Of a stretch of DNA of 36,409 nt, positions 1-36,409 are shown in pieces. The number at the start of each line of letters is the position of its first letter. The first letter of the stretch is position 1. This stretch comes from a virus. Both the position numbers and the translations under genes were made by a program. The notes beneath the pieces were generated by a model. It saw nothing but the letters and a program-made list of their open reading frames with translations, had not been told where the DNA came from and made no database searches. Location: positions 1-36,409 of the IMG/VR virus record IMGVR_UViG_3300048924_000225, one strand, 5' to 3'.

Positions 1-1
1 G

Positions 2-145
2 CCCTGGATTGCGCTACGCACTTTCTACCAGCGCGAGCTGGAACTGCACCGCGTGGGCGATGAGCGGGTGTGCAAATCCTGGCGCCTGCAGTTCGAGCCC
101 CGGCTCAGCACCGACAGCCTTTATGCGCTGCGCAACGCCGCCTGA
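2..145 (+). pseudogene. LysR-family regulator, upstream fragment interrupted by prophage
   Basis: This is the internal part of a host gene that enters the window already open. It encodes about 47 residues ending LYALRNAA and then stops at a TGA whose bases are the first three of the prophage (143-145). The part beyond the prophage (36284-36409) continues in the same frame with LGGLGAALASAWIVRDDL, followed by EAGRLVHLAPDW. That is the usual pattern of a LysR effector-binding domain (an RxAALxGLGxALxxxWxVxxDLxxGRLVxLxPDW-type stretch). The regulator is therefore split within its C-terminal domain and is probably inactive. The family call rests on sequence style; the DNA-binding N terminus lies outside the window. 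Confidence 0.75.
137..142. repeat. Target-site duplication, left copy
   Basis: GCCGCC lies immediately outside the TG end of the prophage and is repeated at the right end. A 5-bp duplication would be possible only if the right terminus were CAG rather than CA. Confidence 0.8.
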
Positions 146-281
146 ACGAGAGTGAGATAAAGGTAGTGAATGTGGCGCGATAAATCGGGATTTTGTGGCA
201 CGCCTGGGGATAAACCGAAACAGCCCCTTGAAACTCACTTACGCCTGTTGAAACAGCGACGAGGCGCCAGATTTCAGGGCT
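143..281. other. Left phage end with repeated GATAAA transposase-site candidates
   Basis: This 139-bp non-coding stretch lies between the phage terminus and the Mor-like gene. It carries GATAAA three times in the same orientation, at 156-161, 179-184 and 209-214. The second lies in GGCGCGATAAATCG, and GCGATAAAT recurs in inverted orientation at the right end (36264-36272). Mu-type transposases bind several end sites (L1-L3, R1-R3), and these repeats are the best candidates here. No small gene is convincing in this stretch. Confidence 0.6.
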
Positions 282-626
282 TCAGTCGTTGAAGAGATCC
301 CGCGTGCGACGGTCGGCGGCGGCCGTCATGCGCTTCTTGACCCGGTCCAGCAGCTTGCGCAGGCTGCGTTCGTGCATGTCGTACTTTTTGGCCAGCTCGG
401 CATAGTTGTGGCCGTTGAACTCACCATAGATTTCAGCATCGCGGCGGCTGAGCTTCCAGTGATAGTCCTTCGGAATGTTGATCAGCTGACCGCCCCAGAA
501 ATCCGCGAGGTGGTCGGTCAGCGAGCTGGCCACCATATCGGCCGCGTTGGCCGACAGGTGCTCCTGCAGGTGCTTCCTGGCCGTGTCCATCACGTCAGCC
601 AGGAATTGGTTCCTGCGGCTGGACAT
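282..626 (-). CDS. mor: Mor/C-family transcription activator
   Basis: A 114-residue protein of the Mor (middle operon regulator) family, the activators that switch Mu from early to middle and late transcription. The C-terminal half has the family look: a dimerisation stretch around FWGGQLINIPKDYHWKLSRR, then a helix-turn-helix with the pattern YAELAKKYDMHERSLRKLLDRV. The start at 626 (MSSRRNQFL) is chosen because the frame upstream runs into the preceding gene; an ATG at 656 is the alternative. It is the last gene of the leftward early block and lies beyond a hairpin/T-run at 1340-1375. No second family member is visible in the window, so it probably acts directly on the late promoters, doing the work of both Mor and C. 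Confidence 0.85.
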   Translation of the reverse strand: MSSRRNQFLADVMDTARKHLQEHLSANAADMVASSLTDHLADFWGGQLINIPKDYHWKLSRRDAEIYGEFNGHNYAELAKKYDMHERSLRKLLDRVKKRMTAAADRRTRDLFND

Positions 627-669
627 GGTGGAGTCTCTATCGACGTGGATGGCCATGGAAATCGGTAAA

Positions 670-1317
670 TCAAGTGCGGAATGGGCGCCCTGCAGCGGTG
701 CGCAGATTCTCCCAGACTTGCCTGTGAACATCAAACCCGGCGCCCTCTAAATTGCGTTGAAACGCAATGGCTGCGCAGTCCATTTGCACAGGGTCCAGCT
801 GACCGTTGTCATATCGTTCCCGCACCTCAGTCTTAAGCGCCGATATCGCAGCAGGCAGAAATCGCATCGCCCACTTCTTAAGCGTCTCGACCACCAGATC
901 CTGGTGGGCTTTCCAGCCAGGGTTGAGGCCTGACTTGATGGCGCGGGCACCGCGCATCCACGCGACGTCATCGACCTTTGCGATGCGCTGGACGTAGGCC
1001 GTCAGCGCTGCCTCCGAGGGGTCACGCACGGCGCCCAGCTCGTGCAGGTAAAGCCACAGCGCGCGGACCTTGCGTGCATCGGGGCCTGCAGCTTGCCTGC
1101 GGTCAGTCTTTGTCTTGCGCACCTTGAATCCCTGGGCCTTGAGGTAGTCCAGCACCTTTTTCATGCCCTCAAGGCGCATTGCAGCCAGGGATTCATTGCC
1201 TCCCTGGGCTTTGAGAATGGCGCGGTAGGTCGGCTCGTCCAGCCCTTGCTCGCGCTTTGCAACATGGATCAGCTTTATGAGGCTATTCCGGTAATCTTTT
1301 TGGGTGGTGGTATTCAT
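670..1317 (-). CDS. gemA: GemA/gp16-family regulatory protein (DUF1018)
   Basis: A 215-residue protein that matches the Mu GemA (gp16, DUF1018) family in style. The N terminus has the typical RNSLIKLIHVAKREQGLDE followed by YRAIL, then LxxMKKVLDYLKAQGFK near residues 48-65. The C terminus contains the family-type segment in which the last helices include MDCAAIAFQRNLE. GemA in Mu is linked to changes in host gene expression and DNA supercoiling; its exact action is poorly defined. It sits directly before the Mor-like activator, as in other Mu relatives, and follows a putative terminator, so the two genes may form a separately controlled unit. Confidence 0.85.
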   Translation of the reverse strand: MNTTTQKDYRNSLIKLIHVAKREQGLDEPTYRAILKAQGGNESLAAMRLEGMKKVLDYLKAQGFKVRKTKTDRRQAAGPDARKVRALWLYLHELGAVRDPSEAALTAYVQRIAKVDDVAWMRGARAIKSGLNPGWKAHQDLVVETLKKWAMRFLPAAISALKTEVRERYDNGQLDPVQMDCAAIAFQRNLEGAGFDVHRQVWENLRTAAGRPFRT

Positions 1318-1339
1318 GATTTCAGATTTCTAGGCAATG

Positions 1340-1375
1340 AAAAGGCCCCCAGCTGGCAATGCCTGCATGGGGGCC
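1340..1375 (-). terminator. Hairpin with T-run between early genes and gemA
   Basis: On the minus strand GGCCCCC (1375-1369) pairs perfectly with GGGGGCC (1350-1344) across an 18-nt loop and is followed by TTTT and CATT. This has the form of a rho-independent terminator or attenuator. It lies between the 58-residue gene (ending 1394) and gemA (starting 1317) and would limit read-through from the early operon into gemA and the activator. The T-run is short, so partial termination is more likely than complete. Confidence 0.55.
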
Positions 1376-1393
1376 GATATGGGGCAGTGGTCT

Positions 1394-1570
1394 TCAGTCT
1401 TCTGCCAGGCCGGCAGCTGCTTCTTTGACCTGGTCAGCCAGCTTTTCCAGCTCGTTGACACAGAACTGGTCCAGGTCTTCCCACTCCCGGCTCATTTCCA
1501 GCAGTTGCTTTTGCATGGTGACCAGCCGTCGCCTGTGGTAGCCGGCCAGCTGCTTTTTGGAGCGCGTCAT
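1394..1570 (-). CDS. Small hypothetical phage protein (58 aa)
   Basis: This short frame begins MTRSKKQLAGYHRRRL and ends EAAAGLAED. Its ATG overlaps the stop codon of the upstream DUF3164 gene by the ATGA arrangement (1567-1570), the same coupling seen elsewhere in this operon, which supports it being real. The protein is basic at the N terminus and acidic, helical and probably coiled-coil from about residue 20 (MQKQLLEMSREWEDLDQF). No function is recognised. It is the last gene before the hairpin at 1340-1375. Confidence 0.7.
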   Translation of the reverse strand: MTRSKKQLAGYHRRRLVTMQKQLLEMSREWEDLDQFCVNELEKLADQVKEAAAGLAED

Positions 1571-2196
1571 ACAGCCGCCAGGTCGAGAGGGATGGCCTTG
1601 TACTGGCCCGAGTCGCCAATACGCTCATACACGCGCACATAGATCGCGGTGCCGGTGGACTGGATGCTGGCGCGGATGGCGCCCATCGCGTTCTTCCAAT
1701 CCTCGTCATCGATTTCCAGGCGCATCAGATCAAGCACCGAGGCGGTCTTGAGCTGGCCTTTGGCGTCGGCCGCGAAGGCGCGTTCAACGATGGCGCGCAT
1801 GTGGGGGTTGGCACCCTCGCTCCAGCGAGCAATGCATCCATTGATCAGGGTCTTGGCGGCTTCGATTTCCTCGGTGAACTGGATGCGGTCGGCGACAGAG
1901 CGCTGCACCTTGAGGCTGCCGTCGTAGCTGGAAATGGAGACGTTGCCTTTCTTACCGCCCAGCACCACCTCGTGACGCTCGCCCGCGATCTTGACCAGGT
2001 CCTCAATATCGCCCAGCGCCTCTTTTTTGAACTCAGCCAGGGCCTTGTTCAGGGCTTTGGCCTTTTCGCCCAGGCTGCGCGCCACCGTGTCACGCAGCAT
2101 GTCCTGTTCGCGGACATTGGCCCGGGGGACGAGATGGCCAAGGGCGTTTTTCATGTAGCCCTCTGGAATATCCGCAGGAATATTTTGCTGATTCAT
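1567..2196 (-). CDS. DUF3164 family phage protein
   Basis: A 209-residue protein resembling the DUF3164 family found in the early region of Mu-like phages. The N terminus reads IPEGYMKNALGHLVPRANV and is followed by a helical segment (LGEKAKALNKALAEFKKEAL). The middle has a K-G-N-V-S-I-S-S-Y-D-G-type beta stretch, and the C terminus contains IYVRVYERIG. The start at 2196 (MNQQNIP) is chosen over 2214 because AAGGAG lies 9 nt upstream of it. The role is unknown; it is made with the transposition genes and may act in early DNA metabolism. It overlaps the 58-residue gene downstream by 4 nt. Confidence 0.8.
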   Translation of the reverse strand: MNQQNIPADIPEGYMKNALGHLVPRANVREQDMLRDTVARSLGEKAKALNKALAEFKKEALGDIEDLVKIAGERHEVVLGGKKGNVSISSYDGSLKVQRSVADRIQFTEEIEAAKTLINGCIARWSEGANPHMRAIVERAFAADAKGQLKTASVLDLMRLEIDDEDWKNAMGAIRASIQSTGTAIYVRVYERIGDSGQYKAIPLDLAAV

Positions 2197-2210
2197 TTGG
2201 TGTTGCTCCT

Positions 2211-2462
2211 TCAATGCACTTGGGTCAAGGGGCCGGGATTCGCCTGGAGCTGGCGGCGTTGCTCAGAGATAAAGTTCTCCATGTGGCAGAGGCTGGAATC
2301 GCGCTCTTCAGCCGTCGCCATGCCTCCGATGACGAACATCTGAACCCGCGCCAGTGCATGCAGTACCTCCCCGCACGTTGCGCGCTGGCTGCGCGCCACG
2401 CGCAGCAGGTTCATCGCCAAGACCAGCGAGTTCAGGTTGAACTCGTCAGTGTTCTGATCCAT
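2211..2462 (-). CDS. Hypothetical early protein (83 aa)
   Basis: An 83-residue, mostly helical protein beginning MDQNTDEFNLNSLVLAMNLLRVARSQ. The start codon overlaps the stop of the upstream gene by one base (TAATG at 2462), and the next gene begins shortly after its stop, so it is firmly inside the operon. It has no recognised domain, signal peptide or membrane segment. The family is not recognised. Confidence 0.7.
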   Translation of the reverse strand: MDQNTDEFNLNSLVLAMNLLRVARSQRATCGEVLHALARVQMFVIGGMATAEERDSSLCHMENFISEQRRQLQANPGPLTQVH

Positions 2463-3052
2463 TACTTCCTCCTTCCGGTGATTTCGGCGATGCGTTTGCG
2501 GATTTCCTCGTCGGGCTTGGCCGCGTTGCGCGTGCTCTCATGGATGGCTGCCAAAGCAGGGTCTATCGGTGGGCTCGGGTTGAGTTTGGTGGACCCTGTC
2601 GCTGGTGGCGTGGCGCTGCGGCCTGGCTGGTTGCGCTGTTCCTGGTCAGCCTTGGCCGCAGCCTTCTGCGAGAGGTCACGGATCGTGCTGTACAGGTAGT
2701 TGTGGCCCGACAGCGGCAGCGTGAGCCGGCCGTCATCTGCAGCCGAAAACAGCTTCTCGAAAGCAAGGCTCCACAGGTCCAGAGGGGCCTGCCAGTCCTG
2801 ACCCGCCACAGTGACTGCGCGACGGTCCAGGTCAGGCAGCAGCGCCTCAATCAGCTTGAGCTGCTTGCCCTGGGTGAGCGTGGTCTTGGGCGGCGTGAAC
2901 AGCGTCAGGTAGCGCATCACCCGCGCGCCCAGCGGGATGCTCAGCAATGCCAAGCGCGTGAAGGTCCGGGCGGATTCCTCGCAGCTGAAAAACATGGCCA
3001 TGGGCATCTCGGTGCGGCACACCGGGCATGTCATGAGCGCGTTCTTTGCCAT
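2462..3052 (-). CDS. Hypothetical protein with N-terminal CxxC motif
   Basis: A 196-residue protein starting MAKNALMTCPVCRTEMPM. The start at 3052 is chosen because it forms a TGATG junction with the upstream gene's stop; the longer frame upstream is only a shadow of that gene. CPVC at residues 9-12, with a further Cys in FFSCEES, suggests a small metal site, though a fourth ligand is not obvious. The middle (about 40-130) is helical. The C-terminal third is rich in Pro, Lys and Gln and ends in a basic tail EEIRKRIAEITGRRK. It could be a nucleic-acid-binding early protein, but this is inference from composition only. Confidence 0.65.
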   Translation of the reverse strand: MAKNALMTCPVCRTEMPMAMFFSCEESARTFTRLALLSIPLGARVMRYLTLFTPPKTTLTQGKQLKLIEALLPDLDRRAVTVAGQDWQAPLDLWSLAFEKLFSAADDGRLTLPLSGHNYLYSTIRDLSQKAAAKADQEQRNQPGRSATPPATGSTKLNPSPPIDPALAAIHESTRNAAKPDEEIRKRIAEITGRRK

Positions 3053-3291
3053 CAGATGCCCTCCATCGCCAGCGCCAGATCCACCCAGCCTGCCAGCGTG
3101 CCCACGCACACCGCAAATGCCAGCAGGAGCGCAGCGTCGAGCACAAAACGGCCCAGGCGGTCCACAGGTTCGCCGACCAGGCAGGCCTTGCCCAGGCCCA
3201 GGGCGAGCCGCATCGCGCGGCGCAAGCCTGCAATGGCGCCGCGCTTGCGGTAGCACTGCACTGCGCCCGGTTCAAAGTAGTAGCGCTTCAT
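3052..3291 (-). CDS. Small membrane protein, early operon
   Basis: A 79-residue protein with a basic first half (many Arg and Lys up to about residue 48) and a single hydrophobic segment near residues 50-72 (FVLDAALLLAFAVCVGTLAGW). It is most likely a single-pass inner-membrane protein with the basic part in the cytoplasm. It overlaps its neighbours on both sides (3288-3291 and 3052-3054). The function is unknown. Confidence 0.6.
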   Translation of the reverse strand: MKRYYFEPGAVQCYRKRGAIAGLRRAMRLALGLGKACLVGEPVDRLGRFVLDAALLLAFAVCVGTLAGWVDLALAMEGI

Positions 3292-3488
3292 GCCAAGGCC
3301 TCCTGCAAGCGGCGGGCCACGCGGTTGGGCAAGGCCTTCCCTTTGAAGCGGTACCAGTCCAGGGTGGCCTCGGCCAGCGCCGTGGTGCGGTCAGCGCAAA
3401 ACCCGCGCTGCAGGCGGCGGGCGCGGCGCCTGATCCAGGACAGGCGCAATGCCTTGTAGCAAGGCAGCGAGATAATGGCGTTACTCAT
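3288..3488 (-). CDS. Small basic hypothetical protein (66 aa)
   Basis: A very basic 66-residue protein starting MSNAIISLPCYKALRLSWIRRRARRLQ and ending in VARRLQEALA. The start at 3488 lies in an ATGAGTAA overlap with the stop of the ATPase B gene, which supports translational coupling. Its end overlaps the next start by 4 nt. No domain is recognised. Confidence 0.6.
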   Translation of the reverse strand: MSNAIISLPCYKALRLSWIRRRARRLQRGFCADRTTALAEATLDWYRFKGKALPNRVARRLQEALA

Positions 3489-4737
3489 GGCCCACCCCAC
3501 GGAAGGCTGCATTGATCAGGGCTGCATTGACTTTGGGCGCACCGATCAGCACAGCCTGATTCATGGCGCGCGTGACCAGGTTGTTCACGGCCAGCGGATG
3601 GCACTTGGAGACGTCGGAGACAGTGCGCTTGCCGCCGAACGTGTTGGTCTCCGAGCGGCGCAGCGCGGTGCGGATCGCATCGATAGCATCGGGCTCCAGG
3701 ACCGCTGCCACGTCATGGTCTACTCGCTTGAATTTGTGGGCCAGGTAGGCGCCCAGGTTGTTGTCCAGCGGCGGCAGCGTGATCAGTTCGCAGCGCTGCA
3801 CCACCTCGCGGACCTCGGGGTCCTTCTCGCTGAGCTTGCGCGCCAGTTCGTTCTGGCCGACCAGGATGATGGAGAGCAGCTTCTTGAAGCCATCCTCCAG
3901 CTCGTAGAAGCGCTTCATGGCCTTGAGCGTGGGGGTGGCCAGGTCGTGGGCTTCTTCGATGATCACCACATGCTTGCGGCCCGCCCGCGCGCTGTCCTTG
4001 AGCAGCTGGTGCATCTGGTCGGTGCGGCTCTCCAGCGAGGCGCGCAGGGCCTTGCCGGGGGCGATGTTGCGGATCACAGCGCCCGTGATGTCGGCCGCGA
4101 CAAGCGCGCGACCGCCACGGGATGCCGCACTAGTGTTCACCACGTAGGGCTCAATGACTTCAATCGGCTCTTCGCTGGTCTTGATCCACTCCTGCAGATC
4201 CTTGCGGATGGTGCTCTTGCCAGCGCCCGAATCGCCGACCACAGCGAGCATGCCGCCGTGCAGGGCTGTCTGGCGCACAGCGGCGCGCACGTAGCGGATA
4301 TCGTCGCTGTCGAAGACGTCTGCGCTGGAGCGCAACTCGTCCACGAAGGGGTCCCGTACAATTTTGAAGTGTTGGCGGGCCTGTGGGGTGATTCGGCTAT
4401 GGCGAACGTACATATCGGAGTCCTCTTGGGTTTTGGCCTGCTGGCCGTGGGAACAAAGGGCACCCGTCGCGCTGCAACGCGGCGGGTGCACCCCCTCGAA
4501 AAGCGGATCAAATGCGGTCAGCACCTGGTCCTCTGTGGCGCCGCGAGCGCGCAGAAACTGCTCGATCAGCGGGCGCAATGTGGTTTCGTTGGTCCTGAAT
4601 GACTTGGGCCATTTGTCGGCCTTGCAGATCAGGTTGATCGTTGCCCGCGAGACCCGGCAATGGCGTGCCAGGTCTGCCTGGGAAATCTGCAGCTGCGTCA
4701 AGGTGTCGTGCAGCTTGAGCATCGTGTGGTCGCTCAT
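3481..4737 (-). CDS. Transposition target-selection ATPase B (AAA+)
   Basis: A 418-residue AAA+ ATPase of the MuB/TniB/ExeA-like class, which binds target DNA, activates the DDE transposase and confers target immunity. An N-terminal helix-turn-helix (about residues 15-45, ISQADLARHCRVSRATIN) resembles the DNA-binding domain of MuB. The Walker A motif GDSGAGKST is at 168-176 and Walker B HVVIIEEAHD at 256-265. Sensor-like VGQNEL follows. A strong ribosome site, AGGAGG with a 5-nt gap, precedes the ATG at 4737. It lies directly downstream of the transposase (9-nt gap), the usual A-B order. Confidence 0.93.
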   Translation of the reverse strand: MSDHTMLKLHDTLTQLQISQADLARHCRVSRATINLICKADKWPKSFRTNETTLRPLIEQFLRARGATEDQVLTAFDPLFEGVHPPRCSATGALCSHGQQAKTQEDSDMYVRHSRITPQARQHFKIVRDPFVDELRSSADVFDSDDIRYVRAAVRQTALHGGMLAVVGDSGAGKSTIRKDLQEWIKTSEEPIEVIEPYVVNTSAASRGGRALVAADITGAVIRNIAPGKALRASLESRTDQMHQLLKDSARAGRKHVVIIEEAHDLATPTLKAMKRFYELEDGFKKLLSIILVGQNELARKLSEKDPEVREVVQRCELITLPPLDNNLGAYLAHKFKRVDHDVAAVLEPDAIDAIRTALRRSETNTFGGKRTVSDVSKCHPLAVNNLVTRAMNQAVLIGAPKVNAALINAAFRGVGHE

Positions 4738-4745
4738 CGGGCCTC

Positions 4746-6536
4746 CTATACCGCCCGCAGGCCACCAGCAGCGCGCAGGGGCTGCGGCTCGGCATGGGCG
4801 GGGTTCTTGAACTGCTCAATCAGGGCCTGCACCTGTTCTTGAGGCACGCCACCAGCAAAGCGCTGCGTCATAAAGGCGTTTTCCTCGGCTGTGAGATTGC
4901 GGCCCAGCTCGGCGCGGATGCGCAGCATCACGTCCACCGGATTCATCAGTTCGGGCGCGGCCGGTGCTGCGTGAGCAGGCGCGGCGATCTCGATGCCAGG
5001 CCGCTGCAGGAAGGCAGGCAGCTCGACGTCCTTGATGTAGCTGTGCGCCTTGATCTCACCGCCGAAGGGCACCACCTTGCGCTGGCGCGCGGCCTCCGCG
5101 TCCTGGCCGGGGAACGCCAGGGCGTCCATGGCCTTGCCCGCGACTTGGGCCGGCGTGTCCGCGTGGGACTTGTAGCCCTCGCCTGGCACGGCTGCGGACA
5201 TCGGGTTGCCGAAGCCGTCGAAATCGCGCTCTGGCTCGACCCGGAAAACCAGCGGCTCACCGTCGTAGCGGGCCAGCTCGACCTGGATCGCATCGTCGCC
5301 ATAGACAAGAGGTCGCACGCTGACCGTGTCACCCACATTCACCCCATCCATGCCCCGCAGGCAGTAGGTTTGCGTCCTCTCGGCCTTCGGATGACGGAAG
5401 CGAATGGCCTGGTGCTGGTTGACCGTGCGTTCCTCCTGCTTGCCAGCCATCAGGGCGCGGCAGACCTCGACCTCGGGCAGCAGGCGCAGCTCATCGCTGC
5501 GAATGCGCTGCCACAGATCGCTGCGGGCGATGGGGGCGGGCAAGCCATCGCGGCGCAGCCGCGTGTCCTGGCCGGGCAGCATGTTGGCGTTGTAGGCCTC
5601 GGCCCAGGCCGCAGCCGATGCGTTCAGCTCTTCGATGCTGTCCACGGGCTCGAATCGCAGGCGGCATTCAAACTGCGTCTCGCAGATGTTGTTGCCGCCT
5701 TCGACGCCGCCCTTGGCGCGGCTGTTGCCGGCCGCGTGCGTGAGGGCTTGGACCTCCAGGCTGTCCAGCAGGTGGCGGATGGCGTGGCTCTGGTTGGCGC
5801 TGCCCTTGTCCCAGACAAGCACCTTGGGCACGCCATGGAACAGACGCTGCTGCTGGTCCTGCTTGCCCCAGGCATACATCAGGAAATTGAACAGGCTGGC
5901 CTGGCTCTCGCCTGCGGCTTCGCAGTACCAGGGCAGGATCAGGCCGCTGGCACCATCCCACAGGACGTAGCGGAACACCTTGAATTTCACCTTGGCATAG
6001 TTCTCCAGCTTGTTCTTGTAGAACTCGCGGTCCTCCATGATGTACTGGCGCCCGTTGAGGTAGTACACCAGGCACAGGCTGGGATCGACCTGGTGCGTGT
6101 GGTTGGGATGCGGATAACGCATCTTCTGCGCGGGCGCTGCAGCGCGCTGCGCATCCACGCTCAGGCCCCGGTCGCGCATCAGGCGGTTCAGGTGGGCATT
6201 GCTCACGCCAACCGCCAGCCCGTTGGCTTCCAGCACGCTGCGCGCCACAGGCGTTTTCATGGTCTGCTTGCCGTTGTCGCGCAGGCTTTCGCGCTGCATC
6301 GTGGCCAGGGTCATCAGCGCTTGGCTGTCCACGCTGGTGCTGCCCTTGTCGGCGCGGCATTTGCGGCCGCTCTCCCAGCCGGCCACCGTCTTGAGGTGGC
6401 GGTACACCGTCTGGCGGCTCATGCCGAGGAACTCGGCTGCAGCGTCCAGCAGCGGGCCGCTGCCCCCATGAGGGGCCGCAGCCAGCTTGCGCGCCAGATC
6501 CCGCACGTAGTCGCAAATGGCGGGTGTCAAAGCCAT
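4746..6536 (-). CDS. DDE transposase A (Mu/BcepMu-like)
   Basis: About 600 residues of a transposase with the retroviral integrase (rve) core. Numbered from the upstream GTG at 6554, the catalytic triad is D157 (HQVDPS), D249 (VWDKGSAN) and E285 (KGGVEGGNN), a DD(35)E arrangement. An N-terminal helix-turn-helix (about 35-60, AAEFLGMSRQTVYRHL) probably reads the phage ends. A Mu-type C-terminal beta-barrel region follows the core, and the last 60 residues are helical (LTAEENAFMTQRF...EQVQALIEQF), a plausible contact for the ATPase B. The ATG at 6536 has GAGG about 10 nt upstream; the GTG at 6554 would add six residues. The protein cuts and joins the phage ends during integration and replicative transposition. 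Confidence 0.93.
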   Translation of the reverse strand: MALTPAICDYVRDLARKLAAAPHGGSGPLLDAAAEFLGMSRQTVYRHLKTVAGWESGRKCRADKGSTSVDSQALMTLATMQRESLRDNGKQTMKTPVARSVLEANGLAVGVSNAHLNRLMRDRGLSVDAQRAAAPAQKMRYPHPNHTHQVDPSLCLVYYLNGRQYIMEDREFYKNKLENYAKVKFKVFRYVLWDGASGLILPWYCEAAGESQASLFNFLMYAWGKQDQQQRLFHGVPKVLVWDKGSANQSHAIRHLLDSLEVQALTHAAGNSRAKGGVEGGNNICETQFECRLRFEPVDSIEELNASAAAWAEAYNANMLPGQDTRLRRDGLPAPIARSDLWQRIRSDELRLLPEVEVCRALMAGKQEERTVNQHQAIRFRHPKAERTQTYCLRGMDGVNVGDTVSVRPLVYGDDAIQVELARYDGEPLVFRVEPERDFDGFGNPMSAAVPGEGYKSHADTPAQVAGKAMDALAFPGQDAEAARQRKVVPFGGEIKAHSYIKDVELPAFLQRPGIEIAAPAHAAPAAPELMNPVDVMLRIRAELGRNLTAEENAFMTQRFAGGVPQEQVQALIEQFKNPAHAEPQPLRAAGGLRAV

Positions 6537-6557
6537 GCTGTCGTCCTCGCTCACGGC

Positions 6558-7547
6558 TTACTCGGCCTGGGCCAGGGGCTGGCCTGCAATGGCGCCGGGC
6601 TGCATCACATAGGTGCGGGCAGCTTCGATTTCATGGCCGTAGGTTTCCCAGATCAAGCGTTGGAGGCCTCCGACCGTCGCGGCGATGCGCTCCACGTTGT
6701 CGTGGATCTTCTGGGCCACGGCCACGACCTCGGCGGGCATGGGTGTGGCTTCGCCGGGGACATAGCCGGGCTGCTGCATGACCTCATCCAGCCACCATTT
6801 CTCCAGCTCCTTAGCCTGGCGGTCCAGGTCGATCAGGGCGGCGCAGGCCGCGTCCTGTGTGGTGTTCACCGCCTCATTGAAATCCTGCAGGCGCTCCGAG
6901 ATGGGGGCGAGCTTGGGTCCCCCCGATTTCAGCGCCTTTTCGGCCTTGTCAGCACGTTGAGACTCCTTGTCGCGCTTTTCGGCCATGAACTTGTTGTCCT
7001 CCTTGGCCTGGCGCAGCGTAGACCGCAACTGGCTGGCGCTCATGCGGTCGATGTCGTCCATGTCCTTGAGCGATTCGAGAACGTCATCGTCATGGGTGAT
7101 CAGCTCCAGGAAGGCGCTGGCACTTTTGACTTGGGTGCTCAAAATGCTCAAATTGAGCGATTTGGCGGTCTTGGCTGCGGCCTGCATGAAGCGGTACGCA
7201 GTCGATTTGGAAAAGCCCAGGAATTCAAGCCGTGCCTCGAATTCACCGTTTTTCCCAATTTGGGAATTACCTGGAGGCAGCACTTCACGCAGCATCAGCA
7301 AGCGTTTTCCGGTTTCCAAGATCGCCTCCACCGTGCGGCGCTGGTAGAAGCGAATCTCGTCCTCCAGGGCGCCCACGGTCAGCGGCCCTTCGTAGCCCAT
7401 TTGGGCAGCCATGGCTTTGGCGTTGGCGGAGCCTTCCATCAGGACCAGCGCATTCGCGTCCTGTGCCTGTTCAATGCGCGCCACTGCGCCCTGATCAAGC
7501 ACTACGTCTTGCACCGGGTGAGCGGCCTTTGTTGCTGTGCGTCCCAT
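6558..7547 (-). CDS. DUF3102-like early phage protein
   Basis: A 329-residue protein beginning MGRTATKAAHPVQ; the start at 7547 is supported by GGAGAG 7 nt upstream. Residues about 65-130 read LEDEIRFYQRRTVEAILETGKRL, then LREVLP, then the FLGFSKSTAYRFMQAA stretch. That pattern resembles the DUF3102/ParB-associated HTH found in phage and plasmid proteins. A long charged coiled coil follows (about 185-215, LRQAKEDNKFMAEKRDKESQRAD). The context upstream of the transposase suggests a DNA-binding accessory protein, but its actual role is not known. Confidence 0.7.
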   Translation of the reverse strand: MGRTATKAAHPVQDVVLDQGAVARIEQAQDANALVLMEGSANAKAMAAQMGYEGPLTVGALEDEIRFYQRRTVEAILETGKRLLMLREVLPPGNSQIGKNGEFEARLEFLGFSKSTAYRFMQAAAKTAKSLNLSILSTQVKSASAFLELITHDDDVLESLKDMDDIDRMSASQLRSTLRQAKEDNKFMAEKRDKESQRADKAEKALKSGGPKLAPISERLQDFNEAVNTTQDAACAALIDLDRQAKELEKWWLDEVMQQPGYVPGEATPMPAEVVAVAQKIHDNVERIAATVGGLQRLIWETYGHEIEAARTYVMQPGAIAGQPLAQAE

Positions 7548-7570
7548 AGTCAATCTCTCCTTCTTGTTGA

Positions 7571-7879
7571 TCAAAATCCGCTGGTCATGGAATGGCGGCG
7601 GTCATCCAGCCGGCGCTGCGCCCGCTCGAACGAGTCCGACACCTTGAAACTCAGGCGCGTGAACTGCGCTGTGGGGTAGAAGCGCCCGGTCTCGTCGCTC
7701 TTGCGGCACCAGCCGTAGGCAATGAGCGTTTGCGTAGCGCGGGTGATTGCCACTGCCGTCGTCTTGCAGGCGGTAGCCAGGTCTTTGTTCGTCGCGCCTT
7801 CCTCGGCGAAGCCACACAGGGCCTCCAGGACGCTCAGAACGGGCTGTGCGCTCTTGGTGGTGTTCGCGGTGGTACTCAT
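7571..7879 (-). CDS. Winged-helix DNA-binding protein (IclR-like N-terminal type)
   Basis: A 102-residue protein with the layout of an isolated IclR-type winged helix. A helix reads VLSVLEALCGFAEEGATNKDLA, then a recognition helix KTTAVAITRATQTLIAYGW and a wing GRFYPTAQFTRLSFKV. No effector domain is present. The start overlaps the stop of the upstream gene by 4 nt (ATGA at 7876-7879). It is probably a small phage regulator in the early operon; its target cannot be read from the sequence. Confidence 0.75.
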   Translation of the reverse strand: MSTTANTTKSAQPVLSVLEALCGFAEEGATNKDLATACKTTAVAITRATQTLIAYGWCRKSDETGRFYPTAQFTRLSFKVSDSFERAQRRLDDRRHSMTSGF

Positions 7880-8352
7880 GCGTCAAATCCCAGCTCTGGC
7901 TCGGCGCAGCGAGCCACGTTGCGGTGGTGGTAGGCAACCTGTTCCAGGTGTGTGCGCAGCGCCTGCAGCGTGGTCGCCGCATCGCCCTGGGCTGGATCGG
8001 CGTAGAACGCGGTAAGCAGTTGCAGCGCAGCGGCACAGCTGCTGTTTACTGCCAGCAGTTCCGCTTGGGCAGCGGCGCGGCCCGTGGGCATCGGCACTAC
8101 CAAGCGACCAGCAGTTGCGGCGTACCAGTCGGTGACGAAATGGCAGCCGCAGGCGTGCTCATAGGCAGGCACCAGGTTGGCGGGCATGCGCCCCGTGCCA
8201 AGCCACTTGTAGAGGCTGTCGTGGCTGGCACCCATCAGGTCGGCGATGCGCTCGACGCTGAGATTGCGGCGGTCCATGGCGTGCTCCTTGCACAGGCGCA
8301 GGGCATGCACCAGGCTGGTCGCACGGACGTTTTTCCAAACACGGCGGGTCAT
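7876..8352 (-). CDS. Putative early DNA-binding regulator
   Basis: A 158-residue protein starting MTRRVWKNVRATSLVHALRL. The start at 8352 has an excellent ribosome site (GGAGGG, 7-nt gap). Residues about 30-62 (NLSVERIADLMGASHDSLYKWLGTGRMP) form a clear helix-turn-helix of the type that reads operators. The rest is helical with scattered Cys and His (HACGCHF at about 72-78). It belongs to the early operon and is a candidate early-phase regulator of phage transcription or replication, which is inference from fold only. Confidence 0.7.
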   Translation of the reverse strand: MTRRVWKNVRATSLVHALRLCKEHAMDRRNLSVERIADLMGASHDSLYKWLGTGRMPANLVPAYEHACGCHFVTDWYAATAGRLVVPMPTGRAAAQAELLAVNSSCAAALQLLTAFYADPAQGDAATTLQALRTHLEQVAYHHRNVARCAEPELGFDA

Positions 8353-8460
8353 TGGAATGCCCTCCGCGAAAGCGCTTCCAAACAAATAGCTGGGCTGGGC
8401 GTAGCCAGCGATTGGAGCGCCTCGTACAGTGCGGCCATCCAAACGAGAACGGGCCAAAAC

Positions 8461-8775
8461 ATGACCACCGAACGTGAAGAATTGACCGCGGCGCTTGCCG
8501 GAATGCACAGCATGTTCACGATGCTGTGCAGGCGGCTGGCGTACACCAGGCAACTGGATATTGCCGAGCTGCTGATTGATTTGGACGCCATCATGGAGTC
8601 CCCCGGCCAGCACCCGACAACGCTTGCCGTCCAGGACGACGTGCGCGATTTCCTGCTGCGCTCCCTGCCGATGCATGCATGCGATCCGCAGTACCTGCCT
8701 CGCGTGATTCGGCACGCTGATTTGCACCAGGTTGCCCCGCTGCGAGCACACGCAGAATGCACGAGGCACTCTTGA
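8461..8775 (+). CDS. Possible antisense gene inside the early block
   Basis: A plus-strand frame encoding 104 residues, starting MTTEREELTAALAGMHSMF. Its composition is protein-like, with amphipathic helices such as LDIAELLIDLDAIME and LAVQDDVRDFLLRSL. The competing minus-strand frames across 8353-8836 are rich in Arg, Ser and Pro and look like shadows. It would be transcribed against the leftward early operon. No clear ribosome site precedes the ATG, so it may not be expressed. If it is not real, then 8353-8836 is a 484-bp gap in the early operon with no convincing gene. Confidence 0.4.
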   Translation: MTTEREELTAALAGMHSMFTMLCRRLAYTRQLDIAELLIDLDAIMESPGQHPTTLAVQDDVRDFLLRSLPMHACDPQYLPRVIRHADLHQVAPLRAHAECTRHS

Positions 8776-8836
8776 CCACAGGGCGACCACGAAGCCCAGG
8801 ATTGCCTGTAATAATGTGTTGCGACATAACCGTCAC

Positions 8837-9079
8837 TCAGGCAAACACGGTCAGTCGAGGTGCGGCCAATTGCAGGACTTCGCCGTCCTTGAGCTTCAGC
8901 TGCACGGCGATGTTGTGCGAAGCGCCCCGGGCACATTTGCGCACAGGCTTGTCGTCGTCATCGTTCACGATGGCAATCACGAGGTTGGGGCTGTAGCCGT
9001 TCGCGGCGGCCCAGGCCGAGTAAGACATGCCGCGCCGGGCGAACTCGGCGCGGACTTCGGAGCGTTTCTTGAGTGGCAT
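8837..9079 (-). CDS. BcepMu gp16-family DNA-binding protein
   Basis: An 80-residue protein with the signature of the BcepMu gp16 family. The N terminus reads VRAEFARRGMSYSAWAAANGYSPNLV, followed by a C-terminal half with CARGASHNIAVQLKLKDGE. The first half is a helix-turn-helix like that of Ner-type proteins. It is the first gene of the leftward operon, about 60 nt from the predicted transcription start, where Mu has ner. By position it probably tunes early and repressor promoters, possibly through the inverted repeat at 9099-9118 in its own leader. The DDDDK stretch before the conserved CARG motif is unusually acidic. Confidence 0.85.
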   Translation of the reverse strand: MPLKKRSEVRAEFARRGMSYSAWAAANGYSPNLVIAIVNDDDDKPVRKCARGASHNIAVQLKLKDGEVLQLAAPRLTVFA

Positions 9080-9098
9080 GTTGCGTCCCGGTTTGTGG

Positions 9099-9118
9099 GC
9101 ACTAGTTGGCGCTAGTGC
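9099..9118. promoter_or_regulatory. Inverted repeat, second operator candidate
   Basis: GCACTAG (9099-9105) and CTAGTGC (9112-9118) are perfect inverted 7-mers separated by 6 nt. The site lies in the 5' leader of the early transcript, 20-39 nt before the gp16-family start. It differs from the palindrome at 9151-9166, so a different protein, perhaps the gp16-family product, may bind it. Confidence 0.5.
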
Positions 9119-9144
9119 TCGTTTGTATGAACTTGTGTGATTGG

Positions 9145-9173
9145 ATTATGGCTCAGAATTCTGAGCTATTCAA
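9145..9173 (-). promoter_or_regulatory. Early leftward promoter
   Basis: Reading the minus strand, TTGAAT (9173-9168) and CATAAT (9150-9145) are separated by exactly 17 nt, close to a sigma-70 consensus promoter (TTGACA/TATAAT). Transcription would start near 9138 and run into the gp16-family gene and the transposition operon. The spacer is almost entirely the palindrome at 9151-9166. Confidence 0.75.
9151..9166. promoter_or_regulatory. Perfect 16-bp palindrome, probable repressor operator
   Basis: GCTCAGAATTCTGAGC is fully self-complementary and lies between the -35 and -10 elements of the leftward early promoter, 13 nt before the repressor start codon. A dimer of the XRE repressor bound here would block the early promoter and could also sense its own level. 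Confidence 0.7.
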
Positions 9174-9178
9174 CAAAA

Positions 9179-9601
9179 ATGGATCAGAAAACTGGATGCG
9201 GTGAACGCATCAGAGAGGAACGGGAGCGGTTGGGCTTCTCCCAGCCGGCGTTCGCCGCCCTGGCGGAAGCATCCAAAAGCTCTCAGGCATCCTGGGAGAA
9301 GGAGACCGCCTATCCCAACGTCAAAGCGCTCGCTGTTTGGGCACGCGTTGGGGTGGACGTGTCCTATGTCGTTACTGGGGCCCGTTCATCCAGCGCGGCC
9401 ACGCTCGCTCCAGATGAAATGGAGTTGGTGAAGCTGTTCCGTGCGGCCCCCCTTGCTGTCAAGGCTGCTGCTATTGGTGCGTTGCAGGGCGGGTCCACAG
9501 GGGCTGGGCAGATCATGCAAAACACTGGTTCAGGGTCCGTGCAGATTGGCAGCATCGGCGGGAGCTACAACCCTCCAGCCGGGAAGCAAAGGACTAAGTA
9601 G
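9179..9601 (+). CDS. Phage repressor, XRE family
   Basis: A 140-residue repressor with an N-terminal XRE helix-turn-helix (about 6-62: GERIREERERLGFSQPAFAALAE, ASKSSQASWEKE, YPNVKALAVWARVGVDVSYVVTG). A helical part follows (DEMELVKLFRAAP). The C-terminal tail is Gly/Ser/Val-rich, with GSGSVQIGSIGGS near 121-133. There is no LexA-type protease domain, so SOS induction by self-cleavage is not expected. It is divergent from the early operon, and the operator at 9151-9166 lies between them. The start at 9179 is the first ATG before the HTH; the frame opens at 9137 but would then include the operator. It maintains lysogeny. Confidence 0.88.
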   Translation: MDQKTGCGERIREERERLGFSQPAFAALAEASKSSQASWEKETAYPNVKALAVWARVGVDVSYVVTGARSSSAATLAPDEMELVKLFRAAPLAVKAAAIGALQGGSTGAGQIMQNTGSGSVQIGSIGGSYNPPAGKQRTK

Positions 9602-9642
9602 GAGCAACGCGTCGCCAGACGGAGAGGGGAGTTCGCTTGAGA

Positions 9643-10080
9643 ATGCGGGAGATGATGCAGCGGCTGCTCAAGCAGCTAATGCCGAAACAGAAGATGCAGG
9701 ATCTGGGCGACGGAAACGTCCAGGCTGGTCGCGTCGTTGGGGATTTGAACCACTCCCAGCACTCCACGACCCAACACATTTACAACACGTTCTATGTGGT
9801 AGCTGATGCGAGTGCTGCGAATGACAGAAGGCCGGCATCAGCTGACTCGGCAACGCAAGCAAAAGAGGCTCCCGCTTCACCTGAACAGCACGAAGTGCTT
9901 CGGCTGATGCGGAGCAGCCCAGCGGCAAAAGCTTACGCCGAAGACTTCATGCAAAAGCAGTTTGGAACGATCCGAGTAAAGCGTCTCGATGACCAGCAAT
10001 GCAAACGAACGCGACGTTGGGTCGAGGTCTGCTTGCAGAACGAGGCAAGGCAGCAACCGCAACGGCAGAAAGCCGGCTAA
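9643..10080 (+). CDS. Repressor-linked hypothetical protein
   Basis: A protein of about 145 residues downstream of the repressor. A TTG at 9637 would fit the GGGGAG ribosome site with closer spacing and add two residues. The N terminus is Met/Lys/Gln-rich and is followed by GDGNVQAGRVVGD and a His/Ser/Thr stretch ending IYNTFYVV. This resembles the GSGSVQIGSIGGS tail of the repressor. The C-terminal half is helical and basic (LRLMRSSPAAKAYAEDFM and LDDQQCKRTRRWVEV). No known family is assigned. Its place suggests a role in immunity or lysogeny, which is inference. Confidence 0.65.
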   Translation: MREMMQRLLKQLMPKQKMQDLGDGNVQAGRVVGDLNHSQHSTTQHIYNTFYVVADASAANDRRPASADSATQAKEAPASPEQHEVLRLMRSSPAAKAYAEDFMQKQFGTIRVKRLDDQQCKRTRRWVEVCLQNEARQQPQRQKAG

Positions 10081-10094
10081 TTCTGGAGAGAGTA

Positions 10095-10523
10095 GTGGCA
10101 AATTCAGACACTCTGTGGCTTGAGGCTGAACGCGAGGCAGACGAGCCAAGCAGTCGCAATGCAGGTCTATGGGCGAGGTGTTTTGCTCAAGCAGAAGGTG
10201 ATTCAGGGAAAGCTAAAGCGCTTTACATGAGCGAGCGCGTGCGCCAGATGGGAGGCCGTGAAATCAAGGCGAAACCCCAGAGCCAAATTACATCCGCTTT
10301 GAAGTACGGCCTTGCACTTCTTGTTCTGATGTTTGCCGCCGTAATGGTTTTCGGCTTTATGTTGCCCGACAACAGTGAACAGTCGGGACAACGCGCAGCT
10401 ATTGAACTCTGCTGGAAAGATCATCAGAACCCCGCGTTGGATGAGGCCACAAAGCGCTTTGTGGCTCAGACTTGCAATGGCCTCGCAGCTGAATACCGGG
10501 CCAAATACAGCACCAGTCCATAG
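10095..10523 (+). CDS. Hypothetical membrane-anchored protein of the immunity operon
   Basis: A 142-residue protein from a GTG start at 10095, preceded by GGAGAG with a 4-nt gap. The N-terminal half is soluble and helical, with GLWARCFAQAEGDSGKAKALYMSERV, a pattern I recall from other uncharacterised bacterial and phage proteins. A single transmembrane helix follows at about 75-95 (YGLALLVLMFAAVMVFGF). The C-terminal part has two Cys (ELCWKD and AQTCNG) that could form a disulfide in the periplasm. It is the last gene expressed with the repressor, so superinfection exclusion is a possible job, but there is no direct evidence. Confidence 0.65.
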   Translation: MANSDTLWLEAEREADEPSSRNAGLWARCFAQAEGDSGKAKALYMSERVRQMGGREIKAKPQSQITSALKYGLALLVLMFAAVMVFGFMLPDNSEQSGQRAAIELCWKDHQNPALDEATKRFVAQTCNGLAAEYRAKYSTSP

Positions 10524-10549
10524 TGCCCTCGGCCAAAAGACTGGCCACC
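10523..10549 (+). promoter_or_regulatory. Late-module boundary repeat, copy 1 (lysis genes)
   Basis: GTGCCCTCGGCCAAAAGAC at 10523-10541 is repeated exactly at 18824-18842. Here it extends into an inverted repeat GGCCA (10531-10535) and TGGCC (10542-10546). It lies between the immunity operon and the holin, where Mu has the activator-dependent late promoter Plys. It is a candidate binding site for the Mor-like activator. Confidence 0.55.
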
Positions 10550-10567
10550 CCCTGACATCCAAAGTGT

Positions 10568-10590
10568 GGGCTTTCCTGACCCGAAAGCCC
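10568..10590 (+). other. Stem-loop before the holin start
   Basis: GGGCTTTC (10568-10575) and GAAAGCCC (10583-10590) form a perfect 8-bp stem with a 7-nt loop. It ends 4 nt before the holin ribosome site (CGAGG). There is no following T-run, so it may affect holin translation or mRNA stability rather than act as a terminator. Confidence 0.5.
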
Positions 10591-10604
10591 AACCGAGGAT
10601 GTCC

Positions 10605-11015
10605 ATGCAATCCCCACAGTCCACAGAAAGCCCGCGCCGGTCCAAGCTCCCACGGCTGACCAGCTGGTGGCTCATTGCGCTGGTCCTGTCTGCGCTGGTG
10701 TTCCTGATCGCGCCCCAGCAGATCGCCACCAGCATCTACAAGCTGAACCTCATCTCGCTGGCGGCCATCGCCGGCTACTGGATCGACCGCAAGGTCTTCC
10801 CCTACGCGCGCCCCAATCTGGATGCCTTGCGCATCCTGCATGGTCCCGGCCCTGGTGAGCCGGCCGTTTTCAGCGCAGACCCCACTCAGCCGGGCGAATC
10901 CTGCACGTTGGTGACGCTGCCCGACACCGCGCCGCTGTACTTCATGCTGGGATGCATGCTGCGCCGTGCCGTGATCATGTCGGCGGCCATTCTGGCCATC
11001 AGCCTGGGCGGCTGA
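10605..11015 (+). CDS. Putative holin
   Basis: A 136-residue membrane protein with hydrophobic segments near 17-33 (WWLIALVLSALVFLIAP), 38-55 (LNLISLAAIAGYWIDRKVF) and 107-135 (LYFMLGCMLRRAVIMSAAILAISL). The segment IYKLNLISLAAIAGYWIDR, then KVFPYARP, matches my memory of the putative phage holin family in Mu-like and related phages. The start at 10605 has CGAGG 6 nt upstream; an ATG at 10599 overlaps that site. It is the first gene of the lysis cassette and would form the membrane lesion that lets the endolysin act. The next gene begins 3 nt downstream. Confidence 0.8.
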   Translation: MQSPQSTESPRRSKLPRLTSWWLIALVLSALVFLIAPQQIATSIYKLNLISLAAIAGYWIDRKVFPYARPNLDALRILHGPGPGEPAVFSADPTQPGESCTLVTLPDTAPLYFMLGCMLRRAVIMSAAILAISLGG

Positions 11016-11018
11016 TCC

Positions 11019-11642
11019 ATGCGGCCCCGTTCCCTCCGCGCCGCCATCTTCCTGGGCGCTGCGCTTGCGGTAGCCGCGCTGAGCCATTGCACTGGTGCCC
11101 TGGCCCAGGTGCCCGCCGCCGCGCAAAAGCACCGGGCCTTGCTGGTGCGCACTGCCCACGCGACGTGGGGCCTGGACGCGCCTATCGCAGTCTTCGCGGC
11201 CCAGGTACACCAGGAAAGCGGTTGGCGCCCCGATGCCGTCAGTCGTGTCGGGGCGCGCGGCCTGGCGCAGTTCATGCCCGCGACGGCCACCTGGTGGTGC
11301 GAGCTGATCCAGGTCAGCCAGGCCGACTGCCAGCCTCACAACCCGGCCTGGGCGCTGCGTGCACTGGTTGGCTACGACAAGTACCTCTTCGACCGCGCTC
11401 CAGCGCGCTACAGCGAGCGCGACCGCATGTGGGTGGCCCTGCGCTCGTACAACGGCGGGCTGGGCCACTGGCAGCGCGAGGCGGCGGCGTCGGGTGCCGT
11501 GCAGCCCACCCGTGAGCAAGTCGATGCAGCCTGCGGCAAGGCCCGCCGCGCGCCGCTGCATTGCGTTGAGAACCTCGGCTACCCCCACCGCATCCTCAAC
11601 GTGCTGCAGCCCCGCTATGCGGGCTGGGGGCCAGGCCTATGA
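11019..11642 (+). CDS. Endolysin, lytic transglycosylase (SLT type)
   Basis: A 207-residue protein with a basic N terminus and hydrophobic stretch (about 8-29) ending ALAQ, which is a Sec signal peptide or signal-anchor. The SLT domain follows. The catalytic Glu is E66 in VHQESGWRP, followed by the family motif SRVGARGLAQFMP (75-87) and, further on, a SYNGGLGH-type stretch. It cleaves the glycan strands of peptidoglycan. Export by the host secretion system would make lysis only partly dependent on the holin. It overlaps the spanin gene by 4 nt. Confidence 0.9.
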   Translation: MRPRSLRAAIFLGAALAVAALSHCTGALAQVPAAAQKHRALLVRTAHATWGLDAPIAVFAAQVHQESGWRPDAVSRVGARGLAQFMPATATWWCELIQVSQADCQPHNPAWALRALVGYDKYLFDRAPARYSERDRMWVALRSYNGGLGHWQREAAASGAVQPTREQVDAACGKARRAPLHCVENLGYPHRILNVLQPRYAGWGPGL

Positions 11643-12166
11643 CGCCGGGAGCCCGCTCCCTGCTGCTGGCCCTGACCATGGCCGCCGCGCTGGTTGGGGC
11701 CAAGGTCTGGCAGGACCGCCTGATCGCCAAGGGCGATGCCCAGGGTGCGGCCCGTGTGCAAGCCGCCTGGGACGCACAGGAGCTGCTGCGCAGCCAGGTC
11801 ACGGCCGGCACCAACACGCTGCGCCAACGCAATGCCGAGAAAGTCGCCAATGAACAAGCCCAGAAAGACGCCCAGCGCCAGGCTGCTGCTGCTCACGCTG
11901 CCGATGCTCTGCGCAGCCTGCGCGCGGAACTTGCCCGTTTCAAGTCCCGCGCCAATCCCTACCCGGCTGGAGATGCCGGCCTTGCCGCCTGCGCTGGCGA
12001 AGCCGCCACGGCCCGAGAGCTACTCGGCGAGAGCAGCGGGGCATATCAGCTGCTGGCAGCAGAGGCTGACGAACTCCGCGACCAGGTCGCCGGCCTGCAG
12101 CGCTTCGCCCGCGACGTCTGCCATGCCGGACAGCCTGCCGCAGCAACTGCAGGAGGCCCCGATTGA
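11639..12166 (+). CDS. Inner-membrane spanin (Rz-like)
   Basis: A 175-residue protein with an N-terminal membrane anchor (about 6-22, RSLLLALTMAAALVGAK), then a long Ala/Gln-rich coiled coil (about 30-105), as usual for inner spanins, here of the DUF2514-like type. With the outer spanin encoded inside it, it links inner and outer membranes and fuses them at the end of lysis. It overlaps the endolysin upstream and the zinc-finger gene downstream. Confidence 0.85.
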   Translation: MTPGARSLLLALTMAAALVGAKVWQDRLIAKGDAQGAARVQAAWDAQELLRSQVTAGTNTLRQRNAEKVANEQAQKDAQRQAAAAHAADALRSLRAELARFKSRANPYPAGDAGLAACAGEAATARELLGESSGAYQLLAAEADELRDQVAGLQRFARDVCHAGQPAAATAGGPD

Positions 12167-12173
12167 GCGATGA
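11850..12173 (+). CDS. Outer-membrane spanin lipoprotein (Rz1-like), nested
   Basis: A 107-residue frame lying almost entirely inside the Rz gene in another frame. The N terminus is basic (MNKPRKTPSAR) with a hydrophobic stretch LLLLTLPMLCAAC whose final Cys fits a lipobox, although the residue at -3 is Cys rather than Leu. Pro-rich sequence follows (SSPAPIPTRLEMPALPPALAKPPRP), which is typical of Rz1 proteins. It would be lipidated and anchored in the outer membrane. At 107 residues it is longer than lambda Rz1. GAGAAAG upstream may serve as ribosome site. Confidence 0.75.
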   Translation: MNKPRKTPSARLLLLTLPMLCAACARNLPVSSPAPIPTRLEMPALPPALAKPPRPESYSARAAGHISCWQQRLTNSATRSPACSASPATSAMPDSLPQQLQEAPIER

Positions 12174-12396
12174 CATCGACCGGGCGCAAGACCGCGAACA
12201 GCAGCTGCGCGACGACGCGCTGCGTGACCAGGCACGCCGCTCGGGCTTGGCCGGAAAGACCATGGCCGACTCTGCAGCCGAATGCACGGACTGTGGCGAG
12301 CCTATCCCGCAGGCCCGCCGCTGGGCCGTGCCGGGCTGCGAGCGATGCGTTGAATGCGCTGCAGCCTATGAATTCAAGAAAGGACGGCCCGCGTGA
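12163..12396 (+). CDS. TraR/DksA-like zinc-finger protein
   Basis: A 77-residue protein beginning MSDDIDRAQDREQQLRDDAL from a TTG start at 12163, preceded by a near-perfect GCAGGAGG site. The zinc finger is C-x2-C-x17-C-x2-C (CTDCGEP...ERCVEC), as in short phage and plasmid TraR proteins that bind the RNA polymerase secondary channel. The DksA acidic coiled-coil tip is absent in such short forms. It may modulate host transcription during late growth. It overlaps the Rz and Rz1 genes. Confidence 0.85.
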   Translation: MSDDIDRAQDREQQLRDDALRDQARRSGLAGKTMADSAAECTDCGEPIPQARRWAVPGCERCVECAAAYEFKKGRPA

Positions 12397-12719
12397 GCCT
12401 GCAGATTGATTTTTGGCAGCTGGTCGGCCTGCTGCTGTCCGGGCTGGGCGTGCTGGTGGGGGCCATGAAATACGCCCACGTGCAGCTGATTGCCCGGCTG
12501 GACTCCATGGAGAAGTCCAGCAAGGACGAAGCCGAGAAGTGGCAGCGGATCGAACGCGAGCTGCTGCAGATGAAAGCAGACATGCCGCTGCAGTACGTGC
12601 GCCGTGAGGACTACATCCGGGGCCAGAGCGTTATCGAGGCCAAGCTGGACGCGGTCGCTGCGCAGCTGCAGGTCGCCCAGCTACGTGTTGCAAGCATTGG
12701 AGGGAGCCATGCAAATTGA
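12393..12719 (+). CDS. DUF2730-like phage membrane protein (Mu gp25-like)
   Basis: A 108-residue protein from a GTG start that overlaps the previous stop. One N-terminal transmembrane helix (about 6-26, DFWQLVGLLLSGLGVLVGAM) is followed by a long coiled coil (about 32-62 and 80-100). Membrane anchor plus coiled coil matches the DUF2730 family found between lysis and terminase genes in Mu-like phages. The function is unknown. Confidence 0.7.
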   Translation: MSLQIDFWQLVGLLLSGLGVLVGAMKYAHVQLIARLDSMEKSSKDEAEKWQRIERELLQMKADMPLQYVRREDYIRGQSVIEAKLDAVAAQLQVAQLRVASIGGSHAN

Positions 12720-13023
12720 CCAAGCCAAGATCCGCCGCGAATCGATGCGGTGGCTGATCCTGCTCACGCTGAACAATGCGCGGCCCATGGGTGCGCAGGA
12801 GTCGCCGATCCTGTCCGTGGCGCAGTCGATCTACCCGGACGCCACGCCGCTGGAGATGCGCCGCGAGCTGGACTATCTGGAGGACCGCGACCTGGTCAAG
12901 ATCACCAAGTCGCCCAGCGGCCCCTGGTATGCCGAGCTGACACGCTTTGGCGTGGACATTGCCGAGTACACCCTCGACTGCGAGCCAGGCATTGCCCGGC
13001 CCACCAAGTACTGGGCCGGGTGA
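12709..13023 (+). CDS. Mu gp26-like winged-helix protein
   Basis: A 104-residue protein starting MQIDQAKIRRESMRWLIL at 12709, with GGAGGGAG just upstream. Residues about 15-80 look like a winged helix (LLTLNNARPMGAQESPIL, then YPDATPLEMRRELDYLEDRDLV, then a wing with PWYAELTRFG). Small proteins of this kind lie before the terminase genes in Mu relatives and may take part in transcription or DNA handling; the role is not established. Confidence 0.75.
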   Translation: MQIDQAKIRRESMRWLILLTLNNARPMGAQESPILSVAQSIYPDATPLEMRRELDYLEDRDLVKITKSPSGPWYAELTRFGVDIAEYTLDCEPGIARPTKYWAG

Positions 13024-13025
13024 GC

Positions 13026-13616
13026 ATGGGCCGCAAAAGCTCCATCGACCGCATGCCCCCCGAGATCAAGGGGCATATCCAGGCCATGCTGGCGACGGGG
13101 AGCATGACGCTGGACGAGCTGGTGACGAACCTGAAGGAGAACTTCCCGGCCGAGTTCTCTGCCGGGGAACTGCCCAGCCGCTCGGCGCTGCACCGCTACG
13201 GCGCAAAGCTGGACCGGCGCCTAGCTGCAATCCGTGCCAGCACCGAGGCGGCCAAGATCATCCGTGCCCACGCCGGCGACGACCAGGACGCGCGCAGCGA
13301 GGCGCTCACGGCCATGGTGCAGACCGAGCTGTTCGACGCCATCCTGGAGCTGCAGGAGGCCGTCGAGGGTGACGACGAGAACCATCCGACCAACCCAGCC
13401 GAGCGCGTGGCGTTGCTGTCCAAGGCCGCCAAGAACATCGCCACGCTGACCCGCTCCAGCGTCAACCTCAAGGAATTCCAGGCCAAGGCCGAGGAGCGCG
13501 CCCGCAAGCGCGCCTTTGAAGAGGCCGCCGCCACGGCCGAGACCACCGCAAAGGCGCAAGGTCTCTCCAAGCAGGGCGTGGCCGCGCTGCGCGAAGCCAT
13601 CATGGGGGCACTGTGA
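13026..13616 (+). CDS. DUF3486 protein, probable small terminase subunit (Mu gp27-like)
   Basis: A 196-residue protein with the DUF3486 opening GRKSSIDRMPPEIKGHIQ, then a helix-turn-helix region ending SRSALHRYGAKLDRR (about 47-66). The rest is helical with a charged C-terminal coil (LKEFQAKAEERARKRAFEEAAA). In Mu the equivalent gp27 is the presumed small terminase partner that picks the phage DNA end for packaging. Its stop overlaps the GTG start of the large subunit. Confidence 0.85.
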   Translation: MGRKSSIDRMPPEIKGHIQAMLATGSMTLDELVTNLKENFPAEFSAGELPSRSALHRYGAKLDRRLAAIRASTEAAKIIRAHAGDDQDARSEALTAMVQTELFDAILELQEAVEGDDENHPTNPAERVALLSKAAKNIATLTRSSVNLKEFQAKAEERARKRAFEEAAATAETTAKAQGLSKQGVAALREAIMGAL

Positions 13617-15151
13617 CGGCCGAAGTGCAAGAGCTTCAGGCGCCGGAGCCGTCCCAGCTGACCCAAGCCATCTTCATGGCCTACCAGGTCAAATGGGCAC
13701 AGGACCAGTCGCCGGTCAAGATCATGGAGAAGTCACGCCGCATCGGCCTGAGCTATGCCGAGGCCGCAGACGACGTGCTCTATGCGGCCAGTGCCGAGGG
13801 TGCCAACGTCTACTACATCTCCTACAACAAGGAGATGACGCAGGGGTTCATTCAGGACTGCGCGACCTGGGCCAAGGCCTTCAGCGCAGCGGCCAGCCAG
13901 ATCGAAGAGTCGGTGATCGAGGAGGAAGACAAGCAGATCCTCACGTACACCATCCACTTCGACAGCGGCCACAAGATCCAGGCGTTCACGTCCAACCCCC
14001 GCAACCTGCGTTCCAAGGGCCGACCTGGCGAGCGCCTGGTGATCGACGAAGCCGCGTTCGTGGACGGCCTGGCCGAGCTGCTCAAGGCCGCCATGGCAAT
14101 GACCATGTGGGGCGGGCAGGTCCGCATCATCAGCACCCACAACGGCGAGGACAACCCGTTCAATGAGCTGATCAACGATGTGCGAGCCGGAAGGTTGCCC
14201 TACAGCCTGCACCGCGTGGACTTTGACGACGCGCTGCGCGATGGTCTGTACCGCAAGATTTGCGCCGTCACGGGCCAGGCCTGGACGGTCGAGGGCGAAG
14301 CCAAATGGCGGGCTGAGATCATCGCGCGCTACCGCCCGAACGAGGATGAGGAACTGTTCTGCGTCCCGGCCCAGGGCGGCGGCGCGTGGCTGACCCGCGT
14401 TCAGGTCGAGGCGCGCATGGTCGAGGCGCCCGTTATCCGCTTCACGGGGACCAAGGAATTCAACAACGCCACGCCTGGCACGCGCGCCGTGCTCATGCGG
14501 GAGTGGATCGAGGCCGAGCTGCAGCCGCTGCTCAAGCGCCTGAACCCCGAGCTGCGCCATGCGCTGGGCATGGACTTCGCGCGCTCGGGGGACTTGTCCG
14601 TGCTCGCGCCCGTGGAGGTAGCCAGCAACCTGCATGAGCGCATCCCGTTCCTGGTCGAGTTGAAGAACGTGCCCTACAACCAGCAACTGCAGGTGCTGTT
14701 CGCGATCTGCGACGTGCTGCCGCGCTGCTCTGGCATCGTCATCGACAGCCGAGGCAACGGCAGCTACATCGGCGAGGCCGCAGAGGATCGCTACGGCTCC
14801 CTTGTGGTCAAGCTCATGGCAACCGAAGGCTGGTACCGCGACAACATGCCCGGCTACAAGGCGGCTTTTGAAGACGGGACGATCACGCTGCCCAAGCATG
14901 ACGGCCTGCTCGCCGACCACCGCGCAATCAAGCTGGTGCGCGGCGTGGCCCGCGTCCCCGAGGGCAAGACCGACGGCGACAGCCACGGCGACCGGGCCAT
15001 GGCCTGTGTCTATGCCCATGCCGCCGCCAAGCTGCAGATTGCGCCCATCGGCTACATGGAGGTGCCAGGCCATGTCCGGGGCTTCGACAACGTGGCCGAC
15101 CAGGAACGAGCGGACTACGACTTCCGCATTCCCGAATCAGAGGGCTGGTGA
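13613..15151 (+). CDS. Terminase large subunit (Mu gp28-like)
   Basis: A 512-residue packaging ATPase-nuclease. A Walker A-like segment is EKSRRIGLSYA (about 39-49), of the deviant type common in Mu-like terminases. Walker B is RLVIDEAAF (141-149) and the coupling motif is RIISTHNG (171-178). The C-terminal RNase H-like nuclease has its acidic residues in GMDFARSGD (D321) and IVIDSRGNG (D378). It translocates DNA into the prohead and cuts after a headful, probably including host DNA as in Mu. The GTG start at 13613 overlaps the small subunit stop. Confidence 0.93.
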   Translation: MTAEVQELQAPEPSQLTQAIFMAYQVKWAQDQSPVKIMEKSRRIGLSYAEAADDVLYAASAEGANVYYISYNKEMTQGFIQDCATWAKAFSAAASQIEESVIEEEDKQILTYTIHFDSGHKIQAFTSNPRNLRSKGRPGERLVIDEAAFVDGLAELLKAAMAMTMWGGQVRIISTHNGEDNPFNELINDVRAGRLPYSLHRVDFDDALRDGLYRKICAVTGQAWTVEGEAKWRAEIIARYRPNEDEELFCVPAQGGGAWLTRVQVEARMVEAPVIRFTGTKEFNNATPGTRAVLMREWIEAELQPLLKRLNPELRHALGMDFARSGDLSVLAPVEVASNLHERIPFLVELKNVPYNQQLQVLFAICDVLPRCSGIVIDSRGNGSYIGEAAEDRYGSLVVKLMATEGWYRDNMPGYKAAFEDGTITLPKHDGLLADHRAIKLVRGVARVPEGKTDGDSHGDRAMACVYAHAAAKLQIAPIGYMEVPGHVRGFDNVADQERADYDFRIPESEGW

Positions 15152-15312
15152 TGGGGAACAGGCGAGCCCAACAGCGGCCTTTTAAGCGATTTTCCGCCGG
15201 TGCACCTCTCCAGGCATCGGCATCGTCCTTTGCGGGCCTTGTAAACGCGCCTAAACGCATTGCCGTGCAAGCGGCGACCCAACGGCCCAACACAAAACCC
15301 GAATCGAGGTGA
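15151..15312 (+). CDS. Doubtful small ORF between terminase and portal
   Basis: A 53-residue frame whose ATG overlaps the terminase stop (TGATG) and which ends 5 nt before the portal start. The predicted protein (MGNRRAQQRPFKRFSAGAP and onward) is basic and low in complexity with no recognisable feature. The heptamer TAAACGC occurs twice close together near 15242-15258. The neat fit between two genes is the only argument for it; otherwise this is a 165-bp spacer. Confidence 0.25.
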   Translation: MGNRRAQQRPFKRFSAGAPLQASASSFAGLVNAPKRIAVQAATQRPNTKPESR

Positions 15313-15316
15313 ATCC

Positions 15317-16900
15317 ATGGCACAAAGCATGATCCTCGGCGCTGACGGCCAACCCATCGACCTGGGCGGCATGGACACGCCGCAAACCGCCCACCTGGGC
15401 CACCTGCAGCGCGAGCTGCAGACGCATCCAACCCGGGGCCTCACGCCTTCCAAGCTGGCCCAGATCCTGGACGCGGCCGAACAAGGCGACCTGACGGCCC
15501 AGTTCGACCTGTTCGAGGACATGGAGGAAAAGGACGGCCATATCGCCTCCGAGATGGGCAAGCGGCGCCGCGCCCTGATCCTGAACTGGGAGATCACGCC
15601 GCCCGAGAACGCCAGCACCCTGGAAAAGCGCAACGCCGAGCAGTTGGGCGAGCTGGTGCAGGCCATCCCGGACCTGGAGGATGTGATCTTCGACGCTACG
15701 GACGCCATCGGCAAAGGCTTTGCAAACCTTGAAATCGAATGGCACCGCGAAGGCAAGTACTGGGTGCCCAAGAGCATCACGCACCGGCCGCAGTCCTGGT
15801 TCCAACTGCACCGCGGATTCCGCCAGGAACTGCGCCTGCGCACCAACACCACCGATGCCGCAGGCATCCAGGGCGAGCCGCTGCGGCCGTTCGGCTGGAT
15901 TACCCACATCCACAAGGCCAAGAGCGGCTACCTGGAGCGCACGGCACTGTTCCGCCAGTTGGTCTGGACCTACCTTTTCAAGAACTTCAGCGTGGGCGAC
16001 CTGGCCGAGTTCCTGGAGATTTACGGCATCCCCGTGCGCCTGGGCAAGTACCCGCCCAACGCCAGCGAGAAGGAAAAAGCCACGCTGCTGCGTGCCCTGA
16101 TCGGGATCGGCCACAACGCGGCCGGCATCATCCCCGAGGGCATGCTGATCGACTTCAAGGACGCGGCCACGGGCGACCCCAAGGCCTTCGAGCTGATGAT
16201 CAGCTGGTGCGAGCGCAACCAGTCCAAGGTGATCCTGGGCGGCACGCTGACCAGCGGCGCCGATGGCCAGGCCAGCACCAACGCCCTGGGCAACGTGCAC
16301 AACGAGGTCCGCAAGGACCTGCGCGACGGGGATATCCGACAGCTCAACAGCACGATCACGCGCGACCTGGTCTATGCGATGGCCGCGCTCAACGGGCTGG
16401 CGCCGGACGGCATCCGCCGCTGCCCGCGCTTTGGCCTGATCACGGGCGAAACCGAGGATATCCGGGTGCTGTCCGAAGCCTTGCCCAAGCTGGTGAGCAT
16501 CGGCGTGCAGGTCCCGCAGGACTGGGCCAACAACAAGCTGGGCATCCCCATGCCGCAGCCGGGCCAGGTAGTGCTGGGCATGACGCCCGCCCCCGTGGTG
16601 CCGCCTGGCCGGGCGGCTCTCACCGCCCGGCAGCCGCTTCCGGCCGAGCTGACGCCCGCACAGGCCATGTATCCACAGCTAGCAACCAGCGCGTCGCAGG
16701 CCACTGGCCAATGGCTGGCGCAGATCCGCCGCCTGGTCGAAACCGCCCCGAGCCTGGAGGCGATCCGCGACGGACTGGAGCAGCTGCTGCCCGACATGAC
16801 GCTGGAGCAGTACGCGGCGGCCATGGCCGAAGCGATGACGGCCGCCCAGCTGGCAGGCCGCTACGACGTGTTGCAGGAAGCTGGAGGCATGCATGGCTGA
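15317..16900 (+). CDS. Portal protein (DUF935, Mu gp29-like)
   Basis: A 527-residue portal of the DUF935 family. It has the usual N-terminal LTPSKLAQILDAAEQGDL, then FDLFEDMEEKDGHIASEMGKRR, then ILNWEITPP (about 38-96). The central part includes DLAEFLEIYGIPVRLGKYPP, and near residue 320 GGTLTSGADGQASTNALGNVH. The C-terminal 90 residues are helical. The start at 15317 has GAGGTG 5 nt upstream. Twelve copies would form the ring through which DNA enters the head. It overlaps the MuF gene by 8 nt. Confidence 0.92.
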   Translation: MAQSMILGADGQPIDLGGMDTPQTAHLGHLQRELQTHPTRGLTPSKLAQILDAAEQGDLTAQFDLFEDMEEKDGHIASEMGKRRRALILNWEITPPENASTLEKRNAEQLGELVQAIPDLEDVIFDATDAIGKGFANLEIEWHREGKYWVPKSITHRPQSWFQLHRGFRQELRLRTNTTDAAGIQGEPLRPFGWITHIHKAKSGYLERTALFRQLVWTYLFKNFSVGDLAEFLEIYGIPVRLGKYPPNASEKEKATLLRALIGIGHNAAGIIPEGMLIDFKDAATGDPKAFELMISWCERNQSKVILGGTLTSGADGQASTNALGNVHNEVRKDLRDGDIRQLNSTITRDLVYAMAALNGLAPDGIRRCPRFGLITGETEDIRVLSEALPKLVSIGVQVPQDWANNKLGIPMPQPGQVVLGMTPAPVVPPGRAALTARQPLPAELTPAQAMYPQLATSASQATGQWLAQIRRLVETAPSLEAIRDGLEQLLPDMTLEQYAAAMAEAMTAAQLAGRYDVLQEAGGMHG

Positions 16901-18131
16901 CGCGGCCTATGGATCGCTGCCGTTTCGGGAGCAGGCCGAGTTCTTTCGGCGCAAGCTGAACCTACCCACGACGAGCTGGACCGACATCTACACCCAGGAG
17001 CACGACTGGGCTTTCGTGGTCGCAGGGGCCAACCGGGACGCCATCGTGGCGGACTTCCGCGCTGCGGTTGAAAAAGCCATCACTGGCGGCTCCACCCTGG
17101 AGGACTTCCGCCGCGACTTCGACGCCATCGTGGCCCGTCACGGCTGGGACTACAACGGTGGGCGCAACTGGCGCAGCCGCGTCATCTACGACACCAACCT
17201 GAGCACCAGCTACGCGGCCGGGCGCTGGGAGCAGCTGCAGGAGGCCCCGTACTGGCAGTACGACCACAGCGATTGGGTGGAGCACCCCCGCCAGCAGCAT
17301 GTGGCTTGGGACGGCCTGGTGCTGGCCCGCGATGATCCGTGGTGGCAGACCCATTTCCCGCCCAACGGCTGGGGGTGCCAGTGCTCGGTGCGCGGCCTGT
17401 GGCCACGAGACCTGCAGCGCCTGGGCAAGGCCGGGCCCGACCAGGCGCCCGGCGTCGAGCTGGTGGAGCACACCATAGGCCAGCGCAGCCCCCTCGGGCC
17501 GCGCACGGTCACGGTGCCGCAGGGGATCGACCCGGGTTTCGAGTACGCACCGGGCAGCGCCAGGCTGGTGAGCGCGATCCCGCCGCAGAAGCCGAATCCC
17601 CCTGTGCCTGGCAGCGCGGGCGGCCACGGCCTGCCGAACCTGCGCCCTGCGGAGCCACTGCCACCACCCCGGCCCGTGTCACCCGACGTGCTGCTGCCCC
17701 AGGGGCTGGCGCCGGAAGCCTACGTGCGCGGGTTCCTGGAGCCCCTGGGCGCCACGCTGGAGCAGCCGGCCATCGTGCGCGATGTGATTGGCGAGCGCCT
17801 GGTGGTCGGCAAGGAGCTGTTCCAGACGGCAACGGGCGAATGGAAGGTGCTCAAGCTCGGCCGTGAGCAGTTCCTGCCGCTGCTGGCCCAGGCGCTGCAG
17901 GACCCTGACGAGGTATGGGTGCGCCTGGAGTGGATGTACGCGCTGCAGATGGCCGTCGTGCGGCGCCGCTATATCGCGCGGTTCGCTGTCGAGGGGCAGG
18001 AGGTGCCGGCGCTGGTGGTGTTTGAGCGGGGCGATGACGGGTGGGCAGGCGTCACGGCGTTTCAGGGAGCGGCCCAGACCGCCGACGATTGGCGCGTGGG
18101 CCTTCGCCTGTATGCCCGGGACCAGCAATAG
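16893..18131 (+). CDS. MuF-like head morphogenesis protein with C-terminal PBECR2-type domain
   Basis: A 412-residue protein in two parts. Residues 1-230 are the Mu F (gp30)/SPP1 gp7 minor head domain, with its signature HPRQQHVAWDG and PPNGWGCQC (131-164). A Pro-rich linker spans about 231-268. The C-terminal part (about 275-412) contains VRDVIGERLVVGKELFQ, KVLKLGREQFLPLL, DPDEVWVRLEW and VVFERGDDGWAGVTAF. That is the layout I know from PBECR2 (phage Barnase-EndoU-ColicinE5/D-RelE-like nuclease) domains fused to MuF proteins. The protein is carried in the virion, so the tail domain could enter the next host with the DNA. The nuclease activity is a family-level proposal. Confidence 0.85.
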   Translation: MADAAYGSLPFREQAEFFRRKLNLPTTSWTDIYTQEHDWAFVVAGANRDAIVADFRAAVEKAITGGSTLEDFRRDFDAIVARHGWDYNGGRNWRSRVIYDTNLSTSYAAGRWEQLQEAPYWQYDHSDWVEHPRQQHVAWDGLVLARDDPWWQTHFPPNGWGCQCSVRGLWPRDLQRLGKAGPDQAPGVELVEHTIGQRSPLGPRTVTVPQGIDPGFEYAPGSARLVSAIPPQKPNPPVPGSAGGHGLPNLRPAEPLPPPRPVSPDVLLPQGLAPEAYVRGFLEPLGATLEQPAIVRDVIGERLVVGKELFQTATGEWKVLKLGREQFLPLLAQALQDPDEVWVRLEWMYALQMAVVRRRYIARFAVEGQEVPALVVFERGDDGWAGVTAFQGAAQTADDWRVGLRLYARDQQ

Positions 18132-18148
18132 CTGGCCGAGAAATGGCG

Positions 18149-18176
18149 AACCCAGCACGGCGCCACATGCTGGGTT
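18149..18176 (+). other. Perfect stem-loop after the MuF gene
   Basis: AACCCAGCA (18149-18157) and TGCTGGGTT (18168-18176) form a perfect 9-bp stem with a 10-nt loop in the 122-bp gap between the MuF gene and the gpG-like gene. No T-run follows, so it may be a weak terminator, a processing site or an mRNA end stabiliser. The rest of the gap holds only the downstream ribosome site. Confidence 0.5.
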
Positions 18177-18253
18177 CCTCCAGGGGTGGGGTCGGTTGGC
18201 CTGGCACGGTCTTCCCCCCTGATGAGTTGCCGCTATTTTAGGAGATCCGCAAT

Positions 18254-18808
18254 ATGGCTGGAGCCCATTTTTCTGTTGACGTTCTTGCAGGCGATGCCGA
18301 CGCACAGTTGCAACGCCTGGATGACTCGCTCGGCAACACGGCACCTCTGGTTGCGCAGATCGGGGAGTATCTACAGAGCGCCACTGAATCAAGGTTTCGC
18401 ACACAAACGGGGCCAGAGGGCACGGCTTGGCAACCACTGACGCCGCGCTATCTGCGCCGCAAAAAACGCAACAAGGACAAAATCTTGACTTTGGACGGGT
18501 ACTTGCGCAGGTTCATCCGCTGGCAGGCAGACGGCACAGACGCGGTGCTTGTGGGAACAGACAGAAAATACGGAGCGATCCACCAGTTCGGCGGCAGCAT
18601 CAACATGCCAGCCCGTCAGGCGACGGTGCATTTCGGCGCGGGCAAAGCCAAGAATTTGTTCGTCAAAAAGAAAAAGGCAGCTACCAGCCGACAGGTGACA
18701 GTCGGCGCGCACAAAGTCACGATGCCCGCCCGGCCGTACCTCGGTCTGGCCGAGGCTGACACTGTCGAAGTAACGCAAATCACCCTCGACTGGCTCAAGG
18801 CCCGGTAG
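18254..18808 (+). CDS. Virion morphogenesis protein (Mu gpG-like)
   Basis: A 184-residue protein of the phage virion morphogenesis (gpG) family. It has the family layout: an N-terminal dimer region, ESRFRTQTGPEGTAWQPL (45-62), RRKKRNKDKILTLDG, then YGAIHQFGG (about 97-105), and a C-terminal MPARPYLGL (about 155-163). GGAGATCC precedes the ATG at 18254. In Mu-like phages it sits between head and protease genes and takes part in assembly or head completion. Confidence 0.88.
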   Translation: MAGAHFSVDVLAGDADAQLQRLDDSLGNTAPLVAQIGEYLQSATESRFRTQTGPEGTAWQPLTPRYLRRKKRNKDKILTLDGYLRRFIRWQADGTDAVLVGTDRKYGAIHQFGGSINMPARQATVHFGAGKAKNLFVKKKKAATSRQVTVGAHKVTMPARPYLGLAEADTVEVTQITLDWLKAR

Positions 18809-18823
18809 ACAATTGGGCAGGTT

Positions 18824-18842
18824 GTGCCCTCGGCCAAAAGAC
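18824..18842 (+). promoter_or_regulatory. Late-module boundary repeat, copy 2 (protease/capsid genes)
   Basis: GTGCCCTCGGCCAAAAGAC matches copy 1 at 10523-10541 base for base over 19 bp. It lies in the short gap between the gpG-like gene and the protease gene, where Mu has the late promoter PI. The spacing to the next start differs from copy 1 (22 against 63 nt). Confidence 0.55.
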
Positions 18843-18864
18843 CGCAGCGCCCCCGCCGCCGACC

Positions 18865-20007
18865 ATGGCGGGCATGTCCTCCAAAACACCCCGCATCGCC
18901 GTTCTGAGTGCCGCCCTGGCCGCCAGCTGCGCCGCTGTGGCCGCCTGCAGCTTCGCCGCGCTGGCCCAGCCCGATGCCAACGGCCGCTATCTGCTGCAGG
19001 TCACACCTGGCCAGGACTTCACCCCCAGCGATGGCCGCGAAATGGACGTGCCCGCATGGCGCATCAATGCCGCCATCGCCGCCCAGGTCATCAGCCGCCA
19101 CAACGCCGAGCAGCCCCTGGTCATCGACTACGAGCACCAGACCCTCCACAAGGAAGCCAACGGCCAGCCCGCGCCGGCTGCGGGCTGGATTCACGGCCTG
19201 CGCTGGATCGAGGGCCAGGGCCTGTTTGCCGAGGCCACGCTGACCAAGCACGCCAAACAGGCCATCGATGATGAGGAGTACCTCTACTTCAGCCCCGTGT
19301 TCCTCTATGCGCCCGACACGGGGGAAGTGCTGAAAGTGACTATGGGCGCATTCACCAACAACCCGGCGATTCACGGCATGCAGGCGCTCAATGCCATGCA
19401 GGCGGCGGCATCGGCGCGGTTTTCTCCCACCAAGACCCCCTCCGAGGAATCCATGACGCTGCTTTCTACGCTGCTGGCCAAGCTGGGCCTGCCCGAAACC
19501 ACGACCGAACAGGCTGCCCTGACGGCCGTGCAGGCGCACAAGGAAATCGCCGATGCCGCGCGCCAGGCGCTGGCGCTCAAGGCCGAAGACGGCGCCCCTG
19601 CGGTCACTGCTGCCTGCAGTGCCCTGACCACCAAGACGCCTGACCCGGCGAAGTTCGTGCCCGTCTCCGCGCTGCAGCAGGTGCAGGACCAGCTCGCCGT
19701 TCTGACGGCGCAGCAGCAGACCGATCAAGTCGAAAAGCTGATCGCCCCAGCGCTGGCCGATGGCCGCCTCCTGCCGGCGCTGGAGCCCTGGGCGCGCGAC
19801 CTGGGCAAGGCCAATCTGGCGGCGCTCAGCGCCTATCTGGATAAGGCCCCGCCTGTCGCAGCGCTGTCCGGCACCCAGACCGGCGGCAAAACGCCGAATG
19901 GCGTGGAGACCACCGGGGCCAGCGGCCTGACCAAGGACGAGCTGGCCACCTGCTCGGCAATGGGGATCGAACCCGAGGCGTTTGCCAAGACCAAGGCCAG
20001 CGCCTGA
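18865..20007 (+). CDS. Prohead protease with overlapping scaffold (Mu gpI/Z-like)
   Basis: A 380-residue protein of the Mu gpI type. The protease domain (about 35-180) contains PLVIDYEHQTLHKEANG, AAGWIHGLRW and EYLYFSPVF, with the Asp/His and Ser-Pro motifs of this phage protease family. The C-terminal half (from about 197) is Ala/Gln-rich and helical, as expected for scaffold. An in-frame ATG at 19453 (MTLLSTLLAKLG) with GAGG 5 nt upstream could produce the scaffold separately, as gpZ is made in Mu. The N terminus (about 8-35) is hydrophobic and Ala-rich, which is odd for a cytoplasmic protease; an internal start may be used instead. Confidence 0.88.
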   Translation: MAGMSSKTPRIAVLSAALAASCAAVAACSFAALAQPDANGRYLLQVTPGQDFTPSDGREMDVPAWRINAAIAAQVISRHNAEQPLVIDYEHQTLHKEANGQPAPAAGWIHGLRWIEGQGLFAEATLTKHAKQAIDDEEYLYFSPVFLYAPDTGEVLKVTMGAFTNNPAIHGMQALNAMQAAASARFSPTKTPSEESMTLLSTLLAKLGLPETTTEQAALTAVQAHKEIADAARQALALKAEDGAPAVTAACSALTTKTPDPAKFVPVSALQQVQDQLAVLTAQQQTDQVEKLIAPALADGRLLPALEPWARDLGKANLAALSAYLDKAPPVAALSGTQTGGKTPNGVETTGASGLTKDELATCSAMGIEPEAFAKTKASA

Positions 20008-20044
20008 GCGCACGCCTTCCTGAAACCCAAACCGCAGGATCACC

Positions 20045-20449
20045 ATGCCCAGCCTGACCGAAGACCGCAACACCCCGCGCCGTGGCGCCACCGTCCAGGT
20101 GGGCGACACCGTCGCCGCCGCCATCATGGCTGGCGCCATGTACACGCTGGACGCCACGGGCGCAGCCAAGCCCTCCGTGGCCGCCGACAAGAAGCCAGTG
20201 CGCGCCGTGGCCACTTGCCGTGCTGCAGTTGGCGACAGCCTGGTGCGCGGCGAGCGCTCCACCTTCCGCTTCGACAACAGCGCGGGCGCCGCCGAGATCA
20301 AGCGCGCGGACATCGGCGCCAACGCCTATGTCGCCGACGATCACACCGTCTCCAAGACCGGCTCCAGCATCGCGGGCGAAGTCATCGACGTGGACGACGT
20401 GGGCGTCTGGGTCGCCATCGGCACCGCCGCCGTGCCCACCACCGCCTGA
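20045..20449 (+). CDS. Head decoration-like protein (DUF2190-type)
   Basis: A 134-residue beta-rich protein with repeated short strands and turns: GATVQVGDTVAAAIMAGAM, VGDSLVRGERSTFRFDNSAG and GANAYVADDHTVSKTGSSIAGEVIDVDDVGVWVAI. This pattern is that of DUF2190-like capsid decoration proteins, which stabilise the expanded head. It lies between protease and major capsid, the standard place. Confidence 0.75.
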   Translation: MPSLTEDRNTPRRGATVQVGDTVAAAIMAGAMYTLDATGAAKPSVAADKKPVRAVATCRAAVGDSLVRGERSTFRFDNSAGAAEIKRADIGANAYVADDHTVSKTGSSIAGEVIDVDDVGVWVAIGTAAVPTTA

Positions 20450-20485
20450 CCCCTGGCCGCTCCCCATCAACGCAGAGGCATTGCA

Positions 20486-21394
20486 ATGCAGATCACACCA
20501 GCAAACCTGAAAACCCTTTTCACGGGCTACAAGACCGCCTTCCAAGGTGGCCTGGGCCAAGCCGCCAGCCAGTACCAGCAGATTGCCACGGTCGTTCCCA
20601 GCACGACCGCCGCCGAGGAATATGGCTGGCTGGGCAAGCTGCCGGGCATGCGCGAATGGATTGGCGAGCGGGTCATCCACGGGCTGCAGAGCCATGGCTA
20701 CACCGTCAAAAACAAGCCTTTCGAGCTGACGGTGGCGGTTCCGCGCACTGCCATCGATGACGACACCTATGGTGTCTACACGCCGCTCATGACCGAGCTG
20801 GGCCGCTCTGCTGCCGCCAACCCGGACGAGCTGACCTTCGGCATTCTCAAGGCGGGCGACAGCACGGCCTGCTATGACGGCAAACCCTTTTTCGCAGCCG
20901 ACCACCCGGTCAAAGACGAAAAGGGCAAGCTGCAGGCGCAGTCCAATGCCGACCTGGGCGGCAATGGCGAAAAGTGGTACGTGCTCGACACCACTCGGGC
21001 GATCAAGCCCCTGATCTTCCAGGATCGCAAGAAGCCCAACTTCGTGGCCATGACGGCCGAGACGGACCCCAACGTCTTCACTAAAGCCGAGTTCGTGTAC
21101 GGCGTCGATTCCCGCTGCAATGTGGGCTTCGGCTTCTGGCAGATGGCTCAGGTGTGCGACAAGGAACTGAACGCCGAGAACCTCTGGAAGGCGATCAAGG
21201 CTATCGGTGGCCGCAAGGGCGAAAACGGTCGTCCGCTGGGCCTGCGCTCCAACATCCTCGTGGTGTCCGCCAACCTCGAAGACCGTGCCAACCAACTGCT
21301 CACGGCTGACCTGGTGCCCAACGCTGCAGGCACCGCAACGGAGGCAAACACCCTCAAGGGCCGGCTGACCCCCATGGTCGTGCCCTGGCTGTAA
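20486..21394 (+). CDS. Major capsid protein (Mu gpT-like)
   Basis: A 302-residue major head subunit of the Mu gpT family. It shows the N-terminal pattern ITPANLKTLFTGYKTAFQGGL, the central WLGKLPGMREWIGERV (about 48-63), the stretch PFELTVAVPRTAIDDDTYG (75-93) and the C-terminal ILVVSANLEDRANQLLTA. The length matches the family (about 300). It forms the icosahedral shell with an HK97-type fold. GCAGAGG upstream can serve as ribosome site. Confidence 0.93.
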   Translation: MQITPANLKTLFTGYKTAFQGGLGQAASQYQQIATVVPSTTAAEEYGWLGKLPGMREWIGERVIHGLQSHGYTVKNKPFELTVAVPRTAIDDDTYGVYTPLMTELGRSAAANPDELTFGILKAGDSTACYDGKPFFAADHPVKDEKGKLQAQSNADLGGNGEKWYVLDTTRAIKPLIFQDRKKPNFVAMTAETDPNVFTKAEFVYGVDSRCNVGFGFWQMAQVCDKELNAENLWKAIKAIGGRKGENGRPLGLRSNILVVSANLEDRANQLLTADLVPNAAGTATEANTLKGRLTPMVVPWL

Positions 21395-21493
21395 CCCGAC
21401 ACCCCCAGTGGCGTGCGGCATTCGCCGCGTCTGCGGCCGGGGGCGGATAGCCCGACCACAAGCACCTCCCCGGCAACCCGAATTTTTGAAACC
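21395..21493. other. Intergenic spacer between head and tail modules
   Basis: This 99-bp gap separates the capsid gene from the first connector gene. It contains a small stem GCGGC-ATTC-GCCGC (21415-21428) and GC-rich sequence but no T-run and no copy of the late-module repeat. In Mu a late promoter lies near the head-tail boundary; none can be recognised here. Confidence 0.5.
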
Positions 21494-22012
21494 ATGCCCT
21501 ACATCGCACTCTCCGCGCTTGCAGAGCGCCCCGGCGTCCGCGAACTGGCACAGGTGGCCAGCTCCGAGCACAAGCGCATCGTCGACTCCGAGCTGATGGA
21601 CGCCACGCTGCGCGGTGGCGACCGCAGTGCGTGGAGCGCCGATGAAGTGGCTGAAGCTGATGAGGCAAAGGCCCGCATCACCGATGCCATCGCCGAAGCC
21701 GACGCCACCATCGACGGCTTCCTTGCGCGGCGCGGGTATGCGCTGCCGCTGCAGCCCGTGCCGACCATCGTGGCGGGCTGGAGCCGGGCGATCAGCCGCT
21801 ACCTGCTGCACAAGAGCCGCATCAGTCTGGAGTCCAACGACCCCATCGTGCGCGACTACCGCGACGCGCTCAAGCTGCTGCAGCTGACGGCGGACGGCAA
21901 GTTCTCCCTCGGCGCGGACGACACCGTGGCAACTGGCGGCAGCTCGACCGATGTGCGGTTTGCCGGAGCGCCCACCGTATTCGGCCGCGACCAGTTGCGC
22001 CATTTCCGCTGA
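21494..22012 (+). CDS. DUF1320 protein (Mu gp36-like connector)
   Basis: A 172-residue protein starting MPYIALSALAERPGVRELAQ. The segment IDGFLARRGYALPLQPVPTI (about 75-94), then WSRAISRYLLH, is the DUF1320 pattern (gp36 family), a head-tail joining protein. The C-terminal Gly/Ser/Thr-rich tail with RFAGAPTVFGRDQL is typical. Next in line is the tail terminator gene. Confidence 0.88.
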   Translation: MPYIALSALAERPGVRELAQVASSEHKRIVDSELMDATLRGGDRSAWSADEVAEADEAKARITDAIAEADATIDGFLARRGYALPLQPVPTIVAGWSRAISRYLLHKSRISLESNDPIVRDYRDALKLLQLTADGKFSLGADDTVATGGSSTDVRFAGAPTVFGRDQLRHFR

Positions 22013-22023
22013 GGCAAGCAGGC

Positions 22024-22464
22024 ATGAACTTCGAGCCCTTCGACACCGACCTGGTCGTGCAGCGACTCAAGGACCAGGTGCCCGAGCTGCGCGAGGTCGG
22101 CGGCGCTGCCGACTATGCAGCTATCCAGGAACTGCGCGGCTTCCCCGTGCCTAGCGCCTACGTCATCTTCGCTGGCGAATCCGGCAGTCCCGCACCTGGC
22201 CCCCGGGGCGCACGTGTGCAGCCGGCCCTCGCGCGCTTCGGCGTGGCGCTGGCGGTGCGCAACTACCGGCCCGGCGCGGGCGCGCAGCTGGCCCCCGAGC
22301 TGCGCAAGTTCCTGGGCATGACGCGGGCCGCCCTTATCGGCTGGTTGCCGCCTGTGCCCGGTGCCACGGCTCTGGCCTGGGAGGCCGGGGAAGTCATGGA
22401 CTACGACCACTCGACCGTGTTGTACGTCGAGTCCTATCAACTCACCCATCTGCTGCAACGCTGA
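22024..22464 (+). CDS. Tail terminator-like protein (gp37 family)
   Basis: A 146-residue protein starting MNFEPFDTDLVVQRLKDQV. It has the layout of phage tail terminator/gp37 proteins: an N-terminal helix, LREVGGAADYAAI, SAYVIFAGESGSP, a strand FGVALAVRNY and a C-terminal strand STVLYVESYQLTHLL. Such proteins cap the tail tube and join it to the head. The family is assigned from position and pattern. Confidence 0.75.
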   Translation: MNFEPFDTDLVVQRLKDQVPELREVGGAADYAAIQELRGFPVPSAYVIFAGESGSPAPGPRGARVQPALARFGVALAVRNYRPGAGAQLAPELRKFLGMTRAALIGWLPPVPGATALAWEAGEVMDYDHSTVLYVESYQLTHLLQR

Positions 22465-22471
22465 GGACAAC

Positions 22472-22651
22472 ATGACCAAGACACAGACCCAAGATCCGCC
22501 CGAAAAGCTGGAGACAGTGCGGCTGCTCAAGCCACACACGCATGCGGGCAAACCGTGCCCGGCCGGCGCGGCAATTCGCGTGGACGAACCCACAGCGGCC
22601 TGGCTGCGCGCAGCGGGTGTCGTCGCCGCCAAGACCGAGCCGGGCGCCTGA
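22472..22651 (+). CDS. Small tail-module protein (DUF7210-like)
   Basis: A 59-residue protein with LETVRLLKPHTHAGKPCPAG, then IRVDEPTAAWLRAAGVV. Short proteins of this form (a strand with H-x-G, then D-x-x-x-A-x-W-L-x-x-x-G-V) occur at this position in many tailed phages and have been grouped as DUF7210. The role is unknown. GAGGACAAC precedes the ATG. Confidence 0.75.
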   Translation: MTKTQTQDPPEKLETVRLLKPHTHAGKPCPAGAAIRVDEPTAAWLRAAGVVAAKTEPGA

Positions 22652-22677
22652 AGCAACCATCTTTTTCGGAGAGCGAC

Positions 22678-23457
22678 ATGCAAACCATTGAAACCTACTA
22701 CTACGGCCAAGGCCGGCTCTACAGCAGGCCCAAGGGCACCCAAGGCGCGGGCGGGTGGCGCTGGTGGGGGGACGTGTCCGCACTGCAGTTCGGCGGCACG
22801 GACGAATCTGCGGCTCACAAGGAAAGCTATAGCGGCAACAAGGCCAGCGTGCGAAAGTTCAGCATCGGCGGCGATCGCACCCTGCAGGGCACCCTGCACC
22901 AGGTCGACGTGTATGCGCTGGCGGAACTGCTGCGCGGCAATATCACCGAAACGGCAGCTGGCACTGTGAGCGCCGAGGCGCTGCCCGCCAATCTGGCTGT
23001 GGGCGACACGATCAAGCTGGACATGCCGTACAACGTGACCGATCTGGTCATCACGGACAGTACGGCAGCGCCTGTGACGCTGGCCCCTGAGAACTATGAG
23101 CTGTTCGCCTCCCACGGCAGCATCGACATCCTGAGCATCCCAGTCGGGGTGACGCAGCCGTTCAAGGCCGCGTACAAACATGCGGGCATGCGCCAGGTCG
23201 CATTCTTCGCTGCTGCACCGCGCGAGCTGGAACTGCGCTACGAAGGCGTCAACCTGGCTGAAGGCAATGCCCCGGTCATCGCCGAGTTCTACAAGGTCTC
23301 GACGCAGCCCCTGCAGGAACTGGCATTGATCACCAGCGGCAATGCTCTCGCCGGCATCCCGTTCAATGCCGAAGCGCTGCTGGACACCAGCAAGCCCGCA
23401 TCGGGCGCGTTGGGGCAGTTCGGCCGCTTTGTGCAGATCAACGCTGTTGCGCCCTGA
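22678..23457 (+). CDS. Major tail tube protein
   Basis: A 259-residue protein starting MQTIETYYYGQGRLYSRP, with CGGAGAG in front of the ATG at 22678. It has the long beta-rich form of siphovirus tube proteins (WRWWGDVSALQFGGT, KASVRKFSIGGDRTLQGTLHQVDVYALAELLR and many short strands). It is followed by the frameshifted chaperone genes and the tape measure, the invariable gene order for tail tubes. Stacked rings of it make the flexible tail. Confidence 0.85.
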   Translation: MQTIETYYYGQGRLYSRPKGTQGAGGWRWWGDVSALQFGGTDESAAHKESYSGNKASVRKFSIGGDRTLQGTLHQVDVYALAELLRGNITETAAGTVSAEALPANLAVGDTIKLDMPYNVTDLVITDSTAAPVTLAPENYELFASHGSIDILSIPVGVTQPFKAAYKHAGMRQVAFFAAAPRELELRYEGVNLAEGNAPVIAEFYKVSTQPLQELALITSGNALAGIPFNAEALLDTSKPASGALGQFGRFVQINAVAP

Positions 23458-23461
23458 CGCC

Positions 23462-24007
23462 ATGGCACAACGCGTTGAAAAACCAAAGGGCGGCAAGGTC
23501 GGCCGCGCCGCTCCAGCGCAATCTGCCACGGACGGCGCGAACGACATGGAAGTACTCCACCCGGAGCGCGAGCTGCAGCTGGCAGGCCAGGCCGTCGTCG
23601 TGCGCGAGTACGGGAATGTCGAATGGCTGCGCCTGCTGCCCCGTGCCGAGCCGCTGGTGGCCACCATCGCGCAGGCCCTGCAGGCCGACGAATCGCCGAC
23701 CTACGAGCAGGCGCTGCGAACGATTGCCGAGCACGTCGACGGCCTGCTGCCGCTGATCGCGCAGGCAGTAGACCGCGACCTGGCATGGATCGACACGCTG
23801 GAGCCGGCTGAGGTCGAGCTGCTGCTGATGACCTGGTGGGGGGTGAACGCGCATTTTTTCGTGCAGCGCGCCATCAACCGGGTGGCCGTGGCCACGCGAA
23901 CCAGCGAAGCGCGGGCGGCGGCACTGGCTGGGGTGCCATCTACGCAACCCTCGTCGCACACGGCCACCGATTCGGTGACCTCGAGCAATACACCCAGCGG
24001 CAGTTGA
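23462..24007 (+). CDS. Tail assembly chaperone (gpG-like)
   Basis: A 181-residue acidic, helical protein (LRLLPRAEPLVATIAQALQ, then EHVDGLLPLIAQAVDRDLAWIDTLEPAEVELLLMTWWG, then FFVQRAINRV). It lies directly between tube and tape measure, where lambda has gpG and gpGT. It overlaps a second frame (23836-24135) in the -1 register. The slippery heptamer T TTT TTC at 23854-23860 could join the two. The chaperone coats the tape measure during tail assembly. The last 30 residues are Ser/Thr-rich, suggesting a spacer after the shift region. Confidence 0.8.
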   Translation: MAQRVEKPKGGKVGRAAPAQSATDGANDMEVLHPERELQLAGQAVVVREYGNVEWLRLLPRAEPLVATIAQALQADESPTYEQALRTIAEHVDGLLPLIAQAVDRDLAWIDTLEPAEVELLLMTWWGVNAHFFVQRAINRVAVATRTSEARAAALAGVPSTQPSSHTATDSVTSSNTPSGS

Positions 24008-24135
24008 CGCTGTTCTACCGCGAAGCGCTGCGCATGGAACGCCAGCGTAGCGCGCGCCGCCTGGCCGACGTCAATGCCGCCATGGCGGGCGGGGATGCCG
24101 CCAAGCAGCGCTACACGAACTTGACCAAAGACTGA
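23836..24135 (+). CDS. Tail assembly chaperone, -1 frame extension (gpT-like)
   Basis: This frame has no good start of its own (only a GTG at 23836 without a ribosome site) and is best seen as the T part of a G-T fusion made by -1 frameshift. The conserved-looking part is WGAIYATLVAHGHRFGDLEQ, then YTQRQLTLFYREALR, then RLADVNAAMAGG. It is a short helical domain of the type that contacts the tape measure in lambda gpGT and in GTA-like phages. It ends 12 nt before the tape measure start. Confidence 0.75.
   Translation: MGGERAFFRAARHQPGGRGHANQRSAGGGTGWGAIYATLVAHGHRFGDLEQYTQRQLTLFYREALRMERQRSARRLADVNAAMAGGDAAKQRYTNLTKD
23854..23860 (+). other. Candidate -1 frameshift site (TTTTTTC)
   Basis: In the chaperone frame the bases read as T TTT TTC (codons CAT TTT TTC), the classic X XXY YYZ slippery heptamer. 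A -1 shift here enters the frame that continues to 24135. The -1 frame is open only after the stop at 23809-23811, so the shift must occur between 23812 and 24007. Another point nearer 23935 cannot be excluded. Confidence 0.55.
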
Positions 24136-24147
24136 GGGGGATAGGAC

Positions 24148-27100
24148 ATGGCCACGGCTGGCGGCGACCTGAATGTCGCGTTGCGCTTTCAGACGAATGT
24201 CGAACAGGCGCGTGCAGACCTGAAGGCATTGCGCCAAGACCTGGCCGGCGTGGGCAGCACTGCGCCACAGGGCGCGGGCCAGGGCCTTGACCAGGTCGCG
24301 GCATCGGCGACCCAAGCAGCTACGGCAACGCGGGAGGCGGCAACCGCAGCCAAGACCCATGCCGACGCGGCGGGCTCTGTCGCATCCGCTTCTGTGGCAC
24401 AGGCGCGTGCGGTGGATGCAGCGGCTGTTGCTGGCGAACGCTTCCTGGCGGCGCTGCGCGATCAGGTCGCCACAACGGGCAAGTCTGAAGGGGCGCTGCT
24501 GCGGTACCGTGCGGCCCAGGCTGGCGTCGCCGCACAGGCATCGCCACTGATCATGCAGCTCGAGCACCAGCGCGCGGCGATGGCGGCGAACGAGGCCGCC
24601 GCGCAGCGGGCGGCTGCTGCGCAACGTGCTGCAGCTGCCGCACAGCAGCAGGCAGCTGCAGCACAGGCCAACTTCATGGCCGGCCTGCGCGACCAGGTCG
24701 CGGTGGCGGGCCTATCTGAAGGGGCGTTGCTGCGGTACCGTGCGGCCCAGGCTGGCGTCACAGAACAGGCAGCGCCACTTATCTCGCAGCTGGAGCGCCA
24801 GCGCGCGGCGATGGCGGCAAACGAGGCCGCCGCGCAACGCGCGGCCGCTGCGCAACGTGCTGCCACTGCGGAACGCCAGCAGACCGCCGCCACACAGTCC
24901 AGCTTCCTGGCGGGCCTGCAGGACCAGATAGCCCTGCAGGGCAAGTCAACGACCGAGGTGATGCGCTACCGCGCTGCCCAGCTCGGTATCTCTGGTGCAG
25001 CTGAGAAGTACATCAGCGCAATCGAAGCGAGCAACAAGGCCCAAGGCCGTGGTGCCATCTCGGCGGCCCAGTACAACGCCGCCATGCGCATGCTGCCCGC
25101 GCAGATGACCGACATTACGGTCGGCCTGACCACCGGGCAAAGCCCGTTTATGGTCCTGATGCAGCAGGGTGGCCAGCTCAAGGACATGTTCGGCGGCATC
25201 GTTCCTGCAGCGAAAGCTGTGGGTGGTGCGGTCGCCGGGTTGGTCAATCCATACACCCTGGCAGCTGGTGCTGGCGTCGTCCTGGCAGCAGCATGGCTGT
25301 CGGGCCGGCGCGAGTCGGAGGGGTATGCCAAGGCGATCACCATGTCGGGCAACGCGGCCGGCACCAGCGTGGGCCAGCTCACGCTGGTGGCACGCGCCGC
25401 TGGCCAGGTCACAGGCGCTTATGGCATGGCTTCTACAGCTGCAACCGAGTTGGCAGCTTCGGGCAGGGTTTCCAGTGCCGTCCTGGCCCAGTCGGCCACT
25501 GCTGCAGTGGGTCTCGCTCAGGTCACGGGCGCCAAGGTATCGGAGACGGTGCGCATCTTCGAGGAACTGGGCAAGTCCCCTGTCGACGCCAGCCGCAAGC
25601 TGAACGAGGAATACAACTACCTCACGGCATCCGTCTATGCCCAGATCAAAGCGCTGGACGAACAGGGGCGCAAAGAAGAGGCCGCCGCGCTGGCCCAACG
25701 CACCTTTGCGCAAGCAGTGAACCAGCGGGTGGCAGAAGTCAAAAGCCAGCTGAATGGGCTGGGGCAGACCTGGGACTGGGTGGGCCGGCAGGCCTCCAAG
25801 GCCTGGGACTTCATGAAGAACATCGGCCGCGTGACGCCCCTGGCCGACCAGCTTGCCGAGGCCCAGGCCGAGTACACGGCACTGGTAAAGGCCGCCAACA
25901 ACTCCTCGAAAATTGCCGGCTTCTTTGGCCTCAACGTCGATACGACGAGGGAGGCTCGGCAGGAGGCACTCTCGAAGATCGCGTCCATCCAGGCGCAGAT
26001 CCGCAGTGTGGACGAGAAGGCTGCAGCTGATTCCAAACGCGCCCAAGACAACGCCGCCCGCATTGACGCGACGGACTCATGGGACAAGCGCGCGAAGTCA
26101 TTGCGCAACTGGAAGCAGCAGCTCCAGGACATGACAGATGACATCCGCAAGCAGGGCAAGCTGCTGGGGAAGACCGACCAGGAAATCAACGAACAGATCA
26201 AGTCCGCCACGGAAAAGCTCACCCCCAAGACCCCCAAAGCCGCGGCCAAGAGGGCAGACCCGGTAGACACGGCATACCAGGCCCAGCTGCAGCAGCTGCA
26301 GATGGCTCGGGCCTCCGCTGGCCAGGCCCTGGCGAACGCGCAAGAAAACGTCAGCGCTACCCAGGAGCAGGCCACAACGCGGCTGGAGGCCTGGCTGGCC
26401 GTCAACAAGAACGCGCTCAAGCTGGACGACGAGCGCATCGCCAAACTGCGCGCCGAAGCGGCAGAAACCGACCGGCTCAACAAGGCCACCAAGGAAATCA
26501 CTGAAGGGCGGGCCCGGCGCGAGCGCATCACGGCCGGAATGGCCGATGTGCAGGAAGCGATGGCCCAAGCGCAAGGCCAAGGCGTCGAGGCGGCTGTGCA
26601 GAAAGTCGAGGAGCGCTTTCGCAAGCTGCGTGCAGACCTGGCCGTGCAGGGCGACTTCGCTGGCCTGGTCAAGGTCGACCAGCTCGTCGACGTGGAGCGC
26701 GCACGCGCCCAGCTCGCTGATCTGCAGCGCCAGGCGGAACGCATCCTGGCCGAGCAGTCGCGCGCAGAGCAGTCGCTCTCCCTGAGCGTCACGGCGGGGC
26801 TGACGGGCGAGCTGGACGCCAAGCGCCAGGTGCTCGACATCAACACCCGCACGGCCCAGCAGATCGAGGCCCTGCTGCCTCGCATGCGGGAGCTGGCTGC
26901 CCTGACCGGCAACAAGGACCTGGCCAACGGCGTGGCTGAGATGGAACTGCGCGTCCAGGGCCTGCGCACGCGCGCCAACGAGCTGCAAAAAGCGTTTGGC
27001 GACACCTTCGGTGACAGCCTGACCCGGGCACTTGGAGCGCTGTCTGAGGGCACTGCGTCGCTCGGCGAGGCAGTGCGGGGCCTGCTCCGCGACCTGGCTG

Positions 27101-27855
27101 TGGGCATGGGCCAGTGGGCGTCCAAGCAGCTGGCCATGCGTGCGCAAGAGGGGCTGATGGGCTGGATCAATGGCGGCTCCTCTGCAGCCTCCGAAGCAAC
27201 TGGTGCAGTTGCCAATACTGCAGCGACAGCTGCGCAGAGCGCGGCTATCACTGCTGCCAGTGCTACAGGCGCGGCGACTATGGGCGCAGGCATCACGGGC
27301 GGCGGCGCTGCCGCAGCAGCTCAGATGTCGGCAGCCATTGCCGCAGCCGGTGTGGCTGCCGCCCAGGCCATGGGCACCGCTATTGCCGCCGCCGGTGCAA
27401 GCCAGACCGGGAGCAGCTTGGCCGGCGTAGCCAGTGCGGTGGCCGGTTTTTCAAGCGGTGGCTACACCGGGCCAGGCACCAAGTACCAGCCTGCTGGCAT
27501 CGTCCACGCGGGCGAGTTCGTGGCCCGCCAGGAGGTTGTGCGCCAGCCAGGAGCACTCGCATTCCTGTCTGCCTTCAACCGCGCTGGCATGGCAGCTCTT
27601 GAGGGCTGGCAAGGCTACGCCGACGGCGGCCTGGTCGCGGGTGGCAGGGACCTTCAGGGCATCCCCAGCGCCGGGCGCTTTCAGCCCGCGACCATCAGCA
27701 ACAGCACCACGCTGGACAACCAGCTGCAGCTGAACCTGATCGACGACCCCGAGCGCATTGCAGGCGTGCTCGGCAGCAAACAGGGCGAGAAGGCCTTCAC
27801 AGTGCTGCTCAGCCGCAACCCGGCCAAGTACCGGCAGATCCTGGGGGTCGCCTGA
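24148..27855 (+). CDS. Tape measure protein
   Basis: A 1235-residue, mostly helical protein that sets tail length and passes into the host membrane on infection. At about 99-175 and 176-252 two 77-residue repeats stand in tandem, each with [12 protein letters not shown], then [20 protein letters not shown]; a diverged third begins at 253. The lambda gpH-like region follows ([35 protein letters not shown], cut here by hydrophobic segments about 353-393). The C terminus is an Ala/Gly-rich membrane-active stretch (about 1008-1100), then the conserved GFSSGGYTG and [15 protein letters not shown] headful of coiled coil lies between. Confidence 0.93.
24442..24903 (+). repeat. Two tandem 231-bp coding repeats in the tape measure gene
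   Basis: Bases 24442-24672 and 24673-24903 encode two 77-residue units that differ at only a few positions over the first 66 residues. A third, diverged copy starts at 24904 ([15 protein letters not shown]). They look like an internal duplication that lengthened the tape measure. Confidence 0.85.
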
Positions 27856-29039
27856 TGGACGCGTGGCCCTTCGCCGCCAACTGGGACAGCCCTGTCAAGG
27901 AGTCCTTGGCGTGGCTCACAGACGTGCTGCAAAGCCCCTCTGGCGCCGAGCAGCGCCGCGCGCTGCGCCTGGCGCCGCGTCGCAGCTTTGCTTTTGACGT
28001 CCTGGTGCATGCCGCAGACCGCAGCATGTTCGACCTGTGGGTGCATGCGCGGGGAGCGCAGCCCGTCGCGCTGCCTATCTGGCCCGACGTCCAGCTGCTG
28101 CCCGTGGCACTGCCAGCCGATGGGCAGGCTGTGGAGTGCAGGACGGTCGGTTTTGACTTCGCGGCGGGCAGCATGGCCATGCTGCTGGGTGCCGGTCCGC
28201 ACGATGTCGAGCTGCTGCACATCGACAGGGTGACCCCTACCGGCTTCGACCTGGTCGAGCCTGTGCTGCGCGACTGGCCCGCAGGATCGCGCCTGTTCCC
28301 GGCTCGCGCTGCACGCCTGACCGAGCTGCCCGCTCCCGTGCGCCTGACCGACCAGTTGGCACGCGCCAGCCTGGCATTCGAGCTGCTGGAACCATGCTCA
28401 TGGCCGGCCGCCATGCCGGCGACGCTGTACCGGGGCCGACCTGTACTGGAGAGCCGGCCCGACGAATCCACGGACCTGACGCACGGCTTTGAGCGCCTGA
28501 CGCTGCGCCTGGACAACGAAGTGGGCATACCCCGTGTCACGGACACCGCAGGCCGCAGTTTCGTGCTGCAGCAGCATGCATGGGCGCTATGGGGCCGGGA
28601 GGAGCACGCCGCTTTCAGAGGCCTGCTGTACGGTCTGCGTGGACGCCAGGCGGCACTGTGGGTACCGACCCATGCGGCCGACCTGGTCGTCGCCGGGACG
28701 GCGGCCGGCACCACGCTGCAGGTGCAGCGATGTGGCTATGCGGAGCTGGGCGCCGGCCGCATGGGCCGCCAGGACCTGCGCATCGAGCTGGTGGACGGCA
28801 CAGCGCTGCACCGTCGCGTGGTGTCGGCCGTGGCCAGTGCCGAGCTGGAGACGCTGACGCTGGACGTGCCGCTGCCGGCCGGCCTGGGTGCAATGGACGT
28901 GCAACGCATCAGCTTTCTGGCCCTGTGCCGCCTGGCGGACGACAGTGTCGAGATATCGCACCTTACTGACGCCGATGGCCTGTCCAGTTCCACGCTGAAG
29001 TTTCGCGGCGTGCGCGCCGACCTGGAGGCCTTGGCATGA
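27855..29039 (+). CDS. Distal tail / minor tail protein
   Basis: A 394-residue beta-rich protein following the tape measure with overlapping start. Its N terminus reads WPFAANWDSPVKESLAWLTDVL, and the middle contains ALWVPTHAADLVV, the pattern of minor tail proteins in GTA-like and Mu-like siphophages that hold the DUF2460/distal tail position. It probably connects the tube to the hub. The family is assigned mainly from position between tape measure and the BR0599 hub gene. Confidence 0.7.
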   Translation: MDAWPFAANWDSPVKESLAWLTDVLQSPSGAEQRRALRLAPRRSFAFDVLVHAADRSMFDLWVHARGAQPVALPIWPDVQLLPVALPADGQAVECRTVGFDFAAGSMAMLLGAGPHDVELLHIDRVTPTGFDLVEPVLRDWPAGSRLFPARAARLTELPAPVRLTDQLARASLAFELLEPCSWPAAMPATLYRGRPVLESRPDESTDLTHGFERLTLRLDNEVGIPRVTDTAGRSFVLQQHAWALWGREEHAAFRGLLYGLRGRQAALWVPTHAADLVVAGTAAGTTLQVQRCGYAELGAGRMGRQDLRIELVDGTALHRRVVSAVASAELETLTLDVPLPAGLGAMDVQRISFLALCRLADDSVEISHLTDADGLSSSTLKFRGVRADLEALA

Positions 29040-29842
29040 GCTTTGATGACTTTGAGACCAGCATCAGTGGCGGCCAGGCTGTGCGCCTGTACCAGCTCGA
29101 CCGCAGCGTAACTGTCGTGTGGCGATACACGAACGCAGACCGTGCCATCACCTGGGGCGGCCACGTATACGCGCCGCTGGCCATCAGCGACGACGGCATC
29201 CGCATCTCGGGCCAGGCCACGGCGGACAAGCTCACCCTGACGTTGCCCGCCCTGGCCCCTGTGGCCCAGCTCTTCAGGGGCACGCCGCCCAGCGAAGAGA
29301 TTTTTCTGACCGTCTACGACTACGACGCAGGCGCCGCAGATGGCGAGGTCGTCTGGATCGGCAGCATCACCAGCGTGACCTGGCCGCGCCATGACACGGC
29401 CGAGATCAACTGCGGCTCGCTGTCGGCCAGCATGCAGCGCGAAGGCTTGCGCCTGCGCTACGAGCGCAACTGTCCCCACAGCGTCTATGACTCGGAGTGC
29501 GGCTTGCAAAAGGCCGATTGGGCTGTCCCCGTGACCGTCACGGCCCTCGATGGACGAGCAGTGCACGTCACCGGCGCCGGCGCGCTCGACCAGTTCCAGG
29601 ACGGTGCGGTCGAGTGGCCACGTGACGGCACGGTCGAGCTGCGAGGCATCGAACGGGCGGGCGATGGGCTGGCGCTCTTCGGGGGCACAGGCGGCCTGCA
29701 GGTGGGCCAGGCCGTGGCCCTGTACCCCGGCTGCGATGGCTCCCGCGCCACGTGCAATGGCCGGTTCAACAACATCGACAACCACGGCGGTTTTCCACAC
29801 ATGCCGGGCAAGTCGATATTTGATGGCGAACGTCTGTGGTGA
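29036..29842 (+). CDS. Phage BR0599-family hub protein (DUF2163-like)
   Basis: A 268-residue protein with the BR0599 family layout. The N-terminal half holds the DUF2163 domain (VRLYQLDRSVTVVWRYTNAD, then PLAISDDGIRISG). The C-terminal half has four Cys, C146 (RNCPHS), C155 (SECGL), C233 (YPGC) and C240 (ATCNGRF). In related tail hub proteins (lambda gpL, GTA hub) four such Cys hold an iron-sulfur cluster. It overlaps the distal tail gene by 4 nt and precedes small tail genes and the tip protein. Confidence 0.9.
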   Translation: MSFDDFETSISGGQAVRLYQLDRSVTVVWRYTNADRAITWGGHVYAPLAISDDGIRISGQATADKLTLTLPALAPVAQLFRGTPPSEEIFLTVYDYDAGAADGEVVWIGSITSVTWPRHDTAEINCGSLSASMQREGLRLRYERNCPHSVYDSECGLQKADWAVPVTVTALDGRAVHVTGAGALDQFQDGAVEWPRDGTVELRGIERAGDGLALFGGTGGLQVGQAVALYPGCDGSRATCNGRFNNIDNHGGFPHMPGKSIFDGERLW

Positions 29843-29857
29843 TGGAGGGGGCTTGAG

Positions 29858-30073
29858 ATGTGGGTGCAACTGGCTATCTGGGTCGCAGCCATGGTCGTTT
29901 CGTACGCCACGACGCCAAAGCCCGCAACGCCGAAGGCGGCGACCTTGGATGACTTTGAGTTCCCGCAGGGGACAGAAGGCACGGCTCAGATGTTCGTCTT
30001 TGGCGACGTCTGGATCGACGGCTGGCAAGTCGTGGGCGTCGGCAACTTCCGCACCTCGCCCATCCGGCGCTGA
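29858..30073 (+). CDS. Small tail-tip protein (71 aa)
   Basis: A 71-residue protein with an N-terminal hydrophobic stretch (WVQLAIWVAAMVVSYA), a Pro/Lys/Ala segment (TPKPATPKAATLDD) and a conserved end VFGDVWIDGWQVVGVGNF. This short form is common between the hub and the tip protein in siphophages with BR0599 hubs. The last part resembles the start of gpJ/gp15-type tip proteins, so it may be a split-off piece that docks there. GGAGGGGG precedes the ATG. Confidence 0.75.
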   Translation: MWVQLAIWVAAMVVSYATTPKPATPKAATLDDFEFPQGTEGTAQMFVFGDVWIDGWQVVGVGNFRTSPIRR

Positions 30074-30084
30074 TGGAGGACCCT

Positions 30085-30300
30085 ATGCGTATCTGGCCCC
30101 GCCATCTCTACAGCGTGCCCCATGAATCCGGCGTGGGGTTTTGCGCCACTGGCAGCCGCCGCTGGTGGGCCGCCCACGGCTTCGACTGGTCCGAGTTCGT
30201 GGCCAGCGGCATTGACGCCGACGAGCTGCTGGCCACGGGCGATCCGCGCGCCGTGCAAGTCGTAGAACATGCCAAATCAGCAGAGGCGATGAATGGGTAA
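30085..30300 (+). CDS. Small tail-module protein (71 aa)
   Basis: A 71-residue protein, MRIWPRHLYSVPHESGVGFCATGSRRWWAAHG at its start, with GGAGG 5 nt before the ATG at 30085. The C-terminal part FDWSEFVASGIDADELLATGD, then RAVQVVEHA, is a pattern seen in small proteins that lie just before the tip gene in related phages. The role is unknown. It overlaps the tip gene by 8 nt. Confidence 0.75.
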   Translation: MRIWPRHLYSVPHESGVGFCATGSRRWWAAHGFDWSEFVASGIDADELLATGDPRAVQVVEHAKSAEAMNG

Positions 30301-33300
30301 GAAGAAGAAAGTCACCGTCGGCTACAAGTACTTCATGGGCCTGCACATGGGACTGGGGCGCGGGCCGTTCGACCTGATCCGCGAGATCCGCGTGGGCGAC
30401 AAGACGGCCTGGCTGGGAAACGCCACGGGCAACACCACGATCAAGATCGACAAGCCCGACCTGTTCGGGGGAGAGGAGCAGGAGGGAGGCATCCAGGGTG
30501 ACTTGGTCGTGCTCATGGGCGCCAAGGACCAGCAGCGCCATGCCGGCCTGGCCCAGATGCTGGGCGGCCTGGTCAGCGCCTTCCGTGGTGTGGTCACGAC
30601 CTACTTTGACGGCATGGTCTGCGCCATGAGCCAGTACCCCAAGCCCTGGGCCTATCGCGTTCGGCGCATCCAGATGGGCTGGCACGGCGGGGAGTGCTGG
30701 TATCCCGAGAAGGCGGCGATCAAGCTGGGCGAGCGCATGCTCATCAGCGGCTCCGACCGGCCCTGGCGCTACCTGGTCGTTCCAAACTCGGACGCAACGG
30801 ACCGGTCCGCCACGGCTTTCGACGACAGCGCCTGGCCCAGCGGGAAGACGCCATTTGCATCGCGCCCCTGGGACATCCCCGGCCTGTACGGCTTTGCGAC
30901 GATACCGGCCACCACGGTACCGGAGGCCAGCAAGGTGTGGATGCGCACCTGGCTGGATCTGGGGGAGGTACCGCAGCAGCTGCGGTTCCAGGCCTTCGTG
31001 GACAACGACTGCCGTGTGTATGTGAACGGTACATTCGTGCTGGAAGTCGGCGGCAACAACGGCGCCTACTACGACGTCAACATGCCGACCTCGGCGTTCG
31101 TCGCCGGCAGGAACAGCATCGCTGTCGTCGGCTGGGATCGGCACAGCGGGCCGGGCAACTGGTACTGGTTCGACTGGCGCATGGTGGACTCCACCAACGA
31201 CGACCTGTTCGGGATGAACCCCGCGCACATCCTGTATCAGGTCTACACAGACCCACGCATGGGCCGGGGCCTGCTGCCTGCGGCGCGGCTCGATGACGCT
31301 GCCTGGCGGGCTGCCGCCGACGCTTTCTCGGCCGAAGGCCTGGGCCTGTGCATGAAATGGGCGCGCAGCGGCCCAATCGCCGAGTTCGCGCAGCAAGTCA
31401 TCGACCATGCAGGCGCTGCGCTGTACACCAGCCGGCGCACCGGCAAGCTGGTGCTCAAGCCCATCCGCGACGACTATGACATTGACGATCTGCCGCTGTT
31501 CACGCCCGATACGGGCCTGCTGGGCATTGACGACGATGCGTCGTCGGCCCAGGCCCAGGGCGTCAACGAGATCGTTGTGAAGTACTTCGATCCTTTCGAC
31601 AAGCGAGAAAAGGCCATCCGCGAGCGCAACCTGGGCGCCATCCTCGCTGCAGACGGCGTGGCAGTGACCGAGGAAGTCAGCTATCCGGGCCTGGCCACCG
31701 AGGCGCTGGCCCGCCGCATCGCGCGCCGCGACCTCAATGCCAAAGGCGGCTTCATCAAACGCTTCGAGGTGCGGCTGGACCGGCGCGGCAAGGACATCCC
31801 CCCGGGCGGCGTGTTCCGCATCAGCGACCCGGCGCGCGGGATTGACAGCATGGTGCTGCGCGCCGGCAGCGTCGACTACGGGACGGCCACGGGCGGCACC
31901 ATCACAGTGACGGCCCTGCAGGACGTTTTCGGGATGCCGGCAACGGTGCTGCGTGAGCACGAGGATTCGGGCTATGTACCGCCTGACACGACCCCACGCG
32001 CGATCACGCAGCAGCGCGTCATCGAGGCGCCATACCGCGACCTGGTGCAGCGCCTGGGCGCCAATGATGCGGACGCACTGGACCCCACTGCGGGCTATCT
32101 CCTGGGCCTGGCCGTGGCGCCTTCGGGCATGTCGCTGGCATTCGATTTGCACACCCGTGTGGCTCCGGCTGACTTTGCCCTGGCGGCGTCGGGCGCGTTT
32201 TGTCCTGGCGCCAGGCTCGCCGCTGTGCTGCGCCCCATGGACACCACAATGGCCGTCAGTTCCGGCACACGGCTGGCCGACGTCCAGCCCGGGACGGCCG
32301 CATTGGTCAACGGCGAGATCGTGCGGGTGGACGCGGTGGACATGGACGCCGGCTTGCTGGTCGTGGGCCGGGGATGTGCGGACACTCTGCCTGCCTTGCA
32401 CGCCCTCGGCAGCCACGTGTTTTTCTATGACACGTTCGGCGAGGCGGATGCCACTGAATACACGCAGGGCGTATCCGTGGAGGCCCGCTTGCTCACGCGC
32501 ACCACAGCGGGCGTGCTGCCCCTGGCGTCCGCAAGCACACAGACCGCAACTTTTGCGGCCCGCGCGATACGCCCCTACCCGCCAGGGCGGGTACTCTTCA
32601 ACGGCAACGCATACCCCGATGCCGTCGTCGGCAGCGTTGCAACCACATGGGCCCACCGCGACCGCCGCACGCAGGCGGACGGCTTGATCGACGCGGCGGC
32701 TGCAAGCATCGGCCCCGAACCCGGCACCAGCTACGAGATCCACTATTTTTCCGAGGAAGGCGGTACCCCGATTGCCTCGGAAACTGGCATGACGGGAACC
32801 GCCGCCACGGCGTGGACGCCGCCAGGACCGGGCCGCTACCGCGCGGAGCTGTACAGCAGGCGCAACGGGCTGCGGTCGCTGCAGCAGGCTGTCCATACCT
32901 TCCAGTGGGGCGCTCAGCTGTGGACTCCCAGCAACCTTGCATCGCCTCCCGCCCTCTGGCTCGATGCGACTGCGGGGGTCGCCCAGGACGGGGCAGGAGG
33001 CTGCAGCACCTGGACTGACGCCTATGGCCAGAGCATGTCGCAGGGCAACGCCGGCTTCAGGCCGAGGGTGGTGACCGGCCTGGGCGGGCTGCCGGCACTG
33101 AGTTTCGAGGGAGATGACTACCTGGCATCGGATGAGACCTCGATTGCCCGGCTGTGCAGCGGAGTGAACGCAGCCTGGACGCTTGTGGTGTTCGATGGCG
33201 TTCCGATACCGGGGGCGGAAGTAGCGAAAACCATCCTCTCGATTCCTTCGCCAGAGCGAAGGCCTCGGTGGGAACTGAACGCAGGCTATGGCAACGTCTA

Positions 33301-34663
33301 TCCCTATCTCTACTTGGGTCGTCTGGATAGCGGGCCGTGGTCGTCCCCCGTAGGGCTGTCGTCCCCGGTTCAAAGCGCTGTGTTGATGGCCTCCATGGAC
33401 TTCATCACGGGGGCTGCCCAGATGGAGACGGAGTCGGGTCTGTCCAGCGCTGGAACTGGCTCAGGAGGAGGCCCGACCTCCGCCACGACCTCGGCGACGG
33501 TCGGACTCGGGGGTATCGTGGATGGTCAGAATCTCCATCGTTTCATCGGCCGTATGTCCTGTGTGCTTTTTGGGAACGGCACTTTGCCCAGCCGCGACGA
33601 AGTGGACAAGCTGATGGGGTGGGCTGCTCACCGCTGGGGATTGACGGCGAACCTGCCTGCCGACCACCCATACAAACATCAGCCACCAACAGTGACTGAC
33701 CCAGGCGTGCCTGGCGCGGATTGGCATCAATGGCCCGTTCCATACCAGCAGGCAGGCACCCCGTACGGCATTTGCTGGAGCCCGACCCTGCAGCTGTACT
33801 GTGCAGTGGGCGATGGGCTGAGCTCAGGGAAATCCGGTGTGATGACAAGCCCGGACGGCGAGCAATGGACTGCGCGCCAGGCGTCGTTTCAGGGCAGCTT
33901 CATGTCGGTTTGCTGGAGCCCCGAGCTGGGGCTGTTTGCTGCGGTGAGCCCGAACAGCCTGCCCAACAAAAGCGTGATGACCAGCCCGGACGGGCTGACA
34001 TGGACCACGCGGCAGGGCGTGGCCAGCTCGGGCTTCACCAGCATTTGCTGGAGCCCGGAGAGGCATTTGTTTGTCGCAGTGGCACTGCTCGGCGCGGGCG
34101 GCGAAACCAAGGTCATGACCAGTCCCGACGGCGAAACCTGGACAGCGCGGCAAGGCGGCCAGGGATGTGGATGGGCGGGAGTCTGCTGGAGCCCGCAGCT
34201 GCAGCTGTTCGTCGCAGTCGCATCCTTCGCGCCTGCCGGCGTCGGCCGCGTCATGACCAGTCCTGACGGCGTGTCCTGGACCCAGCGCGCCACACCGGCA
34301 AACTTCGCGGGTGGCGCGGTGTGCTGGAGCCCTGGCTTATCTCGGTTCGTCGCCATCGGGGGCGCACAGGTCGGCAGCACGATGGTCAGCACAAGCCCCG
34401 ATGGCCAGGTATGGAGTTCCACGACATTGCCGGAGAGCTATGGCAATAGCGCCTGGCACTCCATTGCATGGAGCGACGCAGCATCGACTCTGTGCGCGGT
34501 AGGCATAGGCAGCGGCCGGCCCTTGATGACCAGCCAGGACGGGGTCGCATGGACCCAGGCCGGCGGATTCGGCGGGAACTATTCGGGCGTGTGCTGGAGC
34601 CCCGAGCGCTCCCAGTTCTGCGCGGTCTCGATCTACAACGCGCATACCCGTGACATGACATAG
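30293..34663 (+). CDS. Tail tip/attachment protein with several likely sugar-binding domains
   Basis: A 1456-residue protein that would form the end of the tail and bind the host. The N-terminal hub part starts KKKVTVGYKYFMGLHMGLGRGP and is interrupted at about 155-300 by a jelly-roll domain (WRYLVV...DDSAWPSG...FVDNDCRVYVNG...GRNSIAVVGWDR). The gpJ-like core continues to about 780 (SSAQAQGVNEIVVKYFDPFDKREKAIRERN and so on). A LamG/concanavalin-like domain covers about 885-1120 (ALWLDATAG...FEGDDYLAS...HRFIGRMSCVLFG...DKLMGWAAHRWGL). The last 310 residues are seven units of CWSP-x5-F-x-AV ... MTSPDG-x2-WT, a beta-propeller. It is the likely receptor-binding protein. Confidence 0.85.
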   Translation: MGKKKKVTVGYKYFMGLHMGLGRGPFDLIREIRVGDKTAWLGNATGNTTIKIDKPDLFGGEEQEGGIQGDLVVLMGAKDQQRHAGLAQMLGGLVSAFRGVVTTYFDGMVCAMSQYPKPWAYRVRRIQMGWHGGECWYPEKAAIKLGERMLISGSDRPWRYLVVPNSDATDRSATAFDDSAWPSGKTPFASRPWDIPGLYGFATIPATTVPEASKVWMRTWLDLGEVPQQLRFQAFVDNDCRVYVNGTFVLEVGGNNGAYYDVNMPTSAFVAGRNSIAVVGWDRHSGPGNWYWFDWRMVDSTNDDLFGMNPAHILYQVYTDPRMGRGLLPAARLDDAAWRAAADAFSAEGLGLCMKWARSGPIAEFAQQVIDHAGAALYTSRRTGKLVLKPIRDDYDIDDLPLFTPDTGLLGIDDDASSAQAQGVNEIVVKYFDPFDKREKAIRERNLGAILAADGVAVTEEVSYPGLATEALARRIARRDLNAKGGFIKRFEVRLDRRGKDIPPGGVFRISDPARGIDSMVLRAGSVDYGTATGGTITVTALQDVFGMPATVLREHEDSGYVPPDTTPRAITQQRVIEAPYRDLVQRLGANDADALDPTAGYLLGLAVAPSGMSLAFDLHTRVAPADFALAASGAFCPGARLAAVLRPMDTTMAVSSGTRLADVQPGTAALVNGEIVRVDAVDMDAGLLVVGRGCADTLPALHALGSHVFFYDTFGEADATEYTQGVSVEARLLTRTTAGVLPLASASTQTATFAARAIRPYPPGRVLFNGNAYPDAVVGSVATTWAHRDRRTQADGLIDAAAASIGPEPGTSYEIHYFSEEGGTPIASETGMTGTAATAWTPPGPGRYRAELYSRRNGLRSLQQAVHTFQWGAQLWTPSNLASPPALWLDATAGVAQDGAGGCSTWTDAYGQSMSQGNAGFRPRVVTGLGGLPALSFEGDDYLASDETSIARLCSGVNAAWTLVVFDGVPIPGAEVAKTILSIPSPERRPRWELNAGYGNVYPYLYLGRLDSGPWSSPVGLSSPVQSAVLMASMDFITGAAQMETESGLSSAGTGSGGGPTSATTSATVGLGGIVDGQNLHRFIGRMSCVLFGNGTLPSRDEVDKLMGWAAHRWGLTANLPADHPYKHQPPTVTDPGVPGADWHQWPVPYQQAGTPYGICWSPTLQLYCAVGDGLSSGKSGVMTSPDGEQWTARQASFQGSFMSVCWSPELGLFAAVSPNSLPNKSVMTSPDGLTWTTRQGVASSGFTSICWSPERHLFVAVALLGAGGETKVMTSPDGETWTARQGGQGCGWAGVCWSPQLQLFVAVASFAPAGVGRVMTSPDGVSWTQRATPANFAGGAVCWSPGLSRFVAIGGAQVGSTMVSTSPDGQVWSSTTLPESYGNSAWHSIAWSDAASTLCAVGIGSGRPLMTSQDGVAWTQAGGFGGNYSGVCWSPERSQFCAVSIYNAHTRDMT
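33720..34663 (+). repeat. Seven-unit coding repeat (beta-propeller of tip protein)
   Basis: Units of about 45 residues each begin with a CWSP-like strand followed by a hydrophobic F-x-AV strand; six of the seven then show the Asp-box-like SPDG-x2-W (TSPDGEQW, TSPDGLTW, TSPDGETW, TSPDGVSW, TSPDGQVW, TSQDGVAW). The last unit stops after its first strands, and the missing strand may come from the DWHQWPVPYQQ segment at the start, closing the ring. Confidence 0.8.
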
Positions 34664-34668
34664 ACGAA

Positions 34669-34683
34669 AAAAGACGGGCGACC
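34669..34683 (+). promoter_or_regulatory. Possible third late-module element before com
   Basis: AAAAGACGGGCGACC here matches AAAAGACTGGCCACC at 10535-10549 in 13 of 15 positions. It lies directly after the tip gene stop and 130 nt before com, where Mu has Pmom. The upstream half of the repeat (GTGCCCTCGGCC) is absent, so this is a weak call. Confidence 0.3.
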
Positions 34684-34756
34684 TGGCCGGGTGCAGGAAC
34701 ACCTGGCCAAGCCCCCGACCTGCAGAGTAGACCTGCAAGCAAGGCAAAGACCCGCC

Positions 34757-34768
34757 ACTCTCGCGAGA
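34757..34768. other. Palindrome CTCTCGCGAGAG in the com leader
   Basis: A perfect 12-bp palindrome in the 149-bp gap before com. It could be a protein-binding site or part of an RNA hairpin; its role is unknown. The gap otherwise holds only the candidate late element at 34669. Confidence 0.4.
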
Positions 34769-34812
34769 GCGGTCGAAGCCTACCAGTTTTCCGTATGGGA
34801 AAGAGGCTTGCA

Positions 34813-35046
34813 ATGGAAGAAATACGCTGCGGCTCCTGCCGCCGCAAACTGGGCGAGGGAGTTTTCTCCCGCCTGGCGATCAAGTGCCCCAGGTGTGGGG
34901 CATTCAATCAGCTGAGCGCCTCGAGCGCCACACCAGAGCCCCAGAGCGGGCCGACAGCTGAGATAAATGACAAACCCCATAGTCCCATGGATCGGCGGCA
35001 AGCGTCGCCTCGTCGACCTGCTCCTGAAGCGGTTTCCCCACCATAG
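34813..35046 (+). CDS. com: Com-like zinc-finger translational regulator
   Basis: A 77-residue protein with the Com signature MEEIRCGSCRRKLGEG, then LAIKCPRCGAFNQ: a C-x2-C and C-x2-C pair (Cys 6, 9, 25 and 28), in the first 30 residues. Mu Com binds the mRNA and frees the ribosome site of mom. The start at 34813 is the ATG directly before the conserved part; a preceding in-frame ATG (34795) would add six residues. The tail overlaps the methyltransferase start by 80 nt in another frame, as com overlaps mom in Mu. The last 40 residues are Pro/Ser-rich and may be unstructured. Confidence 0.85.
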   Translation: MEEIRCGSCRRKLGEGVFSRLAIKCPRCGAFNQLSASSATPEPQSGPTAEINDKPHSPMDRRQASPRRPAPEAVSPP

Positions 35047-35758
35047 CTGCTACGTCGAGCTATTCGCAGGAGGCGCGGCCGTGTACTTCGCGCGGCACCC
35101 CGCCGATGTCGAGGTCCTCAACGATGTCAATGGCGACCTGGTCAACTTGTACCGGGTCGTCACTCATCACCTGGAGGAATTCGTCAGGCAGTTCAAGTGG
35201 GCCTTGACGAGCCGCCAAGTGTTCAAGTGGATGCAGGAGACCCGGCCAGAAACGCTGACGGACGTGCAGCGTGCGGCCAGGTTCTTCTACCTGCAGCAGC
35301 ACTGTTTCTCAGGGAAGGTGAGCGGCCAGACCTTCGGCACGGCGACCACTGCGCCAGCGATCAATCTGCTCAGGATCGAAGAAACGCTGTCAGCAGCGCA
35401 TTTGCGTCTCGCGGGCGGCACATACGTCGAGCAGCTAGATTGGTCCGCGTGCATCGACCGCTATGACCGGCCGCACACGCTGTTCTACGCGGACCCGCCG
35501 TACTGGGAGACCGAGGGCTACGGCGTGCCGTTTCCCTGGGAGCAGTACGAGCTGATGGCCGCCAAGCTCAAGACGATCAAGGGCAAGGCTGTGGTGAGTA
35601 TCAACGATCACCCGGCGATCCGAGAGTGCTTCCAAGGTTTTGAGATGGAGTCGCTCAAACTGGACTACACCGTGGGCGGCGGCGCCAATCGAGTCGAGCG
35701 CGGCGAGCTGGTCATCTACAGCTGGGACCGAGAGCACGAACCGGCAGGCCTGTTTTGA
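34967..35758 (+). CDS. D12-class adenine-N6 DNA methyltransferase (Dam-like)
   Basis: A 263-residue methyltransferase of the D12 (Dam) family. The N terminus shows PWIGGKRRLVDLLLKRFP, the SAM-binding motif FAGG is at 33-36 and the catalytic DPPY at 176-179 (FYADPPYWE). A late motif AVVSINDHP is near residue 205. It probably methylates adenine in the phage DNA to evade host restriction. The site recognised cannot be read. The only ribosome site is weak (GCTGAG before ATAAATG), which fits dependence on Com for translation. It occupies the place of mom in Mu; FluMu-type prophages have a comparable com-dam pair. Confidence 0.9.
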   Translation: MTNPIVPWIGGKRRLVDLLLKRFPHHSCYVELFAGGAAVYFARHPADVEVLNDVNGDLVNLYRVVTHHLEEFVRQFKWALTSRQVFKWMQETRPETLTDVQRAARFFYLQQHCFSGKVSGQTFGTATTAPAINLLRIEETLSAAHLRLAGGTYVEQLDWSACIDRYDRPHTLFYADPPYWETEGYGVPFPWEQYELMAAKLKTIKGKAVVSINDHPAIRECFQGFEMESLKLDYTVGGGANRVERGELVIYSWDREHEPAGLF

Positions 35759-35768
35759 AGCGGGATGG

Positions 35769-36122
35769 TCAGTACGACCACACTGTCAAATGAGGGAGGA
35801 TTACCGGACTGACGACGTATGTGACACCGTTGCTGTCCTGTTTGATCGCAAAGCCAGGGCGGAACGCATCATCAATAGGAAGCCACAGCACACGCGGAAT
35901 TTCGCGATGATCGCCTGCCCATCCTTCAGCTCTTGCTGCATCTTGTGCAGAAGTCCAAAGGTCGATGAACTCTTCATAGCTCAGAGCCGGAAAGGAGGCT
36001 TTGCCATAGCTCACAGCCATCTCCGCATGCATCGAAGCAAGGTTCTTGGCCACGCTTTCGACGGAGGGAAGGAACTCCCAGTTGAGATCGACAGGAGAAA
36101 TTTCGTAGACGTGCCAGCTCAT
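35769..36122 (-). CDS. Unknown minus-strand gene at the right end (candidate moron)
   Basis: A 117-residue protein starting MSWHVYEISPVDLNWEFLPS and ending SPVILPHLTVWSY. It contains VESVAKNLASMHAEMAVSYG, SYEEFIDLWTSAQDAARAEGW and AFRPGFAIKQDSNGVTYVV. It is acidic, without signal peptide or membrane helix. AAAGGA lies 4 nt before the ATG. The gene is convergent with the methyltransferase, sits outside the late operon, and its sequence is less GC-rich than its neighbours, all signs of a separately acquired cargo gene. I do not recognise its family. Confidence 0.75.
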   Translation of the reverse strand: MSWHVYEISPVDLNWEFLPSVESVAKNLASMHAEMAVSYGKASFPALSYEEFIDLWTSAQDAARAEGWAGDHREIPRVLWLPIDDAFRPGFAIKQDSNGVTYVVSPVILPHLTVWSY

Positions 36123-36283
36123 AGCATCCTTTCAGTTCGAGGTCGCCACGATGCTAGCAGCACCGTGCCGGCCCTCTGACCAGCAGCTACCACCGAGAAT
36201 TTGAAATTTCCTTTCGCACTCGGAAACTCCCTTGGGGGGTATTTATGTCATTCGCGGCTGCGCATTTATCGCGGCGCGCTTCA
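36123..36283. other. Right phage end with inverted GATAAA-type site
   Basis: This 161-bp non-coding stretch leads to the terminal GCGCTTCA. ATTTATCGCG (36264-36273) is the inverse of CGCGATAAAT near the left end. A weaker relative, ATTTATGTCA (36241-36250), lies 23 bp further in. The spacing of 23 bp equals that of the first two sites at the left end. These are candidate transposase-binding sites. No gene is seen. Confidence 0.6.
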
Positions 36284-36289
36284 GCCGCC
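36284..36289. repeat. Target-site duplication, right copy
   Basis: GCCGCC directly after the terminal CA of the prophage, identical to 137-142. Confidence 0.8.
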
Positions 36290-36409
36290 CTGGGCGGGCT
36301 GGGTGCAGCCCTGGCCTCGGCCTGGATCGTGCGCGACGATCTGGAGGCGGGCCGCCTGGTGCACCTGGCCCCGGACTGGCAGGCCGCGCCGCTGCCCGTG
36401 CACCTGGTG
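36284..36409 (+). pseudogene. LysR-family regulator, downstream fragment
   Basis: The continuation of the host gene cut by the prophage. It reads AALGGLGAALASAWIVRDDL, then EAGRLVHLAPDWQAAPLPVH, then LV to the window edge, in frame with the left fragment once one GCCGCC is removed. This is the conserved C-terminal part of LysR effector-binding domains. It has no start of its own and is cut by the window end. Confidence 0.8.

Follow-up and report, generated by a model that had tools for sequence, protein, structure and literature searches.

The tail tip of phage JBD30 carries a trimer of the hub protein, and the receptor-binding protein gp54 is a separate product of the next gene, into whose trimer the C-terminus of the hub docks (PMC11445458). 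β-propellers are known from phage receptor-binding proteins, among them phi11 gp45, PRD1 P2 and PhiKZ gp131C (PMC4901313). PhiKZ gp131C (PDB 4GBF) has a C-terminal seven-bladed propeller at the baseplate and is thought to bind or degrade the receptor, while phi11 gp45 is a trimeric receptor-binding protein whose propeller has an N-terminal closing strand and for which sugar binding was proposed (PMC4901313). Neither propellers nor receptor-binding C-termini of tail-tip proteins are new; in the virus described here it is likely that the hub itself has gained, at its C-terminus, a built-in receptor-binding module, with the tip arrangement and host-surface binding proposed below.

The window, by which we mean the whole stretch of 36,409 nucleotides that was analysed (IMG/VR record IMGVR_UViG_3300048924_000225), has a GC content of ~60-69% and represents a 36.4-kb virus record encoding a terminase, portal, head protease, major head protein, major tail protein and tape measure. 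The tail hub with its extended C-terminus is a single ORF of 1456 residues at 30293-34663, on the + strand like all the tip features and downstream genes given below; the first-pass annotation had correctly recognised a tip protein of 1456 residues, but had placed its start at 30757, which is merely the start of an insert. The tape measure, distal tail and upper baseplate genes lie upstream (matches to PHROG 24, 1082, 778 and 1180). Residues 1-872 match PHROG 1101 (E 4e-271; 3.6e-271 before rounding). The hub is made up of an N-terminal part, residues 1-147 (30293..30733), which belongs to this match and is colinear with ORF56 of phage B3, and a main part, residues 302-870 (31196..32902), for which the JBD30 structure PDB 8rk3_o is matched with a best stretch at 304-870 (E 3.8e-158). 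Homology extends over all hub domains, and residues 1-870 form a baseplate hub of the B3/JBD30 type.

Two further observations concern other parts of the window. The tape-measure gene contains two neighbouring stretches, at 24441-24927, that cross-match at 83-85% against the nearly identical contig L002 with a shift of ~230 bp, which suggests an internal duplication in that gene. At 4746-7679, a 961-residue + strand ORF has no PHROG match and overlaps a 602-residue ORF on the - strand; given that AT skew is negative across the first 8 kb of the window, this region may be coding on the - strand.

Comparison with the closest described hubs, JBD30 gp53 and B3 ORF56, defines what is particular to this one. 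Over residues 1-870 these proteins are the same hub, with ~43% identity in the tblastn pieces, and their genes are likewise located after the upper baseplate gene; however, they have neither the jelly-roll insert at ~148-301 nor the 586 residues that follow residue 870 here, and they are followed by the separate receptor-binding gene gp54. The minor tail protein of phage Chi (PDB 8vjh; E 7e-150) shares hub homology over 303-837 and, like the protein in the window, has a long C-terminal part beyond the hub, but the match between the two stops at the hub.

The insert lies between residues 147 and 302 (~148-301; 30734..31195), a position at which the hub of phage B3 has no counterpart to it, and it is 56-64% identical in the relatives L174 and L172, with lower identity in others. 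A jelly-roll at about residues 155-300 had been noted at first pass, and the domain found here appears to resemble the N-terminal jelly-roll of GH2 enzymes: Pfam GH2_N matches below the cut-off (E 0.004), a profile of four insert sequences leads to a GH2 exo-beta-glucosaminidase (E 0.058), and a low-confidence model (pLDDT 62) has GH2 N-terminal jelly-rolls as its fold matches (Z ~11). These three lines agree, none being strong alone, and we refer to the insert as GH2-N-like.

The first part of the C-terminal addition, residues ~876-1134 (32918..33694), ends in HPYKHQPPTV and is judged from its aligned relatives to be a LamG-like, concanavalin A-like domain, slightly longer than the 885-1120 assigned at first pass. 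It aligns with L252-L254 and with phage Rollin at 27-37% identity; Pfam Laminin_G_3 is matched by two of the five members of this alignment (best E 2.6e-4), the window's own sequence giving no match, and a profile search with the alignment against PDB sequences gave none.

The remainder, residues ~1143-1456 (33719..34660), is a predicted seven-bladed β-propeller with SPDGxxW motifs. Seven CWSP-type half-units begin at residues 1161, 1207, 1252, 1298, 1344, 1392 and 1434, and six SPDG/SQDG motifs are spaced 42-48 residues apart, the protein stopping midway through the seventh unit, so that the C-terminal part of a split blade 7 is left at 1434-1456 (34592..34660). When everything after the hub was aligned at once, the LamG relatives fell against the propeller; the latter was therefore modelled alone, from its own alignment. 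AlphaFold2 with 55 sequences gave a high-confidence prediction (pLDDT 87.5, pTM 0.88), and the PDB fold matches were mostly seven-bladed. A weak match of the propeller profile to kelch sequences in the PDB (E 0.003) covered part of the domain and was not trusted. Sialidase-type propellers carry the BNR/Asp-box motif SxDxGxTW; membership of that class was rejected because the motif here, SPDGxxW, has one residue fewer from D to W. The SPDGxxW type belongs in part to Pfam DUF6242, which is matched at 1e-4 or better by 12 of the 46 aligned proteins, the window giving no match.

A ring of this kind would be closed by a strand from the N-terminal side, and the first-pass annotation had proposed, together with the seven-unit propeller that the model now bears out, an exchange of strands between its ends. 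The presumed closing strand is DWHQWP around W1144/W1147 (33719..33736), which would complete blade 7. Because its pLDDT is <50 in the model, the case for closure is made by the family pattern and by the N-terminal W, which is conserved in relatives. A lone W strand at the start, exactly six motifs and a stop halfway into the seventh unit, near a VMTS strand, were found in 128 of ~193 related arrays, counted in the best 80 and 79 loci of the viral and bacterial searches; a pattern so widely shared is not due to chance. Six motifs and a lone W strand are, at the level of sequence, what a seven-bladed ring with an N-terminal closing strand predicts.

The repeat units had been described as identical-looking and as possible substrates for recombination that would change specificity. 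The first of these descriptions is wrong: the blades are 31-52% identical in amino acids and 39-68% in nucleotides, the longest exact DNA repeat is 17 bp, no tandem repeat was called, and L002 retains all seven blades. With blades so different and no near-identical repeats, recombination of units is not supported for the tip gene. Between the tip gene at 30293-34663 and its counterpart in L002 (6001-10371) there are 26 nucleotide differences, 12 of them in the propeller (945 of the 4371 bases), and these 12 amount to one amino-acid change, 11 lying outside changed codons, which suggests purifying selection on the propeller. As a separate observation, the hub part of the two contigs is unusually similar relative to the contig (98.4%).

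Propellers of this type are widespread. Using a profile of three propeller sequences we collected at least 462 confirmed viral relatives, and 314 more from bacterial genomes; they are borne by very diverse viral and bacterial proteins, with numerous tail and tail-fibre proteins among them. Our literature search found no study of the SPDGxxW type. These DUF6242-like propellers, 37-46% identical to that in the window, share its motif, spacing and split-blade rule, but those collected sit on other proteins, and a hub match was found on none of the collected propeller-bearing ORFs. The propeller is thus common, and what is unusual is its fusion to the hub, seen solely in this lineage within our sample; the earlier suggestion that a propeller on a tail tip is unusual holds for its place on the hub, but the propeller type does not of itself define a rare class. 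The parts are known or widespread, and their combination is new in this sample. The search also returned a viral ORF with four or more successive six-motif arrays (L048, 3319-8250) and, in Synechococcus phage B23 (L004, 214733-215620), a complete seven-bladed SPDGxxW propeller open on the + strand where the record has two hypothetical genes annotated on the other strand, likely a misannotation.

Bacterial proteins of unknown role carry the propeller too, so its fold does not by itself imply receptor binding, and the genes around the hub were considered. The ORF directly after it encodes 83 residues with two Cys pairs (34795..35046), which we take to be Com-like, and is followed by a D12-class DNA methyltransferase (34967..35758; Pfam MethyltransfD12, E 3.7e-25); no receptor-binding gene follows the hub in the window. 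We compared deduplicated relatives of the hub, calling those with 150 or more residues after the hub extended and those with less than 150 short. When gp54-type genes were sought by homology, their presence was not associated with the length of the extension (4/12 vs 16/45), but this measure of length also counted insertions within the hub, and the fibre genes found downstream come from several families. For these reasons the comparison was based instead on whether any gene at least 140 residues long adjoins the hub. Such a gene adjoins two of seven extended hubs, one of the two (in L204) resembling a membrane protein, and 48 of 50 short hubs, a difference for which the Fisher p of ~1e-4 is merely indicative, since the criterion was set after an exploratory listing and the rows are phylogenetically related, the window and L002 being near-identical and the short hubs including many close relatives. 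Because extended hubs are mostly without the adjoining gene that short hubs have, the C-terminal addition most likely replaces a receptor-binding gene.

The ends of related hubs are other modules of surface type, and they differ among close relatives too. L172, with a hub 60-63% identical and the same genes downstream of it, has Ig-LamG-Ig, a possible other propeller and an F5/8 C (discoidin-type) domain at its end; the end is a GDSL esterase in L173 and LamG in L179, L204 and L236; and L174 shares the insert but lacks any addition, its gene of receptor-binding type being separate. The second gene after the hub of L174 (9395-11788) starts with a domain of the arabinofuranosidase-B type (Pfam ArabFuran-catal, E 6e-7) and is perhaps another surface module. 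An addition that stands for a receptor-binding gene and whose ends are exchanged freely is most simply read as a receptor-binding module, and this putative role is supported by the gene context, including the swapping of ends among close relatives. Propellers are common scaffolds, and the LamG-like domain and propeller might instead cap or stabilise the closed tip while another virion protein recognises the host; yet the ORF and PHROG listing of the window has no candidate fibre gene after the tape measure or the hub, and the replacement of the entire end by unrelated modules in relatives would hardly be allowed for a required cap, so we regard a mainly structural role as quite improbable.

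A candidate binding face for the receptor-binding module comes from comparing the propeller in the window with its family, with strand and loop classes taken from the AlphaFold2 model. At 92% of strand C positions it carries the commonest residue of the family; the figure is 69% for the CD loops and 68% for strand D, but 19% for the BC and 7% for the DA loops. In a leave-one-out comparison with the consensus the window is the most extreme of the 55 rows: its BC and DA loops agree at 13% (median 67%), whereas outside these loops the agreement is 65% (median 71%); the collected propellers on other proteins keep the BC/DA consensus that the window has lost. In propellers, the BC and DA loops form one face. 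This diverged face may be the one that binds, though alignment error near indels could exaggerate its divergence.

The same data bear on two other readings of the addition. Capture by recombination of a widespread repeat domain, carried as a passive passenger and having no specific role in attachment, would agree with the presence of the propeller on such diverse proteins, but the combination of a conserved core with one remodelled loop face, and the purifying selection suggested by the comparison with L002, make it highly improbable. Enzymes are frequent among seven-bladed propellers, virginiamycin B lyases give the best structural matches (Z up to 31) and a sister hub has a GDSL esterase at the same place, all of which would suit a C-terminal part that degrades or trims surface polysaccharide with an active site held in the propeller. 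The strongly conserved positions are, however, the structural motifs SPDGxxW and CWSP, conservation here is lowest in the loops that would contact a ligand, and the lyase-type and other matches are matches of fold at 9-16% sequence identity; enzymatic activity is accordingly an unlikely explanation.

For the receptor-binding module we propose the following arrangement. By analogy with JBD30, three copies of the hub would close the tail tip, each carrying the LamG-like domain and then the terminal seven-bladed propeller, which one N-terminal strand would close by completing its last blade. The addition would take the place of the receptor-binding gene that follows the hub in JBD30, and with its BC/DA loop face the module would attach to the host surface, probably to a glycan there, and in this way draw the tip up to the envelope; carbohydrate binding is plausible from the folds alone. 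The arrangement differs from those of the described propeller proteins: PhiKZ gp131C is a peripheral baseplate protein of a myophage and is not fused to a hub, and phi11 gp45 has five blades in a platform in the middle of a separate protein and serves a phage of a Gram-positive host. No sequence relation to PhiKZ gp131C was seen; it was not among the propeller matches listed, and a relation may still exist.

It is conceivable, if on balance somewhat doubtful, that the hubs of this group have a C-terminal docking place at which whole modules (LamG, esterase, propeller, discoidin-type) are exchanged instead of a receptor-binding gene, and that one loop face of a common propeller has here been remodelled into a specificity surface. 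A widespread propeller family, for which sequence searches found no close solved relative, gains a phage context and a predicted binding face, and the rule that a hub of this type is either extended or accompanied by a separate fibre gene can guide the prediction of receptor-binding parts in B3/JBD30-like phages, whose annotation often goes no further than "tail protein."
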